Source: Myxococcota bacterium (GTDB lineage: Bacteria > Myxococcota_A > Bradymonadia > UBA7976 > UBA1532). Taken from it: DNA of 64,000 nt. Where the stretch lies: NCBI GenBank assembly GCA_963169045.1, contig CAUJDF010000106.1, positions 1 through 64,000 on the forward strand. The letters are read 5' to 3'. The translations under genes were made by a program, and so were the position numbers. Under the pieces are notes generated by a model. The model worked only from the letters and a program-made list of their open reading frames with translations, was not told where the DNA came from and ran no database searches. Below, piece after piece: positions 1 through 64,000 of the stretch; positions within the stretch are counted from its first letter, which is position 1, and each line of letters opens with the position of its first letter.

Positions 1-141
1 GGCGGCGACGCCGGCTCCGGCGAGAACGGCGAGTCCGAGGAGTCCGGCTGCGCCTGCGACGCCAGCGGCTCGGCCAACCTCAGCCCGCTGCTCTTCGCGC
101 TCGCCTTCGGCGCGCCCCTCCTCCGCCGCCGCCGCCGCTGA
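1..141 (+). CDS. C-terminal end of a MYXO-CTERM-type surface protein (5' truncated)
   Basis: Only the last 46 codons are in the window; the start lies upstream. The visible part has a Gly/Glu/Ser-rich acidic linker, a short Cys pair (GCAC), a hydrophobic stretch of about 15 residues (LSPLLFALAFGAPLL) and a terminal run of five Arg before TGA. This Cys + membrane helix + Arg cluster arrangement is the known architecture of MYXO-CTERM sorting tails, which anchor and process exported proteins in Myxococcota. The function of the missing ectodomain cannot be inferred. The gene is followed by the 6S RNA gene. Confidence 0.75.
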   Translation, partial: GGDAGSGENGESEESGCACDASGSANLSPLLFALAFGAPLLRRRRR

Positions 142-199
142 TCACGCGATCTGCGGGTCCCCCTTGGCAACGGGGGGCCCGCCGCCCTATCATTCCAAA

Positions 200-380
200 C
201 GTTGCTGCGGTGTGCGTGAGGGCACACGATTGAACCCGGTAACTAGAGAACCGGGATCGGTCCCTGATGGTGGTGTGCAAGCTGACAGCGCAGTCAGAAG
301 CCTGAAGCCGTCAACCACCTTTCCCACCTGAAAAGGTTACGGGTTCTCAACGCCGCCCGAGACCGCCTCCGCAGCAGCTT
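200..380 (+). ncRNA. ssrS: 6S RNA
   Basis: The segment has the size (about 180 nt) and order of elements of bacterial 6S RNA, which binds sigma70-RNA polymerase and mimics an open promoter. Positions 201-210 pair with 369-378 to form a 10-bp closing stem. The terminal hairpin CTGAC-AGCGCA-GTCAG is followed directly by AAGCCT, as in the E. coli 6S terminal loop and its AAGCCU. The 3' bubble strand (CACCTGAAAAGGTTACGGG, then GCCGCC) resembles E. coli CACCUUGAACC...GGGUUAC...GGCGGC. The arms between are GC-rich and form further hairpins (210-227 and 235-255). An intrinsic terminator follows. The exact 5' end is inferred from the closing stem. A covariance-model search (Rfam 6S) would settle it. 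Confidence 0.85.
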
Positions 381-390
381 CTCTCTTCTC

Positions 391-426
391 GAAGGCGCCC
401 CCCAACGGGGCGCCTTCTTCATTTTC
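391..426 (+). terminator. Rho-independent terminator of the 6S RNA gene
   Basis: A perfect 11-bp stem (391-401 with 407-417, loop CCAAC) is followed by TTCATTTTC. It sits 10 nt after the 6S closing stem and just before the stop of the convergent FHA gene, so it may work in both directions. Confidence 0.85.
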
Positions 427-447
427 GGGGCGAGGCGCGGGGCGGGA

Positions 448-1083
448 TCAGCGGTAGGTGAAGCGGAGCTCGTAGTCGCAGAGGTAGAAGACGTCGCCCT
501 CTTCGACCCGTTTGTGCTCGACGCGCTTGCCGTTGTACTCGATGCCGTTGGTGCTATCGAGGTCCTTGATGAAGTAGGACCCGCCCCGGAAGATCACCGC
601 GCAGTGCTTCCGCGAGATGTTGCCGTCACGGATGGTGAGGTCGGTCTGCTGGCTGCCGCGACCGATGATGAACTTGTCCTTGTCGATGCGGTAGCGCTGT
701 CCGTTGAAGAGCAGGTAGAGCGGGGCGCGGCCGCCGTCGTTCGCCACCGCGGAGGGCTCGGCCTCGCCGCCGGCGCGGGAGGGCGGAAGCGGCGGCGGGG
801 CGCGGCGCTGGGCCGGCGGCGGGGGTAGATCGGCCGTGCGCGCCATCGGCGTCGGTGTGGGCGCCGCGAGCTGACCCTGCGGCGCGGCGGGGGCGCGGCC
901 GTCGACCGAGGGACGCGGCGCCGCCAGGCTGTAGTTGCGGCTGCGCGCATAGTGGCGCATGGACTCGTTGATGAGGTAGTCCATGGAGCAGCCGAGGTCG
1001 CGGGTCATCACCTCGAACAGTTCCCACAGGTAGTCCCGGCAGTAGAAGCTTCGGAGCGTCTTCCTGTTCTGGTCGGCGGCCAT
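448..1083 (-). CDS. FHA-domain protein with N-terminal helical (RHH-like) region
   Basis: The protein has 211 aa. Residues about 118-211 form an FHA domain, a phosphothreonine-binding module: I see the core GRG, a RKH (SRKHC) and a DSTNG. The N-terminal 50 residues contain SFYCRDYLWELFEVMTRDLG and a segment MDYLINESMRHYARSR that looks like the helix pair of a ribbon-helix-helix DNA-binding protein; this is only a resemblance. A Pro/Ala-rich linker joins the two parts. ATG at 1083 is chosen because GAGGT lies just upstream, whereas an upstream ATG in frame has no such site. It is divergent from dtd. Two Ser/Thr kinases lie within 5 kb, so a phospho-dependent partner role is plausible but unproven. 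Confidence 0.8.
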   Translation of the reverse strand: MAADQNRKTLRSFYCRDYLWELFEVMTRDLGCSMDYLINESMRHYARSRNYSLAAPRPSVDGRAPAAPQGQLAAPTPTPMARTADLPPPPAQRRAPPPLPPSRAGGEAEPSAVANDGGRAPLYLLFNGQRYRIDKDKFIIGRGSQQTDLTIRDGNISRKHCAVIFRGGSYFIKDLDSTNGIEYNGKRVEHKRVEEGDVFYLCDYELRFTYR

Positions 1084-1157
1084 GGCTACCTCAGGCTCGG
1101 GGTGAGTGAGTGCCTTTAGCACAACCTGCGAAGATTGTTAACCATCGGAGGCGGTCG

Positions 1158-1607
1158 TTGCGCGCGGTCGTTCAGCGGGTGGCCCACGCGAGGGTCGAGG
1201 TGGACGGCGCCGTCGTCGGCGCCATCGAGAGGGGGCTCCTGGTGCTCGTCGGGGCGGCGAAGGGCGACGCCGCGGCGGACGCTGAGGAGCTCGCCCGCAA
1301 GGTCGCGGGACTGCGCATCTTTCCCGATGCCGACGGGAAGATGAACCTCGACGTCGCCCAGGCCGGCGGCAGTGTGCTCGCGATCTCGCAATTCACGCTG
1401 CTCGGCGACTGCCGCAAGGGACGCCGGCCCTCGTTCCAGGACGCCGAGCAGCCGGCCGCTGCCCGCGAGCTGGTCGAGATCTACGTCCGAGCGACGCGCG
1501 CCCTCGGCCTCCGATGCGAGACGGGCCGATTCGCCGCCGACATGAAGGTGCACCTGCTCAACGACGGTCCGGTGACGCTGTTGCTCGACAGCAGGCGGGC
1601 CTTCTAG
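1158..1607 (+). CDS. dtd: D-aminoacyl-tRNA deacylase (Dtd)
   Basis: The enzyme hydrolyses D-amino acids (and glycine) mischarged on tRNA, acting in the cytoplasm as a dimer. The 149-aa length matches the family (about 145-150). Both family signatures are present: SQFTLLGD, and NDGPVTLLLDS with the cross-subunit GP motif. I start it at TTG 1158, giving the usual N-terminus LRAVVQRV; GGAGG lies 7 nt upstream. An earlier in-frame ATG at 1110 would add a poorly conserved 16-residue extension. Its stop codon overlaps that of the convergent kinase gene. Confidence 0.95.
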   Translation: MRAVVQRVAHARVEVDGAVVGAIERGLLVLVGAAKGDAAADAEELARKVAGLRIFPDADGKMNLDVAQAGGSVLAISQFTLLGDCRKGRRPSFQDAEQPAAARELVEIYVRATRALGLRCETGRFAADMKVHLLNDGPVTLLLDSRRAF

Positions 1608-4282
1608 AGGAAGTTGGGGCGGACCATCCGGCGCTGGATGTTGGTCACCGGCTCCGGTGGGTCGCGCACGACGCGAAAACCGACGTGGAGGCTGGGGACG
1701 CCGCGCGGCACGGGCTCGCGGTGCGTGACGCGGCAGGCGACATCGCTCGTGACGGCGAAGTGGCCGCCCCGCACCACGCGCAGCCCGGGGTCGGCGCCGA
1801 AGGGGCTGTCGCAGACCTCGCCGATCAGGCCGGCCATGTCGTGCACGCCGTAGGGGGACACGTCGGACACGAACGTGCCCACGCGCTCCGGCACCGGGCG
1901 CCCCGGTCGCGACGCGCCCATCTTGCAGAAGGTGGGATCGAAGCGGTTCCCCCACGGGAAGAGGCGCCCGTCGGTGCCGCGCGCCGCCTTCTCCCACTCC
2001 TCTTCGGTGGGCAGGCGCACCGCCTCGCCGGTGCGCTCGGTGTACCACTCGCAGTAGGCCTGGGCGTCGTCGAAGCTGATGCCGAGCACGGGCCAGTAGG
2101 GGTCCCACTCGAAGCCCTCGCTGTCGACCGCGGGCAGCCGGAACTGCCCCGCCGCATCGCGCGCCCACAGGAAACCGCCGTTCACCTTGAGGCGCGGCAC
2201 GCGCGCCATCGCCCACTCGGGCGACTCGCGCGCGATGTCCTGGATGAACGCGAGGTACTCGCCGCACGTGACCGGATAGCGCGAGACGAAGACGTCCTCG
2301 ACCTCGACCACCCGCCGATGGCGCGCCGAGGCGCACGCCTCGTCGCCGCCCATGATGAACGGCCCGCCGGGCACGTAGAGGAAGTACGGCCCGACCTCGT
2401 CTTCGTCGAAGAAGCGACAGGAGACGTCGGTGACCTCGCCGCGCTCCACCCGCACTGGATACAGCACGTCGCGCTGACCGGGGTACGACAGCGAGAGCAA
2501 CCAGGAGCCCTGCGCCAGGGGGATGTTGTTGAGCGGAGTGACGCCGAGGTCTTCGTCCATCAGGGTCGTGAGCTGCTGGTCGACCTCCATGTAGCGCGCG
2601 GCGCTGACGCGCGCACCCGGTGGCTCGGAGCGGATGATGATTCGCCCCTCGCCGCGCAGCTGCTCGTCGAACATCCCGCGGTTGTAGGCGGCGACGAGCC
2701 CCCGGTAGTAGATGATGTCGCCCTCGTCGTCGCGGCCCTCGGCCTCGCGCAGCTTGAACCAGTAAAGACGCGCGAGCTCGTTGCCGGCCTCGTCGTTGTT
2801 CGGATCGAAGCCGATGGCCGACAGGAACGCCTGCGACGCCGCCGCGAAGAGCTGGGCCTCTTCGGCCTCGGCCTCGGCGAGCTCCGCCTGCTTGCGCCAC
2901 AGCGGTCGCTTGTGCTCGACGGGCTCGTGGCCCTGGACCTGCCACTCGAGCTCCATCACCGCGTCGCGCACGGTGGCGACGCTGGCGCGCGCGGCCTTGT
3001 AGCGCTCGCGCAGCTCGATGCCGTCGCGCAGCTTCTCGCGCGAGAGGCGCGCGCGCCGGTCGAGGTCCTCGACGCCGGCGAGGTACCGCTCGAGATCTTC
3101 AATGATCTCGCGGACGTTCGCGTATCGCTCCTCGCGATTCTTGCGCAGGCAGCGCAGGCAGATCTCCTCGAGCGCCGGCGGGATCTCGTTCTGCGGGGCC
3201 CGCTCGCTCGGGAGCGGCACCGGCTGGGTGATGACGGCGAAGAGCGTCTGCCGGAAGTCCTTGCCGCGGAAAGGCGGCGCGTACGTCAGGATCTCGTAGA
3301 GCAGCGCGCCGAGCGCGTACACGTCGGACCGCTGGTCGACCTCGTGCACGTGGCCGCGGGCCTGCTCGGGCGCCATGTAGGCCGGGGTGCCGGTGACCAC
3401 GCCCATCATCGTCGCGTCGTCGCCCGCCGTGCGGATGGTCGCGATGCGCTCGTCCTCGGGCAGCGGCTCGTCGACCGCGCCGAGCACCTTGGCGACGCCC
3501 CAGTCGAGCACCAGCGTCTCGCCGTAGTCGCCGACCATGACGTTGCTGGGCTTGATGTCGCGGTGGATGACGCCCCGACTGTGGGCGAAGCCGATGGCCA
3601 TGCACACCTGCTGGAAGACGTTGAGCAACCGCAGGCGCGTGAATTCCTTGCCGGTGTCGTCGTCTCCCTTGCGCAGGCGCTTGATGATGTCCTTGAGCGT
3701 GCGGCCCTTCACCAGCTTCATGGTGAAGAAGACCTCGCCGCCGCTGAAGAAGCCGAAGTCGTGCACCGGCACGATGTTCGGGTGCTCGAGCTGGCCGGTG
3801 ATCTGCGCTTCTTCCACGAACTTCTTCAGAACGTAGTCGCTGACCTTCGTGCCGTCGATGAGGGTCTTCATGACCAGCGTGCGCATCAGGTCGCGATCAC
3901 GCACGAGGTGGATCTTGCCCACGCCGCCGCGGGCGATCTCCTGGGCGAGCTCGTACTTCTCCGGAGGGGCGCTGTCGCCGCCGGCGTGCGTGGCGCGCAG
4001 CGCCTGAATGCGGGCCACGAGCAGATCGAACCGCTCGGCGGACCCCGCGGAGAGATGCGCATCGTCGGCGTTGATCCAGTTGCCGGAGTCGGTGCCGGAG
4101 AGCGTGCGCTGACCGGTGTCCACCGAGCCGTCGGGCGCGAGCAACATGCCGCGCTCCTGCAACACGCGCAGGATCGCCTCGGTCGTCCCCCCCGCGACGA
4201 GGTGCTCGCACAGGCGCACGAAGAGTGTCGCGTCGATCTCGCCGCGGCGCGCGGTCTGACGGATGTACTCGAGGAGGTCCAT
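1604..4282 (-). CDS. Ser/Thr protein kinase fused to a formylglycine-generating-enzyme-like (SUMF1) domain
   Basis: The protein has 892 aa. After about 108 residues of leader comes a Hanks-type kinase domain (about 109-400): glycine loop ARGGVGKIHLV (117-127), Lys139 in VMKT, catalytic loop HRDIKPSN (240-247) and a DWG triad at 260-262 instead of DFG. A helical linker (about 400-520) follows, then a PEGA-like beta region. The C-terminal 250 residues form a formylglycine-generating-enzyme/sulfatase-modifying-factor fold (VPGGPFIMGGDE, EVFV-RYPVT, LPTEEEWEKAARG, RVVRGGHF). Kinase-FGE fusions are known in Myxococcota; the FGE part there is usually thought to bind ligand or act non-canonically. 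No membrane helix is evident. It is divergent from the TPR membrane gene. Confidence 0.88.
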   Translation of the reverse strand: MDLLEYIRQTARRGEIDATLFVRLCEHLVAGGTTEAILRVLQERGMLLAPDGSVDTGQRTLSGTDSGNWINADDAHLSAGSAERFDLLVARIQALRATHAGGDSAPPEKYELAQEIARGGVGKIHLVRDRDLMRTLVMKTLIDGTKVSDYVLKKFVEEAQITGQLEHPNIVPVHDFGFFSGGEVFFTMKLVKGRTLKDIIKRLRKGDDDTGKEFTRLRLLNVFQQVCMAIGFAHSRGVIHRDIKPSNVMVGDYGETLVLDWGVAKVLGAVDEPLPEDERIATIRTAGDDATMMGVVTGTPAYMAPEQARGHVHEVDQRSDVYALGALLYEILTYAPPFRGKDFRQTLFAVITQPVPLPSERAPQNEIPPALEEICLRCLRKNREERYANVREIIEDLERYLAGVEDLDRRARLSREKLRDGIELRERYKAARASVATVRDAVMELEWQVQGHEPVEHKRPLWRKQAELAEAEAEEAQLFAAASQAFLSAIGFDPNNDEAGNELARLYWFKLREAEGRDDEGDIIYYRGLVAAYNRGMFDEQLRGEGRIIIRSEPPGARVSAARYMEVDQQLTTLMDEDLGVTPLNNIPLAQGSWLLSLSYPGQRDVLYPVRVERGEVTDVSCRFFDEDEVGPYFLYVPGGPFIMGGDEACASARHRRVVEVEDVFVSRYPVTCGEYLAFIQDIARESPEWAMARVPRLKVNGGFLWARDAAGQFRLPAVDSEGFEWDPYWPVLGISFDDAQAYCEWYTERTGEAVRLPTEEEWEKAARGTDGRLFPWGNRFDPTFCKMGASRPGRPVPERVGTFVSDVSPYGVHDMAGLIGEVCDSPFGADPGLRVVRGGHFAVTSDVACRVTHREPVPRGVPSLHVGFRVVRDPPEPVTNIQRRMVRPNFL

Positions 4283-4444
4283 GGGCCCCGAATTCGTTTT
4301 GCGACTCTACGCACCGCCGGCGGCGAGGGTCAAGGCGGGCGTCCCCTCGTCGCCGTCGCCTCGGAGCCGCGCCGGTTGCGGCCCCGGGGCGATGATGCTA
4401 TCCATGCGCGGCTTCCCGGGCCTTTCGGACATCTCAACCTGACC

Positions 4445-5272
4445 ATGAATACCCTCCTCGTCGCCATCGGCATCGCCCTGCTCGTGATCTTCGTCCCGAT
4501 GGCCTTCGGGCTGTCGGCCGTCTGGACGATCCTGCCCGGCATCGCCGCCGGCGTGGCCGCGTTCGTGTGGATGAGCCGCCGCATCAGCCGGCGCGTGACC
4601 GCCGTGACCGAGGCCGCCGACAAGGAGCTCGCCGCGCTACAGCAGACGATGCAGCGGCCGGGTCCGGGCACCGAGGCCGCCGTCCAGCGCCGCTTCGAGC
4701 GCGCCATCGAGATCCTGCAGACCGGCTTCAAGTTCGAGAAGTGGCAATTCGGCGTCGGGCTGATGTTCAACGCCCGCATCGGCATGCTGCTCTTCTCGCG
4801 CAACCTGCTCCTGCCGAAGACCCCGATCGCCGACGCCATCCCCTACCTCGAGAAGACGCAGGTCACCGGCCGCAAGGCCATGCTCTTCCAGGGCATCTGG
4901 CCCGCCTGGGCCATGCTGGCCGTCGCGTACTACCGCTCGAAGAAGGATCTCGACGCCGCGTGCCGCGTGCTCGAGAGCGCCGTGAAGGTGGCCCACAAGG
5001 AGTCGCTCCTGTGGAACCTGTACGCCTGGCTCCTCTGGAAGGAAGGCCAGCTCGACCGCGCCATCGCCGTCCTCGCGCGGGGCAAGGGTGAGGTCGGCGA
5101 AGAGCAGCGCCTCGTCGAGAACCTCACCGCCCTGCAGAACCGCAAGGACATGAAGATGAAGGCCTTCGGCGAGCAGTGGTACCAATTCGGCCTCGAACGT
5201 CCGAAGATCGCCGGCATGCAGCCGCAGATGAGCCACCCGCGCGTGCGCAACACCGGAATGCGGCGCCGCTAG
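4445..5272 (+). CDS. Inner-membrane protein with two N-terminal helices and TPR-like tail
   Basis: This is a 275-aa protein of unknown specific role. Two hydrophobic segments (about 4-21 and 24-42) form an N-terminal membrane hairpin followed by basic residues (MSRRISRRV). The rest is alpha-helical and TPR-like (AMLAVAYYRSKKDLDAACRVLE, LLWNLYAWLLWKEGQLDRA), suggesting a cytoplasmic protein-interaction domain. ATG 4445 is the only start that precedes the membrane segment; the upstream open frame is antisense to the kinase gene. The membrane kinase gene starts 29 nt downstream on the same strand, so co-transcription is likely. Confidence 0.75.
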   Translation: MNTLLVAIGIALLVIFVPMAFGLSAVWTILPGIAAGVAAFVWMSRRISRRVTAVTEAADKELAALQQTMQRPGPGTEAAVQRRFERAIEILQTGFKFEKWQFGVGLMFNARIGMLLFSRNLLLPKTPIADAIPYLEKTQVTGRKAMLFQGIWPAWAMLAVAYYRSKKDLDAACRVLESAVKVAHKESLLWNLYAWLLWKEGQLDRAIAVLARGKGEVGEEQRLVENLTALQNRKDMKMKAFGEQWYQFGLERPKIAGMQPQMSHPRVRNTGMRRR

Positions 5273-5301
5273 GGCCGGTTCGGGGAGTCGATGGGGGCCA
5301 G

Positions 5302-7556
5302 ATGAGGCCGGTGCCGCGCACCCTGGGTCGCTACGTGCTGATCCGCCGCCTGGCTTCGGGCGGCATGGGCGAGGTCTTCCTCGCCGAGGTGCAGGGCGCC
5401 GCCAACTTCACCAAGCGCGTCGCGATCAAGCGCATCCTGCCGCACCTGGCGCGCAACGAGGACTTCGTCCGCAAGTTCATCGACGAGGCCCACGTGATGG
5501 TCCAGCTCCATCACGGCAACATCGTGCCCGTGATCGAGCTGGTCGACCAGGACGGCGAGCTGTTCCTGGTCATGGAGTACCTGCCCGGCCGCGACCTCAA
5601 GAACGTCCTGCACCGTGTCCGGCAGCGTGAGCGCGCTTTCCCGGCGGACCTGGCCATGTGGGTGGTCGCCGAGGTCTGCGCCGGTCTCGATTATGCGCAT
5701 CGCAAGGTGGGTACGGATGGTACGCCGCTGCATATCGTGCACCGCGACGTGTCTCCGTCGAACATCGTGTTGGGTGCCGGTGGCGAGGTGAAGCTGCTCG
5801 ACTTCGGCATCGCACGGGCGCGCGGCGGCCTGCACCAGAGCATCTCCGGCATGCTTCAGGGCAAGTTCGTCTACATGAGCCCGGAGCAGGCCGAGGGGCG
5901 GCGCGTCGACCCGCGGAGCGACGTGTTCTCGGCGGGCCTGGTGCTGTACGAGCTGCTGTGCGGCACACGACCGCTCGAGGGCGAGAGCGAAACGGAGACG
6001 CTGCGGCTGGTGCGCGACTGCCGCATCCCGGCGCCGTCGACCCACCGGGCGGACCTGCCGCCCGCGGTCGACGAGCTCCTCCTGCGCGCGGTCGCGCGCG
6101 ACGCCGACGAGCGGTTCGCGTCGGCGGCCGACATGCGGCGCGAGCTGCTGCACCACCTGATGAGCACCGGCAGCCGCGCCGACGCGGGGGCCCTGAGCCG
6201 CTTCTTGGCCGAGGTCTTTCCCGAGGGCGTCGTGCCGCCGGACGATCCGGAGAAGCCCGTGTCGCTCGACGACGCGCTGGCGATGCAGCTCGGGGCGCTC
6301 GGCGGCTCGGGGCGCTCCGGATCGGCGGGCTCCGGCTCCGGGGAGACGCGGACGCTGACGGGGCCCGACGGCGCCGTGCGACCGGTCTCGGGGACGACGC
6401 CCACGGCGGCGCCGCCCACGCCACGCTCGCAGCCGGGCGTGCCGGTGTCTCCGGTCGGCGATTCGGCGCCGATGCCGTCGTTGCCACCGGGCACCGGACC
6501 GGTGCCGGCACTGCCGCCGCGGCGGCGCTCGCGGGTGGTCGCGGGCGTCGCGGTCCTCGTGGCGGTGTCGGCGACGGCGGTCGCCGCGTGGGCGCTGTGG
6601 CCGCGCATGGCGGTCATTCAGCCCCTCGTGACGCCGGCGGACGTCCCGGACGTGCGGTTCACCGTCGACGACGTGGAGTGGTTCGGGCGCATCCGGCTGC
6701 CCTCCGGCGAGCACCACACCGTCTGCGCGAAGGCCTCGGGGTACGTGCCGGCCTGCCGGCGGGCGCGCTTCGGGGCCGGCACGCACGACCTCGCGCTGCG
6801 CCTCGAGCCGCTGCCGAAGCTGGTGGCGACCGTCGAGCCGACGGCAGCGCGCCTCACGCTCGACGGCGCACCGCTCGAGGCGGGACGCCCCGCGCTGCTC
6901 GACCACGCGGACGCGAACCACGAGTACCGGGTGTGCGCCGAGCTCGAGGGGGCGAGCGAATGCAAGTCCTTCCGCCGTGCGCCGGGCCACGACGAGAGGG
7001 TGGCGTTGAAGATCGAGCCGAGGCCGGCGCCCGACGCCGGCGTGGCCGCCGCGCCGCCGCCGGACGCGGGCGTCGCCGCCGAAGACGAGCCACCGCGCCC
7101 GCCCCATGTCCGGCCCGCGGTGGCGCGCCGTACGGTCGCGCTGAAGGTGGTGCCCGCCGATGCGCAGCTCTTCGTCGGGGCGAAGCAGCTGCCGGCGCCG
7201 CGAGTCGAGCTCGTGGGCGAGGGCGACACGGCCGAGGTCCGCATCACCGCGGACGGCCATCGCGAGAAGCGGGTGAGGATCGGCTGGCGCGACCCCGCGA
7301 CGATCGAGGTCGCGCTCGAGAAGGCGCCGACGGGACGCCTGAGCGCCCGCGCCCTGCCGGCGAACGCGCGATTGTTGCTCGGTGACCGACCGCTCCCCAA
7401 CCCGACCTGGGACATGGACGTCCCCGAAGGCGAGTACATGCTGACCGCCGTCTGGGACGCTGGCGGAAGGCCCCCGCAGCGGAAGAAGATTCGCATCGTC
7501 GCCGGCGAGCTGCGCACCGAGGTGCTCGACTTCGGCGTTTCTCCGCAGGAGGCCCC

Positions 7557-7560
<4 letters not shown>
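5302..7560 (+). CDS. Membrane Ser/Thr protein kinase with extracytoplasmic PEGA-like repeats
   Basis: The protein has 752 aa. The kinase domain at the N-terminus is complete: LASGGMGEVF (18-27), Lys43, HRDVSPSN (147-154) and DFG (167-169). The HRDVSPSN form is typical of myxobacterial kinases. After a low-complexity linker a single membrane helix lies at about 411-431, preceded by Arg residues. The extracytoplasmic part carries repeated beta modules like PEGA domains (around 435-510, 600-660, 670-740), separated by an Ala/Pro/Asp-rich stretch. ATG 5302 puts the kinase fold 7 residues in. Its stop overlaps the GTG of the FHA-sigma54 activator gene (GTGA), so the two are translationally coupled; the activator is an obvious candidate substrate or partner. 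Confidence 0.92.
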
Positions 7561-8975
<1,415 letters not shown>

Positions 8976-9051
8976 CCCCGCCGCATTGCCCGGTCCCGCC
9001 GTCCGTGCCAACATCCCGCGTCATTTTCGGCGACGGGAGCGTGGCGCGGGG

Positions 9052-9621
9052 GTGAGAGGCACCGCCCTGCTGATGTTGGCGGCCGCGCTGGTCGCATGCG
9101 GTCCGGAGCGCGATCTCAGCGGCATCTGGCGCCTCGACACGTGTAGCGCCGCCGGCAACGGCGAGGCGTCGACCTGCCCGAGCGACGACTTCGTCTACGA
9201 GCTGCACCTGGGACGCTTCGGCGACGAGGTGACCGGGTTGCTCGTGCAGTACGTCTCCCGCGGCGGCGCGCTCAACTCGTTCGACAAGCTCAACGAGTGC
9301 GGCTGCCACTTCCTCGGGAGCGGCAGCGCCGACGGCGACGCGGTCCACTTCGAGGTCGACCGCTTGCCGTTCGACGGCGGCCGCGGATGCCGCGAGCCCG
9401 GCGCGCAGGCGCCCTCCCAATGCGCCGCCGACTCGCCGGTCGTCGGCCCCGCCGCGTGTCCGCGCGTCGACTTCGACCTGCGTGGCGACGACGAGGGCAT
9501 CCGCGGGACGATCCGCTGCTGCCGCGACGCCGACTGCGAGGCGTCGCTGGCTTTCGCGGTCGGGTTTTTGCCGGAGAGCGGCCGGCCGCGGACAGAGTGT
9601 GTCCGGTGCGCGGACCGATGA
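9052..9621 (+). CDS. Putative outer-membrane lipoprotein, Cys-rich
   Basis: The protein has 189 aa and no recognised family. From GTG 9052 it begins with a short lipoprotein signal (RGTALLMLAAALVAC) with a lipobox ending at Cys15. The mature part is rich in paired cysteines (CGCH, IRCCRDADC, CVRCAD) and contains SGIWRLDTC, a start that resembles small beta-sandwich lipoproteins. It lies 76 nt behind the sigma54 activator, and its stop overlaps the ATG of the next gene (ATGA), which ties it to the barrel protein. A disulfide-bonded periplasmic partner is a reasonable guess. Confidence 0.65.
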   Translation: MRGTALLMLAAALVACGPERDLSGIWRLDTCSAAGNGEASTCPSDDFVYELHLGRFGDEVTGLLVQYVSRGGALNSFDKLNECGCHFLGSGSADGDAVHFEVDRLPFDGGRGCREPGAQAPSQCAADSPVVGPAACPRVDFDLRGDDEGIRGTIRCCRDADCEASLAFAVGFLPESGRPRTECVRCADR

Positions 9622-11048
9622 CGCGCGCCCTGGTCGTCGCGCTGACGCTCCTCGTCGGCGCTTCTGCGACGGCGGCGCCGCCCGACTCCGACGCCGAACG
9701 CCTCGTCGACGGGCTCCCGAAGAACTTCGAGCGGCCGGTCCTCGTCATCCTGCCCCTCCTGGACCAGCGCCCGCTCGCGCTGCCCGAGGCGACGGGCCCC
9801 CTCGAGCCGCCCCCCGCCTGGACGACGTTCATCGCCGAGCTCACGGGCAAGGCCAACCTCAAGGTCATCCCTGAGCGCGACGCGGTCGAGCGACTGAAGC
9901 GGGATCCGGCATACCAGCGCGGGCTGCAGGCGGCCCAGGCGATCGCCTACCGCGGACAGGGGCAGCACCGCGAGGTGCGGCTGAAGGAGGCCGCGCAGAC
10001 CCTCGCCGAGGCCGTCGAGGCGTTCCGACGCGTCGGGCACCACGTCGTCGATCCGCGCGAGGTGGCGCGCGCGAGCCTCACGCGGGGCCTGGCGCTGCTC
10101 GAACAGGGCGACGACCTGCAAGCGGCGGCGGCCTTCCGCGACGCCCTGATGCTCGACCCCGGCCTTCGTCTCCGGCCCGGGTTCGACCGGCAGGAGACCA
10201 TCGACGTCTTCGAGCGGACGCGCCAGCAGATGCTCGCCGAAGGGCCACTTCCGCCGACCGACAGCGGCCCGAACCGGCGCCGTCTCGCGGGCGTCCCCTC
10301 CTCTGCGATCGTCATCCGGGCCCGCGTCGTCCCCGGACGCTTCGAGGAGCCGGCCCGCCTCGAGGTGAGCTTCCGCGTCGGCGGCGGCCTACAAGAAGAC
10401 GCGCAGCCGCTCGGCAGTGATCCGACCGACGACGGCGGGCGCCTCGCGAGCCGGGTCTGGTCGTGCCTTCCCTTCGGTCAGGCGCCGCGCGCGCCTCGCG
10501 AGCGCCGCTTCCTTCACCTCGACGCAGGCTTTACGTACTTCGCCTTCCTGCGCGCGCCGGTCGAGCTGTTCGGCAACTTCGGCGCCGGCCTGAGCGCCAG
10601 CTGGATGTTCGCCCCCAACTTCACGCTCGACGCCCGCGCATCGTTGACCAACAGCAACCGCGACCGCGAGGAGGACCTGCGCGCCGACGTCGCCACGGTG
10701 CGCGGCGCCCTCGGCGCGGGCTTCACCGGCACGTGGGGTCGCCTGCGCCTGTTCGCGACGGTGGGCTTCGAGGCCGCTTCGCCGGACGAGGTGGTGACGA
10801 CCGAGGTGGCCGCCTGCAAGTACTTCGACGCCGACCCGGACGGACCCTGCGATCCCGCGGACGTCGATCGCGTCGGGCGAGCCATCCTGATCGGCGCGAC
10901 GGCGGGCGTCGGCGCCGGCCTGCGGCTGGTCGAGAACCTCTCGGTGACGCTCCGCGTGGACGGCGCCGAGTACTTCTACGAAACGACCGACGGCGGCCTC
11001 GGGCGACCGCTGGGCGCGCAGCTCGGCCTCGGCTGGCGCTTCGACTGA
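9618..11048 (+). CDS. TPR-containing outer-membrane beta-barrel protein
   Basis: The protein has 476 aa. A cleavable signal peptide (MTRALVVALTLLVGASATAA) is followed by a periplasmic alpha-helical part with a TPR-like unit (ASLTRGLALLEQGDDLQAAAAFRDAL, written in part). From about residue 290 there is a run of amphipathic beta strands (HLDAGFTYFAFLRAPVELF, LSASWMFAPNFTLDARASL) ending in the terminal strand LGLGWRFD. A C-terminal Phe two residues from the end fits the BAM signal. The same plan recurs in the gene at 20660-21967. ATGA overlap with the lipoprotein gene suggests the two products act together. The exact function is unknown. Confidence 0.7.
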   Translation: MTRALVVALTLLVGASATAAPPDSDAERLVDGLPKNFERPVLVILPLLDQRPLALPEATGPLEPPPAWTTFIAELTGKANLKVIPERDAVERLKRDPAYQRGLQAAQAIAYRGQGQHREVRLKEAAQTLAEAVEAFRRVGHHVVDPREVARASLTRGLALLEQGDDLQAAAAFRDALMLDPGLRLRPGFDRQETIDVFERTRQQMLAEGPLPPTDSGPNRRRLAGVPSSAIVIRARVVPGRFEEPARLEVSFRVGGGLQEDAQPLGSDPTDDGGRLASRVWSCLPFGQAPRAPRERRFLHLDAGFTYFAFLRAPVELFGNFGAGLSASWMFAPNFTLDARASLTNSNRDREEDLRADVATVRGALGAGFTGTWGRLRLFATVGFEAASPDEVVTTEVAACKYFDADPDGPCDPADVDRVGRAILIGATAGVGAGLRLVENLSVTLRVDGAEYFYETTDGGLGRPLGAQLGLGWRFD

Positions 11049-11418
11049 GGGGGGAGATTTCGCGTCGAGTTGCGACGCGGAGGGGCGTCCCCTACTCTCA
11101 CCCCCGGCGACCGCGCCCGCACGAGGGTGGCTGCAGGAGGTCCCTCCGGACCGAACGCGCCTGCGTCCTGTGTGCGAAGCACCCGCCCCGGAGCGACGAC
11201 CGCCGTCGGTCGTGTCGATCAGGCCGATTCCGAACGACGCCCTGTCCGGGCTCCCCGCTGATGTCCGGGAGTCCAATCATCGGTGGCGTCGCGGACCGTC
11301 CGTTTCGCACGACCCGGCCCGCCGCGAGGGGGCGGTGAGCCGCACGTCCCGGACCGGGCCGTCGGCCGGCGCGCGGACCTCCCGCCCGCCCCGGGCGGCG
11401 CGGTCGCCATTTTCGAAG
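11049..11418. other. 370-bp non-coding gap between convergent genes
   Basis: No convincing gene. A 7-bp hairpin (11061-11067 with 11073-11079) lies 13 nt after the barrel gene stop and may aid termination, though it lacks a T run. A second perfect hairpin occupies 11196-11213 (ACGACCG, loop CCGT, CGGTCGT). The rest is GC-rich with several short inverted repeats; a structured RNA cannot be excluded. Confidence 0.5.
11061..11079 (+). terminator. Possible terminator hairpin after the barrel gene
   Basis: CGCGTCG and CGACGCG flank a 5-nt loop AGTTG, 13 nt after the stop codon. There is no following T tract, so the call is tentative. Confidence 0.4.
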
Positions 11419-12048
11419 TTACTCCACGGGGTTGCGCAGCGACGCGAGCAGGGCGCCATCGGGCCCGAGCAGGCGCACCTCGACGACCTGCCCACGCTCC
11501 AGGCGGCCCACGCCCGCCGGCGTCCCGAGCGAGACGACGTCCCCCGGCTCCAGGCTCATGTAGCGGCTGACGTACGACACGACGAACGCCGGTCCGAAGA
11601 CCATGTCGGAGAGCGAGCCGTCCTGCCTCAGCGCGCCGTCGACGAGGCACTGGAGGCGACACTTCGGCCAGTCGATGCCGGTGAGGCGGACGTCCGAGAG
11701 CGGACAAGCCGTGTCGAAGCCCTTGGCGCGCGTGAAGCGCCCCTTGTCGCCCCGCTGGACGTCGCGGGCGGTCACGTCGTTGAGCAGCGTCCAGGCGGCG
11801 ACGTGGTCCATCGCCTCGGCTTCGGTGACGGCGGTGGCCCGCCGGCCGATGACGAGCGCGATCTCTCCTTCGTGGTGGACCTCCTCGCTCCACACGGGCA
11901 GGCGGATGGCTTCGCCCGGCCCGATGAGCGCCGATGTCGCCTTGAGGAAGAACACCGGCTCGGACGGGACCTCGTGGCCGAGCTCCTTCGCGTGATCGCG
12001 GAAGTTGCGGCCGATGCAGACGATTTTTCCAGGGCGCGTGCCGTTCAT
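11419..12048 (-). CDS. Fumarylacetoacetate hydrolase family protein
   Basis: The protein has 209 aa, the usual size of the short COG0179 members (2-hydroxyhepta-2,4-diene-dioate isomerase, acylpyruvate hydrolase or oxaloacetate decarboxylase type). It starts with the family N-terminus CIGRNFRDHAKELG, has the metal-binding pair in HHEGEIALVIG and the later acid in LNDVTARDVQ, and ends with TPAGVG then GDVV-type motifs. Members use Mg or Mn to cleave or tautomerise beta-diketo acids; the exact substrate cannot be told from sequence. ATG 12048 is chosen because homology begins immediately after. It is divergent from the coiled-coil protein gene. Confidence 0.88.
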   Translation of the reverse strand: MNGTRPGKIVCIGRNFRDHAKELGHEVPSEPVFFLKATSALIGPGEAIRLPVWSEEVHHEGEIALVIGRRATAVTEAEAMDHVAAWTLLNDVTARDVQRGDKGRFTRAKGFDTACPLSDVRLTGIDWPKCRLQCLVDGALRQDGSLSDMVFGPAFVVSYVSRYMSLEPGDVVSLGTPAGVGRLERGQVVEVRLLGPDGALLASLRNPVE

Positions 12049-12164
12049 ACGCTTTCCGAGAACTTTCCACGTGGAGGAGCGTTCATCCTGAAGGACGTCC
12101 GCGGACGCTGTAAAGCGCCCCGCGGGGTGCGTCCCACGCGCGCCGGAGCCGCTCGGGGCGCGAC

Positions 12165-12194
12165 TTGACGGTCCAAAAGAACGTCCCGTACAGT
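12165..12194 (+). promoter_or_regulatory. Probable sigma70 promoter for the coiled-coil protein gene
   Basis: TTGACG (12165-12170) and TACAGT (12189-12194) are separated by 18 bp and end 38 nt before the ATG at 12233. The fit is by eye only. Confidence 0.45.
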
Positions 12195-12232
12195 CGCGGA
12201 AGGCGCGCCTCCTCGGGACGGGTGGGGAACAC

Positions 12233-13141
12233 ATGGCCAGCGAGCGCAAAGAGAATTCGGTCCTCTTCAGCCTCAAGGAGCTGAAGGAGATCACGGCCGA
12301 CGAGGCGCGGCCCGCCGAGCCGCAGCGGCCCGCGAAGCCCGCGGTGGCGCCGACGGCGCAGCGAGCGCGCAGCAGCTTCCGCGAGGAGGCCGACTCTCTG
12401 CTCGCCGACATCCGCGCGTCGGTGACCGAGGACGCGGCCAAGGAGGCGGCGCGTATCGAGGCCGAGAAGCGCGCCGCCGAAGAGGCCGAGAAGCGCAAGA
12501 TCCAGGAGACCGCCGCGCTACAGCGGGCGGAGATCGAAGCGCGGCTCGCTGCGGAAGCGGCGCGGCGGCGCGCCGCCGAAGAGGAGCGCGAGGCGCGGCA
12601 GCGGGCCATCGAGCTCGAGGAGCGGCGGGCGCGCGGCGAGATCGTCGACGAGCCGGCGCCGACGGTCGTGCCGCAGCAGCCCGTCGCGGTCCAGCCGCAG
12701 GTGGTGCAGGCGCAGGCGCCGGTGGCGGTCGCCCCGCCGCCGCCGAGCCGCGGTGTCGGCTTCTACCTCGTGGTCGTCGGCCTGCCGGTCGTGTGCCTGA
12801 CGGCCGTGGCGATCATGTTGATCCTCAAGAAGGATCCGCCGCCCGCCGCGCCGCCGAGCGAGCCGGTCGTGCAGGAGGTGGCGCCGCCGACGATGCCTGC
12901 GCCGCCGAGCAAGGTGGCCGCGGCCGCGCCCGCGGTCGACGCCGGCGTCCCAGTGGCCGCGGCCGCCGACGCGGGCGGCGCCGACACCAAGGAGACGGCG
13001 AAGCCGAAGACCGGCGGCAAGCCCCGGACGGGCGGCAAGCCCAAGACCGGTGACGCCAAGCCGACGGTCGGTGGCGGCGACAAGAAGTCCGACGACAAGA
13101 TCAAGGTCCCCGTCCTCGACGGCAGCGGCATTCAGTTTTGA
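12233..13141 (+). CDS. Single-pass membrane protein with coiled-coil and Lys/Pro-rich tail
   Basis: The protein has 302 aa and no recognised family. Residues about 60-145 are a strongly charged Ala/Glu/Arg coiled coil. A Pro/Gln/Val-rich linker leads to one membrane helix at about 185-206 (FYLVVVGLPVVCLTAVAIML), and the C-terminal 95 residues are Ala/Pro-rich with repeated Lys-Thr-Gly-Gly units. There is no signal peptide, so the coiled coil should be cytoplasmic and the Lys-rich tail periplasmic; the layout recalls TonB- or TolA-like envelope spanners, without their C-terminal domains. The segment LFSLKELKEI is a possible short interaction motif. It sits behind a good promoter. Confidence 0.65.
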   Translation: MASERKENSVLFSLKELKEITADEARPAEPQRPAKPAVAPTAQRARSSFREEADSLLADIRASVTEDAAKEAARIEAEKRAAEEAEKRKIQETAALQRAEIEARLAAEAARRRAAEEEREARQRAIELEERRARGEIVDEPAPTVVPQQPVAVQPQVVQAQAPVAVAPPPPSRGVGFYLVVVGLPVVCLTAVAIMLILKKDPPPAAPPSEPVVQEVAPPTMPAPPSKVAAAAPAVDAGVPVAAAADAGGADTKETAKPKTGGKPRTGGKPKTGDAKPTVGGGDKKSDDKIKVPVLDGSGIQF

Positions 13142-13180
13142 CCCTCCCCTGCGCAACCTCCCGACCTGACGACTGAATGC

Positions 13181-13207
13181 GGCGTCCCCTCCCCGGAAGG
13201 GGGCGCC
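13181..13207 (+). terminator. Stem-loop downstream of the coiled-coil gene
   Basis: GGCGTCCCCT (13181-13190) pairs with AGGGGGCGCC (13198-13207) over a 7-nt loop, with one G-T pair, 40 nt past the stop. No T run follows; perhaps a Rho-assisted or processing hairpin. Confidence 0.4.
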
Positions 13208-13380
13208 GGCGTGCGGCCGCTGCGCCCGGGGAGCGCCTGCGTCGGCACGCGGGGCGCGTCACAGGCGTCGGGGCCGGCGGCGCATGGGCCGACCGCCGGC
13301 GCTGAAGCGCGGCCGTCGGTCAGCGTGGGGGCGGGGAGCCCGGGATCGGAGCGAGGCCGTGCGCCGGACGGCGCCGGACG

Positions 13381-15204
13381 TCAGAGGCAGACGCCGTAGA
13401 CCCAGCCGTCCTGGCGGAAGCACTCGCGGCCGGCGGGGCACGCACCGGCCTGGCCGGGCGTGCAGATCTGCAGGCAAATCGGGCCGTTGCCGGTGTTCGC
13501 GCAGAAGCCGTGGCCCGCGCAGTCGGCGTGGCTCGCGCATCGTTCGCCATAACCGGCGTCGCCGGCGGCGCCGCAGAGGCCGCCGTCGGCCGCGAAGTTG
13601 TACGGGCGGCAGTGGCGGCCGGCGCCGCAGTCGTTGCGCGTGATGGCGCAGTCGGACCGCAGGCAGAGACCGACGTGCACCGTCTCGTCGAAGTCCGGCG
13701 TCGCTGCGTCGTCGGGCGTGCCGAAGTCGATGCACTGGCGGCCGGCGCTGCAGGCCGGCGCGCGCGGATCGCACAAGCCTGCACACTCGCCCTGGGCGTC
13801 CCAGTCACGGGACGGGTCGAGCGCGTCGTCCGGGTCGCCGAAGCACAGCGATCCCGGCGCGCACGTCAGGTTCCGCGACGCGACGTCTCGGCCCTGGACC
13901 TGCGCGTTGCAGCCCTGCCCTTCGGCCGCGCTGCCCGCCTCGAGGCACCGCCCGAAGGTCGTGGGATCGGCCCGGGGCCCCGCCGAGAGCGGCAGACAGG
14001 TGCCGGGCCACTGGCCCGCGGAGCCCGCCTGGCAGCCGCCGTAGATGCGACCATTGTTGCCACCGCCGTCGGGACCACAGAGCGTGGGATAGCACACGCC
14101 GAAGTCGGGAATGCACATCGTGTCGAGCGCGCAAGCGTCGTCGTTCTGACAGGAGAAGAGGCAGAGGCCCGAGTTGTCGCTGGTCGGCACGCAGGTCTGC
14201 GAGGGATCGCACTGGTTCGGACCGGCGCAGTCGGTGAATGCGGAGATGACGCACCGACCGTCGTGGCACTCCTGAGTGCCGGCGCGACAGTGATACTCCG
14301 TCTCGCACGTGCCATTCAGCCGAATGCACCGGCCGTCCTCGCAGCTCTCGCCCGCCGCGCACGGGTAGGGACACGGCACGGGGGCGGGCACGCAGGCCCC
14401 CGTCTCGTCGTCGCACTGCAGGCCGTCGCCACAGCCGACGGTGCGGCAGTCGGGCAGGCAGATGCTGACCTCGGGATCGTCGGTGGTGATGCACGCCCAG
14501 CCGTCCCGGCACGGCGTCGCCATGCCGCACTGCTGGAAACACAGACGGCTCTGTCCGCTCGGCAGGCAGACGCGACCCTGGCCGCATTGACCGGAGTCGT
14601 CGCAATCGGCGCGGCAGAAGCCACCGGGGACGGCGCCCATCGACTCCTGCTCGGACAGACAGTCGCCATCCCGACACTCGGCGTCGTCGCCACACGGGTC
14701 GGCGGGTCGCCCGCTCTGGTTGCGCACGCAGCGACCCGTCGCCGGATCGCAGCGCTCTCCGCCCTCGCAGATGACGTCGGCGCAGCGATCGGGGGGAGAG
14801 CCGCCCGCGCCGCCCTCGCCGCCCGCGCCACCCTCACCACCGGCGCCACCCTCACCACCGGCGCCGCCCTCGCCGCCGGCGCCGCCTTCACCGCCGGCAC
14901 CGCCCTCGCCGCCGGCACCGCCCTCGCCGCCGTCGGGCCGGCCGGCATCCTGCGGACCGACGCCGCGTCCCATGTCGCGGGCGAACGGCGGGGTGCCGCA
15001 CTGGTCCTCCTCGACGTGGGCGTTGCCGGCGCCGGGGCCCGTGCGACAGAAATTGTCGATGCACGCGCCGTCGTGCGCCCTCCCACCGATCAGGGTGGTG
15101 CAGCAGGCACCGCTCCCGACGCCAGGCACGACGCACTCGGGCTCCGCCTCCGACGCGCACCCGAAGAATCCGACGATCACCGTTCCCAGCAGAAGTCGCC
15201 GCAT
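13381..15204 (-). CDS. Large Cys-rich lipoprotein with Gly/Glu-rich stalk
   Basis: The protein has 607 aa. It begins with MRRLLLGTVIVGFFGC, a lipoprotein signal with Cys16, preceded by GGAGG. About 100 residues on comes a stalk of GGEGGA units (eight or so six-residue repeats), then more than 400 residues with a very high density of Cys in EGF-like or Dickkopf-like spacing (CEGGERCDPATGRC, CRDGDC, CGDGLQCDDETGAC). Such proteins are common on the surface of Myxococcota and Bradymonadales, probably disulfide-rich; their function is unknown. ATG 15204 is chosen because of the signal and ribosome site. The gene follows a similar lipoprotein gene in the same direction, with a terminator between them. 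Confidence 0.75.
   Translation of the reverse strand: MRRLLLGTVIVGFFGCASEAEPECVVPGVGSGACCTTLIGGRAHDGACIDNFCRTGPGAGNAHVEEDQCGTPPFARDMGRGVGPQDAGRPDGGEGGAGGEGGAGGEGGAGGEGGAGGEGGAGGEGGAGGEGGAGGSPPDRCADVICEGGERCDPATGRCVRNQSGRPADPCGDDAECRDGDCLSEQESMGAVPGGFCRADCDDSGQCGQGRVCLPSGQSRLCFQQCGMATPCRDGWACITTDDPEVSICLPDCRTVGCGDGLQCDDETGACVPAPVPCPYPCAAGESCEDGRCIRLNGTCETEYHCRAGTQECHDGRCVISAFTDCAGPNQCDPSQTCVPTSDNSGLCLFSCQNDDACALDTMCIPDFGVCYPTLCGPDGGGNNGRIYGGCQAGSAGQWPGTCLPLSAGPRADPTTFGRCLEAGSAAEGQGCNAQVQGRDVASRNLTCAPGSLCFGDPDDALDPSRDWDAQGECAGLCDPRAPACSAGRQCIDFGTPDDAATPDFDETVHVGLCLRSDCAITRNDCGAGRHCRPYNFAADGGLCGAAGDAGYGERCASHADCAGHGFCANTGNGPICLQICTPGQAGACPAGRECFRQDGWVYGVCL
14801..14932 (-). repeat. 18-bp tandem repeats encoding the GGEGGA stalk
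   Basis: About seven imperfect 18-bp units (consensus CCGCCGGCGCCGCCCTCG on the + strand) lie in frame inside the lipoprotein gene. Copy number can change without breaking the frame. Confidence 0.8.
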
Positions 15205-15231
15205 CCCCTCGCCTCCTCCCCCAGAAACGCG

Positions 15232-15267
15232 ACGACCCGATCGGCCACGAGGGGCCAATCGGGTCGT
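15232..15267 (-). terminator. Strong intrinsic-type hairpin between the two Cys-rich lipoprotein genes
   Basis: 15232-15246 pairs with 15253-15267 with one mismatch (14 bp), loop of 6 nt, 22 nt beyond the upstream gene's stop. A short GTTT-containing tail follows on the minus strand. Confidence 0.7.
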
Positions 15268-15288
15268 TTCACGGTCGCTCGTTTCGAA

Positions 15289-16791
15289 CTACAGGCAGGC
15301 CCCGAAACGGTCGCTGGCCTCGAAGACCGCCTGGCAGGCGGAGCCATCGGGGCAGCCCGTGGGCTCCGCGTCCGCGTCGCACAGCTTGACGCAGACGGGC
15401 GGAGCGTTCTGCGCCGTCTGGGCGCAGATGTGACCGGAGTTGCAGTTGCTGTCGCCGGTCTCCTCGTTGGCCTCGCACTCCTCGTTCGTGCCGACCGTCG
15501 TCGCCGCCTTCGGGCCGCAGTTGCCGGCGGCCTGCTCGGCACCCTCGGCGTTGAGCCCGAGGAAGGTCAGGTTGCACACCTGATCTTCGGCGCAGCCCTC
15601 GGCGCCCTCGCCGATGGGGTTGCACTGGCCGACGCAGAGGCCGAGGCCGGGCAGGCCGCTGAAGAGGTCGACCGCGCAGACCTGGTTCTCGCCACAGACG
15701 TTGAGGTTCTCGGCGTGGCAGAACGCGACGCACTCGGTCGGCTCGCCCTCGGCAAAGGTCGTGCAGAGGCTCGAAGCCTCGCAGTCGCCCCAATAGGTCT
15801 GCTCGCTCTGCTCGCAGGCCTCGCCGGGCTGGACCATGCCGGACGCCGCCGGGGCGCAGGAGCCGATGACGCCGCTGTCGGCGAACGAGTCGGCGATGAC
15901 GCAGGACTGACCCTCGTCACAGCCCGTCTGCTCGAACATGTTGCAGCTGGCGTGGCAGATCTTGAACTCGAGGCCGTCGAGCTCGCCGGTCAGGTCGATG
16001 CAGGTCTCGCCCTCGTTCGGGCACGTCTCGTCCGCTTCGCACGCCGCGAGGCACTTGCCGTACTGGCAGGTCAGCTCGGCCACGCAGTGGTCGTTCGGAT
16101 CCTGGGAGCTCGGGTCGCACTCGGCGCCCTGCGCGGCCATGCCGGCCGGCGCGCAGAAGGTCGCCGGGGCGGCGGCGATGCAGTACGCGGGCTCGCCGCA
16201 GGCCAGCTCGGCGTTGCCGGGCGCGCAGTCCTCGCCCGGGAGGCACCAGCCGGGCGACGGCATGTCGACGGGCACGTCCTGCTCGTTCGGGATGCAGAGC
16301 TCGCGGGGACCGCAGCCCGTCGGGTCGCTGTTGGCGTCGCAGACGGTCCGGCACAGGCCGTCGGCCGCGTTCTGCATCTCGGGGATGCAGACCGACCCGA
16401 CGTCGCAGCAGTCGTTCTGCACGTTGCAGACGCCGCCGATCTCGATGGGCTCGGCGCAGCCGGGGCTGCCGCCCTGGCCGCCCTGTCCGCCCTGTCCGCC
16501 CTGGCCGCCCTGGCCGCCCTGACCCCCCTGGCCGCCTTCGCCGCCCTGGCCGCCAGCGCCGCCCTGGCCGCCCTGGCCGCCCTGGCCGCCTTCGCCGCCC
16601 TGGCCGCCTTGGCCGCCCTGACCGCCCTGGCCGCCTTCGCCGCCCTGGCCGCCAGCGCCGCCCTGGTTACCGCCCTGGGCACCGCTGCCGCCCTGGCCGC
16701 CGTCGTCGTCTCCGCCGTCTTCCTGACACCCGACGGTCATCAGCGAGCACGTCGCCGCGAGCACCGCCAGGAACCGGTAAGGGCTCCTCAT
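15289..16791 (-). CDS. Cys-rich lipoprotein with Gly/Gln-rich stalk
   Basis: The protein has 500 aa. From ATG 16791 (preceded by GGAGGAT) it has the lipoprotein signal RSPYRFLAVLAATCSLMTVGC with Cys22, then acidic residues, a stalk of about 80 residues built on GGQ/GGE/GGA triplets, and over 350 residues with regularly spaced Cys (CNVQNDCCDVGSVC, CEADETCPNEGETC, CDEGQSC). The plan matches the next gene downstream, although the two are diverged. The repeated modules of about 45-60 residues, each with 4-6 Cys, suggest a string of small disulfide-bonded domains on the outer membrane. No enzymatic motif is visible. Confidence 0.75.
   Translation of the reverse strand: MRSPYRFLAVLAATCSLMTVGCQEDGGDDDGGQGGSGAQGGNQGGAGGQGGEGGQGGQGGQGGQGGEGGQGGQGGQGGAGGQGGEGGQGGQGGQGGQGGQGGQGGQGGSPGCAEPIEIGGVCNVQNDCCDVGSVCIPEMQNAADGLCRTVCDANSDPTGCGPRELCIPNEQDVPVDMPSPGWCLPGEDCAPGNAELACGEPAYCIAAAPATFCAPAGMAAQGAECDPSSQDPNDHCVAELTCQYGKCLAACEADETCPNEGETCIDLTGELDGLEFKICHASCNMFEQTGCDEGQSCVIADSFADSGVIGSCAPAASGMVQPGEACEQSEQTYWGDCEASSLCTTFAEGEPTECVAFCHAENLNVCGENQVCAVDLFSGLPGLGLCVGQCNPIGEGAEGCAEDQVCNLTFLGLNAEGAEQAAGNCGPKAATTVGTNEECEANEETGDSNCNSGHICAQTAQNAPPVCVKLCDADAEPTGCPDGSACQAVFEASDRFGACL
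16461..16702 (-). repeat. 9-bp Gly-rich triplet repeats in the lipoprotein stalk
   Basis: A long run of GCCGCCCTG-type units (GGQ on the coding strand) with occasional TTCGCC or AGCGCC variants. All changes are multiples of three bases. Confidence 0.8.
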
Positions 16792-16876
16792 CGTCGATCC
16801 TCCGAAGGACGCCTCCCCACGGGCGTCACCGATACAGAACGGGCGACCCCCCTCGGGCAGGCCGCGAACTCGCCGC

Positions 16877-16906
16877 AACCTAGAGAAGGGTCGATGATAG
16901 TGTCAA
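16877..16906 (-). promoter_or_regulatory. Probable sigma70 promoter of the Cys-rich lipoprotein gene
   Basis: On the minus strand a perfect -35 TTGACA (16906-16901) and a -10-like TAGGTT (16882-16877) are 18 bp apart, about 85 nt before the ATG. Confidence 0.45.
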
Positions 16907-17021
16907 CTCCAATGTCCGCCGACTGTCGCAGAGACGGCAGCGAGACGATTCGCAACGGATTTGGACGTTCCTGCAACCCGGCGTTTCGGCGCGAGGGAAG
17001 AATTCTGCACCGGAGGAGAAC

Positions 17022-18038
17022 GTGATCGAGAACCGTCCCGTGGTGGGCGTCGTCGGCGCGACGGGTGTCGTCGGCCGGGAGATCCTCGCGCTACTGGAGG
17101 AGCGGGCCTTCCCCGCCGCGACCGTGCGCGTCTTCGCGTCGTCGCGGTCGGCGCGCGAGCGGCTGGAGTTCGGTGGCCGCGAGGTCGTCGTCGAGACGCT
17201 CGCCGACGGATGCTTCGTCGGCGTCGACCTGGCCTTCTTCGCCGCGGGCGCCGCTGTCGCGACCCGACATGCGCCCGAGGCCGTCGCCGCCGGCGCCGTC
17301 GTCGTGGACACGAGCGGTGCCTTCGCGGGCGACCCGACGGTGCCCCTCGTGGTGCCCGAGATCGACGCGGCGTCGCTCGCGCGGCACGCGGGTGTGGTCG
17401 CGTCACCCACGTCGGGCACCGTCCAGCTGGCGCTCACGCTCCTGCCGCTCGCCGAGGCCGCGGGGCTGCGCCGCGTCTTCGTGTCCACGTACCAGTCGGC
17501 CTCGGGCGCGGGCCGTCGCGCGATGGACGAGCTGCGCGAGCAGACAGTGGCGCTGTTGAGCTTCCGCGAACCGACGATCGAGGCGTTCCCGCGCCGTCTG
17601 GCGTTCGACTGCGTGCCCGCCGTCGGCCAGGTGATGCCCGAAGGCGACACGCGGGACGAGCGGCGACTGGTCGCCGAGACGCGCCGGGTCCTCGCGCTGC
17701 CCGATCTGGCGGTGGGCGCCACCTGTGTCCAGGTGCCGGTGTTCGTGGGCGACGCGATGGCCGTTCACGTCGAGACGGAGCGCCCCCTGTCTCCGGCGGC
17801 GGCGCTCGAGGCACTCGCCGGCGCGTCCTGGCTGAGCGTCGAGCCCGATCCGGAGGACTTCCCCACCGCCCACGACGCCGCCGGACGCGAGGAGATCCTG
17901 GTGGGCCGCGTCCGGCGCGACGGCGACGCGAGCGGCCTCGCCCTGTGGTGCGTCGCCGACAACGTCCGCCGGGGCGCCGCTGGGAACGCCGTCCGCATCG
18001 CGGAGCGCCTGCACCTTCAGGGTCTGGGGCGACACTGA
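17022..18038 (+). CDS. usg: Aspartate-semialdehyde dehydrogenase homologue lacking catalytic residues (USG-1-like)
   Basis: The protein has 338 aa, the normal length of the family, and starts at GTG 17022 with GGAGGAG upstream. The NADP-binding VVGATGVVGREIL and the domain structure (STYQSASGAG, FDCVPAVG, C-terminal WCVADNVRRGAAGNAVRIAE) are intact. The active site is not: the catalytic Cys motif NPNCST reads SPTSGT (128-133), so Cys becomes Ser131; the substrate Arg in CVRVPV is Gln237; and the catalytic His of VGH is Asp244. E. coli USG-1 is a comparable Asd paralogue that has lost the catalytic motif and is linked to truA, as here, where truA lies 1.9 kb downstream on the same strand. A structural or regulatory role is likely rather than lysine/threonine synthesis. 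Confidence 0.8.
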   Translation: MIENRPVVGVVGATGVVGREILALLEERAFPAATVRVFASSRSARERLEFGGREVVVETLADGCFVGVDLAFFAAGAAVATRHAPEAVAAGAVVVDTSGAFAGDPTVPLVVPEIDAASLARHAGVVASPTSGTVQLALTLLPLAEAAGLRRVFVSTYQSASGAGRRAMDELREQTVALLSFREPTIEAFPRRLAFDCVPAVGQVMPEGDTRDERRLVAETRRVLALPDLAVGATCVQVPVFVGDAMAVHVETERPLSPAAALEALAGASWLSVEPDPEDFPTAHDAAGREEILVGRVRRDGDASGLALWCVADNVRRGAAGNAVRIAERLHLQGLGRH

Positions 18039-18138
18039 CCGCGCGGGCTTTGCCAAAATGTCCCACGGGCGGCGCTGCGATTGTCAGCGTGGCACGTTCG
18101 GTCCGTCGCGCCCGCCGGACGCCCACGATTCGTGCGTA

Positions 18139-18155
18139 GTGGCACGTTTTTTGGT
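18139..18155 (+). promoter_or_regulatory. sigma54-like -24/-12 promoter
   Basis: GTGGCACGTTTTTTGGT matches the sigma54 consensus TGGCACG-N4-TTGCW except that the -12 GC reads GG. The GG-N10-GG spacing is canonical. It lies 36 nt before the ATG at 18192. Another TGGCACG at 18090-18096 has no -12 partner. Confidence 0.5.
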
Positions 18156-18173
18156 ATCGATGCGCGCATCGAT
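18156..18173. repeat. 18-bp perfect palindrome at the expected transcription start
   Basis: ATCGATGCGCGCATCGAT is a perfect inverted repeat directly after the sigma54-like -12 element and 18 nt before the start codon. It could be a repressor operator or a 5' leader hairpin. The ribosome site GAGGAAAGG follows. Confidence 0.6.
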
Positions 18174-18191
18174 CTGAGGAAAGGTCCGCGC

Positions 18192-19184
18192 ATGCGCCCA
18201 CGCTTCGTCGCCCTCGGCCTGCTCTCGCTCGCCGCCCCCGGCGGCGCGATGGCCATCAGTCAGGGCGACCTGAGCATCCAGCTCGAGGGTGAGACCGATC
18301 GCGCCTTCTTCTTCGGCGTGAAGGACTGCGCGACGGGCGTCGCCGTCGAAGAGAAGGTGGTGGCGAAGCTGGCGAACGCGCCGCAGAGCAACTACTCGGT
18401 GTACGTCCGCTGGCAGCTCGACGATTCGATCTGCCCGGCGATCGACAACGCCGAAGAGGACTGCCCCACCACGGAGGCCGCCGTCTGCGGTTGCCTCGTC
18501 GGCGACAAGAACGCCACCGAGCTCGTCGAGGACTTCAAGCTCCAGGACCTCGTCAACGGGTTGTGTGACGGCAGCAATGTGGTGCGGACCGTCGAGCTCA
18601 AGCTCTTCTTCGATCCCGAGGACTCGAGCAACGCCGACGCCGGCACCTCCGAGTCGCTCGAGAGCGAAGAGACCGTCCGATTCACGATCGACCTCGATCC
18701 GCCCGACAAGCCGGCCGAAGCGCCCGAGGTGCGTGGCGCCGACTCGGCTCTGGTCGTCACCGTCAAGGAGCTGAGCGGCGCCGAGCGCTACAACATCTGC
18801 GCGACGCTGCTCGTCGGCGCCGACAACGACGCGGCCGCCGCGCCGGCAGACCAGGACGCCGGCGCCGTCGCGGGCGAGCCGGTGTGCACCGAGTTCAGCG
18901 AGAGCGAAGCGCTCGCCGGCGCGCGACTGACCGGCGTGAAGAACGGCGAGAACTACGCCGTGACATACGCCGGCATCGACAGCGCGGACAACGTCGGCCC
19001 GGCCAGCAACCCCACACGGGGCCAACCCGAGCAGCTCTACGACCTCGCCGAGAACTACTCGCGCTGGGACGGCGGCGAGACGGGCGGCTGCAACGCGGGC
19101 GGCGCCGGCGCAGCGCTACCCATCCTGGTGCTCGGCGCGGGCGGTCTGCTGGGCCTGGCGCGCGCCCGCCGGAGGAGCCGATGA
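18192..19184 (+). CDS. Secreted MYXO-CTERM-anchored protein of unknown function
   Basis: The protein has 330 aa. It has an N-terminal signal peptide (MRPRFVALGLLSLAAPGGAMA), an acidic ectodomain with paired cysteines (CGC, CPTTEAAVC) and a fibronectin-like region around 175-290 (PDKPAEAPEV, VTVKELSGAERYNICA). The tail GGCNAGGAGAALPILVLGAG followed by ARARRRSR is a MYXO-CTERM signal: Cys, membrane helix, Arg cluster. ATG 18192 is set by GAGGAAAGG and the signal peptide. Its stop overlaps the ATG of the following barrel gene (ATGA), so the two are coupled. The function of the ectodomain is not recognised. Confidence 0.75.
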   Translation: MRPRFVALGLLSLAAPGGAMAISQGDLSIQLEGETDRAFFFGVKDCATGVAVEEKVVAKLANAPQSNYSVYVRWQLDDSICPAIDNAEEDCPTTEAAVCGCLVGDKNATELVEDFKLQDLVNGLCDGSNVVRTVELKLFFDPEDSSNADAGTSESLESEETVRFTIDLDPPDKPAEAPEVRGADSALVVTVKELSGAERYNICATLLVGADNDAAAAPADQDAGAVAGEPVCTEFSESEALAGARLTGVKNGENYAVTYAGIDSADNVGPASNPTRGQPEQLYDLAENYSRWDGGETGGCNAGGAGAALPILVLGAGGLLGLARARRRSR

Positions 19185-19903
19185 AACGCGGTCTGTTCAC
19201 CGGGGCGGCGATCGTGCTCTTCGCTGCCCCCGCCCTCGCGCAGCGCGACGTTCGCGAGTCGGCGCGCTCGTCCTACTTCGAGTTCCGCCTCGGTTTCTAC
19301 CGGCCCGACATCGACAGCGAGTTCAAGAAGTCGCCCTCGATGGAGCGGCCCTTCGAGGCGGCCTTCGGCGACGGCCGCGAGGCGCTGCCCGAGTTGCACC
19401 TCGAGCGCCACTTCTTCCAGCGCTTCGGCACGCTCTCCGGAGGCCTCGGCGTCGGCTACTGGACGATCGAGGGCGAGAGCATCGCACCGAGCGCGGGCGT
19501 GGACGCCTCCGACTCGACGGAGCTCACGATCGTCCCCCTCCAGGCGCAGCTCAGCTACCGGCTCGACTACTTCGAGGACACCTTCCCGCTCGTGCCCATC
19601 CTGCGAGGGGGCCTCGACTACTACCTGTGGCGCATCCTGGACGGCGCCGGGAACAAGGCGAAGTTCGCCAACGGGAACGAGGCCGACGGCGGCACGTGGG
19701 GCTGGCACTACACCTTCGGCGTGCACCTGCTGCTCGACTTCCTCGCCCCCGAGATGGCCGCCGACTTCGATCGCGACGCGGGCGTGAACGGCAGCTACTT
19801 GACGTTCGAGTACCAGATTGCCCGGGTCGACGACTTCGGCAGCGCCGACTCGTTCCGCCTCGGCGACAGCACCTTCTACTTCGGCCTCACCCTCGACTTT
19901 TGA
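19181..19903 (+). CDS. Outer-membrane beta-barrel protein, myxobacterial type
   Basis: The protein has 240 aa with signal peptide MKRGLFTGAAIVLFAAPALAQ. The mature part is an alternating beta pattern rich in aromatic residues (SSYFEFRLGFYRPDIDSE, SGGLGVGYWTIEGE, LSYRLDYFED, GGLDYYLWRI) and ends in FYFGLTLDF with the C-terminal Phe of BAM substrates. It resembles the MXAN_2562-type family of myxobacterial barrels, but I cannot confirm membership. Upstream overlap with the MYXO-CTERM gene and downstream overlap with truA (TTGA) make one transcript likely. Confidence 0.75.
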   Translation: MKRGLFTGAAIVLFAAPALAQRDVRESARSSYFEFRLGFYRPDIDSEFKKSPSMERPFEAAFGDGREALPELHLERHFFQRFGTLSGGLGVGYWTIEGESIAPSAGVDASDSTELTIVPLQAQLSYRLDYFEDTFPLVPILRGGLDYYLWRILDGAGNKAKFANGNEADGGTWGWHYTFGVHLLLDFLAPEMAADFDRDAGVNGSYLTFEYQIARVDDFGSADSFRLGDSTFYFGLTLDF

Positions 19904-20649
19904 GCACCGAGCGGCGCCTCGCCTTCCGGGTCGAATACGACGGCACCGACTACCACGGCTGGCAGTCGCAGCCGACGGGCGTGCCCACGATCGTCGGCGC
20001 GCTCGAGGCGGCGATCGAAGCCGTCCTCGGCGTCCGCTCCCCCGTCGATGGCGCCAGCCGGACCGATGCGGGCGTCCACGCGCGCGACCAGCTCGCGGCG
20101 GTCACGATCCGCCATCCCATCCGACCGGAGGGCTTCGTCAAGGCGCTGAACGCGCGCCTGCCGGGCGACATCGCCGTCCTCGAGGCCTGGGACGTCCCGC
20201 TCGACTTCGCGCCGCGCTTCGCCAACCGCGGCAAGGTGTACTGCTACCGCATGTACGGCGGCATCGTCCGGCGGCCGCTCGTCGATCGCTACGCCTGGCG
20301 CGTGCAGTGGCCGCTCGACGAGGCCCGCATGCACCTCGCCGCGGCGCACCTGATCGGGACGCACGACTTCACGAGCTTCGCCGCCTCCGACGGGGGACAT
20401 CGGACCGCCGAGCGCACGATCGAGGCCATCGACCTGACGCACGAGCCGCACGACCTCTTCGTGATCACGTACCGCGGCACGGCCTTCATGAAGCACATGG
20501 TCCGCAACCTGACGGGCACCCTCGTCGACGTGGGCCGGGGCCAGCTCGAGCCCGATCGCGTCGCCGCCATCCTCGCCGCGCGCGACCGCCGCGCCGCCGG
20601 CCCCACGGCGCCGCCGCGCGGCCTCACGCTCGAGCGCATGTTGCGCTAG
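19900..20649 (+). CDS. truA: tRNA pseudouridine(38-40) synthase TruA
   Basis: The enzyme converts U38-U40 in the anticodon arm of many tRNAs to pseudouridine. The length of 249 aa fits. Key features are AFRVEYDGTDYHGWQ at the N-terminus, the catalytic Asp56 in GASRTDAGVHA, KVYCYRMYGG, GTHDFTSFAA and FMKHMVRNLTGTLVDVGRG. I start it at TTG 19900, which overlaps the stop of the barrel gene and gives STERRLAFRVEYDG; no ATG is available before the conserved N-terminus. Its linkage to the usg-like gene parallels gammaproteobacteria. Confidence 0.95.
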   Translation: MSTERRLAFRVEYDGTDYHGWQSQPTGVPTIVGALEAAIEAVLGVRSPVDGASRTDAGVHARDQLAAVTIRHPIRPEGFVKALNARLPGDIAVLEAWDVPLDFAPRFANRGKVYCYRMYGGIVRRPLVDRYAWRVQWPLDEARMHLAAAHLIGTHDFTSFAASDGGHRTAERTIEAIDLTHEPHDLFVITYRGTAFMKHMVRNLTGTLVDVGRGQLEPDRVAAILAARDRRAAGPTAPPRGLTLERMLR

Positions 20650-20659
20650 CGGCCAGCGC

Positions 20660-21967
20660 TCAGAAGCCGATCACCAGCCCGGCGTTCAGGTCGAAGTGGA
20701 AGCTCGGCGAGTCGCCGATGAGGTGGACGAAGTCGGGCGTGATGGCGAGCGACAGGGTGTCGTTGAAAGCGTACTGGTACGACGCGCCGAGGGTGTAGTG
20801 GTACGGGCCCTCGAGCGTCGTGTCGAGGAAGCCCCCGAGGTCGACCAGGTGGCGGACGCGGCCGACGCCACCGCCGACGCGCAGCACGAGCGCGTGGCCG
20901 TCGGCGTCGAGCGCCTTGAACTTCAGGCGCCCGCCCTCGAGATGGGCGAACTCGACGATCTGGATGCGTCCGTAGGCGCCGAGGCCGAAGCGCTCCGTCG
21001 CCCAGAAGTCGAGCTCCACCAGCGTGTGGAAAGGCGCCAGCGCGGCGCCCGGCCGGATGTTGGCGCTCTTCTGATTCTGCGGCGTGGCCCGGTCGGTGAT
21101 GAAGCCGACGCCGGTGCCGACGCTGAGCGTCAGCGTGACAAAGTGGCGCTTGCCGCCACCGTCGTCGTCGTCGCCGCCGCCCAGCGACGAGCCGGTCGGC
21201 ATCTCGTCGAGGCCCGCGAGGGCGTCGCCCGTCACCTGCACGACGATGGGATCGCGGGCGCTGGCCACGCCGCCGACGGGGCGCTGCAGGCGATCCTCGG
21301 CGACGATGTAATAGGAGAGGCTGCTGCCGGCGACGAAGCGCCCGGGGATTTCGCCGGCGAACGAGTGCCCGGAGGCGGGCAGCATCTCCACCTTCTGCAC
21401 CTGATCGTTGCGAGCGCTCCGGAAGAAAAGGAAGACGCGGAACACGTCGCGGTTCAGCGACGGCCCGATCTCGATGGTGATCGGCAGCTTCTCGCCGCTG
21501 CGCGCCCGACGGATCGGGTCGTGCACGATGTCGCCGCTCGACTGCTCGCCCCGCCCGGCCGAGGCACCGCCCACCGACTGCGTCGCGCGGTCGAACAGGC
21601 GGTCGAGACTCGGCGTGCTGATGAGTGGATCGAGGCGGACGCTGGGGTCGATGCGCAGGGCTTCGGTGAAGTCCTCGACCGCCGCGTTCTCGTTCTTGTC
21701 GCGGACGTGGGCCAGGACGCCGCGCTGCAGGTAGACCTCGGCCAGGGCGCGCGTCTTGACCTCGAAGCGCTCGCCGAGGCGGATGGCGCGCTCGAGCGAG
21801 CGGTCGGCGAGGTCGAGCTCGAGGTTGTCGTAGTACGAGCGGGCGTCCTCGAGCAGGCGCTCGATCTCGGCCTCGGCCTGGTAGCGGGTTCGCTGGGCCG
21901 AAGCCGGCTGTGCGGCGCCGGACGCGGCCAACGCGCAGGCTGCCATCAGGACGACGCGACGCACCAC
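20660..21967 (-). CDS. TPR-containing outer-membrane beta-barrel protein
   Basis: The protein has 435 aa. Signal peptide about residues 1-24 (ends QPASA), then a helical region with TPR-like repeats (LADRSLERAIRLGERFEVKT, NAAVEDFTEALRIDPSVRLD), a domain containing FRVFLFFRSARNDQVQKVEM and a C-terminal barrel with Gly/aromatic strands (LGASYQYAFNDTLSLAI, FDLNAGLVIGF) ending in Phe. The plan is like the barrel protein at 9618-11048. The first codon is GTG at 21967 or the adjacent GTG at 21964; AGG lies upstream. It is the last gene of an operon with OmpA and the small lipoprotein, with only 4 nt after the ompA stop. Confidence 0.7.
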   Translation of the reverse strand: MVRRVVLMAACALAASGAAQPASAQRTRYQAEAEIERLLEDARSYYDNLELDLADRSLERAIRLGERFEVKTRALAEVYLQRGVLAHVRDKNENAAVEDFTEALRIDPSVRLDPLISTPSLDRLFDRATQSVGGASAGRGEQSSGDIVHDPIRRARSGEKLPITIEIGPSLNRDVFRVFLFFRSARNDQVQKVEMLPASGHSFAGEIPGRFVAGSSLSYYIVAEDRLQRPVGGVASARDPIVVQVTGDALAGLDEMPTGSSLGGGDDDDGGGKRHFVTLTLSVGTGVGFITDRATPQNQKSANIRPGAALAPFHTLVELDFWATERFGLGAYGRIQIVEFAHLEGGRLKFKALDADGHALVLRVGGGVGRVRHLVDLGGFLDTTLEGPYHYTLGASYQYAFNDTLSLAITPDFVHLIGDSPSFHFDLNAGLVIGF

Positions 21968-21971
21968 GGAC

Positions 21972-23141
21972 CTACTTCTTGATGAGGTGGAACTCGACCC
22001 GGCGGTTCGCCGCCCGGCCCTCTTCCGTCCGGTTGTCCTCGATCGGGCGATCTTCGCCGTAGCCGACCGCGTCCATGCGCTCGGGGGCGATGCCCTGCTT
22101 GATCAGGTAGCTGCGCACCGACGACGCGCGCTTCTGCGACAGCGTCAGGTTGCGGCGCGCGTCGCCCACGCTGTCGGTGTGACCCTCGATGCGCACCGTC
22201 AGCGTGGGGTTGTCCTTCAGGGCCTGCGCCACCTCGTTCAGCATGGGGAACGAGTCGGGCAGGATGCGGTCCTTCGCGGTGGCGAAGTGGACCGTCTGCT
22301 TCAGCTCGATGCGGTCGTCGCGCACGATGATCGTGCGGTAGACGTCGGGGCAGCCGTCGTCGTCGGCCTCGCCGTCGTAGTCCTCCGGCTCGTTGGGGCA
22401 GCGGTCCTGCGCGTCGGCGAGCCGGTCCTGGTCGTTGTCGGGATCGGGGCAGCCGTCCTCGTCCTCGAACGCGTCGCGATCCTCGGCCTGCAGCGGGCAG
22501 CGATCGGACGTGTCGGGCACGGCGTCCTGGTCGTTGTCGAGGTCGGGGCAGCCGTTCTCGTCCTCGAAGCCGTCCTTGTCTTCGGGCTGATCGGGACACT
22601 GGTCGACGTTGTCGGCGATACCGTCCGCGTCCTGGTCTCGATCGAGGTCGGGGCACCCGTCCGTATCGTCGATGCCGTCGAAGTCCTCGGGATCATTCGG
22701 GCAACGATCGCGGCTGTCCGCGATGCCGTCCCGGTCGACGTCGCCGTCCTCCGGGCAGCCATCCTGGTCCTCGATACCGTCCTTGTCTTCGGGCGCGTCA
22801 GGGCAGACGTCGGCGCCATCGGGGATGCCGTCGCCGTCGCGATCGGGGCCGGTCAGGCAGCCGGGCGCCTGCGAAGCCGCCGCCGCCTGTCGGTAGAAAT
22901 CGACCGCGACGTCGAGGTGGTCGCGGGCCCGGTAGTAGTGGCCCTGCTCGAGCTCGAGATAGGCGAAGTCGAGGTGGGTCTTCGACATCGCCAGCTCGCG
23001 CTCGGCGCAGTTGTACGCGGCCTTCTCGATGGCCTGGATCTGTTCGCCGAGGCCGGCGCCGCGCGCCCGCAATGCGGAGCCGCTGACGCACCCGCCGAGC
23101 GCGGGGACGGCGACGAGGAACACGGCGTGACGCGCCTTCAC
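21972..23141 (-). CDS. OmpA-family lipoprotein with thrombospondin type 3 repeats
   Basis: The protein has 389 aa. A lipoprotein signal ends in LGGC (Cys18). Residues about 30-95 are helical with a TPR-like pair. Seven or eight acidic DxDGDGIPD-type repeats with paired Cys (DRDGDGIPDGADVCPDAPED and similar) form a calcium-binding thrombospondin type 3 region (about 97-265). The C-terminal 115 residues are an OmpA domain that binds peptidoglycan, with HFATAKDRILPDSFPML, the motif IRIEGHTDS-type VRIEGHTDSVGD, and NRRVEFHLIK. Its ATG overlaps the stop of the preceding small lipoprotein gene by 4 nt. It probably fastens outer membrane to cell wall. Confidence 0.9.
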   Translation of the reverse strand: MKARHAVFLVAVPALGGCVSGSALRARGAGLGEQIQAIEKAAYNCAERELAMSKTHLDFAYLELEQGHYYRARDHLDVAVDFYRQAAAASQAPGCLTGPDRDGDGIPDGADVCPDAPEDKDGIEDQDGCPEDGDVDRDGIADSRDRCPNDPEDFDGIDDTDGCPDLDRDQDADGIADNVDQCPDQPEDKDGFEDENGCPDLDNDQDAVPDTSDRCPLQAEDRDAFEDEDGCPDPDNDQDRLADAQDRCPNEPEDYDGEADDDGCPDVYRTIIVRDDRIELKQTVHFATAKDRILPDSFPMLNEVAQALKDNPTLTVRIEGHTDSVGDARRNLTLSQKRASSVRSYLIKQGIAPERMDAVGYGEDRPIEDNRTEEGRAANRRVEFHLIKK

Positions 23142-23554
23142 AGGCGACTCCCGTCGGGCAGGTGCGGCAGCTCCTCGTCGTCGGGCTCGTCGTCGAGGGG
23201 CGCCGGCGTCTCGCCCGGTCGCAGCGTGCCGCGCTGGGGGCTGGCGAGCGCGCGCTGGCGCGCCTTCTCGGCGAAGTCACGCGCGCGGCGGGCCAGATCG
23301 ATGGCGGCTTGGAAGTCGGAGAAGCCCTCCTCCTCCTTGGCCTTCTTGAGGCACTCGACCGCCGAGACATACTCGTAGAGCGCGTAGCGCTCGGCGTCGA
23401 CGGCCTGCGCCGCCTCGACGGCCACGGTGGCCTCGTTGACGGTCATCGTCGAGGTGACGGGTCCACAGCCTGAGGCGCCCATCGCGACGAAGGCCGTCGC
23501 GAGGACGCGACCGGCGATGCGGACCCGGCGAGGCGCCGGCGCGCTGGCGGCCAT
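23138..23554 (-). CDS. Small helical lipoprotein (DUF4398-like)
   Basis: The protein has 138 aa. The signal (VLATAFVAMGASGC) ends at Cys30; the rest is a charged helical hairpin (ATVAVEAAQAVDAERYALYE, AVECLKKAKEEEGFSDFQAA) followed by an acidic Pro-rich tail. This matches the DUF4398 type of envelope lipoproteins, which often precede OmpA genes, as here. ATG 23554 lies 37 nt from a good promoter. The stop and the ompA start overlap (ATGA). Confidence 0.7.
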   Translation of the reverse strand: MAASAPAPRRVRIAGRVLATAFVAMGASGCGPVTSTMTVNEATVAVEAAQAVDAERYALYEYVSAVECLKKAKEEEGFSDFQAAIDLARRARDFAEKARQRALASPQRGTLRPGETPAPLDDEPDDEELPHLPDGSRL

Positions 23555-23590
23555 GGTCGTGAACCCCCAGGGAGAATAGGGCGAAGCCGA

Positions 23591-23618
23591 TCTATAACCG
23601 GGGGCGTGGGCGTGTCAA
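23591..23618 (-). promoter_or_regulatory. sigma70 promoter of the lipoprotein-OmpA-TPR operon
   Basis: On the minus strand TTGACA (23618-23613) and TATAGA (23596-23591) are 16 bp apart and 37 nt from the ATG at 23554. Both boxes are close to consensus. Confidence 0.6.
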
Positions 23619-23665
23619 GAACGGGGCTCCGGGGCAGGCGTGCGAGACAGGCGAGGCGACGGCGC

Positions 23666-24157
23666 TCAGCCGAGCAGCCCGTCGATCTGGAGGCGGACGG
23701 CCTCCTCGTCCATGCCCTGGGCGACGGCGAGCTCCTGCACGAGAAGCGTCTGTGCCATCTCGTAAACGCGGCGCTCGCCGTACGACAGCTGCTTGTCGCC
23801 CTTCATCAGGTGCAGATCGCGGAGCACCTGGGCGACCTCCATCAGGTCGCCGCTCTGGATCTTCTCGACATAGCGGCGGTAGCGGCGGTTCCAGTTCGGC
23901 TCTTCGATGGCGACCTCTTCGGCGCGCAGCACCGACAGGACCTGGTCGATGCCCTCCTGGCAGACCACCGAACGCAGCCCGACCTGCTCCACGTTCTTCA
24001 CGGGGACGCGGATCTTCTTCTCGGAGTCGAGGCAACGCAGGACGTAGAACTGGTTCGTGCAGCCGGAGATCTCGAGCGTCTCGATGCTGGTGACCTGGGT
24101 CACGCCTTGGGCGGGATAGACCGCCATGTCACCCACGTTGAAAGCCACTACTGCCAC
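23666..24157 (-). CDS. cdnL: CarD/CdnL-family RNA polymerase-binding regulator
   Basis: CdnL binds the RNA polymerase beta subunit and stabilises open complexes at rRNA and other promoters; it is essential in Myxococcus. The 163-aa protein has the N-terminal RNAP-interaction domain (FNVGDMAVYPAQGVTQV) and the C-terminal helical DNA-contact domain including Trp89 in PNWNRRYRRYVEKI, the wedge-type residue known in this family. GTG 24157 is selected because GGGGAGG lies 6-7 nt upstream and gives a length equal to M. xanthus CdnL; an in-frame GTG at 24178 has no such site. It is transcribed apart from its neighbours. Confidence 0.92.
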   Translation of the reverse strand: MAVVAFNVGDMAVYPAQGVTQVTSIETLEISGCTNQFYVLRCLDSEKKIRVPVKNVEQVGLRSVVCQEGIDQVLSVLRAEEVAIEEPNWNRRYRRYVEKIQSGDLMEVAQVLRDLHLMKGDKQLSYGERRVYEMAQTLLVQELAVAQGMDEEAVRLQIDGLLG

Positions 24158-24437
24158 CGGGTACCTCCCCACCGACACGGTCCGCGGCGCGCCGCGCGCG
24201 AGCCGATCGGGGTTCTGCTGACCGCCCGGGCGCTAGAGCAGGAATCGTGCCCGTACGCCACGCACCGCGTGAACACGCGCGTGGCGACGGGATATTCCGA
24301 CGCAGGACGAGCCGCGACAGGCGGCTCCCGGGAACGTCAGGGCGGACCGCAGTCTAGCGCGGTCGCACGGACCGGCGAAAGTCGGGGGGTGGCGCCCGGT
24401 GTTGCCACCGAAAGCGCAGGCGCCACCGAGGCGGGGT

Positions 24438-24779
24438 TCAGGCCTTCTTGGCGCCGCGCGCGAAGCCGTCGTGCAGCGACAGGAGCCGGCCCGTCGAAAG
24501 GCCCAGGATCTTCTTGCGGTAGTCGGCGTCGGCCTTCTGGCCGCCGGCGCGCAGCTCGACGATCTTGTCGACGAGGCTCTCGCGGCTGCCGTGCTTGCTG
24601 CGCAGTGACTGCTCGCGCTGCCACAGGCGCAGGAGCTTGGCGTTGCTGACGTGCAGCAGGCGCTCGCGGAAGGCGGCGTCCGACTCGTCGGCCTTGCGGT
24701 CGAGCAGCGGGACGAGCTTGTCGACGAGGGCTTCCTTCGAGCCGAACTCGGACTTGACGGTCTGGTTGGGCGTAGCCAT
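24438..24779 (-). CDS. Small protein built of two tandem helical repeats
   Basis: The protein has 113 aa and no recognised family. It contains an internal duplication: SKEALVDKLVPLLDRKADES...RERLLHVSNAKLLRL is repeated as SRESLVDKIVELRAGGQKAD...RKKILGLSTGRLLSL, about 47 residues apart. Each unit looks like two helices joined by a short loop, with a conserved [ST]K/REALVDK and a [SN]xxKLLxL end. It is basic overall and has no signal or membrane segment, so a cytoplasmic nucleic-acid or protein binder is possible. No strong ribosome site precedes ATG 24779. It lies upstream of cdnL on the same strand, 280 nt apart. Confidence 0.7.
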   Translation of the reverse strand: MATPNQTVKSEFGSKEALVDKLVPLLDRKADESDAAFRERLLHVSNAKLLRLWQREQSLRSKHGSRESLVDKIVELRAGGQKADADYRKKILGLSTGRLLSLHDGFARGAKKA

Positions 24780-24906
24780 AAGGATTCTCTCGATTCTCGG
24801 AACGTCACGTGACGGGCTCGGCGCCCGGCACCCACGACAACCGGGGGTCTCCCCCCGAAACGGACGGGCTGTCTAGCATGGCCCTCCCACGACGACAAGC
24901 CTTTCC

Positions 24907-26481
24907 ATGTCGACCTCCAGTCTGGTCCGCGCCGCCGCCCTCGTCGTCCTGACGGCCCTCGCCGGGTGCCGGACGGGCGACGCGCCGCAGGCCGACGCCG
25001 GCGCGCGCCTCGCCGACGCTGCGCGCAAGGGCGAGGCGCCGCGCGACGCCATCGGGCGCGCGGGCCCCGTCGTCCTCGACCTCGCCGGCTTCCGCATCGC
25101 CATCGACGAGGCGCGCGTGCTGCAGTTCTGGCGCACGGGCGAGCCGCCGCCGGTCGAGGCGCTGCGCAACGCGATGCTGCGGCGCCGCGTGGTCGCCAAG
25201 GCGCTCGAGACGCGCGTCGTCCGCGAGGAGGCGGCCCGGCGCGGTCTGGCCGTCCCGCCCGAGCGACTCGCGCAGGCGCTCGAGAACTTCGCCGCGGGGC
25301 GTCCGCTCGACGCGCCCCTCCCCGAGCCCGCGCCCGATCCGGGCACGATCGACGCGCGCCTGGCCGCGCGCTACGGGACGGCGCCCGAGCGCGCCCGCCA
25401 GGTCGTCGTCGACCTGCTCTACGCCGGGCTGCTGTCGGATGCGCTGCTGGCCGAGACGCCGGACGCCACGCTGCGGCGCGCCTGGGAGGACGAGGAGACG
25501 CAGGCCCGCGTCGACGTCGTCCAGGTGCCGCGCGTGCCGACCACGAAAGAGATCGATCGCGCCGTCCGCGAGCGGGCGCCCGCCATCGCCGCGTTCTACG
25601 AGAAGAACCGCGAGCGCTTCCAGAAGCCGGAGCGGGCGCTCGGCCGGCGCGTCGTCGTGCCGGTGCCGTCGGGCGCCGACGCCGCCGCGCGCGAGGCCGC
25701 CCGCACGAAGGCGGAGGCCCTGCGCGCGCGCGTGGCCGGCGGTGAGGACCTCGCGAAGGTCGCCTCGGCGGAGACGATCGAAGGCGAGCGTCGGCGCGCC
25801 GGTGTCGTCGGCCCCTGGACGCGGGAGCAGGCGCCCGAGCTGTTTGAGATGAAGCAGGGCGAGCTCTCGCCCGTGCGCCCGCACCGGCTGGGCTTCATTT
25901 TCTTGCGTGTCGAGAGCCGCATCCCCGCGACGGTGCGGCCGCTCGACGACACCACCGTGCAGCGCGAGGTCGCCGCCGAGATCCTGCGGGACGAGGACGC
26001 GCTACCGCACGCCCGTCAGGTGGCCGAGAGGGCGCGCGAGCTGCTCCGCACCGATCCGACGGGCTCGGCCCTCGACGCCCTCGTCGGGAGCGAGCGCCTT
26101 CGGCGCGCGACGACCGAGCCCTTCCCCCGGGCGGTCGGGCGCGTGCCGGGCATCGGCCTTGCGCCCGAGCTCTTCGAGGCGGTGTTCAAGCTCACCGAGG
26201 CGGCGCCGGTGACGCCGGTGTTCACCGTCCGGCAGGACTACGTCGTTGCGCGCCGCGTCGACTTCCGCGCACCCGACCCGGCGCAGTGGCCGCAGGTACG
26301 GGCCACGTTCGCGCAGCGCTGGCGCGAGCGCGAGCGGCCCCACGTGGTCGATCGCTGGCTGAACGATCGCCTGCGCGGCGAGGCGATGTGGATCGACGGA
26401 CCGCGCGTCGACGCCCTCACGCTCGACGATCTCGGCGTCGGCGCCGCCGACGCGGTCAAGCCGACGCCGCCGGCGCCCTGA
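24907..26481 (+). CDS. SurA/PpiD-like parvulin-type lipoprotein
   Basis: The protein has 524 aa. A lipoprotein signal (LVRAAALVVLTALAGC) ends at Cys21. An N-terminal helical chaperone-like half (about 60-230) is followed by a rotamase (parvulin) region, with ARGDxA-type helices (KAEALRARVAGGEDLAKVAS), GVVGPWTREQAPELFEMKQG and LGFIFLRVESRIPAT. A second degenerate PPIase-like segment lies at about 390-470. Several parvulin catalytic residues are not obvious, so it may be only a periplasmic chaperone. It is convergent with, and 8 nt from, the BamD-like gene; both point to outer-membrane protein assembly. Confidence 0.72.
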   Translation: MSTSSLVRAAALVVLTALAGCRTGDAPQADAGARLADAARKGEAPRDAIGRAGPVVLDLAGFRIAIDEARVLQFWRTGEPPPVEALRNAMLRRRVVAKALETRVVREEAARRGLAVPPERLAQALENFAAGRPLDAPLPEPAPDPGTIDARLAARYGTAPERARQVVVDLLYAGLLSDALLAETPDATLRRAWEDEETQARVDVVQVPRVPTTKEIDRAVRERAPAIAAFYEKNRERFQKPERALGRRVVVPVPSGADAAAREAARTKAEALRARVAGGEDLAKVASAETIEGERRRAGVVGPWTREQAPELFEMKQGELSPVRPHRLGFIFLRVESRIPATVRPLDDTTVQREVAAEILRDEDALPHARQVAERARELLRTDPTGSALDALVGSERLRRATTEPFPRAVGRVPGIGLAPELFEAVFKLTEAAPVTPVFTVRQDYVVARRVDFRAPDPAQWPQVRATFAQRWRERERPHVVDRWLNDRLRGEAMWIDGPRVDALTLDDLGVGAADAVKPTPPAP

Positions 26482-26489
26482 CTCGCGTC

Positions 26490-27281
26490 TCAGCGGATCT
26501 CGGCGAGCACGTCCCGGGCGTCGTCGGCCTCGGGGCGATCGGGGTGGGCCTTGACGAGGCGCTCGGCGAGAGCGCGGGCCTCGGCGTCCATGTCGAGGTC
26601 GACGTAGGCTCGAATCAGGAGGAGGGCCGCCTCGGACCAGCGGTCGGGCAGCTCCTCGTACTTCGCGACGACGTCCTCGAGGCGGCCGCGCGCCGAGGCG
26701 GGCCGCTCGTTGCGCAGGTAGAAGCGCGCGACGTAGAGCTCGTGGTCCGCCAGCATCCGGCGGCAGTCGCGGACGTGCTCCTTCGCCTTGGCGACGTTGG
26801 CGTCCTCGGGGAAGCGCTCGACGTAGCGCTGCAGCGACCGCAGCGCCTCGGTCGTCGCGGCCTGGTCCTTCTCGTGGGCCGGCGGAAACAGGAAGAAGTC
26901 CGAAGGGATCTGCGCGAAGTTCGCCTCGCCGATGCGGAACATCGCGTAGGGCACGTCGCGGTGGCTCGGGTGCGCCTGCATGAAGAGCTGATAGGCGTCG
27001 ATCGCCTCGATGTACTTCTCCTGCTCGAAGTACGTGTCGGCGATACGCAGCTCGGCCTGGGCGGCGTACTTGCTGTAGGCGAACTTGTTCTTGACGAACG
27101 TGAAGTGCCGGATCGCCTCTTCGTAGTCGCCGTCGGAGAGCGCCTCCTCGCCGAGCAGGAAGGCGCGGCGGGCCGAGCCGGCGTAGGACTCGTCCACCGT
27201 CTCGGCGGCGCCGCCGCACCCGGTCAGGGACGGTCCGGCGGCGGCGACGAGCAGCGTCAAGGCGAGCGCGCGGTGCTTCAT
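26490..27281 (-). CDS. BamD-like outer-membrane assembly lipoprotein
   Basis: The protein has 263 aa, in the range of BamD (about 245-280). Lipoprotein signal MKHRALALTLLVAAAGPSLTGC, Cys22. The mature part is a chain of TPR-like units: LLGEEALSDGDYEEAIRHF, AELRIADTYFEQEKYIEAID, FMQAHPSHRDVPYAMFRIGE and SLQRYVERFPEDANVAKAKE, in the order seen in BamD (YfiO). BamD is an essential BAM-complex subunit that binds BamA and substrates at the periplasmic face. A generic TPR lipoprotein cannot be fully excluded. Confidence 0.82.
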   Translation of the reverse strand: MKHRALALTLLVAAAGPSLTGCGGAAETVDESYAGSARRAFLLGEEALSDGDYEEAIRHFTFVKNKFAYSKYAAQAELRIADTYFEQEKYIEAIDAYQLFMQAHPSHRDVPYAMFRIGEANFAQIPSDFFLFPPAHEKDQAATTEALRSLQRYVERFPEDANVAKAKEHVRDCRRMLADHELYVARFYLRNERPASARGRLEDVVAKYEELPDRWSEAALLLIRAYVDLDMDAEARALAERLVKAHPDRPEADDARDVLAEIR

Positions 27282-27449
27282 GGGCGGCGTCCTACCACCA
27301 ACGGCCGGCGGCGGCAACCGCGGCACGCCGTTGACCGGGCCGCGCGCCCCGGTGTACGAAGCGTCCGACCGGTCGGCGGGCCCGCCCGGCGCCCATCGTC
27401 CGTTTGAATCGCCGGGCCCGCCGCGTCGTCGCTCCGGCGGAGGTGGAAC

Positions 27450-28031
27450 ATGGCGCATCGCGCAATTCTCGCGCTCTCCCTGGCGGTCGGCTCGCTCACG
27501 GCGGCGGCGACGCCGGCGGCGGCCACGATCGTCAAGTCGCTCGGCCTCGACGAGCTGGCGCGGTCGGCCGACGTGATCGTCCAGGGGCGGGTCGAGCGCC
27601 GCACGATGAGCTGGAACGACGAACGCACGCGCATCTACACGGTGAGCGAGATCCGGGTCGACGAGTCGCTCAAGGGCCCGGCCCGCGCCGGCGAGGCGCT
27701 GCGCGTGCGGCAGCTGGGCGGCGAGGTCGACGGCATCGCGCAGAGCATCGCCGGCAACGCGAAGCTCGCCTTGGGCGAGGAGGTCATCCTCTTCCTCGAC
27801 CGCGACGAGGCGAACGGCCTGCACTACGTGGTCGGCATGGCCCAGGGCAAGTACGCGATCGACCGCAAGGGGCGGCAGCCCACGGTCGTGCGCACGCTCG
27901 ACGGGCTGGCGATGGCCGAGGTGGAGCAGGGCCGGGTGCGCGGGCTGCAGGCTCCGCCGGTCGTCCAGGCGCCGCCCGCGCTCGAGGTGTTCAAGGCGCA
28001 GATCCGGGCCGCCCTCCAGCCTCGACCCTGA
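27450..28031 (+). CDS. Secreted protein of unknown function
   Basis: The protein has 193 aa and starts at ATG 27450, 7 nt after GGAGGT. A signal peptide (about residues 1-25, ends AAA-T) precedes a compact beta-rich domain: ARSADVIVQGRVERRTMSWN, RIYTVSEIRVDESLKG, LALGEEVILFLDRDEANG and LHYVVGMAQGKYAIDRKG. The pattern resembles small secreted OB-like or TIMP-like modules found in many myxobacterial genomes, but I do not recognise a named family. Its last 41 nt overlap the 3' end of the convergent lipoprotein gene. Confidence 0.65.
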   Translation: MAHRAILALSLAVGSLTAAATPAAATIVKSLGLDELARSADVIVQGRVERRTMSWNDERTRIYTVSEIRVDESLKGPARAGEALRVRQLGGEVDGIAQSIAGNAKLALGEEVILFLDRDEANGLHYVVGMAQGKYAIDRKGRQPTVVRTLDGLAMAEVEQGRVRGLQAPPVVQAPPALEVFKAQIRAALQPRP

Positions 28032-28665
28032 TCGCCGCCGCGCAGGGCGGTCCGCCGGGCCGCCGGCCCTCGGCGGTCAGCACGTGCAGACCCGGCCCGA
28101 AGGCCACATCGCCGAAGGCCACCACGCCGCCCCGCGCCTCGCCGGCGTAGCCCGTCCCGTCGACGTCGAGGCGCACCGGCGTCCCGTCGTCCAGGTTCGT
28201 CTCCACCACCACCGTCAGCTGCAAGCCGGCCTGGGGCGCCGCGTCGTCGTCCGGGCCGAGGCGCGCGCCGTCCCGGGGCGTGCGGAAGGCCAACGCGCAG
28301 CCGCCCGACGCGGGCGCCGCGTCGGGCCCGGCCCCCGTTGCGACCACCTCGAAGGCGCGGACGCCCTCTTCGGGCAGGCGCTCGCCCCGGCCCGTGACGA
28401 AGTAGCGCACGCGCGTGCCGACGGGCTGGTCGCCGAGCTGGCCCACGAACCGGCCGTCGCCGGCGCGCGTCAGGGGGACGGCCCCAAAGGCCCCCTCGCC
28501 CACCTGCGCCCGGAGCTCGAGCGCGTCGGTCCGCGCGAGGACCTCGACCGCCCAGGGCCCCGGCGCCGGCACGCGGCCCTCCGGCCCCTCGAGATCGAGC
28601 AGCCGCGCGGGCGTGTCGTCGGCACATCCGGCGAGACAGAGCAGCAACGCGGCCACGAAGCGCAT
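27991..28665 (-). CDS. Lipoprotein of unknown function
   Basis: The protein has 224 aa. The N-terminus MRFVAALLLCLAGC is a clear lipoprotein signal (Cys14). The mature region has two Ig-like beta modules: about 35-105 (WAVEVLARTDALELRAQVGE, VRYFVTGRGERLPEEG) and about 120-205 (LQLTVVVETNLDDGTPVRLD). No catalytic motif is seen. The 3' end overlaps the convergent secreted-protein gene by 41 nt; both reading frames have good signals, so I keep both. Confidence 0.65.
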   Translation of the reverse strand: MRFVAALLLCLAGCADDTPARLLDLEGPEGRVPAPGPWAVEVLARTDALELRAQVGEGAFGAVPLTRAGDGRFVGQLGDQPVGTRVRYFVTGRGERLPEEGVRAFEVVATGAGPDAAPASGGCALAFRTPRDGARLGPDDDAAPQAGLQLTVVVETNLDDGTPVRLDVDGTGYAGEARGGVVAFGDVAFGPGLHVLTAEGRRPGGPPCAAAIRVEAGGRPGSAP

Positions 28666-28760
28666 CGAACCGAGGATCGGACACGCGCCGAGCCCCTGTC
28701 AAAGGGCCCGCCGTGGTGTTATGAGAGCCGCCCGTCAACAGGTGCCCACCGGAGGATGAC

Positions 28761-30419
28761 GTGACCGACCCCGCCCTGCCGCTCGTGCTCGCGGTGGCGC
28801 GCGCCCTGGCCGACGGCCGGCGCGTGCTGCTGGCCGGCGACGCCTTCGAAGCGTTGCAGCTCCTCGCCGCCGCCGACGTGCGCGAGCTGGTGGTGGTTTC
28901 GAACCAGGTCGAGGCGGTCGAGACCGCCGGCGAGACCGCGGGCGGCGCGCCCCTCCGCCTGCGGCCGGACTGGGCCGAGCGTCAAAGCTCCAAGGACCTC
29001 GTCGTCGACCTCGACGGCGGCGCCGATCCGGAGGCCGTGCAGCGCCTGCTCAAGAAGAAGGGCCTGTACGTCGCCCCGATGGCCGGCGCCGCGCTCGAGG
29101 CGCTGCCCCACAAGCTCGAAGTCCGCGCCCGTCGCTTCGGGGCGCTGGCGGTCGGCGAAACGGCGGCGACGACGGTCGCGCTGGGCGGCGCCGGCGCGGA
29201 GGGTCCGTCGGTGTGGATCGGCGGCACGAGCGAGCTGCCCGTCCTGCCCGGCGTCGTCTGCACGATCCCGCCGGAGGCGCCGGGCGTCCCCGCGCAGGAA
29301 GTCCAGGAGATCCGGCGCGCCGCGGCCGATCTGGAACGTGCGCTCGACGAGGCGCGCGCGGCGCACCAGGGGGTGCTCGCCGAGCGTGACGAAGCCCGGG
29401 TCGCCGCGGAGCGGGCTGCCGCGGAGCAGGACGCCCTCCGCGTCGCCGCCGAGGCGCTCGAGCCGACGCGCAAGGCGCTGACCGACGCCGAAGCGGAGCT
29501 CGAGGCGGTGCGCGCCGAGCTGGCCGAGCGGCGGGTGAACGACAAGCGCGTCGAGCTCGTGCGGTCGCACTTCGACGAGACCCGGCGCGCGATGAACGAG
29601 GAGCTCGAGCGGCTGCGCGCGCGGCTGCGCGAGATCGACGAGCCCGCCGCCGATCTCGAGGCGCTCGGCCGGGTGCGCGACGCCTGGCGCACGGCCTACG
29701 CGCGCGTCGCCGAGGCGCTGGCGGGCGCGGTCGGCGCGCTGCCGCCGCCGCTTTCCGCCGAGGATCCGACGCAGGTCGACGCGTGGCTCGAGCGCGTGGC
29801 GGAGCGGCAGGCGGCGTTGGCGGCGACGCGGACGACGACGGAGGCCGCGGCGCGCGAGCTGGCGGAGCGGGCGCGGGGCGCGGAGCGGCGGGCGCGCGAG
29901 CTGGCGGAGGCGCTCGCGGCGGCGGAGGCGGCGCGCACCGATCCCGTGCCGGGGCCGGTGGTGGTCGAGGCCGCGGAGGCCGGCGCGCTGCGCGCGCGGA
30001 TCGCGCACCTCGAGGCGGCGCTCGAAGCGGAGCGGGCGCTGCGCCGTGAACAGCAGGGCGAGCTCGACCGCGTGCGCCGCGCCGCCGATGCTTCGGTCGC
30101 CGAGGCGGCAGCGCTGCGGGCGCGGGTCGACGAGGCCCGGCGGGACGCAGCCGCGGCGCGCCTCTCGCGGGCGGCGACCCACGACGAGGTGGAGCGCCTG
30201 CGGGCCGAGCTGGGCCTGCGCGACGCCCGCGTCGGCGATCTCGAAGCGATGCTCGCGGAGCATGCCCGCATGACCCGTCTGCTGGCGTCGGCGCTGGACG
30301 AGGCGGAGCGCGCCCGCGAGACGTCCGAGGGCGAACGCCGCCTGGCCGACCAGAACCTGCGGCTGTTGCGGGCCGAGATCGAACGCCGCCACCTCGAGGG
30401 CGCGCCGGCGTCCGCCTGA
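28761..30419 (+). CDS. Large cytoplasmic coiled-coil protein
   Basis: The protein has 552 aa. The first ~165 residues look globular: VLLAGDAFEALQLLAAADVR, then LVVDLDGGADPEAVQRLLKK and GLYVAPMAGAALEALP. This resembles a methyltransferase- or Rossmann-like fold, without certain motifs. From about 180 to the end it is almost wholly coiled coil (Ala/Glu/Arg heptads). No signal or membrane segment is seen. GTG 28761 has GGAGG 5 nt upstream. Myxobacteria have several such methyltransferase-like coiled-coil cytoskeletal proteins, but the role here is unknown. It stands alone, 95 nt after a divergent gene. Confidence 0.65.
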   Translation: MTDPALPLVLAVARALADGRRVLLAGDAFEALQLLAAADVRELVVVSNQVEAVETAGETAGGAPLRLRPDWAERQSSKDLVVDLDGGADPEAVQRLLKKKGLYVAPMAGAALEALPHKLEVRARRFGALAVGETAATTVALGGAGAEGPSVWIGGTSELPVLPGVVCTIPPEAPGVPAQEVQEIRRAAADLERALDEARAAHQGVLAERDEARVAAERAAAEQDALRVAAEALEPTRKALTDAEAELEAVRAELAERRVNDKRVELVRSHFDETRRAMNEELERLRARLREIDEPAADLEALGRVRDAWRTAYARVAEALAGAVGALPPPLSAEDPTQVDAWLERVAERQAALAATRTTTEAAARELAERARGAERRARELAEALAAAEAARTDPVPGPVVVEAAEAGALRARIAHLEAALEAERALRREQQGELDRVRRAADASVAEAAALRARVDEARRDAAAARLSRAATHDEVERLRAELGLRDARVGDLEAMLAEHARMTRLLASALDEAERARETSEGERRLADQNLRLLRAEIERRHLEGAPASA

Positions 30420-30458
30420 CTTGGATCCGCCCGCTCGCTCCGCCACAATGTCGCGAAC

Positions 30459-30920
<462 letters not shown>

Positions 30921-30925
30921 AAACC

Positions 30926-31750
30926 ATGAACACTTCGGTCGAAGAGAAGCTGGCGCATCTGCGCCGCACGTTGCGCGGCCTGGGAACGGCGTGCGTCGCC
31001 TACTCCGGGGGCGTCGACAGCACGTTTCTGCTCAAGGTGGCCGTCGAGGTGCTCGGCGACCGTGCCGTGGCCCTCACCGCCCGCAGCGAGAGCTACCCCG
31101 AATGGGAGCTCGAGGCGGCGCGCCGCATCGCCCGCGACATGGGCGCGCGGATGATCGAGGTCGAAACGCGCGAGATCGAGCGGCCCGGCTATCGCGCCAA
31201 CGCCGGCGACCGCTGCTACCACTGCAAGACGGAGCTCTTCCAGGTGGCGGCGGAGCACGCGCGCGCGCTCGGCGTCGAGCACCTGCTGTATGGCGCCATC
31301 CCCGACGACCTCGGCGACCATCGCCCGGGCATGCGGGCCGCCGGCGAGCGACACGTGCGCGCGCCGCTGATCGAGGCCGGGCTCAGCAAGGCCGAGATCC
31401 GTCAGGCCTCCCGCGCGCTGGGACTCGAGACATGGGACAAGCCGGCGACGGCGTGCCTGTCGAGCCGCTTCCCCTACGGCACGGAGATCACGCCCGAGAA
31501 GCTGCAGCAGGTGGGCCGCTGCGAGGCGCGCCTGCACGCGCTCGGCCTGCGCCAGTTCCGCGCTCGCTACCACGGCGACCTCGTGCGGGTCGAGCTGTCG
31601 CCCGACGAGATGCCGCGGGTGTTCGCCGACGCCGAGCTGCGCGCCCGCCTCGTGCGCGACTGCAAGGCGGTCGGGTTCAAGTTCGTGTCGCTCGACCTCG
31701 AAGGCTACCGCTCCGGGAGCGCCAACGCGCTGCTCGTCCAGCTCGCCTGA
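30926..31750 (+). CDS. larE: LarE-type ATP-dependent sulfur transferase
   Basis: The 274-aa protein belongs to the PP-loop ATP pyrophosphatase family: SGGVDST is the PP-loop (residues 27-33). LarE adenylates and sulfurises the pincer nicotinate precursor of lactate racemase, in Lactobacillus sacrificing Cys176; the matching Cys177 is present in ATACLSSRFPYG. A CxxC pair (CYHC, 97-100) is also conserved in many members and may, with Cys177, hold an Fe-S cluster in recycling types. No larB, larC or larA is nearby, so the pincer-cofactor role is not assured; NadE- or TtcA-like alternatives fit less well. It is co-transcribed with the Rrf2 gene. Confidence 0.82.
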   Translation: MNTSVEEKLAHLRRTLRGLGTACVAYSGGVDSTFLLKVAVEVLGDRAVALTARSESYPEWELEAARRIARDMGARMIEVETREIERPGYRANAGDRCYHCKTELFQVAAEHARALGVEHLLYGAIPDDLGDHRPGMRAAGERHVRAPLIEAGLSKAEIRQASRALGLETWDKPATACLSSRFPYGTEITPEKLQQVGRCEARLHALGLRQFRARYHGDLVRVELSPDEMPRVFADAELRARLVRDCKAVGFKFVSLDLEGYRSGSANALLVQLA

Positions 31751-31766
31751 GACCCGTCCTTGGTCT

Positions 31767-32005
31767 CGAGTTTCGCCATTTTCGGCTGCCCGTAGCCGGC
31801 CCCGACCGGCCGCCGCAGCTTGCTCCCACAGGCGAAGCCGCCGTCTTGCGGTGGCGAGTCTGCCCGAAGGGGTCGGTCGCTTCGCTGCGCGCGGCGCCTT
31901 TCGGTCTCGACGTGCATCAAGCTCGCCTTCGACTGAAATTCGCGTTGCTCCTTGCTGCGACTCGGTCGTTGCTCGGCCTCGTCGACGCCGAAACGGCGAA
32001 ACTCG
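31767..32005. mobile_element. 239-bp MITE-like element with terminal inverted repeats
   Basis: CGAGTTTCGCCATTTTCGGC (31767-31786) is mirrored by GCCGAAACGGCGAAACTCG (31987-32005): 18 matched bases with one AT/G difference. The element nearly fills the gap between the convergent larE and porin genes and has no open frame. Direct target duplications are not evident. A miniature inverted-repeat element is one explanation; a long-range RNA stem is another. It contains a REP-like palindrome (31832-31858). Confidence 0.5.
31832..31858 (+). repeat. REP-like palindromic motif, copy A
   Basis: This 27-bp motif (31832-31858, beginning GCGAAGCCGC and ending GGTGGCGAG) matches the reverse complement of 53479-53505 at 24 of 27 positions. 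The three differences are substitutions. A second shared piece GTCGGTCGCTTCGC occurs at 31872-31885 and 53581-53594. See copy B. Confidence 0.55.
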
Positions 32006-32008
32006 CGC

Positions 32009-33301
32009 TCAGTGGAAGTCGTGGCGCACGTTGAGCGCCATGCGCCAGATGTGGCCGCCGGCGGCGTATGAGCCCACGAGATCCGCTTCGTCCGCCTTCT
32101 CCATGCGTCGGTCGGGCATGTAGGAGAGCTGCCCGACGAGGTCGACGGTGAGCGGCGACTCGTGCACCGCGAGCGGATCGGCGAACGTGAAGCCCGCGCC
32201 GAGGCCGAACTGGTGGACATCGCCGTCGACGTGGTTGGCACGGCCGGTCTGGGCGGGCAGCGGAGTGGGTAAGTACGCGTAACCACTGCGGAATGCCCAG
32301 GCGCGGGTCGGGCGCCACTCCAGGCCGAGGTGGGGGCTCAGCGTGTCGACGGCGCCGAGGTCCACCTCGTCGCTGCGCGCGGCGATCGGATCGAGGCCGA
32401 CGGGCGCGCCGTCGAGCGTCACGTCGAATTGCGCCGTGGGATCGGGGGCGCGACTCCACCGCGCCCAGACGAGGTCGAGCGTCGCCGTCAGGCCCGGCAG
32501 CGGATCGGCGCCGACGGCGAGGGTGTACTGCTCGGGCGTGTAGAGCGCGGTGCCGCTGATGTCGGCGACGAGGCGGCCGGCGCCCTGGATGCCGATGTCG
32601 GTCAGCAGGTGGTAGTCGAGCGCCAGCGCCTCGCGGTAGGAGGCGCCGATGCGCAGACGGTCGTCGGGCCGCACGAGCAGGCCGGCCGTCCAGCCCGTCG
32701 CCAGCTCGACGTCGACCTTGAGGTCCTTGCGGACGAAGCGCCGCGTGAGCGCGTCGAGCTCGACCACCGCCGAGCCATCCAGCTTGCCGAGCACCTGCAG
32801 GCCCACGCCGATCGAGACCGTCTCGTGGGGCTCGAACGCGACCGCCGGCGCCAGGATGAGCTTGTCGGGCAGCGAGTCGTACCGATAGAAGTGCGGCGTC
32901 TCGGCGTCGATGGCGTCGACGCGCGTCACGTTCACCGTCGGCAGGAACGCGCCGATCCCGAGCGCGAACCGGTTGTGGATGAGGCCGCCGAGCGGGAAGA
33001 GCAGGCCGAGGTTCACGCCGACGTTCGGCTGCGGCAGCGCGTCGGGCGGCGACTCGTCCCCCGCCGGCCGGTCCCGGCGGATGTCGAGCGCCGGCAGCAG
33101 CACCTCGACGCCGGTGCCGACGTGGGGCGTCTTGCGGACGGTGAGCGTCGCCGGGTTGTAGTAGACGCCGGTGTAGTCGTCGGCGATCGCCGCGTGGGCG
33201 TTGCCCATCGCGCCGGCCCGCGCGCCGTAGCCGAATGCGTCGAAGACGCTGGCGCGGGCAGGTCCGGCGGCGAGCGCCGCGGCGAGGATCCAGCGTCGCA
33301 T
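32009..33301 (-). CDS. FadL/TodX-type outer-membrane transport protein
   Basis: The protein has 430 aa. A signal peptide (MRRWILAAALAAGPARA) precedes the family hallmark: FGYGARAGAMGNAHAAIADD then YTGVYYNPATLTV, where the NPA motif forms the N-terminal hatch. The rest is a 14-strand-type barrel with aromatic girdles and ends in MALNVRHDFH. FadL homologues carry long-chain fatty acids or other hydrophobic compounds across the outer membrane. The ATG shares its A with the TGA of nadC (TGATG), so translation is coupled. Because the window also has aceB-aceA, fatty-acid use is plausible, but nothing shows co-regulation. Confidence 0.88.
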   Translation of the reverse strand: MRRWILAAALAAGPARASVFDAFGYGARAGAMGNAHAAIADDYTGVYYNPATLTVRKTPHVGTGVEVLLPALDIRRDRPAGDESPPDALPQPNVGVNLGLLFPLGGLIHNRFALGIGAFLPTVNVTRVDAIDAETPHFYRYDSLPDKLILAPAVAFEPHETVSIGVGLQVLGKLDGSAVVELDALTRRFVRKDLKVDVELATGWTAGLLVRPDDRLRIGASYREALALDYHLLTDIGIQGAGRLVADISGTALYTPEQYTLAVGADPLPGLTATLDLVWARWSRAPDPTAQFDVTLDGAPVGLDPIAARSDEVDLGAVDTLSPHLGLEWRPTRAWAFRSGYAYLPTPLPAQTGRANHVDGDVHQFGLGAGFTFADPLAVHESPLTVDLVGQLSYMPDRRMEKADEADLVGSYAAGGHIWRMALNVRHDFH

Positions 33302-34152
33302 CAAGCGCGCGCGATCTCGATCGCCAGATCGGCGGCCGGCGCGGAGTGCGTGAGCGCCCCGACGGAGATGACGTCGACGCCCGCCTCGGCGAAGGCGCGG
33401 ACGTTGGCCAGGGTGATGCCGCCGCTCGCCTCGAGCACCGCCCGCCCCGCCGTGCGCTCCACCGCCCGGCGGACGCCGTCGGGCCCGAAGTTGTCGAGCA
33501 TCACCACGTCGGCGCCGGCGGCCAGGGCGGCGTCGAGGCCGGCCTCGTCCTCGACCTCGACCTCGATCCGCAGGACGTGCGGGGCGTGGCGGCGCGCGGC
33601 GGCGACCGCCGCGGTCACGCCCCCGGCCACCGCGAGGTGGTTGTCCTTGATGAGCACGCCACCGTCGAGCGCGGCGCGGTGGTTGGTGCCGCCGCCGACG
33701 CGGACGGCGTACTTGTCGAGCAGCCGCCAGCCAGGGAGCGTCTTGCGCGTGTCGACGATGCGGGCGCGCGTGCCGGCCACCGCGTCGACGTACGCGCGGG
33801 TGCCCGTGGCGACGCCGCTCATGCGCTGCAACAGGTTCAGGACCGTGCGCTCGAGCGTGAGGATGTCGGCGAAGCGGCCCTGCAACCGCGCGACGACGCT
33901 GCCCTTCTCGACGAGGTCGCCGTCGCGGGCGAGCCACTCGACGGCAGGTGCTCCGGCGCCGCGTCGCGCCAGCAGGCGGTCGACGACGGGCGCGCCGCAC
34001 AGCACGAGGCGCTGCCGGGCCTCGATGTGCGCAACGCCTTGAAGATCGGGAGGGACGGTGGCGTCCGTCGTGACGTCGCCGGTGCCGACGTCCTCGGTCA
34101 GTGCCAGATCGAGCAGCGCATCGAGCGCGGGCGTGGGTGTGAAGGACGTCAT
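33301..34152 (-). CDS. nadC: Nicotinate-nucleotide pyrophosphorylase (quinolinate phosphoribosyltransferase)
   Basis: The enzyme converts quinolinate and PRPP to nicotinate mononucleotide in NAD synthesis. 283 aa is normal for NadC. Seen are ALTEDVGTGDVTTDAT at the N-terminus, LNLLQRMSGVAT, DTRKTLPGWR (with the conserved TRKT), KYAVRVGGGTNHR, LIKDNHL, EVEVEDEAGLDAALAAGADV and EASGGITLANVRAFAEAGVD. It is divergent from the metallopeptidase-like gene and coupled to the FadL gene. Confidence 0.96.
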   Translation of the reverse strand: MTSFTPTPALDALLDLALTEDVGTGDVTTDATVPPDLQGVAHIEARQRLVLCGAPVVDRLLARRGAGAPAVEWLARDGDLVEKGSVVARLQGRFADILTLERTVLNLLQRMSGVATGTRAYVDAVAGTRARIVDTRKTLPGWRLLDKYAVRVGGGTNHRAALDGGVLIKDNHLAVAGGVTAAVAAARRHAPHVLRIEVEVEDEAGLDAALAAGADVVMLDNFGPDGVRRAVERTAGRAVLEASGGITLANVRAFAEAGVDVISVGALTHSAPAADLAIEIARA

Positions 34153-34183
34153 CGACGTGGGACTACCACGCCACGCCCCCGAG

Positions 34184-34204
34184 CGGCAACGCCGGCCGTT
34201 GCCG
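34184..34204. repeat. 8-bp inverted repeat in the nadC divergent region
   Basis: CGGCAACG and CGTTGCCG surround a 5-nt spacer, 32 nt upstream of the nadC ATG. It may be an operator for either divergent gene. Confidence 0.35.
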
Positions 34205-34253
34205 TCCCCGCGGGCCCGCGCTAGCGTGCGCGCAACATCGAGAGGTATCCGTC

Positions 34254-35498
34254 TTGAACGCCGTCGCCCTCACCCTCGCTCTCGCCCTCGCCCAACTTTC
34301 CGGAGGCTCTCCCACGCCGGCGCCGCCCGCCGACGCCGCGAAGCTGCGCACCATGGCGCAGGAGATCCTCGGCCGCCTCGAGACCATGCGCGGTCAGAAG
34401 CTCTCGAAGCCTCTGAAGACCGGGGTGAAGGGCAAGCCCGAGGTCACGAAGTTCATCCAGGAACGGCTGCGCGAGGAGTACGGCCCCGAGAAGGTGGCCG
34501 CCGAGGGGCGCATGCTCAAGCTCTTCGGCCTGCTCCCGCCGGACCTCGACTACGGCGCGTTCATCACGAGCCTGCTCACCGAGCAGGTGGCCGGCTTCTA
34601 CGACCACGTCCGCAAAGAGCTCCACATCGCCGACTGGCTCGCCCCCATGCTGCAGGAGCCGGTGATGGCGCACGAGATCTTCCACGCCATCCAGGACCAG
34701 GAGTGGGGCGGCGGCGCGCTGATCGACTCGAAGAAGTACTCGCACGACGCGGTGCTGGCCCACGCGGCCCTCATGGAGGGCGACGCGACGGTGGTGATGT
34801 TCAACTACCAGCAGAGCCTCGCCGGCAACGAGACCGACATCACCGAGTCGCCGTTCTTCGTGAACATGATCGCCACGAGCATCCCCATGCAGATGGCGAC
34901 GCCGCAGTTCCCGGTCATGTCGGTGGCGCCCGACTACCTCAAGCAGTCGCTCGTCTTCCCGTACCAGCAGGGCCTGCTCTTCATCGCCGCCCTGCGGCAG
35001 GCGGGGATGAGCTGGGCCGACGTCCGCAAGGTCTACGCGGACCCGCCGCAGTCGACCGAGCAGGTGCTGCACCCGGAGCGCTACCACCCGAAGCGCGACG
35101 TGCCGAGCGAGGTGACGTTCCCGGTGCTGGTGCCCGGGTTCAAGCGCGCGTGGGACGGGACGGCCGGCGAGTTCCACTACCGACAGCTGCTGCTCTCGCA
35201 GCTCTCGGCGGCCGACGCGGCGGCGGGCGCCGACGGCTGGGACGGCGACTTCACGGCGCTCGAGACGGACGGCGCCCGCGCCTTCGTCGCCGCCGCCCTG
35301 ACCTGGGACGCCGAGGCCGAGGCCGAGGCCTTCGTCAAGGCGGCCGAGCAGGTCCACGCGAAGCGCAAAGGGCCGAAGCCGACGCAGCGCCTGACCCGCA
35401 CCGGCTCGGAAGTCTTCCTCGTGCTCTCCGACGACGCCGCGCTCGCGAAACAGGCCCACGAGGCGCTCGTCCGGGGCGCGAAGGTCACCCGCCGCTGA
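34254..35498 (+). CDS. Putative secreted zinc metallopeptidase-like protein
   Basis: The protein has 414 aa and starts at TTG 34254 (GAGAGGT 7 nt upstream). The first ~18 residues are hydrophobic and may be a weak signal peptide. The motif AHEIFHAIQDQ (about residues 141-151) is a true HExxH zinc site with a helix context (VMAHEIFHAIQDQEW) as in gluzincins; a plausible third ligand is Glu in ALMEGDATVV, about 30 residues on. The C-terminal part is helical. I do not recognise a named family; similar unannotated proteins occur in myxobacteria. It is followed by the HEAT-repeat gene on the same strand. Confidence 0.65.
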   Translation: MNAVALTLALALAQLSGGSPTPAPPADAAKLRTMAQEILGRLETMRGQKLSKPLKTGVKGKPEVTKFIQERLREEYGPEKVAAEGRMLKLFGLLPPDLDYGAFITSLLTEQVAGFYDHVRKELHIADWLAPMLQEPVMAHEIFHAIQDQEWGGGALIDSKKYSHDAVLAHAALMEGDATVVMFNYQQSLAGNETDITESPFFVNMIATSIPMQMATPQFPVMSVAPDYLKQSLVFPYQQGLLFIAALRQAGMSWADVRKVYADPPQSTEQVLHPERYHPKRDVPSEVTFPVLVPGFKRAWDGTAGEFHYRQLLLSQLSAADAAAGADGWDGDFTALETDGARAFVAAALTWDAEAEAEAFVKAAEQVHAKRKGPKPTQRLTRTGSEVFLVLSDDAALAKQAHEALVRGAKVTRR

Positions 35499-35564
35499 CC
35501 CACCCGACATCTGCGCCGCCGCTCCGTCCGAATTCCTCCGGTGAGACCGCACCGGAGGCGCCCG

Positions 35565-37763
35565 ATGCTCCGCAAGCCGCTGTTCCTGCTGTTGGCCGCC
35601 GCTCCCCCCGCGATGGCCGAGACGGCGCCAACCTTCGTGCCCGCCACGCACGTCGCTGACGTGGCGGTCTCGTCCACGAGCGACGTCCGCGACGGCGGGC
35701 GCAAGCGCTACGACCGGCGCCAGCTCGTGGACGGCCGCGACTGGTCGCCGTGGGGCAGCCGGCCCGACGAGACGAAGGGGGCCTGGATCCGGATCGACTT
35801 CGATCGCACCGAGTACGTGGGCGGCCTGGAGTTCGTGCCCGGCGACGCGCGGGACGGCGCGGCCTTCTCCGCGTGCGGCCGCCCGGCGCGCCTGCGGCTC
35901 GAGATGGGCGGCGAGACGCGGACGGTGGAGCTGCGCGACCGCAAGTTCCAGCAGGCGGTGCCGCTCGCGACGCCGCTCGTCGGGCGCAGCCTCCGCATCG
36001 TCGTCGAGGGGGTGCACGGTCGCGGCGGCGACGGCGGCGTGTGCCTGTCGGAGCTGCGTCTGCGCGCCGTCCCCGACGCGCTGGCGTCGCGCCCGGACCT
36101 CGCCGCGCGCCTGCAGACGGCGATGGACCTGCTCGCCGACGACCAGCGCGCCGCCCGAGGGCTGAAGATGCTGCCGGGGCTCGGCGCGCCGGCGGTGCCG
36201 CCACTGCTCGCGGCGCTCGACGGCCGCAATCCGAACCTGGCGGCGCGCGCCGCCGAGGCCCTCGGCGCGCTCGGCGATCCCTCCGCGGCGCCTGCGCTGG
36301 CGCGCCTGGCGACGGCGCGCGACGCCCAGCTCCGCGCCGCGGCGCTCTGGGCGCTCGGCGCGATGCGCCGCGCGGAGCACTACGACGCGATCCGCGGCTG
36401 GTATGAGCGCGCCGGCGGCGAGGCGCGGGACCGCGCGCTCGACGCGCTCGCCCGCCTCGGCGATCCGCGCGCGCTCGACGTCGTCATCGCGGAGCTCGTC
36501 GACGGCACCGCGGCCCGGCGCGCGAGCGTCGAGGCCCACCTCGGCGCCTTCGGGCCGGAGGCGGTCGACGCGCTGCGGCCGCTGCTCGACTCGGACGTGC
36601 CCCGCGAGCGCGCCGCCGCCCTGCGCGTCGTCGGCACCGTCGACCTGCCCGAGGCCCGCGAGCGGCTCCTCGCCGGGCTCACCGACCCCCGCAGCGAGAT
36701 CCGCGCGGCGGCGCTGCTCGGCCTGGCGGCGCGCCGCGATCCGCAGACGCGGCTGCTCGTGGCGGACCGCTGGCGCAGCCGCTACGGGGACGAGCGCGCC
36801 GCGGCAGCCACCGCGCTCGGCGCCATCGCCGATCCCGACGACCGCGAGACGCTCGAGCTGATGAGCGACGACACGTCGATGATCGTCCGCGTCGCCGCGG
36901 CCCGGGCCCTGGGCGCGTATGGCGCCGAGGCCCGACCGCAGCTCGCGCGCCTGGCGCTGGGCGGCCCGGACGGCGCCACCGCGCGCGCCGCCGCCGAGGC
37001 GCTCCTCGCGGGCGACGCCTCCACCGCGGCCGCGGTGAGGCTCCTGGGCTCGCGCCACGAGGAGGTCCGCGCCCTCGGCGGCGCGGTCGTCGGGGAGCGC
37101 GGCGGCGAGGGGCGCGCCGCGCTGCTCGCCGCGGTCGCCGGCGGCGACGACCGCGTCCGCGCCGGCGCCGCGGTCGAGGTGCGCGCGCTCGGCCCGATGA
37201 TCCTGCCCGCGCTGCTCGCGGCCGCCGAAGGCGCCCCCGCGGCGGCGCAACCCGAAATCCTGAGGATTCTCGAGCACATGGCCGACCCGCGCGGCCGCGG
37301 GCTCGCCCGGCGCCTCGTCGCCGAGGGCGCGGACCTGACCGTCCGGCGCGCCGCCGTGACCGCGCTCGCCGCCTGCAGCGACGCCGCCGCCGCCGGCGAG
37401 ACGCTCGTCGCCGCTCTGGACGACGTCGCGGTCGAGGTCCGCCTGGCCGCCGTCGAGGCTATCGGCCGGCTCAACGTCGCCGAGGCCGCGCCGCGCCTCG
37501 TGCCGCTCGTCGACGGCGAGGACGCCGGCCTGCGCCGCGCCGCGGTCGTCGCCCTCGGCCGCATTCGCGACGCCCGCGCGCTCGACAAGCTCATCAGCCG
37601 CTACAAGGCCACCCGCCACGACGACCGCGCCGCGCCCCTGCGGGAGGAGCTCGTCGTCGCCATCGGCCGCATCGGCGGCCGCGCCAGCCTGCCGGCGCTC
37701 ATCGACGCCATGAGCGACGACGACCGCGAAGTGCGCGCCGCCGCCGAGGAGGCGCTGCGCTGA
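35565..37763 (+). CDS. Secreted protein with discoidin-like domain and HEAT repeats
   Basis: The protein has 732 aa. ATG 35565 (GGAGG 6 nt upstream) opens a signal peptide LRKPLFLLLAAAPPAMAE. Residues about 30-175 form a jelly-roll, discoidin/NADase-type glycan-binding-like domain (GAWIRIDFDRTEYVGGLEFV, VCLSELRLRAV). From about 190 to the end there are some fifteen HEAT-like helical repeats (LLAALDGRNPNLAARAAEAL, ALARLGDPRALDVVIAELVD), with strong Ala/Arg/Asp bias. It is probably a periplasmic or surface scaffold. No enzyme motif is seen. Confidence 0.78.
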   Translation: MLRKPLFLLLAAAPPAMAETAPTFVPATHVADVAVSSTSDVRDGGRKRYDRRQLVDGRDWSPWGSRPDETKGAWIRIDFDRTEYVGGLEFVPGDARDGAAFSACGRPARLRLEMGGETRTVELRDRKFQQAVPLATPLVGRSLRIVVEGVHGRGGDGGVCLSELRLRAVPDALASRPDLAARLQTAMDLLADDQRAARGLKMLPGLGAPAVPPLLAALDGRNPNLAARAAEALGALGDPSAAPALARLATARDAQLRAAALWALGAMRRAEHYDAIRGWYERAGGEARDRALDALARLGDPRALDVVIAELVDGTAARRASVEAHLGAFGPEAVDALRPLLDSDVPRERAAALRVVGTVDLPEARERLLAGLTDPRSEIRAAALLGLAARRDPQTRLLVADRWRSRYGDERAAAATALGAIADPDDRETLELMSDDTSMIVRVAAARALGAYGAEARPQLARLALGGPDGATARAAAEALLAGDASTAAAVRLLGSRHEEVRALGGAVVGERGGEGRAALLAAVAGGDDRVRAGAAVEVRALGPMILPALLAAAEGAPAAAQPEILRILEHMADPRGRGLARRLVAEGADLTVRRAAVTALAACSDAAAAGETLVAALDDVAVEVRLAAVEAIGRLNVAEAAPRLVPLVDGEDAGLRRAAVVALGRIRDARALDKLISRYKATRHDDRAAPLREELVVAIGRIGGRASLPALIDAMSDDDREVRAAAEEALR

Positions 37764-37791
37764 CCGCGGATTCGTGTACCCTGCCGCGCCG

Positions 37792-38373
37792 ATGGAGTGG
37801 CTCATCGTCCTCGTCGGCTACCTCGCCGGCTCGCTCCCGACGGGTGTGATCGTCGGCCGCCTCGCCGGACGCGATCCGCGTCGCGGCGGCAGCGGCAACA
37901 TCGGCGCCTCCAACGTCACGCGCACGCTCGGCAAGCAGTGGGGCGCCGTGACGCTGCTGGTCGACCTCGCGAAGGGCTTCGGGCCGACGTGGTGGGCGCT
38001 GCGGGCGGGCGGCGTCGACGTCGGCGCCGCCACCGCCGTCGCGAGCGTCGTGGGCCATTGCTTCCCGGCCTGGCTGCGGTTCCGCGGCGGCAAGGGCGTC
38101 GCGACCGCGTTCGGCACGATGGCGGCCTTCGCCTGGCCGGTCGCCGTTGTCACCGCCGTGGCGTGGGTCGGCCTGTTCGCGATGACCCGCGTCCCTGCGG
38201 TGGGCAGCCTCGCGGCGGCGGCGCTCTTCGTCGCGCTGCCGCACTTCGAGGCGCGTCCCCTCGCGTTCCACCTGTACACGCTCGCGGTGGCGCTGGTGAT
38301 CGTCGTGCGGCACCGCCAGAACCTGCGCGAGCTGCGTACGCGGCGGCGGTCGCGCCGTCACTCCCGCTCGTAG
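37792..38373 (+). CDS. plsY: Glycerol-3-phosphate acyltransferase PlsY
   Basis: PlsY uses acyl-phosphate to acylate glycerol-3-phosphate, the first step of phospholipid synthesis, in the inner membrane. The 193-aa product has the usual five hydrophobic segments and the three motifs: GSLPTGVIVGRLAG with GGSGNIGASNVTRTLG, GHCFPAWLRFRGGKGVATAFG, and VVRHRQNLREL near the end. ATG 37792 gives MEWLIVLVGYLAGSLPTG. The final 16 nt overlap the 3' end of the convergent barrel gene. The basic tail RTRRRSRRHSRS is a little longer than usual. Confidence 0.95.
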   Translation: MEWLIVLVGYLAGSLPTGVIVGRLAGRDPRRGGSGNIGASNVTRTLGKQWGAVTLLVDLAKGFGPTWWALRAGGVDVGAATAVASVVGHCFPAWLRFRGGKGVATAFGTMAAFAWPVAVVTAVAWVGLFAMTRVPAVGSLAAAALFVALPHFEARPLAFHLYTLAVALVIVVRHRQNLRELRTRRRSRRHSRS

Positions 38374-39416
38374 GCGAGCCCGAGCAGGAACGTCTGGCGG
38401 TCGTAGGTCGGGCCGGTCCCCTTCGGCGAGAACTGGAAGGCGCCGCTGCCGACGATGGCCACGTCGCCGATCGGCCGCTCGAGGCGCACCGAGACGGCGG
38501 AGCGGTCTTCGTCCTCGACGAAGAGCTCCGGCGTGAAGTGCTGCGGATCGACGTGCACGAGGCGCTGCAGGCTCGCCTCGCCCGACGCGAGCAGCCCGAG
38601 CGGCAGCGCCACGTGGGCCGACGCCGACACGATGTGGCGCTCGAAGCCGGCGCCGTGGCTGTTCGAGTCGTCGACCTCGTAGGCGTACTCGAGCCGGGCG
38701 ATCCAGTCGCCGACGTAGTCGACGCGTCCGTCGAAGCGGACGACGTCGTCGCGCCGGCGCTCACCCTCGACGACGCCGACGACGGCCGCGATGCCGTGCG
38801 TGCCGCTGGCGGCGAGGCGCGGCCCCTCGAAATCGCGACGCACGAGGCTGGCCCCGGCGGAGAGACCGAGGGGCCCCGCGGGGTGGCCGAGGCGCAGGCT
38901 CCCACCGAAGGCGGTCGACGAGAGGTCGTCGTCGGGCGCGTACAGAAATCGGCCGACAAACCCTCGAAACAAGAGAGAAAGCTCGCCGAGACGCGCGTCG
39001 AGCCCGGGCCCGGCGGCGAGGTCGGTGTAGTCGCGCGGCCGCTCGGGATCGCGCGATGTGCGGTCGCGTACCTGGGCGTCGACGCGCAGCGACAGGGCGT
39101 CTGTGAGCCGCACCGCGACGCTGCCGTCGGCGCGCTGCAGGAGCGTGTCCTCGCCGTCGAGCCGGAAGAAGTGCTTGGCGCCGAGGTGCAGGTGGCCGGC
39201 GAGCGTCACGTCCGCGACCGGGCGCACGGCCTCCTGGACCTCGAGCACCGCGCGCACGAGGCCGTCGTCGCGGCGCTCGCCCTGCCCCGGCTCCTCCTCG
39301 ATGCGGGTCACATTGGTGTCGAAGCCCGAGGCGAGCTCGAGGCGCATGTCGACCGGTTCGCCGGCGGCGTCGGCGGCGACGAGCAGGAACGCGGCGGTGA
39401 CCGCGGCTCTCGTCAC
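38358..39416 (-). CDS. Outer-membrane beta-barrel protein paired with a coiled-coil protein
   Basis: The protein has 352 aa. From GTG 39416 a signal peptide (TRAAVTAAFLLVAADAAGE) precedes an all-beta region with alternate hydrophobic residues (DVTLAGHLHLGAKHFFRLDG, VRFDGRVDYVGDWIARLEYA, RQTFLLGLAYERE). It looks like a 12-14-strand barrel of DUF2860 or porin type, without clear family motifs. GTGA overlap with the upstream coiled-coil gene makes translation coupled. The C-terminus lacks the usual terminal Phe, ending RE. Confidence 0.65.
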   Translation of the reverse strand: MTRAAVTAAFLLVAADAAGEPVDMRLELASGFDTNVTRIEEEPGQGERRDDGLVRAVLEVQEAVRPVADVTLAGHLHLGAKHFFRLDGEDTLLQRADGSVAVRLTDALSLRVDAQVRDRTSRDPERPRDYTDLAAGPGLDARLGELSLLFRGFVGRFLYAPDDDLSSTAFGGSLRLGHPAGPLGLSAGASLVRRDFEGPRLAASGTHGIAAVVGVVEGERRRDDVVRFDGRVDYVGDWIARLEYAYEVDDSNSHGAGFERHIVSASAHVALPLGLLASGEASLQRLVHVDPQHFTPELFVEDEDRSAVSVRLERPIGDVAIVGSGAFQFSPKGTGPTYDRQTFLLGLAYERE

Positions 39417-40567
39417 TCGCCCCCGCCCACCTCCGCCTCGCGCGCGCGGCGCTCGAGGTCGCGGCGCCGGTCTTCCAGCGCCTTCGCGGTCTTGCGCAGC
39501 GCCTCGCGCCGCGCCTCGATCTGACGGATGTGGTCGGCCAGGGCCTGGGGCGAGAGGTTCTCGGCGTTGCCGACGACGAGCGCCGGGTCGAGCGCGTCGC
39601 CGACGACGAGCGCCCCACCGCCGGCTCCGTCGGCCGAGGGCCCGATGCCGCCGCCCGCGAAGCCGATCTCCCCCGGAGGCGCCGGCTCGGCGCCCGCCGC
39701 GCGGCTGCCGTCGGCGTCGCCGCCGGCCACCGCCTCGGGCGCGAAGGCGTCCATGGGCGGCGGCGCCGCGCCGGGCGCGTCGTCCTCGGTGGCCACGTCG
39801 AAGCCGGCGCCGTTCTCGTCGCGGCCCGGCACCTTCGCAGCCAGCGGCGCGTCGGGCCGCGCCGCCGGATTGGCCGCGCCCGCCGCCAGCGTCTCCCGAT
39901 CGACGCGCACCACGCGCCGGATACGCTCCCCCTCGCCGAACAGCGCCTCGTCGCGCGCGAAGTTGTCGGCGGCGCGGAAGAGACGCCGGCGGGCCTGGAG
40001 CTCCTGGAGGCGCGCCTCGAGCGTCGACAGCTGCGACTGCACCGATTCGGAGTGGTCGCGGGCCTCGTCGGCCAGCTCGCGCAGCTCGTCGGCGGAGGCG
40101 TCGCTGCCCGCCGCCGGCAGCTCCACCCGCCGGCTCGCGGCGGCCACCAGGCGCTCGCGCTCGGCGACGAGGCCGCGCAGGCGCTCGAACTGCTGCTTCT
40201 GCGCGGCGCCGGTCAGACCCGGCAGCGACCGACGCACCTCGGCCACCTCGGCCTCGAGCGCCGCCGCCAGTACGACCCGCGCTGCCGCCGCCTCGCGATC
40301 GAGCGCCTCGAGCCGCGCCGCCACCTCGCGGGCCGTCTTCAACAATTCGTCGAGGCGCCCCGTGGAGACCCCCGGCAGGAGCGGCGCCCGGGCACTCGCC
40401 TTGACCGCCGCGATCTCGGCGCCGAGCCGCTCGTTGTCGGCGGCGAGGCCGGCGCGCTCCGCGTCGAGGCGCGCGAGCGTCGCGCGGACGTCGTCGACCG
40501 GCGCGGCCGCCGCGACGCCGAGCGCGAGCACCAGCGCGACGAGGGTATGGGCGAGGACTCGGAGCAT
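39413..40567 (-). CDS. Secreted coiled-coil protein
   Basis: The protein has 384 aa. It has a signal peptide (MLRVLAHTLVALVLALGVAAA), then a long coiled coil (about 25-215: RATLARLDAERAGLAADNER, EVAARLEALDREAAAARVVL). A Gly/Ala/Pro-rich linker (220-330) follows, with a short helical end (LADHIRQIEARREALRKTAK). It is like the helical part of periplasmic adaptors or the TolC-associated DUF3450 type, but no family is certain. Its stop overlaps the barrel gene start; the pair is likely to form one envelope structure. Confidence 0.65.
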   Translation of the reverse strand: MLRVLAHTLVALVLALGVAAAAPVDDVRATLARLDAERAGLAADNERLGAEIAAVKASARAPLLPGVSTGRLDELLKTAREVAARLEALDREAAAARVVLAAALEAEVAEVRRSLPGLTGAAQKQQFERLRGLVAERERLVAAASRRVELPAAGSDASADELRELADEARDHSESVQSQLSTLEARLQELQARRRLFRAADNFARDEALFGEGERIRRVVRVDRETLAAGAANPAARPDAPLAAKVPGRDENGAGFDVATEDDAPGAAPPPMDAFAPEAVAGGDADGSRAAGAEPAPPGEIGFAGGGIGPSADGAGGGALVVGDALDPALVVGNAENLSPQALADHIRQIEARREALRKTAKALEDRRRDLERRAREAEVGGGE

Positions 40568-40735
40568 CGACCTCGAACTTAGCAAGCCCCGCGCCACGGT
40601 GCACCACCTCGGAAGACGCGGCGCCGCGGACCGGTTCGTCAGATTTCCACGGCGCGCCGCAGACGAATTTCCGCGAGCCGGCGGTTTGCTTCGCCGGCAC
40701 CCGGTCACTAGCGTGGCGCCGTTCGGGAGGGGGCC

Positions 40736-41698
40736 ATGAGCGCGCTCGAGATCGTCCATACGCATGAGTACGACGAAGCCGTCCGCCGGCGCGATGCCGG
40801 CTTCGAGCCGGTGGAGTGCGCGTTCGGGCAGTACGGATCGGTGCTGGGACCGCTGTGTCTCGACCACCACGGCACCGAGAGCCACCGCGAGGGCGTCGCG
40901 TTGCGCGCCTGCCGCGACCTCTACGGCGCGCGCGCCAGCGATCCGCGGTTCGTCGTCACGGGCACGCCCGACGCCGACGCCGTGCTGGCGATCGTCGCGC
41001 TGGCCGGCCTCGTCCCGCGCGAGCGCCTGCGCCCGGAGTTCTACGAGCTCGTCGACCGGCACGACGTCGATCCCATCGGGCTCGACATGCTCGAGAGCGG
41101 CCCCGGCGAGGAGCTGGCGTGGTTCAACCAGCGCAGCGAGCTCTTCCAGACGGAGGCCGGCTTCCACAAGGCGATCGGGCACATGGTCGACCTCTTGCGG
41201 CGCGGGCTCGACGACGAGACGCGGCGGCAGGTCCACAAGATGGAGCTGAACCGGCGCAAGAAGGCGCTCGGCGGCATCGTCGCCCTCTACGACCTGCAGG
41301 ACCGCGCGCTGCCGCTGCCCGCGGATCCGGCGAGCCAGCCGCTGCGACGCGGCGCGGCGGCGCACGCCGGTCCCGGTGTGGTGCTGCTCGTGAAGAGCAC
41401 CGTCTGGGGCTTCGACCAGTGGTACCGCCTCGCGCCGGTGGTCGTGAGCTACGCGGAGCGCATGGCCAAGACGACCGCCGGCTGCCCGGACGTCGAGACC
41501 GCCGAGGCGCTGTTCGGCCGCGGCGGCTTGATGAACGTCTGGCCCGCGCTTGGCCGAGGCTGGGGCGGACGCGCCACCATCGGCGGCAGCCCGCGCGGCG
41601 TCCGGCAGCGCGTGTCGGATGCGGAGGCGACGGCCCATGTCCTCGTCAGGACCCTCGCTTCCCGCGCTTCCCCGCGCTCGTCCCCGAGCGCGCCCTGA
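40736..41698 (+). CDS. DHH-phosphoesterase-like protein
   Basis: The protein has 320 aa and is only tentatively classified. CLDHHGTESHR (residues 41-51) and TGTPDADAVLAIVALAGLVP (75-94) and LVDRHDVDPIGLD resemble the DHH motif order of DHH/RecJ-type phosphoesterases, whose Asp and His bind manganese. A C-terminal GWGGRATIGGSPRGVRQRV could stand for the DHHA1 glycine-rich loop. A strong ribosome site (GGGAGGGGG) precedes ATG 40736. The final 53 nt overlap the 3' end of the convergent methyltransferase gene, so the last ~18 residues (Ser/Arg/Pro rich) are probably unstructured. Confidence 0.5.
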   Translation: MSALEIVHTHEYDEAVRRRDAGFEPVECAFGQYGSVLGPLCLDHHGTESHREGVALRACRDLYGARASDPRFVVTGTPDADAVLAIVALAGLVPRERLRPEFYELVDRHDVDPIGLDMLESGPGEELAWFNQRSELFQTEAGFHKAIGHMVDLLRRGLDDETRRQVHKMELNRRKKALGGIVALYDLQDRALPLPADPASQPLRRGAAAHAGPGVVLLVKSTVWGFDQWYRLAPVVVSYAERMAKTTAGCPDVETAEALFGRGGLMNVWPALGRGWGGRATIGGSPRGVRQRVSDAEATAHVLVRTLASRASPRSSPSAP

Positions 41699-42437
41699 GC
41701 CCGCCTTCGGACGCGCGCGCCGCCGGCTCGGCGGTGCCCTCGCGCCCCTTTTCCTTCTTCGCGATCACGAGATGGTTGAAGCCGCGCAGGAAGTAGTTGC
41801 CCTCCTCGGCGGCCCGCTTCCACTGGCCCTGCTTCAAGCTCTTGTTGTGGCGCACGACCGCCACGTGGTCGACCAGCCGGAAGTACTGCCCGATGATCGT
41901 CAGCGCCAGCGCTCCGATGGGCACGAAGCCGTGCTTCTTGCTGTAGTGGTCGGAGACGTAGAAGCCGAAGTAGCGGCGGTCCTTCAGCACGCGCCACGCC
42001 TCGGCCACCACCCCGTCGATGGCCTCGAAGTAGGCGGCATCGCTGGCGGGGATGCGCCCGATGCAGTCGGGGTGGTCGCTGTACTTGAGGTGGTCCGCGT
42101 AGGGCGGGTCCATGAAGACGAAGTCGACGGACTCGTCTGGCAGCGGCAGCCGGCGGGCGTCGGCCTGCTCGATGTCCGGCCGCCAGGGCGCGATGTCGAA
42201 GCCGCGCACCTCGCGGCCCATGTCCTTCGCGACGTCGATGGTCGTGCCCGACCCGGAGAACGGATCGATCACCAGGTCGCCGGGCCGCGTGTAGCGTTCG
42301 AGCAGGTTCCAGATGACATAGGAGGGCGTGGCGCCGGCGAACCGGCTGCTGCCCTGCTGGCCCTGGCCGTAGTGCTGGGACGGATAGTCCCAGAGGGTCG
42401 TCGGCTGCAGCCGCAGGGGGGGTTTTCGCACGGGCAT
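41646..42437 (-). CDS. Orphan N4/N6-type DNA methyltransferase
   Basis: The protein has 263 aa. It has the SAM-binding motif DPFSGSGTT and the catalytic motif DPPY (FMDPPYADHLKYSDHP), in the order motif I then IV typical of beta-class or compact N4-cytosine/N6-adenine methylases (PF01555). The N-terminus TTLWDYPSQHYGQ also fits that class. No restriction endonuclease or specificity subunit lies next to it. ATG 42437 precedes the conserved start. It is divergent from the SLC13 transporter gene, 48 nt apart, and its 3' end overlaps the DHH-like gene by 53 nt. Confidence 0.85.
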   Translation of the reverse strand: MPVRKPPLRLQPTTLWDYPSQHYGQGQQGSSRFAGATPSYVIWNLLERYTRPGDLVIDPFSGSGTTIDVAKDMGREVRGFDIAPWRPDIEQADARRLPLPDESVDFVFMDPPYADHLKYSDHPDCIGRIPASDAAYFEAIDGVVAEAWRVLKDRRYFGFYVSDHYSKKHGFVPIGALALTIIGQYFRLVDHVAVVRHNKSLKQGQWKRAAEEGNYFLRGFNHLVIAKKEKGREGTAEPAARASEGGLRARSGTSAGKRGKRGS

Positions 42438-42485
42438 GGTGTTGGTTCTTACTGATTCCGATTGGTTGGGTGTAGTTTTCGCGCC

Positions 42486-44237
42486 ATGGAGCTCGAGGCG
42501 TTCCTGACCCTCGGCGTCGTCGCGTCCGTCTTCGTCGCGACGGCGACCGACCGCCTGCCGCCGGAGATGGTGACCGGCGCCGGCCTCGTCGCGCTGTTGC
42601 TCACCGGCGTGCTCACGCCCGACGAGGCCTTCGCCGGCTTCGCGAACCAGGGCGTGCTGACGCTGGTGTGCCTGTTCGTGCTGGCCGCCGCCGTGCGCGA
42701 GACCGGGGCGCTCGACAGCCTCGCGCGGGCGCTCTTCGACCGGAGCAGCTCCATCCCCGGCGTGCGGCGGCGCCTGACCGTGGCGACCGCGGCGGTCTCG
42801 GCCTTGGTGCACAACACGCCGCTCGTGGCGCTGCTCATGCCGATGGCGATGCGCTGGGCGCGGCGGCGCGGCCGGAGCCCCCGCGGGCTGCTGCTGCCGC
42901 TCTCGTACGCCACCGTCCTCGGCGGCACGTGCACGCTGCTCGGCACCTCGACGCACCTCGTCGTCCACGGGCTCATGCTGAACGCGGGCATGGCCGGCAT
43001 CGGGCTCTTCGAGCTCGCGCCGATCGGCGTCCCCATGGCGATCGCCGGCCTCGCCCTCCTGGGCGGGCTGGCGCGCCGGCAGCTGGACGCGACCGCCACG
43101 GAGCCCCTCCCCGGCGAGCGGGGCCGGCGCGAGTATACAGCGGACCTGCGCCTCGCCGCGGGCGCGCCGCTCGTCGGGCAGACGATCGAGGCCGCCGGCC
43201 TGCGCCACCTGCCCGGCCTCTTCCTCGTGCGCATCGAGCGCGACGACCAGGTCATCGCCCCGGTGCACCCCGAGCATCGCCTGTGCGCAGGGGACCGCCT
43301 CACGTTCGCCGGCGTGCTCGAGACGATCGTCGACCTGCAGCGGCAGCGCGGCCTCGAGGCGGACGAGTCGCTCGGCAACACGGACTGGGTGCTGCACGAA
43401 GCGGTCGTGTCGCCCTCGTCGCCGCTCGTGGGGCGCAGCGTGCGCGAGGCCAACTTCCGCGGGACGTACAACGCCGCGGTGGTGGCCGTGCACCGTCACG
43501 GCGAGCGCATCCAGGCGAAGATCGGCGACATCGTGCTGCACTCGGGCGACACGCTGCTGATGCAGGCGACGCCGGGCTTCGCGCGCGCCTTCCGCGACTC
43601 GACGGACTTCTACCTCGTGAGCGAGGTCGAGGAGAGCGAGCGGCCGCGGCACGGGCGCGCGCCGGTGGCGCTGCTGGTGTGGGCCGCCGCGATCGGGCTC
43701 GCGGCGACGGGCGTGCTCCCGCTCTCGGTGGCGATGGCCGCCGCGGCGCTGCTCGTCATCGCCGGCGGCTGCCTCTCGCCGGGCCTGGCGCGCCGCGCCG
43801 TCGACGTGCCGGTGCTCGTCGTCATCGCGTGCGGCATGGGGCTCGCCCAGGCGCTCCAGAAGACCGGGGCCGCCGCGTGGCTGGCGAGCTGGCTCGTCGA
43901 CCTGGCGCGCCCCACGGGGCCGGTGGGCCTGCTCGCCGCCATCTACGTGACCGGCATGGTGCTGACCGAGGTGCTGAGCAACACCGCTTGCGCGGCGCTG
44001 CTCTTCCCCGTCGCGCTCTCCGCGGCCACGAGCGTGGGCCTCGATCCGCGCCCGTTCCTGCTGGCGGTGACGCTGTCGTCCGCCGTGTCGCTGGCGACGC
44101 CCATCGGCTATCAGACCAACCTGATGGTGTACGGCCCCGGCGGCTACCGCTTCACCGACTTCCTGAAGATGGGCGTGCCCATCTCGGTGACCGTCGGCGC
44201 CATCGCGATCACGATGCTCTCGCTGCTCTACCTGTAG
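42486..44237 (+). CDS. SLC13-family (DASS) permease with two TrkA-C domains
   Basis: The protein has 583 aa with about 11 membrane segments in two halves (residues 1-200 and 395-583), each with the inward re-entrant SNT/NTT-type motif: HNTPLVALLMPMA in the first, LSNTACAALLFPVA in the second. Between lie two RCK/TrkA-C-like domains (about 205-285 and 300-375: APLVGQTIEAAGLRHLPGLF, SPLVGRSVREANFRGTYNAA). This form is annotated as putative sulfate/dicarboxylate/anion transporter; the substrate is not evident. ATG 42486 lies in the right place for the first helix. Confidence 0.88.
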   Translation: MELEAFLTLGVVASVFVATATDRLPPEMVTGAGLVALLLTGVLTPDEAFAGFANQGVLTLVCLFVLAAAVRETGALDSLARALFDRSSSIPGVRRRLTVATAAVSALVHNTPLVALLMPMAMRWARRRGRSPRGLLLPLSYATVLGGTCTLLGTSTHLVVHGLMLNAGMAGIGLFELAPIGVPMAIAGLALLGGLARRQLDATATEPLPGERGRREYTADLRLAAGAPLVGQTIEAAGLRHLPGLFLVRIERDDQVIAPVHPEHRLCAGDRLTFAGVLETIVDLQRQRGLEADESLGNTDWVLHEAVVSPSSPLVGRSVREANFRGTYNAAVVAVHRHGERIQAKIGDIVLHSGDTLLMQATPGFARAFRDSTDFYLVSEVEESERPRHGRAPVALLVWAAAIGLAATGVLPLSVAMAAAALLVIAGGCLSPGLARRAVDVPVLVVIACGMGLAQALQKTGAAAWLASWLVDLARPTGPVGLLAAIYVTGMVLTEVLSNTACAALLFPVALSAATSVGLDPRPFLLAVTLSSAVSLATPIGYQTNLMVYGPGGYRFTDFLKMGVPISVTVGAIAITMLSLLYL

Positions 44238-44244
44238 TCCGGGT

Positions 44245-44266
44245 CACTCGGGCAGGAGCCCGAGTG
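44245..44266. terminator. Bidirectional terminator-like hairpin between SLC13 and LOG genes
   Basis: CACTCGGGC and GCCCGAGTG form a perfect 9-bp stem with AGGA loop, 8 nt after the transporter stop and 14 nt after the LOG stop. No T run. Confidence 0.55.
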
Positions 44267-44279
44267 CGTCTGCCAACGA

Positions 44280-44864
44280 CTACGGCTTCTCGATCCACCG
44301 GCCGATCTCGGGGAGGTCGACGGTGGCGAGGTGCTGCAGCAGGTCGTCGAGGGACTCGGCCGCGGTGACGAGCGGCGCGTGCATCTGGCGGATGAAGCCC
44401 TCGCCGACCGCGTGTTGCAGGAAGGCCAGGAGCTGGTCGAAGTACCCGCGGACATTGAGCAATCCCACGGGCTTGAGGTGATAGTTGAGCTGCGTCCAGG
44501 TGACGGCCTCGAAGAGCTCGTCGAGCGTGCCGTACCCGCCGGGCAGGGCGATGAAGGCGTCGGAGAGGTGCGCCATCATGGCCTTGCGGGCGTGCATGCT
44601 GTCGACGACGAAGCACTCGGTGAGCTGCAGATGATCGACCTCGAGCGCGCGCAGCTTCTCGGGGATGACCCCGTACACCTGGCCGCCGGCCTCGAGGGCG
44701 CCGTCGGCGACGGCGCCCATGAGGCCGACGCGGCCGCCGCCATAGACGACGCCGATGCCGCGCTCGGCGAGGCCGCGGCCCAGGGCGCGGGCCGCCTCGT
44801 GATAGACGGGATCGGCGGCGTCGCTCGAGCCGCAGAAGACCGCGATTCTTCGGAACGTGCGCAT
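44280..44864 (-). CDS. LOG-family (TIGR00730) nucleotide 5'-monophosphate N-ribosidase
   Basis: The 194-aa protein has the LOG-family motif PGGYGTLDE (PGGxGTxxE) and the upstream VYGGGRVGLMGAVAD, and the start AVFCGSSDAADPVY. LOG proteins (lonely-guy type) release free base from nucleotide 5'-monophosphates, including cytokinin nucleotides; in bacteria they are a purine-salvage-type hydrolase. ATG 44864 is preferred over the in-frame GTG 44873, which lies too close to the ribosome site. Confidence 0.9.
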   Translation of the reverse strand: MRTFRRIAVFCGSSDAADPVYHEAARALGRGLAERGIGVVYGGGRVGLMGAVADGALEAGGQVYGVIPEKLRALEVDHLQLTECFVVDSMHARKAMMAHLSDAFIALPGGYGTLDELFEAVTWTQLNYHLKPVGLLNVRGYFDQLLAFLQHAVGEGFIRQMHAPLVTAAESLDDLLQHLATVDLPEIGRWIEKP

Positions 44865-44893
44865 GGCGCGCACCCTAGCACAGCGGTGGACCG

Positions 44894-46039
44894 ATGGGCG
44901 GGCTGACGATCGAGCGCGTCGGGACGCTGGGCGACGTGACCGCCGCCGCCTGGGACGCGGTGGTGGGCGACGGGTGTCCGTTCTTCGAGCACGGCTTCCT
45001 GCACGCGCTCGAGCGGGCCGGCTGCGTGGGGCCGGGCACCGGCTGGCTGCCGCGCTACGTGCTCGCGCGGCGCGACGGTCGCCTCGTCGGCGCGCTGCCG
45101 CTGTACGGGAAGCAGGACAGCTACGGCGAGTACATCTTCGACTGGGCGTGGGCCGACGCCGCGCGGCGCGCGCGCATCCCCTACTACCCGAAGATGGTCG
45201 TGGCCGCCCCCTTCTCGCCCGTGGGCGGCCCGCGCTTCCTGCTGGCGCCCGGCGAGGGCGACGAGGCGCGCGCGGCGCTGCTACAGGCGGCGCGCGACGC
45301 CGCGCAGGGCACGAGCGGCCTGCACTGGCTGTTCGTCACCGCCGACGAGGCGCGCTTCCTCGAGCGCCGGGGCATGGCCATCCGCCACACGCACCAGTTC
45401 CAGTGGCACGACGAGGGCTACCGCGACTTCGAGGACTTCCTGTCGCGCTTCCGGAGCGACCGGCGCAACCAGATCCGGCGCGAGCGGCGCCGCGTGCGCG
45501 AGGCGGGCGTCGAGATCGAGGTGCTCGAGGGCGACGACATCCGGCCCGAGCACGTCGAGTTCCTCTGGACTTTCTACAAGAGCACCATCGACAAGTTCTC
45601 GTACGGGCAGCTGTACCTGAACCGGCGCTTCTTCGAGCTGTTGTACGACCACTGGCGGCCGCGGATGCAGCTCGTGCTCGCCCGGCGCGGCCGCGAGTTG
45701 CTCGGCGGCGCGTTCAACGCGCGCAAGGCCGCCGTGCAGTACGGCCGCTACTGGGGATGCTCACTCGAAGGGGGGGAGGTGCCGAACCTGCACTTCGAGG
45801 TGTGCAGCTACGCCGGCATCGAGGCGGCGATCGCGCGCGGCGTGAAGCGCTTCGAGGCGGGCGCCGGCGGCGGCGGGCACAAGTTCGGGCGCGGCTTCCT
45901 GCCGACGGTGACGTACTCGGCGCACGCGCTGGCGCACCCCGGCCTGGACGCGGCGGTGCGCGGGTTCGTCGAGCAGGAGAAGGCGGCGCTCGCGGCGGAG
46001 CTCGTGGAGGCGGAGGGGCTGGTGCTCAAGCCGCGCTGA
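44894..46039 (+). CDS. GNAT-fold acyltransferase of the DUF482/COG3146 family
   Basis: The protein has 381 aa, normal for COG3146, often annotated as peptidogalycan biosynthesis protein. Seen are FFEHGFLHALERAGCVGPGT, WLPRYVLARRDGRLVGALPL, the Tyr/Gly-rich YGEYIFDWAWAD, LSRFRSDRRNQIRRERRRVR, and LGGAFNARKAAVQYGRYWGC at the acetyltransferase core. These match the FemAB-like double-GNAT architecture. A role in cell-wall or lipid amino-acyl transfer is assumed for the family, without firm biochemistry. It is divergent from the LOG gene; its stop adjoins that of mdh. Confidence 0.85.
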   Translation: MGGLTIERVGTLGDVTAAAWDAVVGDGCPFFEHGFLHALERAGCVGPGTGWLPRYVLARRDGRLVGALPLYGKQDSYGEYIFDWAWADAARRARIPYYPKMVVAAPFSPVGGPRFLLAPGEGDEARAALLQAARDAAQGTSGLHWLFVTADEARFLERRGMAIRHTHQFQWHDEGYRDFEDFLSRFRSDRRNQIRRERRRVREAGVEIEVLEGDDIRPEHVEFLWTFYKSTIDKFSYGQLYLNRRFFELLYDHWRPRMQLVLARRGRELLGGAFNARKAAVQYGRYWGCSLEGGEVPNLHFEVCSYAGIEAAIARGVKRFEAGAGGGGHKFGRGFLPTVTYSAHALAHPGLDAAVRGFVEQEKAALAAELVEAEGLVLKPR

Positions 46040-47032
46040 TCAGGTCAGCAGGTCCTTGACCATGTCGCGCTCTTCGACGAGCTCGTCGACGCTCTTCTGG
46101 ATGCGCGCCTTCGACTTCGCGTCGAGCTCGACGCCCTGGACGATCTTCCACTGGCCCTCGGCGTCGACCGTCACCGGGAACGAGCAGATGAGGCCCTCGG
46201 GGATGCCGTAGCTGCCGTCGCTCGGCACGGCCATCGAGCGCCACTCGCCCTGGGGCGTCGGGCGGAACCAGTCGCGCATGTGGTCGACGGCGGCGAAGGC
46301 GGCCGAGGCGGCCGAGGACTTGCCGCGCGCGTCGAGGATGGCCTTGCCGCGCTGCTGGACCGTCGTGAGGAACGCGCCCTCGAGCCACGCCGCGTCGGTG
46401 ATGACGTCGGTGACCTTGCGGCCGCCGATCGTGGCGTTCGTGTAGTCGGGGTACATCGTCGGCGAGTGGTTGCCCCACACCGCCAGGCGCTGGATGTCGG
46501 TGGTCTTCGCGCCCGCCTTGATCGCGAGCTGCGCCTTGGCGCGGTTCTCGTCGAGGCGCGTCATGGCGGTGAAGTTGCGGCGCGGGAGGCGCTTCGCCTG
46601 CGACATCGCGATGAGCGCGTTGGTGTTGCAGGGGTTGCCGACCACGAGGACCTTGCAGTCCGGCGCCGCGACGGCGTCGATGCTCTTGCCCTGGCCGATG
46701 AAGATCGGGCCGTTGTCGCGCATGAGGTCGGCGCGCTCCTGGCCCTTCTGACGCGGCTTGCTGCCGACGAGGAAGACGGCGTCGGCGTCGCCGAACGCCT
46801 CGTCGAGCTCGCTCGTGGCCTTGGTGCCGTGCAGCAGCGGGAACGCGCAGTCGAGGATCTCCATCTCGACGCCGCGCAGCGCGTCGAGGGCGATCGGCAG
46901 CTCGAGCATCTGCAGGATCACGGGCTGGTCGGGACCGAACACCTCGCCGGCCGCGATCGAGAACAGCAGGCTGTAGCCGATCTGACCGCCGGCGCCGGTC
47001 ACCGCAACACGAAGGGGCTTCTTCTGGACCAT
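46040..47032 (-). CDS. mdh: Malate dehydrogenase
   Basis: The enzyme interconverts malate and oxaloacetate in the TCA and glyoxylate cycles. 330 aa is the length of the LDH-like type-2 (MDH family) group. The NAD fold is [19 protein letters not shown]; the substrate residues are in [12 protein letters not shown] and [10 protein letters not shown]; and the catalytic His is in [11 protein letters not shown] with NPCNTNALI before it. GGAGGAG precedes ATG 47032. It is followed (in the reading direction) by the acyltransferase stop, with no gap. The glyoxylate genes lie 3.5 kb away. Confidence 0.95.
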
Positions 47033-47112
47033 GTTCGTCTCCTCCGGGCCTCGAATGCGGGCGCAGTCTACTCAGGTGCTCCGGCGTTGTCTCGCGATTC
47101 GGGCGCGGCGGC

Positions 47113-48348
47113 TCAGCGCGACGACAGCGTCCCGATCTCGGAGGAGAAGGCGTCGAGGGCGGGCTCGTCGCCGGCGAGGCCGAGGACGTGGCGGCGGGCG
47201 AAGGCGAAGACGACGTCGCGCACGACGGCGTGCACTTCGGCGGGGGGGGTGTTGTCGGCGGCGCAGCCGTCGCGGTTCAGGGCGCCGGGGATGGCGGTGC
47301 AGACGTCGCTGAACGTGAAGTGGCCGGCCTCGGGGAAGTCGAGGCGCAGGTCGGACGGGCCGTCGAGGCGGCGCCAGATGGGGTCGGCGTGGGCGGCCTC
47401 GGGCAGCGTCTCGTCGCGGCCGGCGGTGACGAGCAGCACCGGGACGTCGATGGCCGCCGGGTCGCCGGACACGACGTCGGCGGGGGCCATCGGCACCGCC
47501 GCCAGCAGCCGCGGGTCGCCGAAGCCCTCCTCGAACAGGCCGCGCACCACCGGGTCGAGGAGGACGGCGCACGCGCCCTCGTCCGCGGCGGGATCGGCGC
47601 AGGCGGCCTCGAGCGCCTCGGTGGCGTAGGCCATGCCCGCGGCGGCCATCGTCGTGTAGCCGCCGAAGCTGTGGCCGGCGACGAACGCGCGGTCCGACAG
47701 CCGGCCCGCGAAGACGTCGTCCGTCCACACCGCGTCGAGCGCGGCGCGGGCGTCCTGCGGGCGCAGGAAGAACATGCGCGTGATCGGCGCGCCCATGTCG
47801 ACGAGGGTGTTGCCGGTGTGGTCCGGCGCGACGACCACCCAGCCCGCCGCGGCGAAGGCCTCGGTGAGGAAGAACGACTGCTCGGCGATGCCGCCGCTCC
47901 CGTGGGAGAAGAGCAGCACCGGGAACGGGCCGCCGGCGGCGAGCGGCGCGTCGGTGAGGATGCCCGGGCGCCGGACGAGGCCGCGGAAGTACCGCGGGGC
48001 GTCGCCCTCGCTGCCGGCCGCCGCCGGATACCAGTAGACGAGGCGCAGGGTGCGGTCGCCGTCGGGGACGGAGGCGTACGTCACCGACGACTGGCGGTAG
48101 CCGACGGCGTACGGCGGCCCCGACGGCGGCGCCGCGTCGGGCGCCAGCGCGTCGGGCGCCAGCGCGTCGGCCACCGCCGCGTCCTCCGTCGCGGGCGCGC
48201 CATCGCCTTCGACCGCACCGTCGGACGCTCCCGCGCCGGCCGCGTCGGCTGCGATCGCGTCGGGCCCGTCGTCGACCGACGCGCCCGTCTCGGCGCCACA
48301 CCCCGCGAGCCAGGTCGCGGCAACCCACGTCCATGTCCGTCGTGCCAT
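47113..48348 (-). CDS. Alpha/beta-hydrolase lipoprotein (dienelactone hydrolase/PAF-acetylhydrolase-like)
   Basis: The protein has 411 aa. ATG 48348 gives the lipoprotein signal ARRTWTWVAATWLAGC; the in-frame frame extends further upstream without a signal, so that start is rejected. After an Asp/Ala/Pro-rich linker the catalytic domain has VLLFSHGSGGIAEQSFF (oxyanion region), nucleophile elbow GHSFGG, an acid in VTAGRDETLPEA and His in EAGHFTFSD. This matches platelet-activating-factor acetylhydrolase-like or cutinase-like lipases. The likely place is the outer membrane. Substrate unknown. Confidence 0.8.
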   Translation of the reverse strand: MARRTWTWVAATWLAGCGAETGASVDDGPDAIAADAAGAGASDGAVEGDGAPATEDAAVADALAPDALAPDAAPPSGPPYAVGYRQSSVTYASVPDGDRTLRLVYWYPAAAGSEGDAPRYFRGLVRRPGILTDAPLAAGGPFPVLLFSHGSGGIAEQSFFLTEAFAAAGWVVVAPDHTGNTLVDMGAPITRMFFLRPQDARAALDAVWTDDVFAGRLSDRAFVAGHSFGGYTTMAAAGMAYATEALEAACADPAADEGACAVLLDPVVRGLFEEGFGDPRLLAAVPMAPADVVSGDPAAIDVPVLLVTAGRDETLPEAAHADPIWRRLDGPSDLRLDFPEAGHFTFSDVCTAIPGALNRDGCAADNTPPAEVHAVVRDVVFAFARRHVLGLAGDEPALDAFSSEIGTLSSR

Positions 48349-49003
48349 GCGCGCGAACCTACCACACGGGACGCATCGCCAAGGTGGGTTGAACGCATCG
48401 AGGCGTCGCTCCATCTCGGCGGGATCCGTCTCGAGCAGCGCCGCCGCCGTCTCGCGCAAGCGGCGCGCGGACGACGCCGCCGACCGGAACGGCAGCGTCG
48501 TCACCGCCCGTCCGCGAAGGAACAGCGCCTGGGCGCCGGAGGGTCAGGATTGGTGGCGCCGAGGGGTCAGGATCGGTGGCGTTCGACCCCCCCGGGGCGC
48601 GCGGCTTGTGCGACCGGCACCGGTTCGGGCCCTGGACCCGTCGCGCGCGCCGTCTCCGGCCTGCCATGGCCGGGACCTCCCGCTGCGCGACCAGCTCGAT
48701 GAACGAAGAGGCAGAGCGCGCGGGCCGCGCGGGTGGGGCGTGCGCGGGCGCAGCGCGTGCTGCCGCGAAGCGGCTTCACCGCCCCCTCGGCAACCACCTC
48801 CGGGCGTGCCCCAGCGCGCGCGCCCGCTCCCCGCGCCAGCCTGCGCAACGCCGCGCACGCCCAGCTCCGGGGGGGGAGCGTGAGGCGGGGCCCACCCCGC
48901 CTCACTCTGCGCCGCGCCAGTGGATGAGCGACCGCGCCGCCCCAGGGCCCGCCGAACCTACGGCGCCGCCCGCCGCCCCCAGGCCCGCCGCCGCCGGCAT
49001 CCT
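48349..49003. other. 655-bp gap with coding-like remnant and tandem repeat
   Basis: There is no intact gene. A minus-strand frame (48547-48349) reads into the lipoprotein gene with strong coding-like bias (QALFLRGRAVTTLPFRS, ARRLRETAAALLETDPAEME), perhaps a gene remnant. It begins at a 23-bp tandem duplication (48535-48580). The segment 48590-48990 is G+C-rich with no convincing start sites. It separates the esterase lipoprotein gene from the XRE regulator gene. Confidence 0.4.
48535..48580. repeat. 23-bp tandem duplication
   Basis: 48535-48557 and 48558-48580 are identical at 20 of 23 positions (core GGGTCAGGAT-GGTGGC). It resembles the repeated end sequences of some insertion elements, but no transposase is present. 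Confidence 0.55.
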
Positions 49004-50443
49004 CTACTCCTGCGCCGCCAGCGGCGCATAGAACGACACGCCGCGCACGTTCTCGTCCACCGCCAGCGGATGCTCCAGCGGCGGCACCGCCCGCTGCTCG
49101 CAGTCCATCCGCTCGCACAGCCGGCACGTCACCCCGACGGGCACGATCGCCGTGTCGTCGGCCAGGTCGAGGCCGTCGGCGTACACCATCTCGCGCGCGT
49201 ACTGCACGTCGCACCCGAGCCCGACCGCCAGGATGGCCTTGGGCGACCGGAACCCGCCGCTCCCCTTCGTCACGGTGCGCGCGATGCAGAAGTACGTGCG
49301 CCCGTCGGGCATGCGCGACACCTGCAGGCAGATGCGGTCCGGCGTCAGGAACGCCTGGAACACGTTCCACCGCGGGCACGCCCCGCTGAAGCGCGCGAAC
49401 CGGATGCCGGACGCCGAGAACCGCTTCGACAGGTTGCCGGCGATGTCCACCCGCAACATGTGGAACGGGATGCCCGAGGCGCCCGGCCGCTGCAGCGTCG
49501 TCAGGCGGTGGCAGATCTGCTCGAAGCTGGCGCGGAAGCGGTGCCCGAGCAGCTCCACGTCGTAGCGCTCGGCCCGCGCCGCCGCGAGGAACGGCTCGTA
49601 GGGCATCATCAGCGCCGACGCGAAGTAGTTGGCGAGCGCCACGCGGCACAGCGCCAGCGAGGCCTCGCTCGTGAGCGTCTCGTCGGCCACGAGCCGGTCG
49701 ATGACGTCGCCCTGCGCGAGCAGGCCCACCTGGTGCGCGAGCTGGAAGCAGCGGCTGCGCGGCCCGAGCGCCTCGGACAGCCGGAGCACCCGCCGCCGCG
49801 CGTCGTAGCGCCGCACCGCGCCGTTCATCGACCCCACCGTGTCGATGCGGACGGCCACGCCGTGCGCGCCCTCGAGGTGCCGCATCAGCTCCGTCATCAC
49901 GTTGTCGTCGGTGAGCCGCGCGTCGCGGCGCAGGCGCTCCGCGCCCTCTTCGAGATCGGGGAAGTAGTTGAGGTGGCGCTGCAGGACGTCGGTGACCTCC
50001 TCCGACGGCATGCGGCTCACCGCGGGCCCGGGCAGGTCGTCCTGCAGGCTGACGCGCTCGGCGAGCGACTCGGACGACAGGCGCGCCTCGGCCAGCGCGC
50101 GGTACATGGTCATCACCGCCGACGCCATCGACGGCGAGTGCGCCGCCAGCTCGCGCACGTCGGCGTTCGTCAGGCCGTGGGCCTCGAAGATCGGGTCGGA
50201 GAACGCCTCGAGCAGGTCGGCGACGAGGCGGTCGTCACCCTCCGCGGCGAGCGTCTCGAGGTCGAGCTCGAAGTTGCGGGCGAGCTTGATGAGCAGCGGC
50301 GCCGTCAGGGGGCGCCGGCCGTGCTCGATCAGGTTCAGGTAGCTGGCGGAGATGCCGAGACGTTCGGCGAGCTCCACCTGGGACATGCGCCGCTGGCGGC
50401 GCAGCGCGCGCACCTTGGCGCCGAGGCGGGGGGCGTCGGTCAT
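49004..50443 (-). CDS. XRE-family short-chain acyl-CoA regulator (ScfR/RamB-like)
   Basis: The 479-aa protein has an N-terminal HTH (RQRRMSQVELAERLGISASY, LNLIEHGRRPLTAPLLIKLA), a central IrrE/ImmA-like peptidase-fold region (DUF955 type, about 180-320) and a C-terminal DUF2083-like domain with a CxxC...C cluster (GACPRWNVFQAF, CRLCERMDCEQR). These features define the RamB/ScfR family, which binds upstream of acetate and glyoxylate genes and responds to acyl-CoA. It is divergent from aceB with 152 nt between. Note that the DUF955 part lacks an obvious intact HExxH (LAHQVGLLAQ). It is probably autoregulated through the 22-bp-spaced repeats. Confidence 0.88.
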   Translation of the reverse strand: MTDAPRLGAKVRALRRQRRMSQVELAERLGISASYLNLIEHGRRPLTAPLLIKLARNFELDLETLAAEGDDRLVADLLEAFSDPIFEAHGLTNADVRELAAHSPSMASAVMTMYRALAEARLSSESLAERVSLQDDLPGPAVSRMPSEEVTDVLQRHLNYFPDLEEGAERLRRDARLTDDNVMTELMRHLEGAHGVAVRIDTVGSMNGAVRRYDARRRVLRLSEALGPRSRCFQLAHQVGLLAQGDVIDRLVADETLTSEASLALCRVALANYFASALMMPYEPFLAAARAERYDVELLGHRFRASFEQICHRLTTLQRPGASGIPFHMLRVDIAGNLSKRFSASGIRFARFSGACPRWNVFQAFLTPDRICLQVSRMPDGRTYFCIARTVTKGSGGFRSPKAILAVGLGCDVQYAREMVYADGLDLADDTAIVPVGVTCRLCERMDCEQRAVPPLEHPLAVDENVRGVSFYAPLAAQE

Positions 50444-50457
50444 GGGGGGACTTTACT

Positions 50458-50491
50458 CGATTTACAACCTGACGACCACCGATTGACAACC
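50458..50491. promoter_or_regulatory. Direct-repeat operator and promoter of the regulator gene
   Basis: CGATTTACAACC (50458-50469) and CGATTGACAACC (50480-50491) are direct repeats 22 bp apart, two helical turns. On the minus strand they carry a TTGTCA -35 (50489-50484) and TGTAAA -10 (50466-50461) with a 17-bp spacer, 18 nt before the regulator ATG. Binding here could repress the regulator and act on aceB. Confidence 0.55.
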
Positions 50492-50595
50492 GTCGACACC
50501 GTCGACCCCCAGAACACATCGAGCCGTAGATCTCGTGCGACGTCGTGCCGAAAATGGCTGTCAAAGGTCGAGGACGAAGAGAGAGGGGCGCGCGC

Positions 50596-52158
<1,563 letters not shown>

Positions 52159-52186
52159 CCGACACCGACGACCGGAGGAGAGAGCG

Positions 52187-53464
52187 ATGAGCCGTACGCT
52201 GAAGGTCGAACAAGCGCTGACCGCCGAGGTGCCCGCCGGCCGTTGGGACGGGATCGTCCGTCCGTACACCGCCGCGGACGTGAAGCGACTGCAGGGCACG
52301 GTGGTGCCCCGCCACACCTACGCCGAGCTGGGCGCGCAGCGGCTCTGGGAGCTGATGACGACGCGGCCCTACGTCTCGGCGCTCGGCGCGCTCACCGGCG
52401 CCCAGGCGGTGCAGCAGGTCCGCGCCGGCCTCGAGGCCATCTACCTCTCGGGCTGGCAGGTGGCCGCGGACGCCAACAGCTCCGGTCAGATGTACCCCGA
52501 CCAGAGCCTCTATCCCGTCGACAGCGTCCCCCGCCTCGTGCGCCACATCAACCAGTCGCTGGCGCGGCAGGACCAGATCGAGAGCGCCGAGGGCAAGGTG
52601 GGCCGCCACTGGTTCGCGCCCATCCTCGCCGACGCGGAGGCCGGCTTCGGCGGGCCGCTGAACGCGTTCGAGCTGATGAAGGCGATGATCGACGCCGGCG
52701 CGGCGGGCGTGCACTTCGAGGACCAGCTCGCGTCCGAGAAGAAGTGCGGCCACCTCGGCGGCAAGGTGCTCGTGCCGACGAGCCAGTTCATCCGCACGCT
52801 CGTGGCGGCGCGCCTCGCCGCCGACGTCAGCAACGTGCCGACCGTCCTCGTGGCCCGCACCGACGCCGACAGCGCCGCGCTGCTCACGAGCGACGTGGAC
52901 CCGCGCGACCGCGAGTTCTGCACCGGCGAGCGCACGCCCGAGGGCTTCTTCCGCGTGCGCAAGGGCATCGAGGCGGCCATCGCCCGCGCGCTCGCCTACG
53001 CGCCGTACGCCGACGTGCTGTGGTGCGAGACGAGCCACCCGAGCATCGAGGAGGCGAAGCAGTTCGCCGAGGGCGTGCACGCGAAGTTCCCGGGCAAGCT
53101 GCTCGCGTACAACTGCTCGCCCAGCTTCAACTGGAAGAAGCACCTCGACGACCTGACCATCGCGAAGTTCCAGCGGGAGCTCGGCGCGATGGGCTACAAG
53201 TTCCAGTTCGTCACGCTGGCGGGCTTCCACTCGCTCAACGCGGGCATGTACGAGCTCGCGCGCCGCTACCGCGACCACGGCATGAGCGCCTACGCGGACC
53301 TGCAGGAGCACGAGTTCGCGCTCGAGGGCGACGGCTACACCGCGACGCGCCACCAGCGCGAGGTCGGCACCGGCTACTTCGACGCGGTGTCGCAGATCGT
53401 GTCCGGCGGCGCCGCCTCGACGCTCGCCATGGACGGCTCGACCGAGAAGGCCCAGTTCCATTAG
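52187..53464 (+). CDS. aceA: Isocitrate lyase
   Basis: The enzyme splits isocitrate to glyoxylate and succinate. The 425-aa product is of the short prokaryotic type. The signature [10 protein letters not shown] (Cys of KKCGH is the active-site base) is present, with [43 protein letters not shown], and [12 protein letters not shown] with AGFHSLN. GGAGGAGAG precedes ATG 52187. With aceB and mdh it allows growth on acetate or fatty acids. Confidence 0.98.
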
Positions 53465-53473
53465 GACACGCAC

Positions 53474-53509
53474 GGAAGCTCGCCGCCGCAAGTCTGCGGC
53501 TTCGCTTCC
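53474..53509. repeat. REP-like palindromic motif, copy B
   Basis: A 36-nt imperfect hairpin (GGAAGC...GCTTCC outer stem, GCCGCA...TGCGGC inner stem) lies 10 nt after the aceA stop. Positions 53479-53505 are the reverse complement of 31832-31858 at 24 of 27 bases. Being after aceA, it could also act as a terminator. The gap 53465-53670 has no gene. Confidence 0.55.
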
Positions 53510-53670
53510 CTGCCCGCGTGCTCTCGCAGCGGGCGCGTCGAGCCCCCTCCGCTCCGCCCTCCGGCCGCTCGCTCCCCCAAGTCGGTCGCTTCGCCGCGCT
53601 CGCGTCGGGCGACCGGGCGTCCTTGCCCGGGGGGCGACCGCGGGGGGCCGCACCGCATCGGAACCTCGTG

Positions 53671-54213
53671 ATGGAACGCACCTTTCCTCCCGAAGTGCTC
53701 GCGCGCATCGAGGTCCGCGACGCGGACATCACCACGCTCGAGGTCGACGCCATCGTCAACGCGGCGAACCCGACGCTGCTCGGCGGCGGGGGCGTCGACG
53801 GCGCCATCCACCGGGCGGCGGGGCCGGGGCTCCTCGAGGAGTGCCGGCACCTCGGCGGCTGCCACACCGGCGACGCGAAGATCACGGGGGCGCACGAGCT
53901 GCGGGCGCGGTACGTGATCCACGCGGTCGGGCCGGTGTGGCGCGACGGCGAGTCCGGCGAGGCGGCGCTGCTGCAGAGCGCGTACCGGCGCAGCCTCGAG
54001 CTCGCGCGCGACCACGGCGTGCGCTCCATCGCGTTCCCGAGCATCAGCGCCGGCGCCTACGGGTACCCGCTCGACCGGGCCGCGGAGGTGGCGGTGGCGA
54101 CGGTGGGCGCGTTCCTCGCCGAGAACGCGCTGCCCGAGCGCGTGGTCCTCTGCAACGTCTACGACCGCGCCTCGAAGGCGACGCAGGCGGCGGTCGCGCG
54201 CCACCGCGGCTGA
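53671..54213 (+). CDS. Macro-domain protein (O-acetyl-ADP-ribose deacetylase type)
   Basis: The 180-aa protein is a single macro domain of the YmdB/MacroD group: [60 protein letters not shown] and the second loop [15 protein letters not shown]. It removes acetyl from O-acetyl-ADP-ribose or ADP-ribose from acidic residues. ATG 53671 is chosen; the adjacent in-frame GTG at 53668 is an alternative. It stands alone between aceA and the repeat-stalk lipoprotein. Confidence 0.93.
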
Positions 54214-54252
54214 CCTTGCGCCGCACGGCGGCCTGCTGCCATCTTGCGCGCC

Positions 54253-54999
54253 ATGTCCGGCACGATCCTTTCGCGGTGGGGCGCGGCGCTGCTCGTGGTG
54301 GGGCTCTGCGCTGCGTGTGACGACGGCGGTGGCGGCGGCGCGGCCGCGCCCGATGGCGGCTCGCCCGCGCCCGACGGCAGCGCGACCGCCGACGCGCGCG
54401 CGGGCGACGGCGCGACCGCCGACGCGCGCGTGAGCGACGGCTCGACTGCCGACGCGCGCGTGAGCGACGGCTCGCCCGCCGACGCGCGCGTGAGCGACGG
54501 CTCGACCGCCGACGCGCGCGTGAGCGACGGCTCGACCGCCGACGCGCGCGTGAGCGACGGCTCGCCCAGGGCCGACGCCGCCGCCGCCGACGCCGCGACG
54601 CCGGACGCCGCGACGCCGGACGCCGCACCCGACGTCGACGGCGCCGCCCCGTGGCCCGCCGACCGCCCCGCCGGCCAGTGCGCCGTCGCCGCCGACTGCC
54701 CCTCGGGCGACTGCAGCCGCAGCGCCCCGGGCGGGATCTGCCTCGGCGTGCCCTGCCCGCCCGGCACCGAGTCCGGCCCCGGCGGCGGCTGCAACCGCCC
54801 CTGCGGCGACACGTCCGACTGCCCCGTCGGCCTGACCTGCACGGGCCTCGGCCTCTGCGGGCTCGACCGCTGCGCCGCCGACGCCGACTGCGAAGGCCCT
54901 TACGTCTGCGACGGCGGCTTCTGCCGCCGCCCGCCCTGCGACGCCGGCGGCTGCCCCGCGCCCCTGCGGTGCGTCCGCGACCTCTGCGTCGAGCCCTGA
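54253..54999 (+). CDS. Lipoprotein with ten-residue tandem repeats and Cys-rich head
   Basis: The protein has 248 aa. The signal (SGTILSRWGAALLVVGLCAAC) ends in Cys22. Six copies of a ten-residue unit ADARVSDGST make a polar stalk (about 45-105), followed by an Ala/Asp/Pro stretch. The C-terminal ~115 residues are Cys-rich in the same style as the lipoproteins at 13-17 kb (CAVAADCPSGDC, CPVGLTCTGLGLCG). A surface or outer-membrane role is likely; the function is unknown. The stop is 1 nt from that of the convergent ligase gene. Confidence 0.72.
   Translation: MSGTILSRWGAALLVVGLCAACDDGGGGGAAAPDGGSPAPDGSATADARAGDGATADARVSDGSTADARVSDGSPADARVSDGSTADARVSDGSTADARVSDGSPRADAAAADAATPDAATPDAAPDVDGAAPWPADRPAGQCAVAADCPSGDCSRSAPGGICLGVPCPPGTESGPGGGCNRPCGDTSDCPVGLTCTGLGLCGLDRCAADADCEGPYVCDGGFCRRPPCDAGGCPAPLRCVRDLCVEP
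54391..54570 (+). repeat. Six 30-bp in-frame tandem repeats
   Basis: Units start every 30 bp from 54391 (GACGCGCGCGTGAGCGACGG core) and encode ADARVSDGST. The first and last copies are variants. Near-identity between inner copies suggests recent expansion. Confidence 0.9.
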
Positions 55000-55000
55000 C

Positions 55001-56530
55001 TCACGTCCGGAAGAAGCCGCGCACCGTCTCGATCGTGTCCGCCTGCGCCGCGGTCTTGTCTTCGCGATAACGCTTGACGCGCGCGAACCGCAGCGCGAGG
55101 CCGTCAGGGTAGTGCGGGCTGGCCTGCAGGCCGTCGAACGCGATCTCCACGACGAGCTCGGGGCGCACATACACCGTCCCGTCGTCGCGCGCGATCTCGA
55201 GGGCCAGCAGGCGCTCGGTCTGCCACGCCAGCAGCGCGTCCGTCAGGCCCTTGAAGGTCTTGCCGAGCATCACGAAGCCGCCGGTGGCCGGATCGCGCGC
55301 GCCGAGGTGCAGGTTCGACAGCCAGCCGCGCCGCCGCCCGCTCCCCCACTCCGCGGCCAGCACGACGAGGTCCAGCGTGTGCGCCGGCTTCACCTTGAGC
55401 CACGCCGCGCCCCGCCCGCCCGCCTCGTAGGGGGCCGCCAGCGACTTGGCCATGAGGCCCTCGTGGCCGGCGGTCAGCGCCGCCTCGAGGAACGCGCCCG
55501 CGGCGACGGCATCGGCGGTCACCAGGCGCGGCACGACGAGGCCCGCCGGGACGCCGTCGTTCAGCGCGGACACACGCTCCGCGGCGGGCCGGTGCAGCAG
55601 GTCCTCGCCGTCGCGGTGCAGGCAGTCGAAGAAGAACACGGACAACGGGAGGTCGCGGCGCAGCGCCTCCACGTCGAGCCGCCGGCCGAAGCGGCGCATC
55701 GTCGTCTGGAAGGCGTGCGGCGTGCCGTCCGGCCGCAGCGCGATCGTCTCGCCGTCGAGCAGCAGGTCGCGCGCCGGCAGCGCCCGCACCGCCGCCACCA
55801 CCTCGGGCACCGCCGCCGTCACCTCGTTCAGGCGCCGGGAGTAGACGCGCACCTCGTCGCCGGCCTTGTGGACCTGCACGCGCGCCCCGTCCAGCTTGTA
55901 CTCGAGCGCCGCCGTGCCGAGGCGGCCGAGCGCGTCGTCCGGGCCCTCCGCCGTCTGCGCCAGCATCGGTTGCACCGGCCGGAAGAGCTGCAGGCCGAAG
56001 CGCGACAGCCCCGCCGCGCCCTCGCCGAGCGCGGCCGCCGCCACCGTCGCCGCGTCGCCGGCGAGCATCACCGCGCGCCGCACGTCGCCGGCGGGGACGT
56101 CCGCCGCGCGCGCGATCGCCTCGGCCATCACGCCCTCGAGCGCCCCCTGGCGGAGCTCGCCGAGCAGCAGGCGCACGACGAACGCCTGCTCCGCCCGGGT
56201 GCCGCGCGCCAGGAGGCCGCGGAGGCGCCGCCCGCGCTCCGCCTGGGAGCCGGCGCCCGCCAGCGCCGCCAGGTCGGCGAACGCCCCGTCGGCCTCGCGC
56301 ACGCTCAGCGCGCCTTCGCTCGCGGCCGCGTCCGGCACCGCCGCGCGCACCGCGGCGGGGCCGACGCCGATGCGCCCCTGCCACAGGTCCCCGGCGAGCC
56401 ACGGCACGACGATCGCCACCTCGTCGGGCGACAGTCGCCGCAACAGATCCGCCAGCAGCCCGATCTTGTCGAGCCGGCCCGGCACCTCCGCCACCCGCCG
56501 CGACGTCTCCGCGACCTCGGCCAGACGCAT
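55001..56530 (-). CDS. ATP-dependent DNA ligase (archaeal/LigB-type)
   Basis: The 509-aa ligase has an N-terminal helical DNA-binding domain ([35 protein letters not shown]), the adenylation motif [10 protein letters not shown] (nucleophile Lys) at about 218-227, motif [12 protein letters not shown], motif IV FFFDCLH, motif [10 protein letters not shown] followed by WLKVKP, and a C-terminal OB domain ending [18 protein letters not shown]. It resembles euryarchaeal and LigB ligases and lacks the LigD polymerase and nuclease domains, so it is a stand-alone repair ligase beside the usual NAD-dependent LigA. GGAGGTG precedes ATG 56530. Confidence 0.95.
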
Positions 56531-56698
56531 CCCCCACCTCCGCGGTCAGGGCATCCCGCAGGGGTGTCGATGCTCCATCGCTGGGGCACGTCTCTCCCTC
56601 GCCGCGTCTCATCACCGCGAAAACCGTGACATGGGTGTCATGGTATGGCCCGTGCAAATGCCGCCCGCCGGGAGTCACCGAAGCGAGGAGGTGGGTCG

Positions 56699-58282
56699 AT
56701 GGTGGGCAGGCTGCCGCTGGCGGCGCTGGCATGGCTTCTGGCCGGCGCCGCGCCGCCGAAGGCCATCGAGGGGGTCATCGTGCGCATGGCCGACGACGAG
56801 GTCGTCGTGGACGTCGGCTCGCGTCAGGGGTTGCCGAGCGACGCGCGGCTGCAGGTGTATCGGCGGCTCGTCGTCACGCATCCGCTCTCCGGGAAACAGA
56901 TCATCGATCGATTTCCCATCGGATCGGTGCCGCTGGCCGAGCGCGGCGAGCTGCTCTCGATCGTGCGCGACGTGAAGGGGCTGCAGCGCCGCCCGGTGCC
57001 CGGCGACTTCGTGGTGTACGAGCCGGTCGCGCCCGTCGCGAAGGCGGCGCCGGCGCCCGCGCCGGAGGTGAAGGCGGTCCCGGCGCTGCCGCCGGTCGCC
57101 CCGGCGGACGAGGTCGCGCTCGAGGCCGTCCTGCGCGACAACATGGGCCGGCCGCTGCCGGAGCGCATCCAGAGCTTCGAGGCCTACGTGAAGGCGTTCC
57201 CGCGGGCGAAGGCGATCGACGCGGTGGGCACGGAGCTCGCCCGGCTGCGGTCGCTGCTCGACAACGAGCGGGCGCTCGCCGAGGCCGCGGCGAAGCCGGC
57301 GGCGCCCCTGGGCCTCACCTCACGCTTCGACGCGCCGCGCCTCGCCGTCGCCGGCGCGCCGCTCGACCTGACGGTGGCGGTGGTCGAGACGGAGCACGTC
57401 GAGGCGGTGCGACTGTTCGCGCGGCCGCGCGGCACGAAGCGGTACGAGGCGCTGCCGATGCGGCGCGACGGCGACTACTACTGGCGCGGGTCGCTCCCCG
57501 AGGCGCTGACGAAGACCGACGCCGAGGTGGAGTACTTCGTCGAGGCGGTGCGGACGGACAGCGCCCTCGAGCCCTTGCAGGGCAGCGCCGCCGCGCCGCT
57601 GCGCGTGCGGGTCGAAGCGGCGCCCACCGATCCCGAGCGCCGCGAGCGCCGCTCTCGCGCGGCCTTCTCCGCCCGCTCCGTCGACTTCGACACCGGCGGC
57701 GCGCCCGACCGCTACCTGCAGACGGAGGCGGACTTCACCTACCTGCTCGAGGCCGGTCTGCTGCGCACGTTCCGCGTCGGCGTCGGCCTCATCGACGGCG
57801 AGGGTGGGCGCACCGAGGCGCTCGACGCCGGCGCCGATCCCCGCCGCCTCGCGCTCGGCTATGGCTTCGCCGAGACGGAGATGGGCTTCAACGAGGTGTT
57901 CGGCGTCGCCGTCCGGCTCATCGGTGGCAACCACCGCGCCACCGACGACGGCACCGCCGCCCGCGTCTTCGGCGGCGAGGGCCGGCTCCGCTTCGGGACC
58001 GCCGACGGGACGCGCCTCGTCGTCGGCGGCTCCGCCCTGCAGGACCTCGGCAACCGCGCGTTCACCGAGCTCCACATCGAGGCCATCGATGGCTTCCCGC
58101 TCAAGGCGGGCGCAGCGGTGACCAACCTGCCGGTCGACGCCGATCTCGGCGTGCAGCTGTCCTTCGAGGCGGGCTGGCGCGTCACCGATCTGTTGACGCT
58201 CACCGCCCAGACCGGCTGGAACGCCCGCACCATCAACCACCACGGTCTGACCGCCGGCGGCGGCGCCGTCCTCGACTGGTGA
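56699..58282 (+). CDS. Secreted protein with FlgT-like N-terminus and C-terminal beta domain
   Basis: The protein has 527 aa with a signal peptide (VGRLPLAALAWLLAGAAPPKA) after GAGGAGGTG. An N-terminal beta domain (VIVRMADDEVVVDVGSRQGL, LQVYRRLVVTHPLSGKQIID) looks like the cell-surface FlgT-C-type or SH3-like region. A helical linker (LEAVLRDNMGRPLPERIQSF) and a beta domain (about 230-320) follow; the last 200 residues form barrel-like strands (RYLQTEADFTYLLEAGLLRT) ending VLDW. The middle part is shared in style with the next gene. Function unknown. Confidence 0.65.
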   Translation: MVGRLPLAALAWLLAGAAPPKAIEGVIVRMADDEVVVDVGSRQGLPSDARLQVYRRLVVTHPLSGKQIIDRFPIGSVPLAERGELLSIVRDVKGLQRRPVPGDFVVYEPVAPVAKAAPAPAPEVKAVPALPPVAPADEVALEAVLRDNMGRPLPERIQSFEAYVKAFPRAKAIDAVGTELARLRSLLDNERALAEAAAKPAAPLGLTSRFDAPRLAVAGAPLDLTVAVVETEHVEAVRLFARPRGTKRYEALPMRRDGDYYWRGSLPEALTKTDAEVEYFVEAVRTDSALEPLQGSAAAPLRVRVEAAPTDPERRERRSRAAFSARSVDFDTGGAPDRYLQTEADFTYLLEAGLLRTFRVGVGLIDGEGGRTEALDAGADPRRLALGYGFAETEMGFNEVFGVAVRLIGGNHRATDDGTAARVFGGEGRLRFGTADGTRLVVGGSALQDLGNRAFTELHIEAIDGFPLKAGAAVTNLPVDADLGVQLSFEAGWRVTDLLTLTAQTGWNARTINHHGLTAGGGAVLDW

Positions 58283-58289
58283 GGCTGTG

Positions 58290-59354
58290 ATGATCTTCCG
58301 AATGATCGCGGTGATTTGTCTGTTGCCGGCGCTCGCTTCGGCCGAGGGCGAGGTCGAGCCCCGTGTGTTGCACACGCCCCGGCTCACACAGACCGCGGGG
58401 CAGCGCCTGACGGTGCGGCTCCACCCCCAGGGCGACTGGAAGCTGGAAGCCATCGCGCTCGTGGCGCGGCCGCTGGGCGGCGGGGCGTGGACGCGGCATC
58501 CCTTCGCGCGCACGGCCGCCCACGAGATGGAGGCGACCGTCCCCGCGGCGCTCGTCCAGCCGCCGGGGCTCGAGTACTACATCGAGTCGACGGGGACGGA
58601 CGGCACGCGGCGGACGCACTTCGCGAGCGCCGACGCGCCCCATCCGGTCAACGTGACCGGGGAGAGCGACGCCGTCCGGCAGCGGGTGCGCCTCGCCGAG
58701 CACGGGGGCCAGCGCTCGCGCTTCCGGCTCGCGTCGGGCCTGACGGCGTTCGGCCGGCGCGAAGGCATGACCGGCGAGGCGACGGACCGCTTCAGCGATC
58801 GCTACTGGCAGCTCGACGCCGAGTATGTGTATCGCCCGCTGACGACGCTGTATCAGTTCGGCTTCGGCTTCGGTCTGATGCGCGGCCAGTGGCCGTCCGC
58901 CGACGGCGAGGCCGTGGTCGACGGCGCCGATCCCGGCGTGAACTACGGCCACGCGGACCTCGAGGTGCTGCTGCACCGCTTCGTCGCGGCGGGCCTGCGG
59001 CTCGACCTCGGCGCCAACGCCGAGGGTTTCGTCGCCGGCGGCGGCGGCTCGCTGCGCATCGGGCGCCTCGCGGGCACGCACCTCGCGACGCGCTACGAGT
59101 ACCTCGCCGACGTCGGCTACAAGCTCGACTTCCGCTTCCACTGGGACACGGTGGATCGCTTCCCGATGGCTCTGGGCATCGAGTTCACCGACTGGCCGCA
59201 CCCCGACAGCCCCACGGCCTCCATCCTGTCGTACGACGTGGCCTGGCGCGCCACCGAGGCCTGGTCCGTCGCGCTGCGCGCCGGCGTCGCCAACCGCTCC
59301 GCCAGCCTCGACACCGGGTATCTGGCCGGCGTCGCCGTGAACTACGGCTTCTGA
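58290..59354 (+). CDS. Secreted beta-barrel-like protein, related in plan to its upstream neighbour
   Basis: The protein has 354 aa. ATG 58290 follows GAGG; an adjacent GTG 58287 is in frame. Signal peptide IFRMIAVICLLPALASAEGE. A beta domain (LTVRLHPQGDWKLEAIALVA, YYIESTGTDGTRRTHFASAD) parallels residues 230-320 of the upstream protein (VEYFVEAVRTDSALEPLQGS), then a barrel region (LDAEYVYRPLTTLYQFGFGF, LAGVAVNYGF) with the C-terminal Phe. The two genes are 7 nt apart and surely co-transcribed. They probably arose by duplication of the C-terminal two-thirds. Confidence 0.68.
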   Translation: MIFRMIAVICLLPALASAEGEVEPRVLHTPRLTQTAGQRLTVRLHPQGDWKLEAIALVARPLGGGAWTRHPFARTAAHEMEATVPAALVQPPGLEYYIESTGTDGTRRTHFASADAPHPVNVTGESDAVRQRVRLAEHGGQRSRFRLASGLTAFGRREGMTGEATDRFSDRYWQLDAEYVYRPLTTLYQFGFGFGLMRGQWPSADGEAVVDGADPGVNYGHADLEVLLHRFVAAGLRLDLGANAEGFVAGGGGSLRIGRLAGTHLATRYEYLADVGYKLDFRFHWDTVDRFPMALGIEFTDWPHPDSPTASILSYDVAWRATEAWSVALRAGVANRSASLDTGYLAGVAVNYGF

Positions 59355-60016
59355 AGCGTCGCGACGGAGACGTCGGTGAACCAGAGGCGGAACCTGCCGT
59401 CGGGGCTGCGATGGTCGAGCGCGATGGTCAGCGGCCCGAACCGCTGGTGGTCGGCGAAGCTCGTCGTCAGCGTGGGGGCCGGCGCCCCACCCTTGCGGTA
59501 GTGCCACGCCACGATGAGGCCCTTCTCGTCCACGAACAGATCGTAGGCGTCGCCCGGCGTGTAGCCGCCGCCGGACGCCGGATAGGCCACGGTGATCTTG
59601 CGGGCCGTCCCTTCGCCGACGGGCAGCGGCGCCGGCCCGCCGTCGGTGACCTGCACGTCGGGGACGGCCCACGACAGGTGCAGCGGCGGCGACAGCCAGA
59701 ACGTGTCGTTGATGAAGGCACGGTCGGCCTCGCGGGCGGCCTCCGTCCAGGCGTCCGGCTTCGCGTGCCGGTTCCAGGCGACGACCTTGCCGTCGGGGCC
59801 GGTCATCTCGACGTCGCCGGTGCGCGGCTTCCAGACGAACGCGCGCTTCACGCCCGGACCGTTCGGGCGCTCGACGTGGAACGTGAAGCGGAGCTCGGTC
59901 ACCTCGGCGAAGCGGTCGGCGCCGGCGGCGCGGACGAGGGCGGCCCGAGGGCTCGTCTCCTCGGCGGCCGCCGCCTGGGCGAAGGCGACCACGGCGATGA
60001 GGGCGTATCTGCGCAT
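59342..60016 (-). CDS. Secreted protein of unknown function
   Basis: The protein has 224 aa. Signal peptide MRRYALIAVVAFAQAAAAEE. The mature domain is beta-rich, with FTFHVERPNGPGVKRAFVWK, INDTFWLSPPLHLSWAVPDV, YDLFVDEKGLIVAWHYRKGG and LWFTDVSVATLQKP. This is like LolA/LolB- or outer-membrane-lipoprotein-sorting-like half-barrels (uncharacterised DUF types), but the match is only by style. It overlaps the barrel gene by 13 nt at the 3' end. Confidence 0.65.
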   Translation of the reverse strand: MRRYALIAVVAFAQAAAAEETSPRAALVRAAGADRFAEVTELRFTFHVERPNGPGVKRAFVWKPRTGDVEMTGPDGKVVAWNRHAKPDAWTEAAREADRAFINDTFWLSPPLHLSWAVPDVQVTDGGPAPLPVGEGTARKITVAYPASGGGYTPGDAYDLFVDEKGLIVAWHYRKGGAPAPTLTTSFADHQRFGPLTIALDHRSPDGRFRLWFTDVSVATLQKP

Positions 60017-60105
60017 GCGGCCATGGGTAGACCATCGCGGCGCGGGTTGTCGAGGGGCCTCGTTCGGGGTAAAGAAGCGCCCGCGTTCCCCTGCCGAGGT
60101 GCCCC

Positions 60106-62454
60106 GTGTCGACGTTCGATCCCGTCCCCGCCATCGCCGAAGAGCTGAGCCTGCCGCAGAGCGGCGTGGCCGCCGTCGTGAAGCTGCTCGAGGGCGGCGC
60201 CACCGTCCCCTTCATCGCCCGCTACCGCAAGGAGATGACGGGCTCGCTCGACGAGGTGCAGATCCGCGCCATCGAAGAGCGCCGCACCTACCTCATCGAG
60301 CTCGAGGACCGGCGCGCGACGGTGCTCTCGTCGATCGAGGAGCAGGGCAAGCTGACCGACGAGCTGCGGGCGCGCATCCTGGCCTGCACGTCGAAGGCGG
60401 CCCTCGAGGACCTGTACCTCCCCTACCGACCGAAGCGGCGCACGCGGGCGGTGATCGCGCGCGAGAAAGGCCTCGAGCCGCTGGCGCTGCGCATCCTGGC
60501 GCAGCCCGCCGACGGCGATCCGCGCGCCGAGGCCGCCGCGTTCGTGGGCGAAGGCGTGGAGGACGCCGACGCGGCGCTGGCCGGCGCCCGCGACATCGTG
60601 GCCGAGGCGGTGAGCGAGAACGCGGACGTCCGCACGATGGCGCGCGAGATCTTCTTCAACGACGGGCTGATCGTCGCCGAGGCCTCGCCCGAGGCGCGCG
60701 AGCAGCGGACGCGCTTCGAGCAGTATTACGAGTTCGCCGAGCCGGCGGCGAAGATCCCGTCGCACCGCTACCTGGCCGTGCGCCGCGGCGAGAACGAGGG
60801 CGTGCTGCGCGTGCGCCTCGACGTGCCCGAGGACAAGGTCGTGCCCCGGATGCACCGGATCATGGGCGTCGACGCGAAATCGCCCTGGGCCGGCGAGATG
60901 GCCGCCGCCATCGAGGACGCGTACCGCCGCCTGCTGGCGCCGAGCGTCTCGATCGACGTCCGCGTCGACCTGAAGGACCGCAGCGATCGCTCGGCCGTCG
61001 ACGTCTTCGCCCACAACCTGCGCGACCTCTTGCTGGCGCCGCCGCTCGGCGAGCGCCGCGTCGTCGGCATCGACCCCGGCCTGCGCACCGGCTGCAAGTG
61101 CGTGGCGCTCGACGAGACCGGCAAGCTGCTCGAGCACACGACCATCTACCCCGGCCAGGGCGCCCACAAGGACGAGCGCGCCCGCGAGGAGATCGTTGCG
61201 CTCGTCAAGCGCCACCAGCCGTTCGCCGTCGCCATCGGCAACGGCACCGGCGGCCGCGAGGCCGAGGCGTTCACGCGCCGGGCCCTGAAGGACGCCGGCG
61301 TCGAGGGCGTGATCGTCGTGCCGGTGAACGAGGCCGGCGCCTCGGTCTACAGCGCCAGCGACGTGGCGCGCGAAGAGCTGGGCGACTACGACATCACCGT
61401 GCGCGGCGCGGCCTCGATCGCCCGGCGCATGCAGGACCCGCTGGCGGAGCTGGTGAAGATCGACCCGAAGTCGATCGGCGTCGGCCAGTACCAGCACGAC
61501 GTGCACCAGCCGCTGCTGGCGAAGAAGCTCGACGAGGTCGTCGAGAGCTGCGTGAACAGCGTCGGCGTCGTGGTGAACACGGCGAGCCCGTCGCTGCTCG
61601 GCTACGTGGCCGGCATCGGCCCGTCGCTGGCGAAGAAGATCGTGCAGCACCGGGCCGAGCACGGCGCGTTCAAGAGCCGCAAGCAGCTGCTGGACGTGCC
61701 GGGCATCGGCCCGAAGACGTTCGAGCAGGCGGCGGGCTTCCTCCGCGTGCGCGACGGCGCGCACCCGCTCGACGCGTCGGCCGTGCACCCCGAGCGCTAC
61801 GGCCTCGTCGAGCGGATGGCGAAGGACCTCGGCGTCGCGCTGAAGGATCTCGTCGGCAACCGCGAGCTCGTGGAGAAGATCGACCTGCGCCGGTACGTGA
61901 GCGACGAGGTCGGCGAGCCCACGCTGCGCGACATCCTCGACGAGCTCCGCCGCCCGGGCCGCGATCCGCGCGACCAGTTCACCCCCCCGCAGTTCCGCGA
62001 GGACGTCAACACCCTCGACGACCTCAAGGTGGGGATGATCCTGGAAGGGCGCGTGACGAACGTGACCCACTTCGGCGCATTCGTGGACATCGGCGTGCAC
62101 GAGGACGGCCTCGTCCACATCTCCGAGCTGTCGGAGAAGTTCATCAAGGATCCGCGCGAGGTGGTGAAGGCCGGCGACATCATCAAGGTCCGCGTGCTCG
62201 CGGTCGACCTCGAGCGCAAGCGGGTCTCGCTGTCGGCGCGCATGTCGGAGCGGCCGGCGCCCGCCCGCGACGCGGGACCGCGCGACGCGGGGCCGCGGCG
62301 CGACGACCGGCGCGGCCCGCCGCCCAAGGGCGGCCCCGGCGGCGGCAAGGGGCCCGGTGGCGGCGGCAAGGGGCCCGGCAGCGGCGGCAAGGGCGGCGGG
62401 GGCGACGGCTTCAAGCACAACCCGTTCGCGGACCTGCTCAAGGGCCGCCGCTGA
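60106..62454 (+). CDS. tex: Tex-family RNA-binding transcription accessory protein
   Basis: Tex binds RNA and is homologous to the core of Spt6. The 782-aa product has the helical N-terminus, the YqgF-like RNase H-fold (VVGIDPGLRTGCKCVALDET, VAIGNGTGGREAEAF), a helix-hairpin-helix region (GYVAGIGPSLAKKIVQHRAE, DVPGIGPKTFEQAAGFLRV) and a C-terminal S1 domain (LEGRVTNVTHFGAFVDIGVH). GTG 60106 follows GAGGT. The last ~55 residues form a Gly/Pro/Lys-rich tail, GGxGGKG-like, which is not part of the E. coli protein and may bind nucleic acid. Confidence 0.97.
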   Translation: MSTFDPVPAIAEELSLPQSGVAAVVKLLEGGATVPFIARYRKEMTGSLDEVQIRAIEERRTYLIELEDRRATVLSSIEEQGKLTDELRARILACTSKAALEDLYLPYRPKRRTRAVIAREKGLEPLALRILAQPADGDPRAEAAAFVGEGVEDADAALAGARDIVAEAVSENADVRTMAREIFFNDGLIVAEASPEAREQRTRFEQYYEFAEPAAKIPSHRYLAVRRGENEGVLRVRLDVPEDKVVPRMHRIMGVDAKSPWAGEMAAAIEDAYRRLLAPSVSIDVRVDLKDRSDRSAVDVFAHNLRDLLLAPPLGERRVVGIDPGLRTGCKCVALDETGKLLEHTTIYPGQGAHKDERAREEIVALVKRHQPFAVAIGNGTGGREAEAFTRRALKDAGVEGVIVVPVNEAGASVYSASDVAREELGDYDITVRGAASIARRMQDPLAELVKIDPKSIGVGQYQHDVHQPLLAKKLDEVVESCVNSVGVVVNTASPSLLGYVAGIGPSLAKKIVQHRAEHGAFKSRKQLLDVPGIGPKTFEQAAGFLRVRDGAHPLDASAVHPERYGLVERMAKDLGVALKDLVGNRELVEKIDLRRYVSDEVGEPTLRDILDELRRPGRDPRDQFTPPQFREDVNTLDDLKVGMILEGRVTNVTHFGAFVDIGVHEDGLVHISELSEKFIKDPREVVKAGDIIKVRVLAVDLERKRVSLSARMSERPAPARDAGPRDAGPRRDDRRGPPPKGGPGGGKGPGGGGKGPGSGGKGGGGDGFKHNPFADLLKGRR

Positions 62455-62458
62455 GCGC

Positions 62459-63115
62459 TCAGGCGTCGCGCTCCTGCCAGAGCTGCTCGACCGCGCCCTT
62501 CACCGTGTCCCACCCGAAGCCCCGACGCATCAGGAAGTTGCCGAGCCGCTGCCGGAACTGCTGGCGGTCGTCGACGCCGCGCAGGTGCGACAGGTGCTTG
62601 CGGCCGGCGCGCACGGCGGCGTCGGCCTCGTCGCGGTCGGGGTCGGCGAGGGCGGCGTCGATGTCGGCGCGGGCCACGCCGCGCTGACCGAGCTCGGCGC
62701 GCAGCGCGCGGGCGCCCTTCGGCCGGGCGCGGTCGCGGGACTCGACGAACGACCGCGCGTACTCGGCGTCGTTCAGCAGGCCGGCGGCGGCGAGCCGGTC
62801 GAGCGCGTGCTCGCGGTGCGCCGGCGCGACGCCCTTGCCGGCGAGGTAGCGGTCGACCTCGCGGCGGCTGCGCGCGCGCCGGGCGAGGCAGCCGAGCGCG
62901 AGGTCGTGGGCGCGCAGGCGGCCGTCGTCGTCGCGGAGCGCGGCCAGCGTCGCGGCGTCGACGTCGGCGCCGACGACGAGGCGGACGGCGCAGGTGGGGC
63001 CGAGGTCGAACGCGGGCTCACCCTCGGGCGTGCCCTCGGGCGCGGGCTCGAGGAAGACGGCGAAGCGGCCGCCGCGGCGGCGCGCGATGCGAACGATGCG
63101 GAAAAGACTGGACAT
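62459..63115 (-). CDS. recX: Regulatory protein RecX
   Basis: RecX binds RecA filaments and inhibits RecA. The 218-aa protein is a chain of three-helix repeats: ALGCLARRARSRREVDRYLA, LDRLAAAGLLNDAEYARSFV and ALRAELGQRGVARADIDAAL, then FRQRLGNFLMRRGFGWDTVK. The N-terminal ~60 residues are extra. No recA lies in the window. It is convergent with tex, 4 nt apart. Confidence 0.9.
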   Translation of the reverse strand: MSSLFRIVRIARRRGGRFAVFLEPAPEGTPEGEPAFDLGPTCAVRLVVGADVDAATLAALRDDDGRLRAHDLALGCLARRARSRREVDRYLAGKGVAPAHREHALDRLAAAGLLNDAEYARSFVESRDRARPKGARALRAELGQRGVARADIDAALADPDRDEADAAVRAGRKHLSHLRGVDDRQQFRQRLGNFLMRRGFGWDTVKGAVEQLWQERDA

Positions 63116-63147
63116 GCGTGCAGGCTAACACCGGGCGGCCGGCGCTG

Positions 63148-63573
63148 TCAGCCGGCGGACAGCGGGACGCGGGGCGCCGGCGGCACGAGCGGCCCCGGCA
63201 CCGAGGGCGGCGGCAGGGGCAGCGGACGCTCGAGGGGGTAGCGCAGGGCCTCCTGGTAGGCGCGCTCGAGCGCGTCGACGGCGGCCTCGAGCTCCTGGCG
63301 GCGGTCCGGCCGCTGCGCCCGGTTGGACGCGGCGTAGGCCTCCCACGCGTCCCAGGCGGCCTGGTGGCGCTCGGCCAGGTCCTCGAGCGCCTGCTCGATG
63401 TCGGGCTCCATCGGCTCGACCTCGCGCTTGAGGACGACGCGCGCCTTCGCCTCGAGGTCCTTCACCTGCGACGAGACGCGGCTGAGGCGGGTCCGTTCGG
63501 GATCGGCCGGCAGGCCGGCGCGGGCGCCACCGGCGAGGGCCAGCAGGGCCACGAGTGCAACGCGCGCCCACAT
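63148..63573 (-). CDS. Small secreted helical protein
   Basis: The protein has 141 aa. ATG 63573 is preceded by GGAGGAGG and opens a signal peptide WARVALVALLALAGGARA. The mature part is a long helix rich in Glu/Ala/Arg (SSQVKDLEAKARVVLKREVE, EDLAERHQAAWDAWEAYAAS) followed by a Pro-rich tail. No family is recognised. It sits between recX and the HEAT-repeat gene in the same direction. Confidence 0.6.
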   Translation of the reverse strand: MWARVALVALLALAGGARAGLPADPERTRLSRVSSQVKDLEAKARVVLKREVEPMEPDIEQALEDLAERHQAAWDAWEAYAASNRAQRPDRRQELEAAVDALERAYQEALRYPLERPLPLPPPSVPGPLVPPAPRVPLSAG

Positions 63574-63650
63574 GGCTCGACCTCCTCCGTGCCGCGTGGC
63601 CCATCTGGCAAGGGGCATGCCCGCGGGGGACCCCGGTGGTCCGCCGGCGC

Positions 63651-63669
63651 GCGGGGCGGGACGCCCCGC
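63651..63669 (-). terminator. Possible hairpin terminator
   Basis: GCGGGGCG and CGCCCCGC form an 8-bp stem with a 3-nt loop, 59 nt beyond the stop of the HEAT-repeat gene. No T run. Confidence 0.35.
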
Positions 63670-63727
63670 CCGGGGGGTCGGCCTGCCACGGACGCCGCGG
63701 CGAGGCGGGCCACGACGCCCGCCGCTG

Positions 63728-64000
63728 TCAGTCCTCGTCGGCCAGCGTGAGCGCGCCATCCCCGTGGGCCGGCGCGAGGGACAGCGCGCCCTCGGACGAC
63801 GGGGCCGCGAGGCTGAGCTGGCCGGCGCCGCCCCCGAGCCGCGACTGGATGCGCCGGACCGCCGTCAGCGCCGCCTCGCGCAGCTCGGACGACAGCCCCC
63901 GCTCGGCCGCCCGCTGCTGCAGCGGCGCGACCGCCTCGCGCGTGCCCACCTGCCCGAGCGCCTCCACCGCCAGGCGCTGGACGTCCGCGTTGGCGTGGCG
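63728..64000 (-). CDS. C-terminal part of a HEAT-repeat protein (5' truncated by window end)
   Basis: 90 residues are visible, reading in from the window edge. ANADVQRLAVEALGQVGTRE and AVAPLQQRAAERGLSSELRE form one and a half HEAT-like repeats. A tail with a repeated AxSxEGALSLA/AHGDGALTLA pattern follows. The protein is likely an envelope or scaffold protein like that at 35565-37763, but the rest is not seen. No start codon lies in the window, since the frame continues open to its edge. Confidence 0.65.
   Translation of the reverse strand, partial: RHANADVQRLAVEALGQVGTREAVAPLQQRAAERGLSSELREAALTAVRRIQSRLGGGAGQLSLAAPSSEGALSLAPAHGDGALTLADED

Follow-up and report, generated by a model that had tools for sequence, protein, structure and literature searches.

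The gene at positions 17022-18038 of the window (the whole 64,000-nucleotide stretch of Myxococcota DNA analysed here) encodes an orthologue of the bacterial aspartate-semialdehyde dehydrogenase, Asd_B, in which the active site has been replaced, and it is very probably a pseudoenzyme. This reading is based on the replacement of six active-site residues and on the presence of another, intact Asd in the same genome. The overall account, which we consider fairly likely, is that the native truA-linked Asd was displaced by a foreign Asd, lost catalysis and was kept for a non-catalytic role.

Fold and active site of the Asd_B orthologue

The gene, its altered codons and the genes that follow it as far as truA are listed here.

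17012..17017, + strand: GGAGGA, likely ribosome-binding site of the asd gene, 4 bases upstream of the GTG
17022..18038, + strand: Asd_B orthologue with a putatively dead active site, 338 aa, GTG start, stop codon at 18036-18038
17055..17075, + strand: codons of the NADP-binding loop GATGVVG, residues 12-18, retained
17325..17327, + strand: codon 102, Ala replacing the phosphate-binding Arg
17403..17420, + strand: codons 128-133, SPTSGT for NPNCST, with Ser131 for Cys
17655..17666, + strand: codons 212-215, D-E-R-R for E-E-x-K, the residues for the substrate amino group and phosphate
17730..17753, + strand: codons 237-244, Gln237 for the carboxylate-binding Arg and Asp244 for the catalytic His
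18192..19184, + strand: first intervening gene, with a signal peptide and a MYXO-CTERM-like tail (hydrophobic stretch plus RRR), conserved between asd and truA in the order
19181..19903, + strand: second intervening gene, apparently a small exported outer-membrane barrel, found between asd and truA in the order and class (33-54%)
19897..20649, + strand: truA, tRNA pseudouridine synthase (PF01416), 51-63% identical to the truA of the order

The window protein has both semialdehyde-dehydrogenase Pfam domains (PF01118, 93.9 bits; PF02774, 145.2 bits), and the dimerisation domain is kept. Its best NCBIfam match is the bacterial Asd model PRK14874, at 353.4 bits for a cut-off of 223. TIGR01296 is narrowly missed (314.7 against 324.2), and the two USG-1-type models also score below their cut-offs (PRK08040, 243.7 against 273; PRK05671, 258.1 against 284). 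The AlphaFold model is confident (pLDDT 91.9, pTM 0.90) and superposes on V. cholerae Asd II with a TM of 0.94 and on the P. aeruginosa USG-1 homologue 2hjs with a TM of 0.93. By domains, model and superposition the protein thus has the fold and NADP loop of an active Asd_B. The sequence-only reading had also seen a retained NADP fold, and GATGVVG and the two Pfam domains agree with it. The GC3 of the gene is 0.917, like that of its neighbours. The protein is orthologous by locus and sequence to the bacterial Asd_B enzymes (PRK14874/TIGR01296; V. cholerae Asd II, 2qz9/2r00; S. pneumoniae, 2gyy), and has the fold, NADP loop and dimerisation domain in common with them, but its six active-site residues are replaced.

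By alignment, the changes named in the sequence-only reading (SPTSGT for NPNCST with Ser131, Gln237 for Arg and Asp244 for His) are exactly as claimed. The list was incomplete, since R102A, E212D and K215R were also found. All six catalytic and substrate residues characterised in Haemophilus Asd are therefore changed (R102A, C131S, E212D, K215R, R237Q and H244D). The corresponding H. influenzae positions, mapped by an alignment via gamma-type Asds of known numbering, are R103 (A102 in the window protein), C136 (S131), E243 (D212), K246 (R215), R270 (Q237) and H277 (D244). Eight key sites read R-N-C-Q-E-K-R-H in all 60 intact Asd_B and A-T-S-Q-D-R-Q-D in the window protein, where the Gln alone is kept; the catalytic Cys-His pair and the substrate residues of an active Asd_B are absent. 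At 38 of 54 near-invariant positions the usual residue is kept, including G12, T14, G15 and G18 of the nucleotide loop, and many of the lost positions fall at the active site.

Single mutants of H. influenzae Asd retain little activity: <0.01% for C136S, 1% for H277N, 0.1% for R270K, 1.2% for E243D, 3.3% for K246R and 0.4/0.07% for R103K/L (PMC3276109). For the H. influenzae and V. cholerae enzymes together, single mutants at the six key positions have from <0.01 to about 10% of activity left (PMC3276109). Three of the window replacements correspond exactly to mutants assayed in the H. influenzae enzyme: C to S (<0.01%), E to D (1.2%) and K to R (3.3%). Judged by these published mutants, the window protein would be without Asd activity, and the replacements at all characterised sites bear out the view that it has no usable Asd active site. 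Annotation pipelines should take warning, since the NCBI model PRK14874 labels this dead protein aspartate-semialdehyde dehydrogenase. The genome is a draft of 109 contigs with a contamination estimate of 2.69%, which could raise the suspicion of an assembly or sequencing artefact; but the frame is open, the six codon changes are coordinated and the 64-kb window around them has a uniform composition, which makes this hardly credible.

The truA neighbourhood and the Asd genes of the class

The asd gene lies near truA and on the same strand, with two genes (18192-19184 and 19181-19903) between them, as had been described from the sequence. The gene order of the family is orf12233, two Cys-rich exported proteins, asd, the MYXO-CTERM-like gene, the barrel gene and truA, followed by a further exported protein, OmpA and a CarD-like gene (23666-24178), and this block is conserved where contigs allow. 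In the order relatives whose contig reaches truA, truA follows asd on the same strand, in most cases at a distance of about 2 kb. The two adjacent Cys-rich exported proteins (13381-15258 and 15289-16878, both on the - strand) have long Gly-Glu-Ala-rich (GGEGGAGG)n linkers, gave no match in a Pfam search, and are syntenic within the family; in several genera they lie upstream of asd. A large exported protein at 24907-26481 (+ strand), probably of the peptidyl-prolyl isomerase kind, has matches close to truA in two genomes of the class (25-29%; L249, L250) and may belong to a wider conserved neighbourhood. Outside the phylum, an intact Asd_B has a truA match 0.4-1.6 kb away on the same strand in a Legionellales MAG (L079), a Thermoguttaceae MAG (L069) and a Hydrogenothermaceae MAG (L041), so that the linkage reaches Gammaproteobacteria, Planctomycetota and Aquificota.

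The sequence-only reading had proposed a search for a second asd with an intact motif, and one was found. A PF01118 profile search of the genome gave ArgC on contig C58, a second Asd on C103, the window gene and one weak match on C53. The C103 Asd has 374 aa and an intact PNCTS motif, and is of the archaeal/fungal type (TIGR00978, 357 bits for a cut-off of 301). Contamination is an unlikely source of the C103 contig, because its tetranucleotide use matches that of the window (r 0.996). The C103 Asd is 60-69% identical to the Asds of one other family of the phylum, f19, and none of the other genomes of the class has an archaeal/fungal-type Asd over the cut-off, which makes horizontal gain the simplest reading. 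From these identities, the donor was probably another Myxococcota-like lineage, family f19. As a first step, then, the lineage appears to have gained this Asd, probably by transfer from f19, and the gained enzyme appears to run the biosynthetic reaction.

The intact orthologue of the window gene is the only Asd found in the sister genera. Within the order, asd_B is intact in 13 of the 14 other genomes in which the gene was read (the window protein is 43-56% identical to these enzymes), and the exception is G007, where it is dead. G008, a congener of G007, has an intact asd_B. G007 itself also encodes a gamma-type Asd (497 bits) whose motif is intact. Apart from the window copy and that of G007, all 45 asd_B genes read in the class are intact (13 in the order, 32 others), a reading that left out G041 (partial), G052 and G053, while several class genomes, mostly incomplete, had no asd_B found. 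None of these 45 genomes has an archaeal/fungal-type or gamma-type Asd over the cut-off. The only two asd_B-bearing genomes of the class with a foreign Asd are thus the only two with a dead asd_B. The family amounts to a natural experiment at one locus, with the gene intact where it is the sole Asd found and dead where a foreign Asd arrived. The exact dead gene of the window is carried by one genome, and a contig search gave no near relative or sister species.

The gamma-proteobacterial-type Asd occurs over the TIGR01745 cut-off in G007 (contig C309; L268, L287) and in G037 (contig C318; L280, L286), a gain separate from that of the archaeal-type Asd in the genome of the window. G037 has no detectable asd_B.

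Descent of the dead copies and relation to USG-1

In a tree with the active-site blocks masked, the window gene and that of G007 fall inside the clade of their order (98/92), and the other dead copies of the phylum make up a group of their own (91/87). Alternative trees that unite them are not rejected by AU tests (p 0.29-0.39), including the union of the window gene with those copies (p 0.39). The tree check against Asd proposed by the sequence-only reading thus places the gene inside its own order, with AU tests that are not decisive; its in-order origin rests on synteny and the best tree, because sequence alone does not settle it. In a quick tree that included the active-site columns, the window gene and G007 came out close to the dead copies, and E. 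coli Usg, present in that tree only, on a long branch away from the window gene. This placement was set aside, as masking moved both genes into their order, and it is probably due to convergence or long-branch attraction.

The sequence-only reading held that the asd-truA pair is ancient. The linkage is indeed old, but synteny and the masked tree make the loss of catalysis in the window gene lineage-specific. Taken with the intact gene in the congener of G007, synteny argues for three or more losses within the phylum, apart from that of USG-1 in the gamma-proteobacteria; the other dead copies of the phylum probably represent a separate, older loss. G007 would have undergone the same events after gain of a gamma-type Asd, independently on the best tree.

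USG-1 is, to our knowledge, a long-known gene beside truA with no established function. Usg/USG-1 of E. coli and Salmonella (PRK08040, PRK05671; 2hjs) has the Asd fold in common with the window protein and likewise is without the catalytic Cys, Arg and Lys. Its gene is just upstream of truA, which it overlaps by 1 base in E. coli, and its genome has a different active Asd, as does that of the window. At the eight key sites E. coli Usg reads A-D-S-I-E-R-Q-H. Unlike Usg, the window gene has two envelope genes before truA, scores below both USG-1 model cut-offs, and belongs to a genome whose other Asd is archaeal/fungal rather than gamma type; its intact orthologue is still the sole Asd found in sister genera. 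The window protein and E. coli USG have 10 lost positions in common (p 0.005), with the same new residue at 5. On a history of separate losses, these similarities would be parallel change. The window protein matches the consensus of the dead copies at 8 of its 14 changed positions inside the active-site blocks and at 5 of 11 outside them, which is no clear difference.

Alternatively, the window gene and E. coli USG-1 could be one ancient paralogue that was inherited next to truA, as the sequence-only reading had assumed. The truA linkage, the common replacements R102A, C131S, K215R and R237Q, and the failure of the AU tests to reject a grouping with dead copies would agree with this. The idea was nevertheless rejected on synteny and model scores, since the gene is syntenic with the intact asd of its family and scores above PRK14874 and below both USG-1 models; with the masked tree and the intact gene of G008, congener of the dead G007, it is very unlikely.

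Dead copies across the phylum and a probable retained role

An archaeal/fungal-type Asd is over the cut-off in 74 of 379 genomes searched, many of which also hold a divergent asd_B-like gene. Outside the class 51 dead copies were read, with 0-2 of the 8 key residues kept. They resemble the window gene in this, in having truA mostly downstream and in having another Asd in the genome, and differ in often lying directly beside truA; identity to the window protein is 31-43%. truA is downstream on the same strand in 46 of the 51, either within about 150 bases or at about 2.4-2.8 kb. Every one of the 51 has another Asd in its genome (archaeal/fungal type, gamma type or a second asd_B whose catalytic residues are intact), a figure that is biased because most of the copies were chosen after the second Asd was seen. 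Three copies (G069, G075 and G090) had been read as dead when no other Asd of their genomes was yet known; all three genomes then proved to have a gamma-type Asd.

There are exceptions to this association. V. cholerae combines a gamma-type Asd (1mb4) with an Asd_B in which NPNCST is intact (2qz9), G037 has a gamma-type Asd but no detectable asd_B, and about 23 of 76 genomes with the archaeal/fungal-type Asd have no asd_B-like match, so neither inactivation nor retention is obligatory.

The positions G12, G18, D96, G164, L171, A194 and E213 are kept in all 51 dead copies, and C131 and K215 in none. Among related dead copies dN/dS (NG86) is 0.07-0.49, and for truA, in the same pairs where both are measurable, 0.11-0.44; YN00 yielded few usable rates from DNA so rich in GC, and two intact pairs had no dS by NG86. 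Judged from these ratios, purifying selection on the dead copies of the phylum is comparable to that on truA. The low dN/dS and the kept structural positions indicate that these are selected proteins with a lost active site. In the G007 copy Gly15 of the nucleotide loop is replaced by Asp, so not all dead copies may bind nucleotide.

The window copy might alternatively be a relict, a resident gene that has been decaying without function since the foreign Asd took over and has yet to acquire a stop codon. Its evolution is accelerated, with an end branch of 0.75-0.97 in the trees and an asd minus truA identity of -0.08 for it and G007, against +0.09 for intact pairs; some genomes have lost the gene entirely. 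The neutral chance of having no stop codon, 0.04-0.34 at genome-like base composition, is not tiny and makes for a weak test. We nonetheless consider a relict unlikely, given the intact frame, a GC3 like that of the neighbours, the 38 of 54 near-invariant positions kept with losses often at the active site, the confident model, and the purifying selection on dead copies elsewhere. For the window copy itself the indications of selection are indirect, namely its frame, GC3 and confident model, set beside its faster evolution relative to truA.

A repurposed enzyme, with a pocket that catalyses another NADP-linked reaction and uses Asp244 as acid/base, would be in keeping with the retained NADP loop and Gln158. 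Asp is also the commonest residue at the catalytic-His position in the dead copies (9 of 51), and Asp or Glu stands there in the window copy and G007. However, the dead copies have no conserved new residue set at the old site and position 131 has no strong nucleophile, so we regard such an activity as improbable. The retained dimerisation domain could also point to an inactive partner of the new Asd, in a mixed oligomer or as an allosteric subunit, but the other Asd varies by lineage (archaeal/fungal type, gamma type or second asd_B) while the dead one persists, and the archaeal/fungal type is only distantly related. The chance of such a partnership seems to us slight indeed.

Under the account that we prefer, displacement by a foreign Asd with retention of the old protein, the gain of the archaeal/fungal-type enzyme would have been followed by loss of the catalytic and substrate-binding residues of the resident Asd_B in place; the replacements themselves are present in the sequence, and the published mutants suggest inactivity. 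The result may be a folded, probably dimeric nucleotide-binding pseudoenzyme, kept for a non-catalytic role tied to the truA neighbourhood. The parallel copies support such retention, and by extension the non-catalytic role put forward for the window protein in the sequence-only reading is likely. The likeliest role may be that of an NADP(H)-sensing or scaffold partner of TruA or of the adjoining envelope genes. Other members of the phylum, and the ancestor of the enterobacterial usg, probably went through the same events long ago.

Repeated loss with retention in related bacteria suggests that the old enzyme has a second job. It is possible, though we lean somewhat against it, that the truA-linked Asd of the Proteobacteria and of this phylum had a second, non-catalytic role before any loss, and that USG-1-type pseudoenzymes arose repeatedly with similar active-site changes. 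If so, a resident Asd would often be reduced to its second role once another Asd takes over, and the function of Usg becomes a testable claim: the role should already exist in intact truA-linked Asd. In Salmonella, peroxide induces both usg and truA, which are transcribed together, and truA supplied on a plasmid restores the growth phenotype of a usg deletion (PMC6358828). The rescue is compatible with action through TruA, but a polar effect would account for it too. Literature searches turned up nothing published on an Asd pseudoenzyme or on the asd of Myxococcus.

In an intact-looking Asd_B subgroup (L241-L244, L157-L164), which is the second asd_B of several phylum genomes, CPNCTT, GPNCTT or VPNCTT stands for NPNCST and TLQ for TYQ; these proteins can do without the motif's first Asn. 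Four genomes of genus g77 (G101, G131, G172 and G252) have a gamma-type Asd and a divergent asd_B-like match with an E of about 1e-52 to 1e-59.

Follow-up and report, generated by a model that had tools for sequence, protein, structure and literature searches.

Among the described systems closest to the locus studied here, class 2 RamB of Paracoccus denitrificans has a two-box motif, derived from 67 genomes, upstream of aceB; binding was measured, reporter activity was found to require both boxes, and the RamB tetramer was found to give dimers with CoA esters (PMC10370305). A tetrameric state, an Fe-S cluster and CoA ligands have likewise been established for relatives of the regulator considered below (PMC10370305, PMC6765138). 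Class 1 RamB of the actinobacteria is also a member of the ScfR (short-chain fatty acyl-CoA regulator) family and controls glyoxylate-cycle genes. We found no description of an ScfR operator from the Myxococcota or Acidobacteriota in the open-licence PMC literature.

The window, by which we mean the whole 64,000-nucleotide stretch that was analysed, is part of contig C106 of a 9.0-Mb genome. It carries a regulator gene that is divergent from aceB-aceA, with a 152-bp intergenic region between the regulator start codon (50443, reverse strand) and the aceB ATG (50596). The regulator consists of an XRE-type helix-turn-helix (HTH), a Peptidase_M78/IrrE-like middle domain and a C-terminal ScfRs domain (PF09856), all three above the Pfam cut-offs, and a family search found it to be the single ScfR protein encoded in its own genome. 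Solved PrpR structures match it with an E value of 9e-94. Its [4Fe-4S] ligands are C440, C443 and C448 of a C-X2-C-X4-C motif together with the upstream C356; these four cysteines are invariant in all 12 aligned sequences and align with those of PrpR (MtPrpR).

Several neighbouring genes were also noted. A malate dehydrogenase gene (Ldh_1_N/Ldh_1_C; 46040-47032, reverse strand) lies ~2 kb past the end of the regulator gene, and a matrix scan of the 64 kb found no array of the kind described below in front of it. Directly downstream of aceA, the forward-strand ORF at 52243-54213 includes a stretch (~53500-54213) that, by eye only, resembles a macrodomain protein. It is followed by an ORF (54244-54999, forward strand) with several near-identical tandem STADARVSDG-type units, low in complexity and secreted-looking, and by one on the reverse strand (55001-56530) that by eye looks like an ATP-dependent DNA ligase.

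A first-pass annotation of this DNA had drawn attention to two 12-bp direct repeats between the regulator gene and aceB. We confirmed that CGATTTACAACC (50458-50469) and CGATTGACAACC (50480-50491) differ at one base, that they start exactly 22 bp apart and that, with the aceB ATG at 50596, the distance of 105 nt to aceB was also correct. Exact CGATTKACAACC occurs three times in the 9.0-Mb genome, on one strand throughout; two of these copies are the repeats, and the third lies on another contig within a coding sequence (L001) whose product resembles, by eye, a lytic transglycosylase. Because the window holds four matches to the 12-mer with at most two mismatches against 3.3 expected, the 12-mer by itself is weak evidence. 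Of 5,000 dinucleotide shuffles made from the 152-bp region, 117 contained some pair of 12-mers with no more than one mismatch and 7 contained such a pair at a spacing near a multiple of 10.5 bp, so that the pair on its own is only mildly to moderately unusual. To this extent, the shuffles favour the idea that the repeats are a chance similarity within a short GC-rich intergenic region.

The repeats are real, but the 12-mer was the wrong cut: what is conserved is a set of four TTKACA hexamers at spacings of 9/22/10, and we discarded the 12-mer as the unit since its flanking CG and CC are unconserved. Two further hexamers in register with the repeat cores, starting at 50452 and 50493, had been missed, and the feature therefore spans 50452-50498 (Table 1). 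The first description was right but incomplete as an observation and half right as an interpretation.

Table 1. Features of the regulator-aceB region of the window
Feature	Position	Strand	Basis
ScfR-family regulator (HTH_3, Peptidase_M78-like, ScfRs C-terminal domain), 479 aa	49004..50443	-	Pfam/NCBIfam
Whole array, predicted ScfR/RamB operator, spacing 9/22/10	50452..50498	+	Matrix and model
Hexamer E1, TTTACT, box 1 outer half	50452..50457	+	Held-out weight-matrix match
Hexamer E2, TTTACA, core of first repeat	50461..50466	+	Matrix match
Possible regulator -10, TGTAAA, reverse complement of E2	50461..50466	-	Predicted promoter role
Weak extra hexamer, CTGACG, at E2+8	50469..50474	+	Read from sequence
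Hexamer E3, TTGACA, core of second repeat	50483..50488	+	Matrix match
Possible regulator -35, TTGTCA, overlapping E3	50484..50489	-	Predicted promoter role
Hexamer E4, TCGACA, box 2 outer half, least conserved unit	50493..50498	+	Matrix match
Candidate aceB promoter at E3+44: TAGATC (50527-50532), 17 bp, GAAAAT (50550-50555)	50527..50555	+	
aceB, malate synthase A	50596..52158	+	Pfam/NCBIfam
aceA, isocitrate lyase	52187..53464	+	Pfam/NCBIfam

The strict pattern TTKACWNNNTTKACA is unique in the window, was found in none of 100 shuffles and has one occurrence in the whole 9.0-Mb genome. We also held the window out and used the other 66 ScfR-aceB/aceA intergenic regions to train a matrix of four hexamers with free gaps. 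The matrix settled on spacings of (9 or 10)/22/(8 to 10) in most of the training regions, and the two best matches across the 64 kb were the present array in two registers. The held-out array scored 33.1, a value reached by none of 10,000 shuffles (mean, -4.1; standard deviation, 4.8; maximum, 21.3). This result, together with conservation across the 66 other intergenic regions, makes chance similarity so improbable as to be nearly negligible. The weak CTGACG hexamer lies where relatives have a third conserved unit, TKACA, at about E2+8; conservation was seen there in columns -13 to -9 from E3 in 29 aceB-linked relatives.

The intergenic regions came from a scan of named genomes that gave 80 loci; 76 regions were cut out and 9 near-duplicates were dropped, leaving 67 with the window included. 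TTKACW hexamers number 217 in these 67 regions when read in the direction of aceB/aceA and 48 when read the other way, whereas shuffles gave 19 and 9. Pairs of TTKACW spaced by 8, 9, 10, 17, 18, 22, 27, 31, 32 or 44 bp were each far more frequent than in the shuffled sequences, and among the longer spacings the sharpest peak was at 22 bp, with 23 cases where 0.0 were expected. A matrix score of at least 20 was reached by 61 of the 67 regions in the aceB/aceA direction, by one on the opposite strand and by one in a reversed control, although the count of 61 is not independent for the 66 regions that were in training. The weak members were L012 (11.3), L107 (10.8), L094 (14.7), L128 (15.4), L134 (15.9) and L013 (18.2), and at E3 the 9/22/10 model is a poor fit to arrays of the Sorangium type. 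At ten of the 80 loci no ace gene was recognised next to the regulator; these ten were left out of training and scanned separately, and in three of them (L071, L087 and L090), no array was found upstream of the regulator.

We then compared the regions upstream of aceB in relatives. The search covered 57 genomes, including the window's own, of which 12, again with its own, carry a full-length regulator. In 10 of the 11 relatives aceB is divergent from and adjacent to the regulator gene, the exception being G041. The 12 regions upstream of aceB from genomes with an ScfR scored between 10.8 and 43.7, and 13 from genomes lacking one scored between -5.7 and 6.7. Ten of the 12 had contributed to training, either themselves or through a named duplicate, which leaves the window (33.1) and G041 (30.7) as clean tests. 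Two genomes, G012 (L012; 11.3) and G006 (L007; 10.8), have the full regulator and an adjacent aceB and yet a degenerate array; the site may have been lost or have drifted there, or may be arranged differently.

G041 is a natural separation of the operator from the regulator gene. In this genome (L166, G041:C1:4379500-4392000), the regulator occupies 835-2271 and aceB starts at ~10040, ~8 kb away; the array sits before aceB, and none was found at the regulator. The array is thus conserved, tracks the presence of the regulator and stays with aceB, and the earlier proposal that the repeats are a site for the neighbouring XRE/ScfR protein is most likely correct.

A second model, R1, was built without the window from 31 sites, chosen out of 34 for their score and spacing. 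In the window's own genome it found a single match, at the present array (E value, 0.002). Across the 57 genomes it gave seven matches at E values of at most 0.1, six of them directly upstream of aceB, although two of these six (G034 and G054) are sites already in the model. The seventh (E value, 0.065) is in G003, a genome in which no ScfR was found, and is probably due to chance. At this threshold R1 recovered just 6 of the 12 ScfR-carrying genomes. Class-wide R1 and family searches of the 57 genomes placed an ScfR above the cut-off in 12 and gave no further operators. A wider regulon in the window's own genome was considered and set aside, as neither the strict pattern nor R1 at E values of up to 10 gave a second site; weak sites could escape such searches.

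The repeats had also been said to cover the -35 and -10 of the regulator promoter. Such elements can indeed be read on the reverse strand (TTGTCA, 50489-50484; 17 bp; TGTAAA, 50466-50461), but a consensus scan returned none at its threshold, and we consider a regulator promoter overlapping the repeats plausible. If the repeats were merely this promoter, their likeness and their 22-bp spacing would be nothing other than the geometry of a sigma factor, an idea that gains from the spacer of exactly 17 bp and from the prominence of the 22-bp spacing among the intergenic regions. It leaves unexplained, however, both E1 and E4 and the fact that aceB is not preceded by the array in genomes lacking an ScfR. 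Moreover, the prp-linked regulators of Variovorax, Thioclava and Azospira keep the 9- and 22-bp spacings with TTYGCA hexamers, the reverse of which is not -10-like, and the G041 array, which is found with aceB and not at the regulator, argues against a mere regulator promoter. On these grounds we rejected a plain promoter, which we regard as very unlikely.

On the aceB side, TTGAY is found at E3+44 or E3+45 in 32 of 43 sites and is likely to be the -35 element of aceB/aceA. The candidate aceB promoter in the window is degenerate and was missed by the consensus scan. The fixed distance from the array to the aceB -35 bears on a further possibility, namely, that the operator is real but serves mainly for autorepression of the regulator, with aceB regulated elsewhere or unregulated. 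An operator of that sort would be well placed here, since the array overlaps the possible regulator promoter and lies 9 bp from the start codon of the regulator gene. Against it, besides that fixed distance, stand the retention of the array at aceB in G041, where the regulator gene is elsewhere, and the equivalent P. denitrificans site, through which activation was shown (PMC10370305). Autorepression as the main role is therefore most improbable.

Taken together, these results suggest that 50452-50498 is very probably an ScfR operator of the class 2 RamB build that would activate aceB-aceA and probably also repress the regulator gene itself. Each of its two boxes would be a pair of TTKACA hexamers 9 to 10 bp apart, with the boxes about three helical turns from each other, so that a regulator tetramer, or two dimers, could bind both on one face of the DNA. 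Bound regulator would activate aceB-aceA from a promoter whose -35 is located 44 bp past E3. It would probably also cover its own promoter, autorepression being proposed because the reverse reading of E3 and E2 offers a possible -35 and -10. By analogy with P. denitrificans RamB and M. tuberculosis PrpR, an acyl-CoA or CoA beside the [4Fe-4S] cluster may be what switches the regulator, and the four-part site is probably used by a coenzyme-A-sensing protein to switch on genes for growth on acetate. In this way the repeats become part of a complete predicted operator that has defined hexamers, spacing and promoter distance and is conserved in both Myxococcota and Acidobacteriota. The prediction that follows is that a coenzyme-A-sensing Fe-S regulator switches acetate assimilation in both groups.

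Comparison of the regulators brought out a hypothesis on specificity that is simple, open to test and applicable to the whole ScfR family. ScfRs across phyla may share a four-hexamer geometry of ~9/22/9-10, in which proteins with Leu in the recognition helix (SxSYLNLIE) read TTKACA and those with Gln (SxSYLNQLE) read TTYGCA, a generalization to which we give an even chance. Position 4 of the hexamer (A or G) seems to follow this one residue, a relation that is possibly new. The residue presumably matches a base-contacting residue of the phage 434 repressor. The window regulator, with Leu38, is of the first kind, and Leu is likewise found in all 67 ace-linked rows of the Myxococcota/Acidobacteriota set and in all 10 of its remaining rows. 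We called hexamers at 25 plasmid loci as A- or G-type by a z-difference rule. All eight Leu proteins had A-type sites, although these plasmid rows are not independent, as four of the eight are from Paracoccus. Of 16 Gln proteins, 9 had G-type sites, 3 had A-type sites (L168, L156 and L167, all weak and none with z above 2.6) and 4 were assigned to neither type, as was the sole His protein. The idea had been formed on 13 of the 25 loci; among the 12 fetched later, Leu proteins were A-type in four of four cases, Gln proteins were G-type in two of seven, A-type in two and unassigned in three, and the one His protein was unassigned. An aceA-linked homologue from Streptomyces combines TTYGCA-type sites with a recognition-helix Gln, so that in this case the rule follows the residue and not the target gene. 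The pattern is a correlation among related rows. If it is true, the protein sequence could be used to predict sites and regulons, and exchanging Leu and Gln at this one position should alter specificity.

Two of the plasmid loci deserve separate mention. In Sphingobium herbicidovorans (L176), an aceA-linked ScfR with its regulator gene at 1977 has His at the Leu/Gln position and hexamers of indistinct type, possibly a third specificity. On Methylocella tundrae plasmid 2 (L173), the annotation divides the pcc-linked ScfR (1980-3409) into two consecutive coding sequences, one for the HTH part and one for the sensor part, as for a split or frameshifted regulator.

The annotation had not recognised the repeat as a known RamB/ScfR site, and it is indeed not the class 1 RamB/PrpR box TTTGCAAA: that box is absent from the window's intergenic region and present in only 1 of the 67. 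The window regulator scored 447.8 bits against the NCBIfam RamB equivalog NF038139 (class 1, C. glutamicum type), below the cut-off of 700. PrpR of Mycobacterium tuberculosis has the same domain order and Fe-S cysteines as the window regulator, and its two palindromes are spaced by 9 bp (8 bp plus 1 bp), the spacing found here within a box; its hexamer, however, is of the TTTGCA type and not TTKACA, and it controls prpDC and icl1 (PMC3420887, PMC6765138). The PccR/MccR type, which comprises propionyl-CoA regulators, has TTYGCA hexamers and a recognition-helix Gln in place of Leu, and annotated plasmid pcc- and prp-linked ScfR genes share the 8-10/22 geometry in several cases.

The suggestion that the repeats might define a new operator did not hold, since P. 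denitrificans class 2 RamB already has a two-box operator of this architecture (PMC10370305). RamB of strain Pd1222 (Pden_1365) is an ScfR-family protein encoded in the same divergent regulator-aceB-aceA arrangement, and its operator likewise has two boxes upstream of aceB, with TKACA-type hexamers 9 bp apart in each (PMC10370305). Read from the printed oligonucleotides, the site has two hexamers per box at spacings of 9/23/9, so that the E2-E3 distance is 23 bp there and 22 bp in the window; the hexamers are GTGACA/CTTACA/ATGACA/CTGACT there and TTTACT/TTTACA/TTGACA/TCGACA here, and the P. denitrificans ligand is beta-methylmalyl-CoA (PMC10370305). The tested P. denitrificans fragment scored 18.0 with our matrix (a value reached by 3 of 10,000 shuffles), and the double mutant published in PMC10370305 scored -21.5. 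All three annotated Paracoccus aceB-linked regions scored fell between 12.5 and 19.3, and an Azospirillum aceA-linked region reached 28.8. In a 90-row tree, made by a quick method and arbitrarily rooted, the window regulator grouped with other Myxococcota/Acidobacteriota rows and the Azospirillum aceA-linked protein, and the Paracoccus aceB-linked plasmid homologues stood apart on a long branch. At the level of genes and site, the locus has the features of class 2 RamB, a regulator divergent from aceB-aceA and two near-identical boxes at P. denitrificans-like spacing. Given the shared build and the matrix score of the P. denitrificans site, the operator in the window appears to be of a known kind in another lineage.
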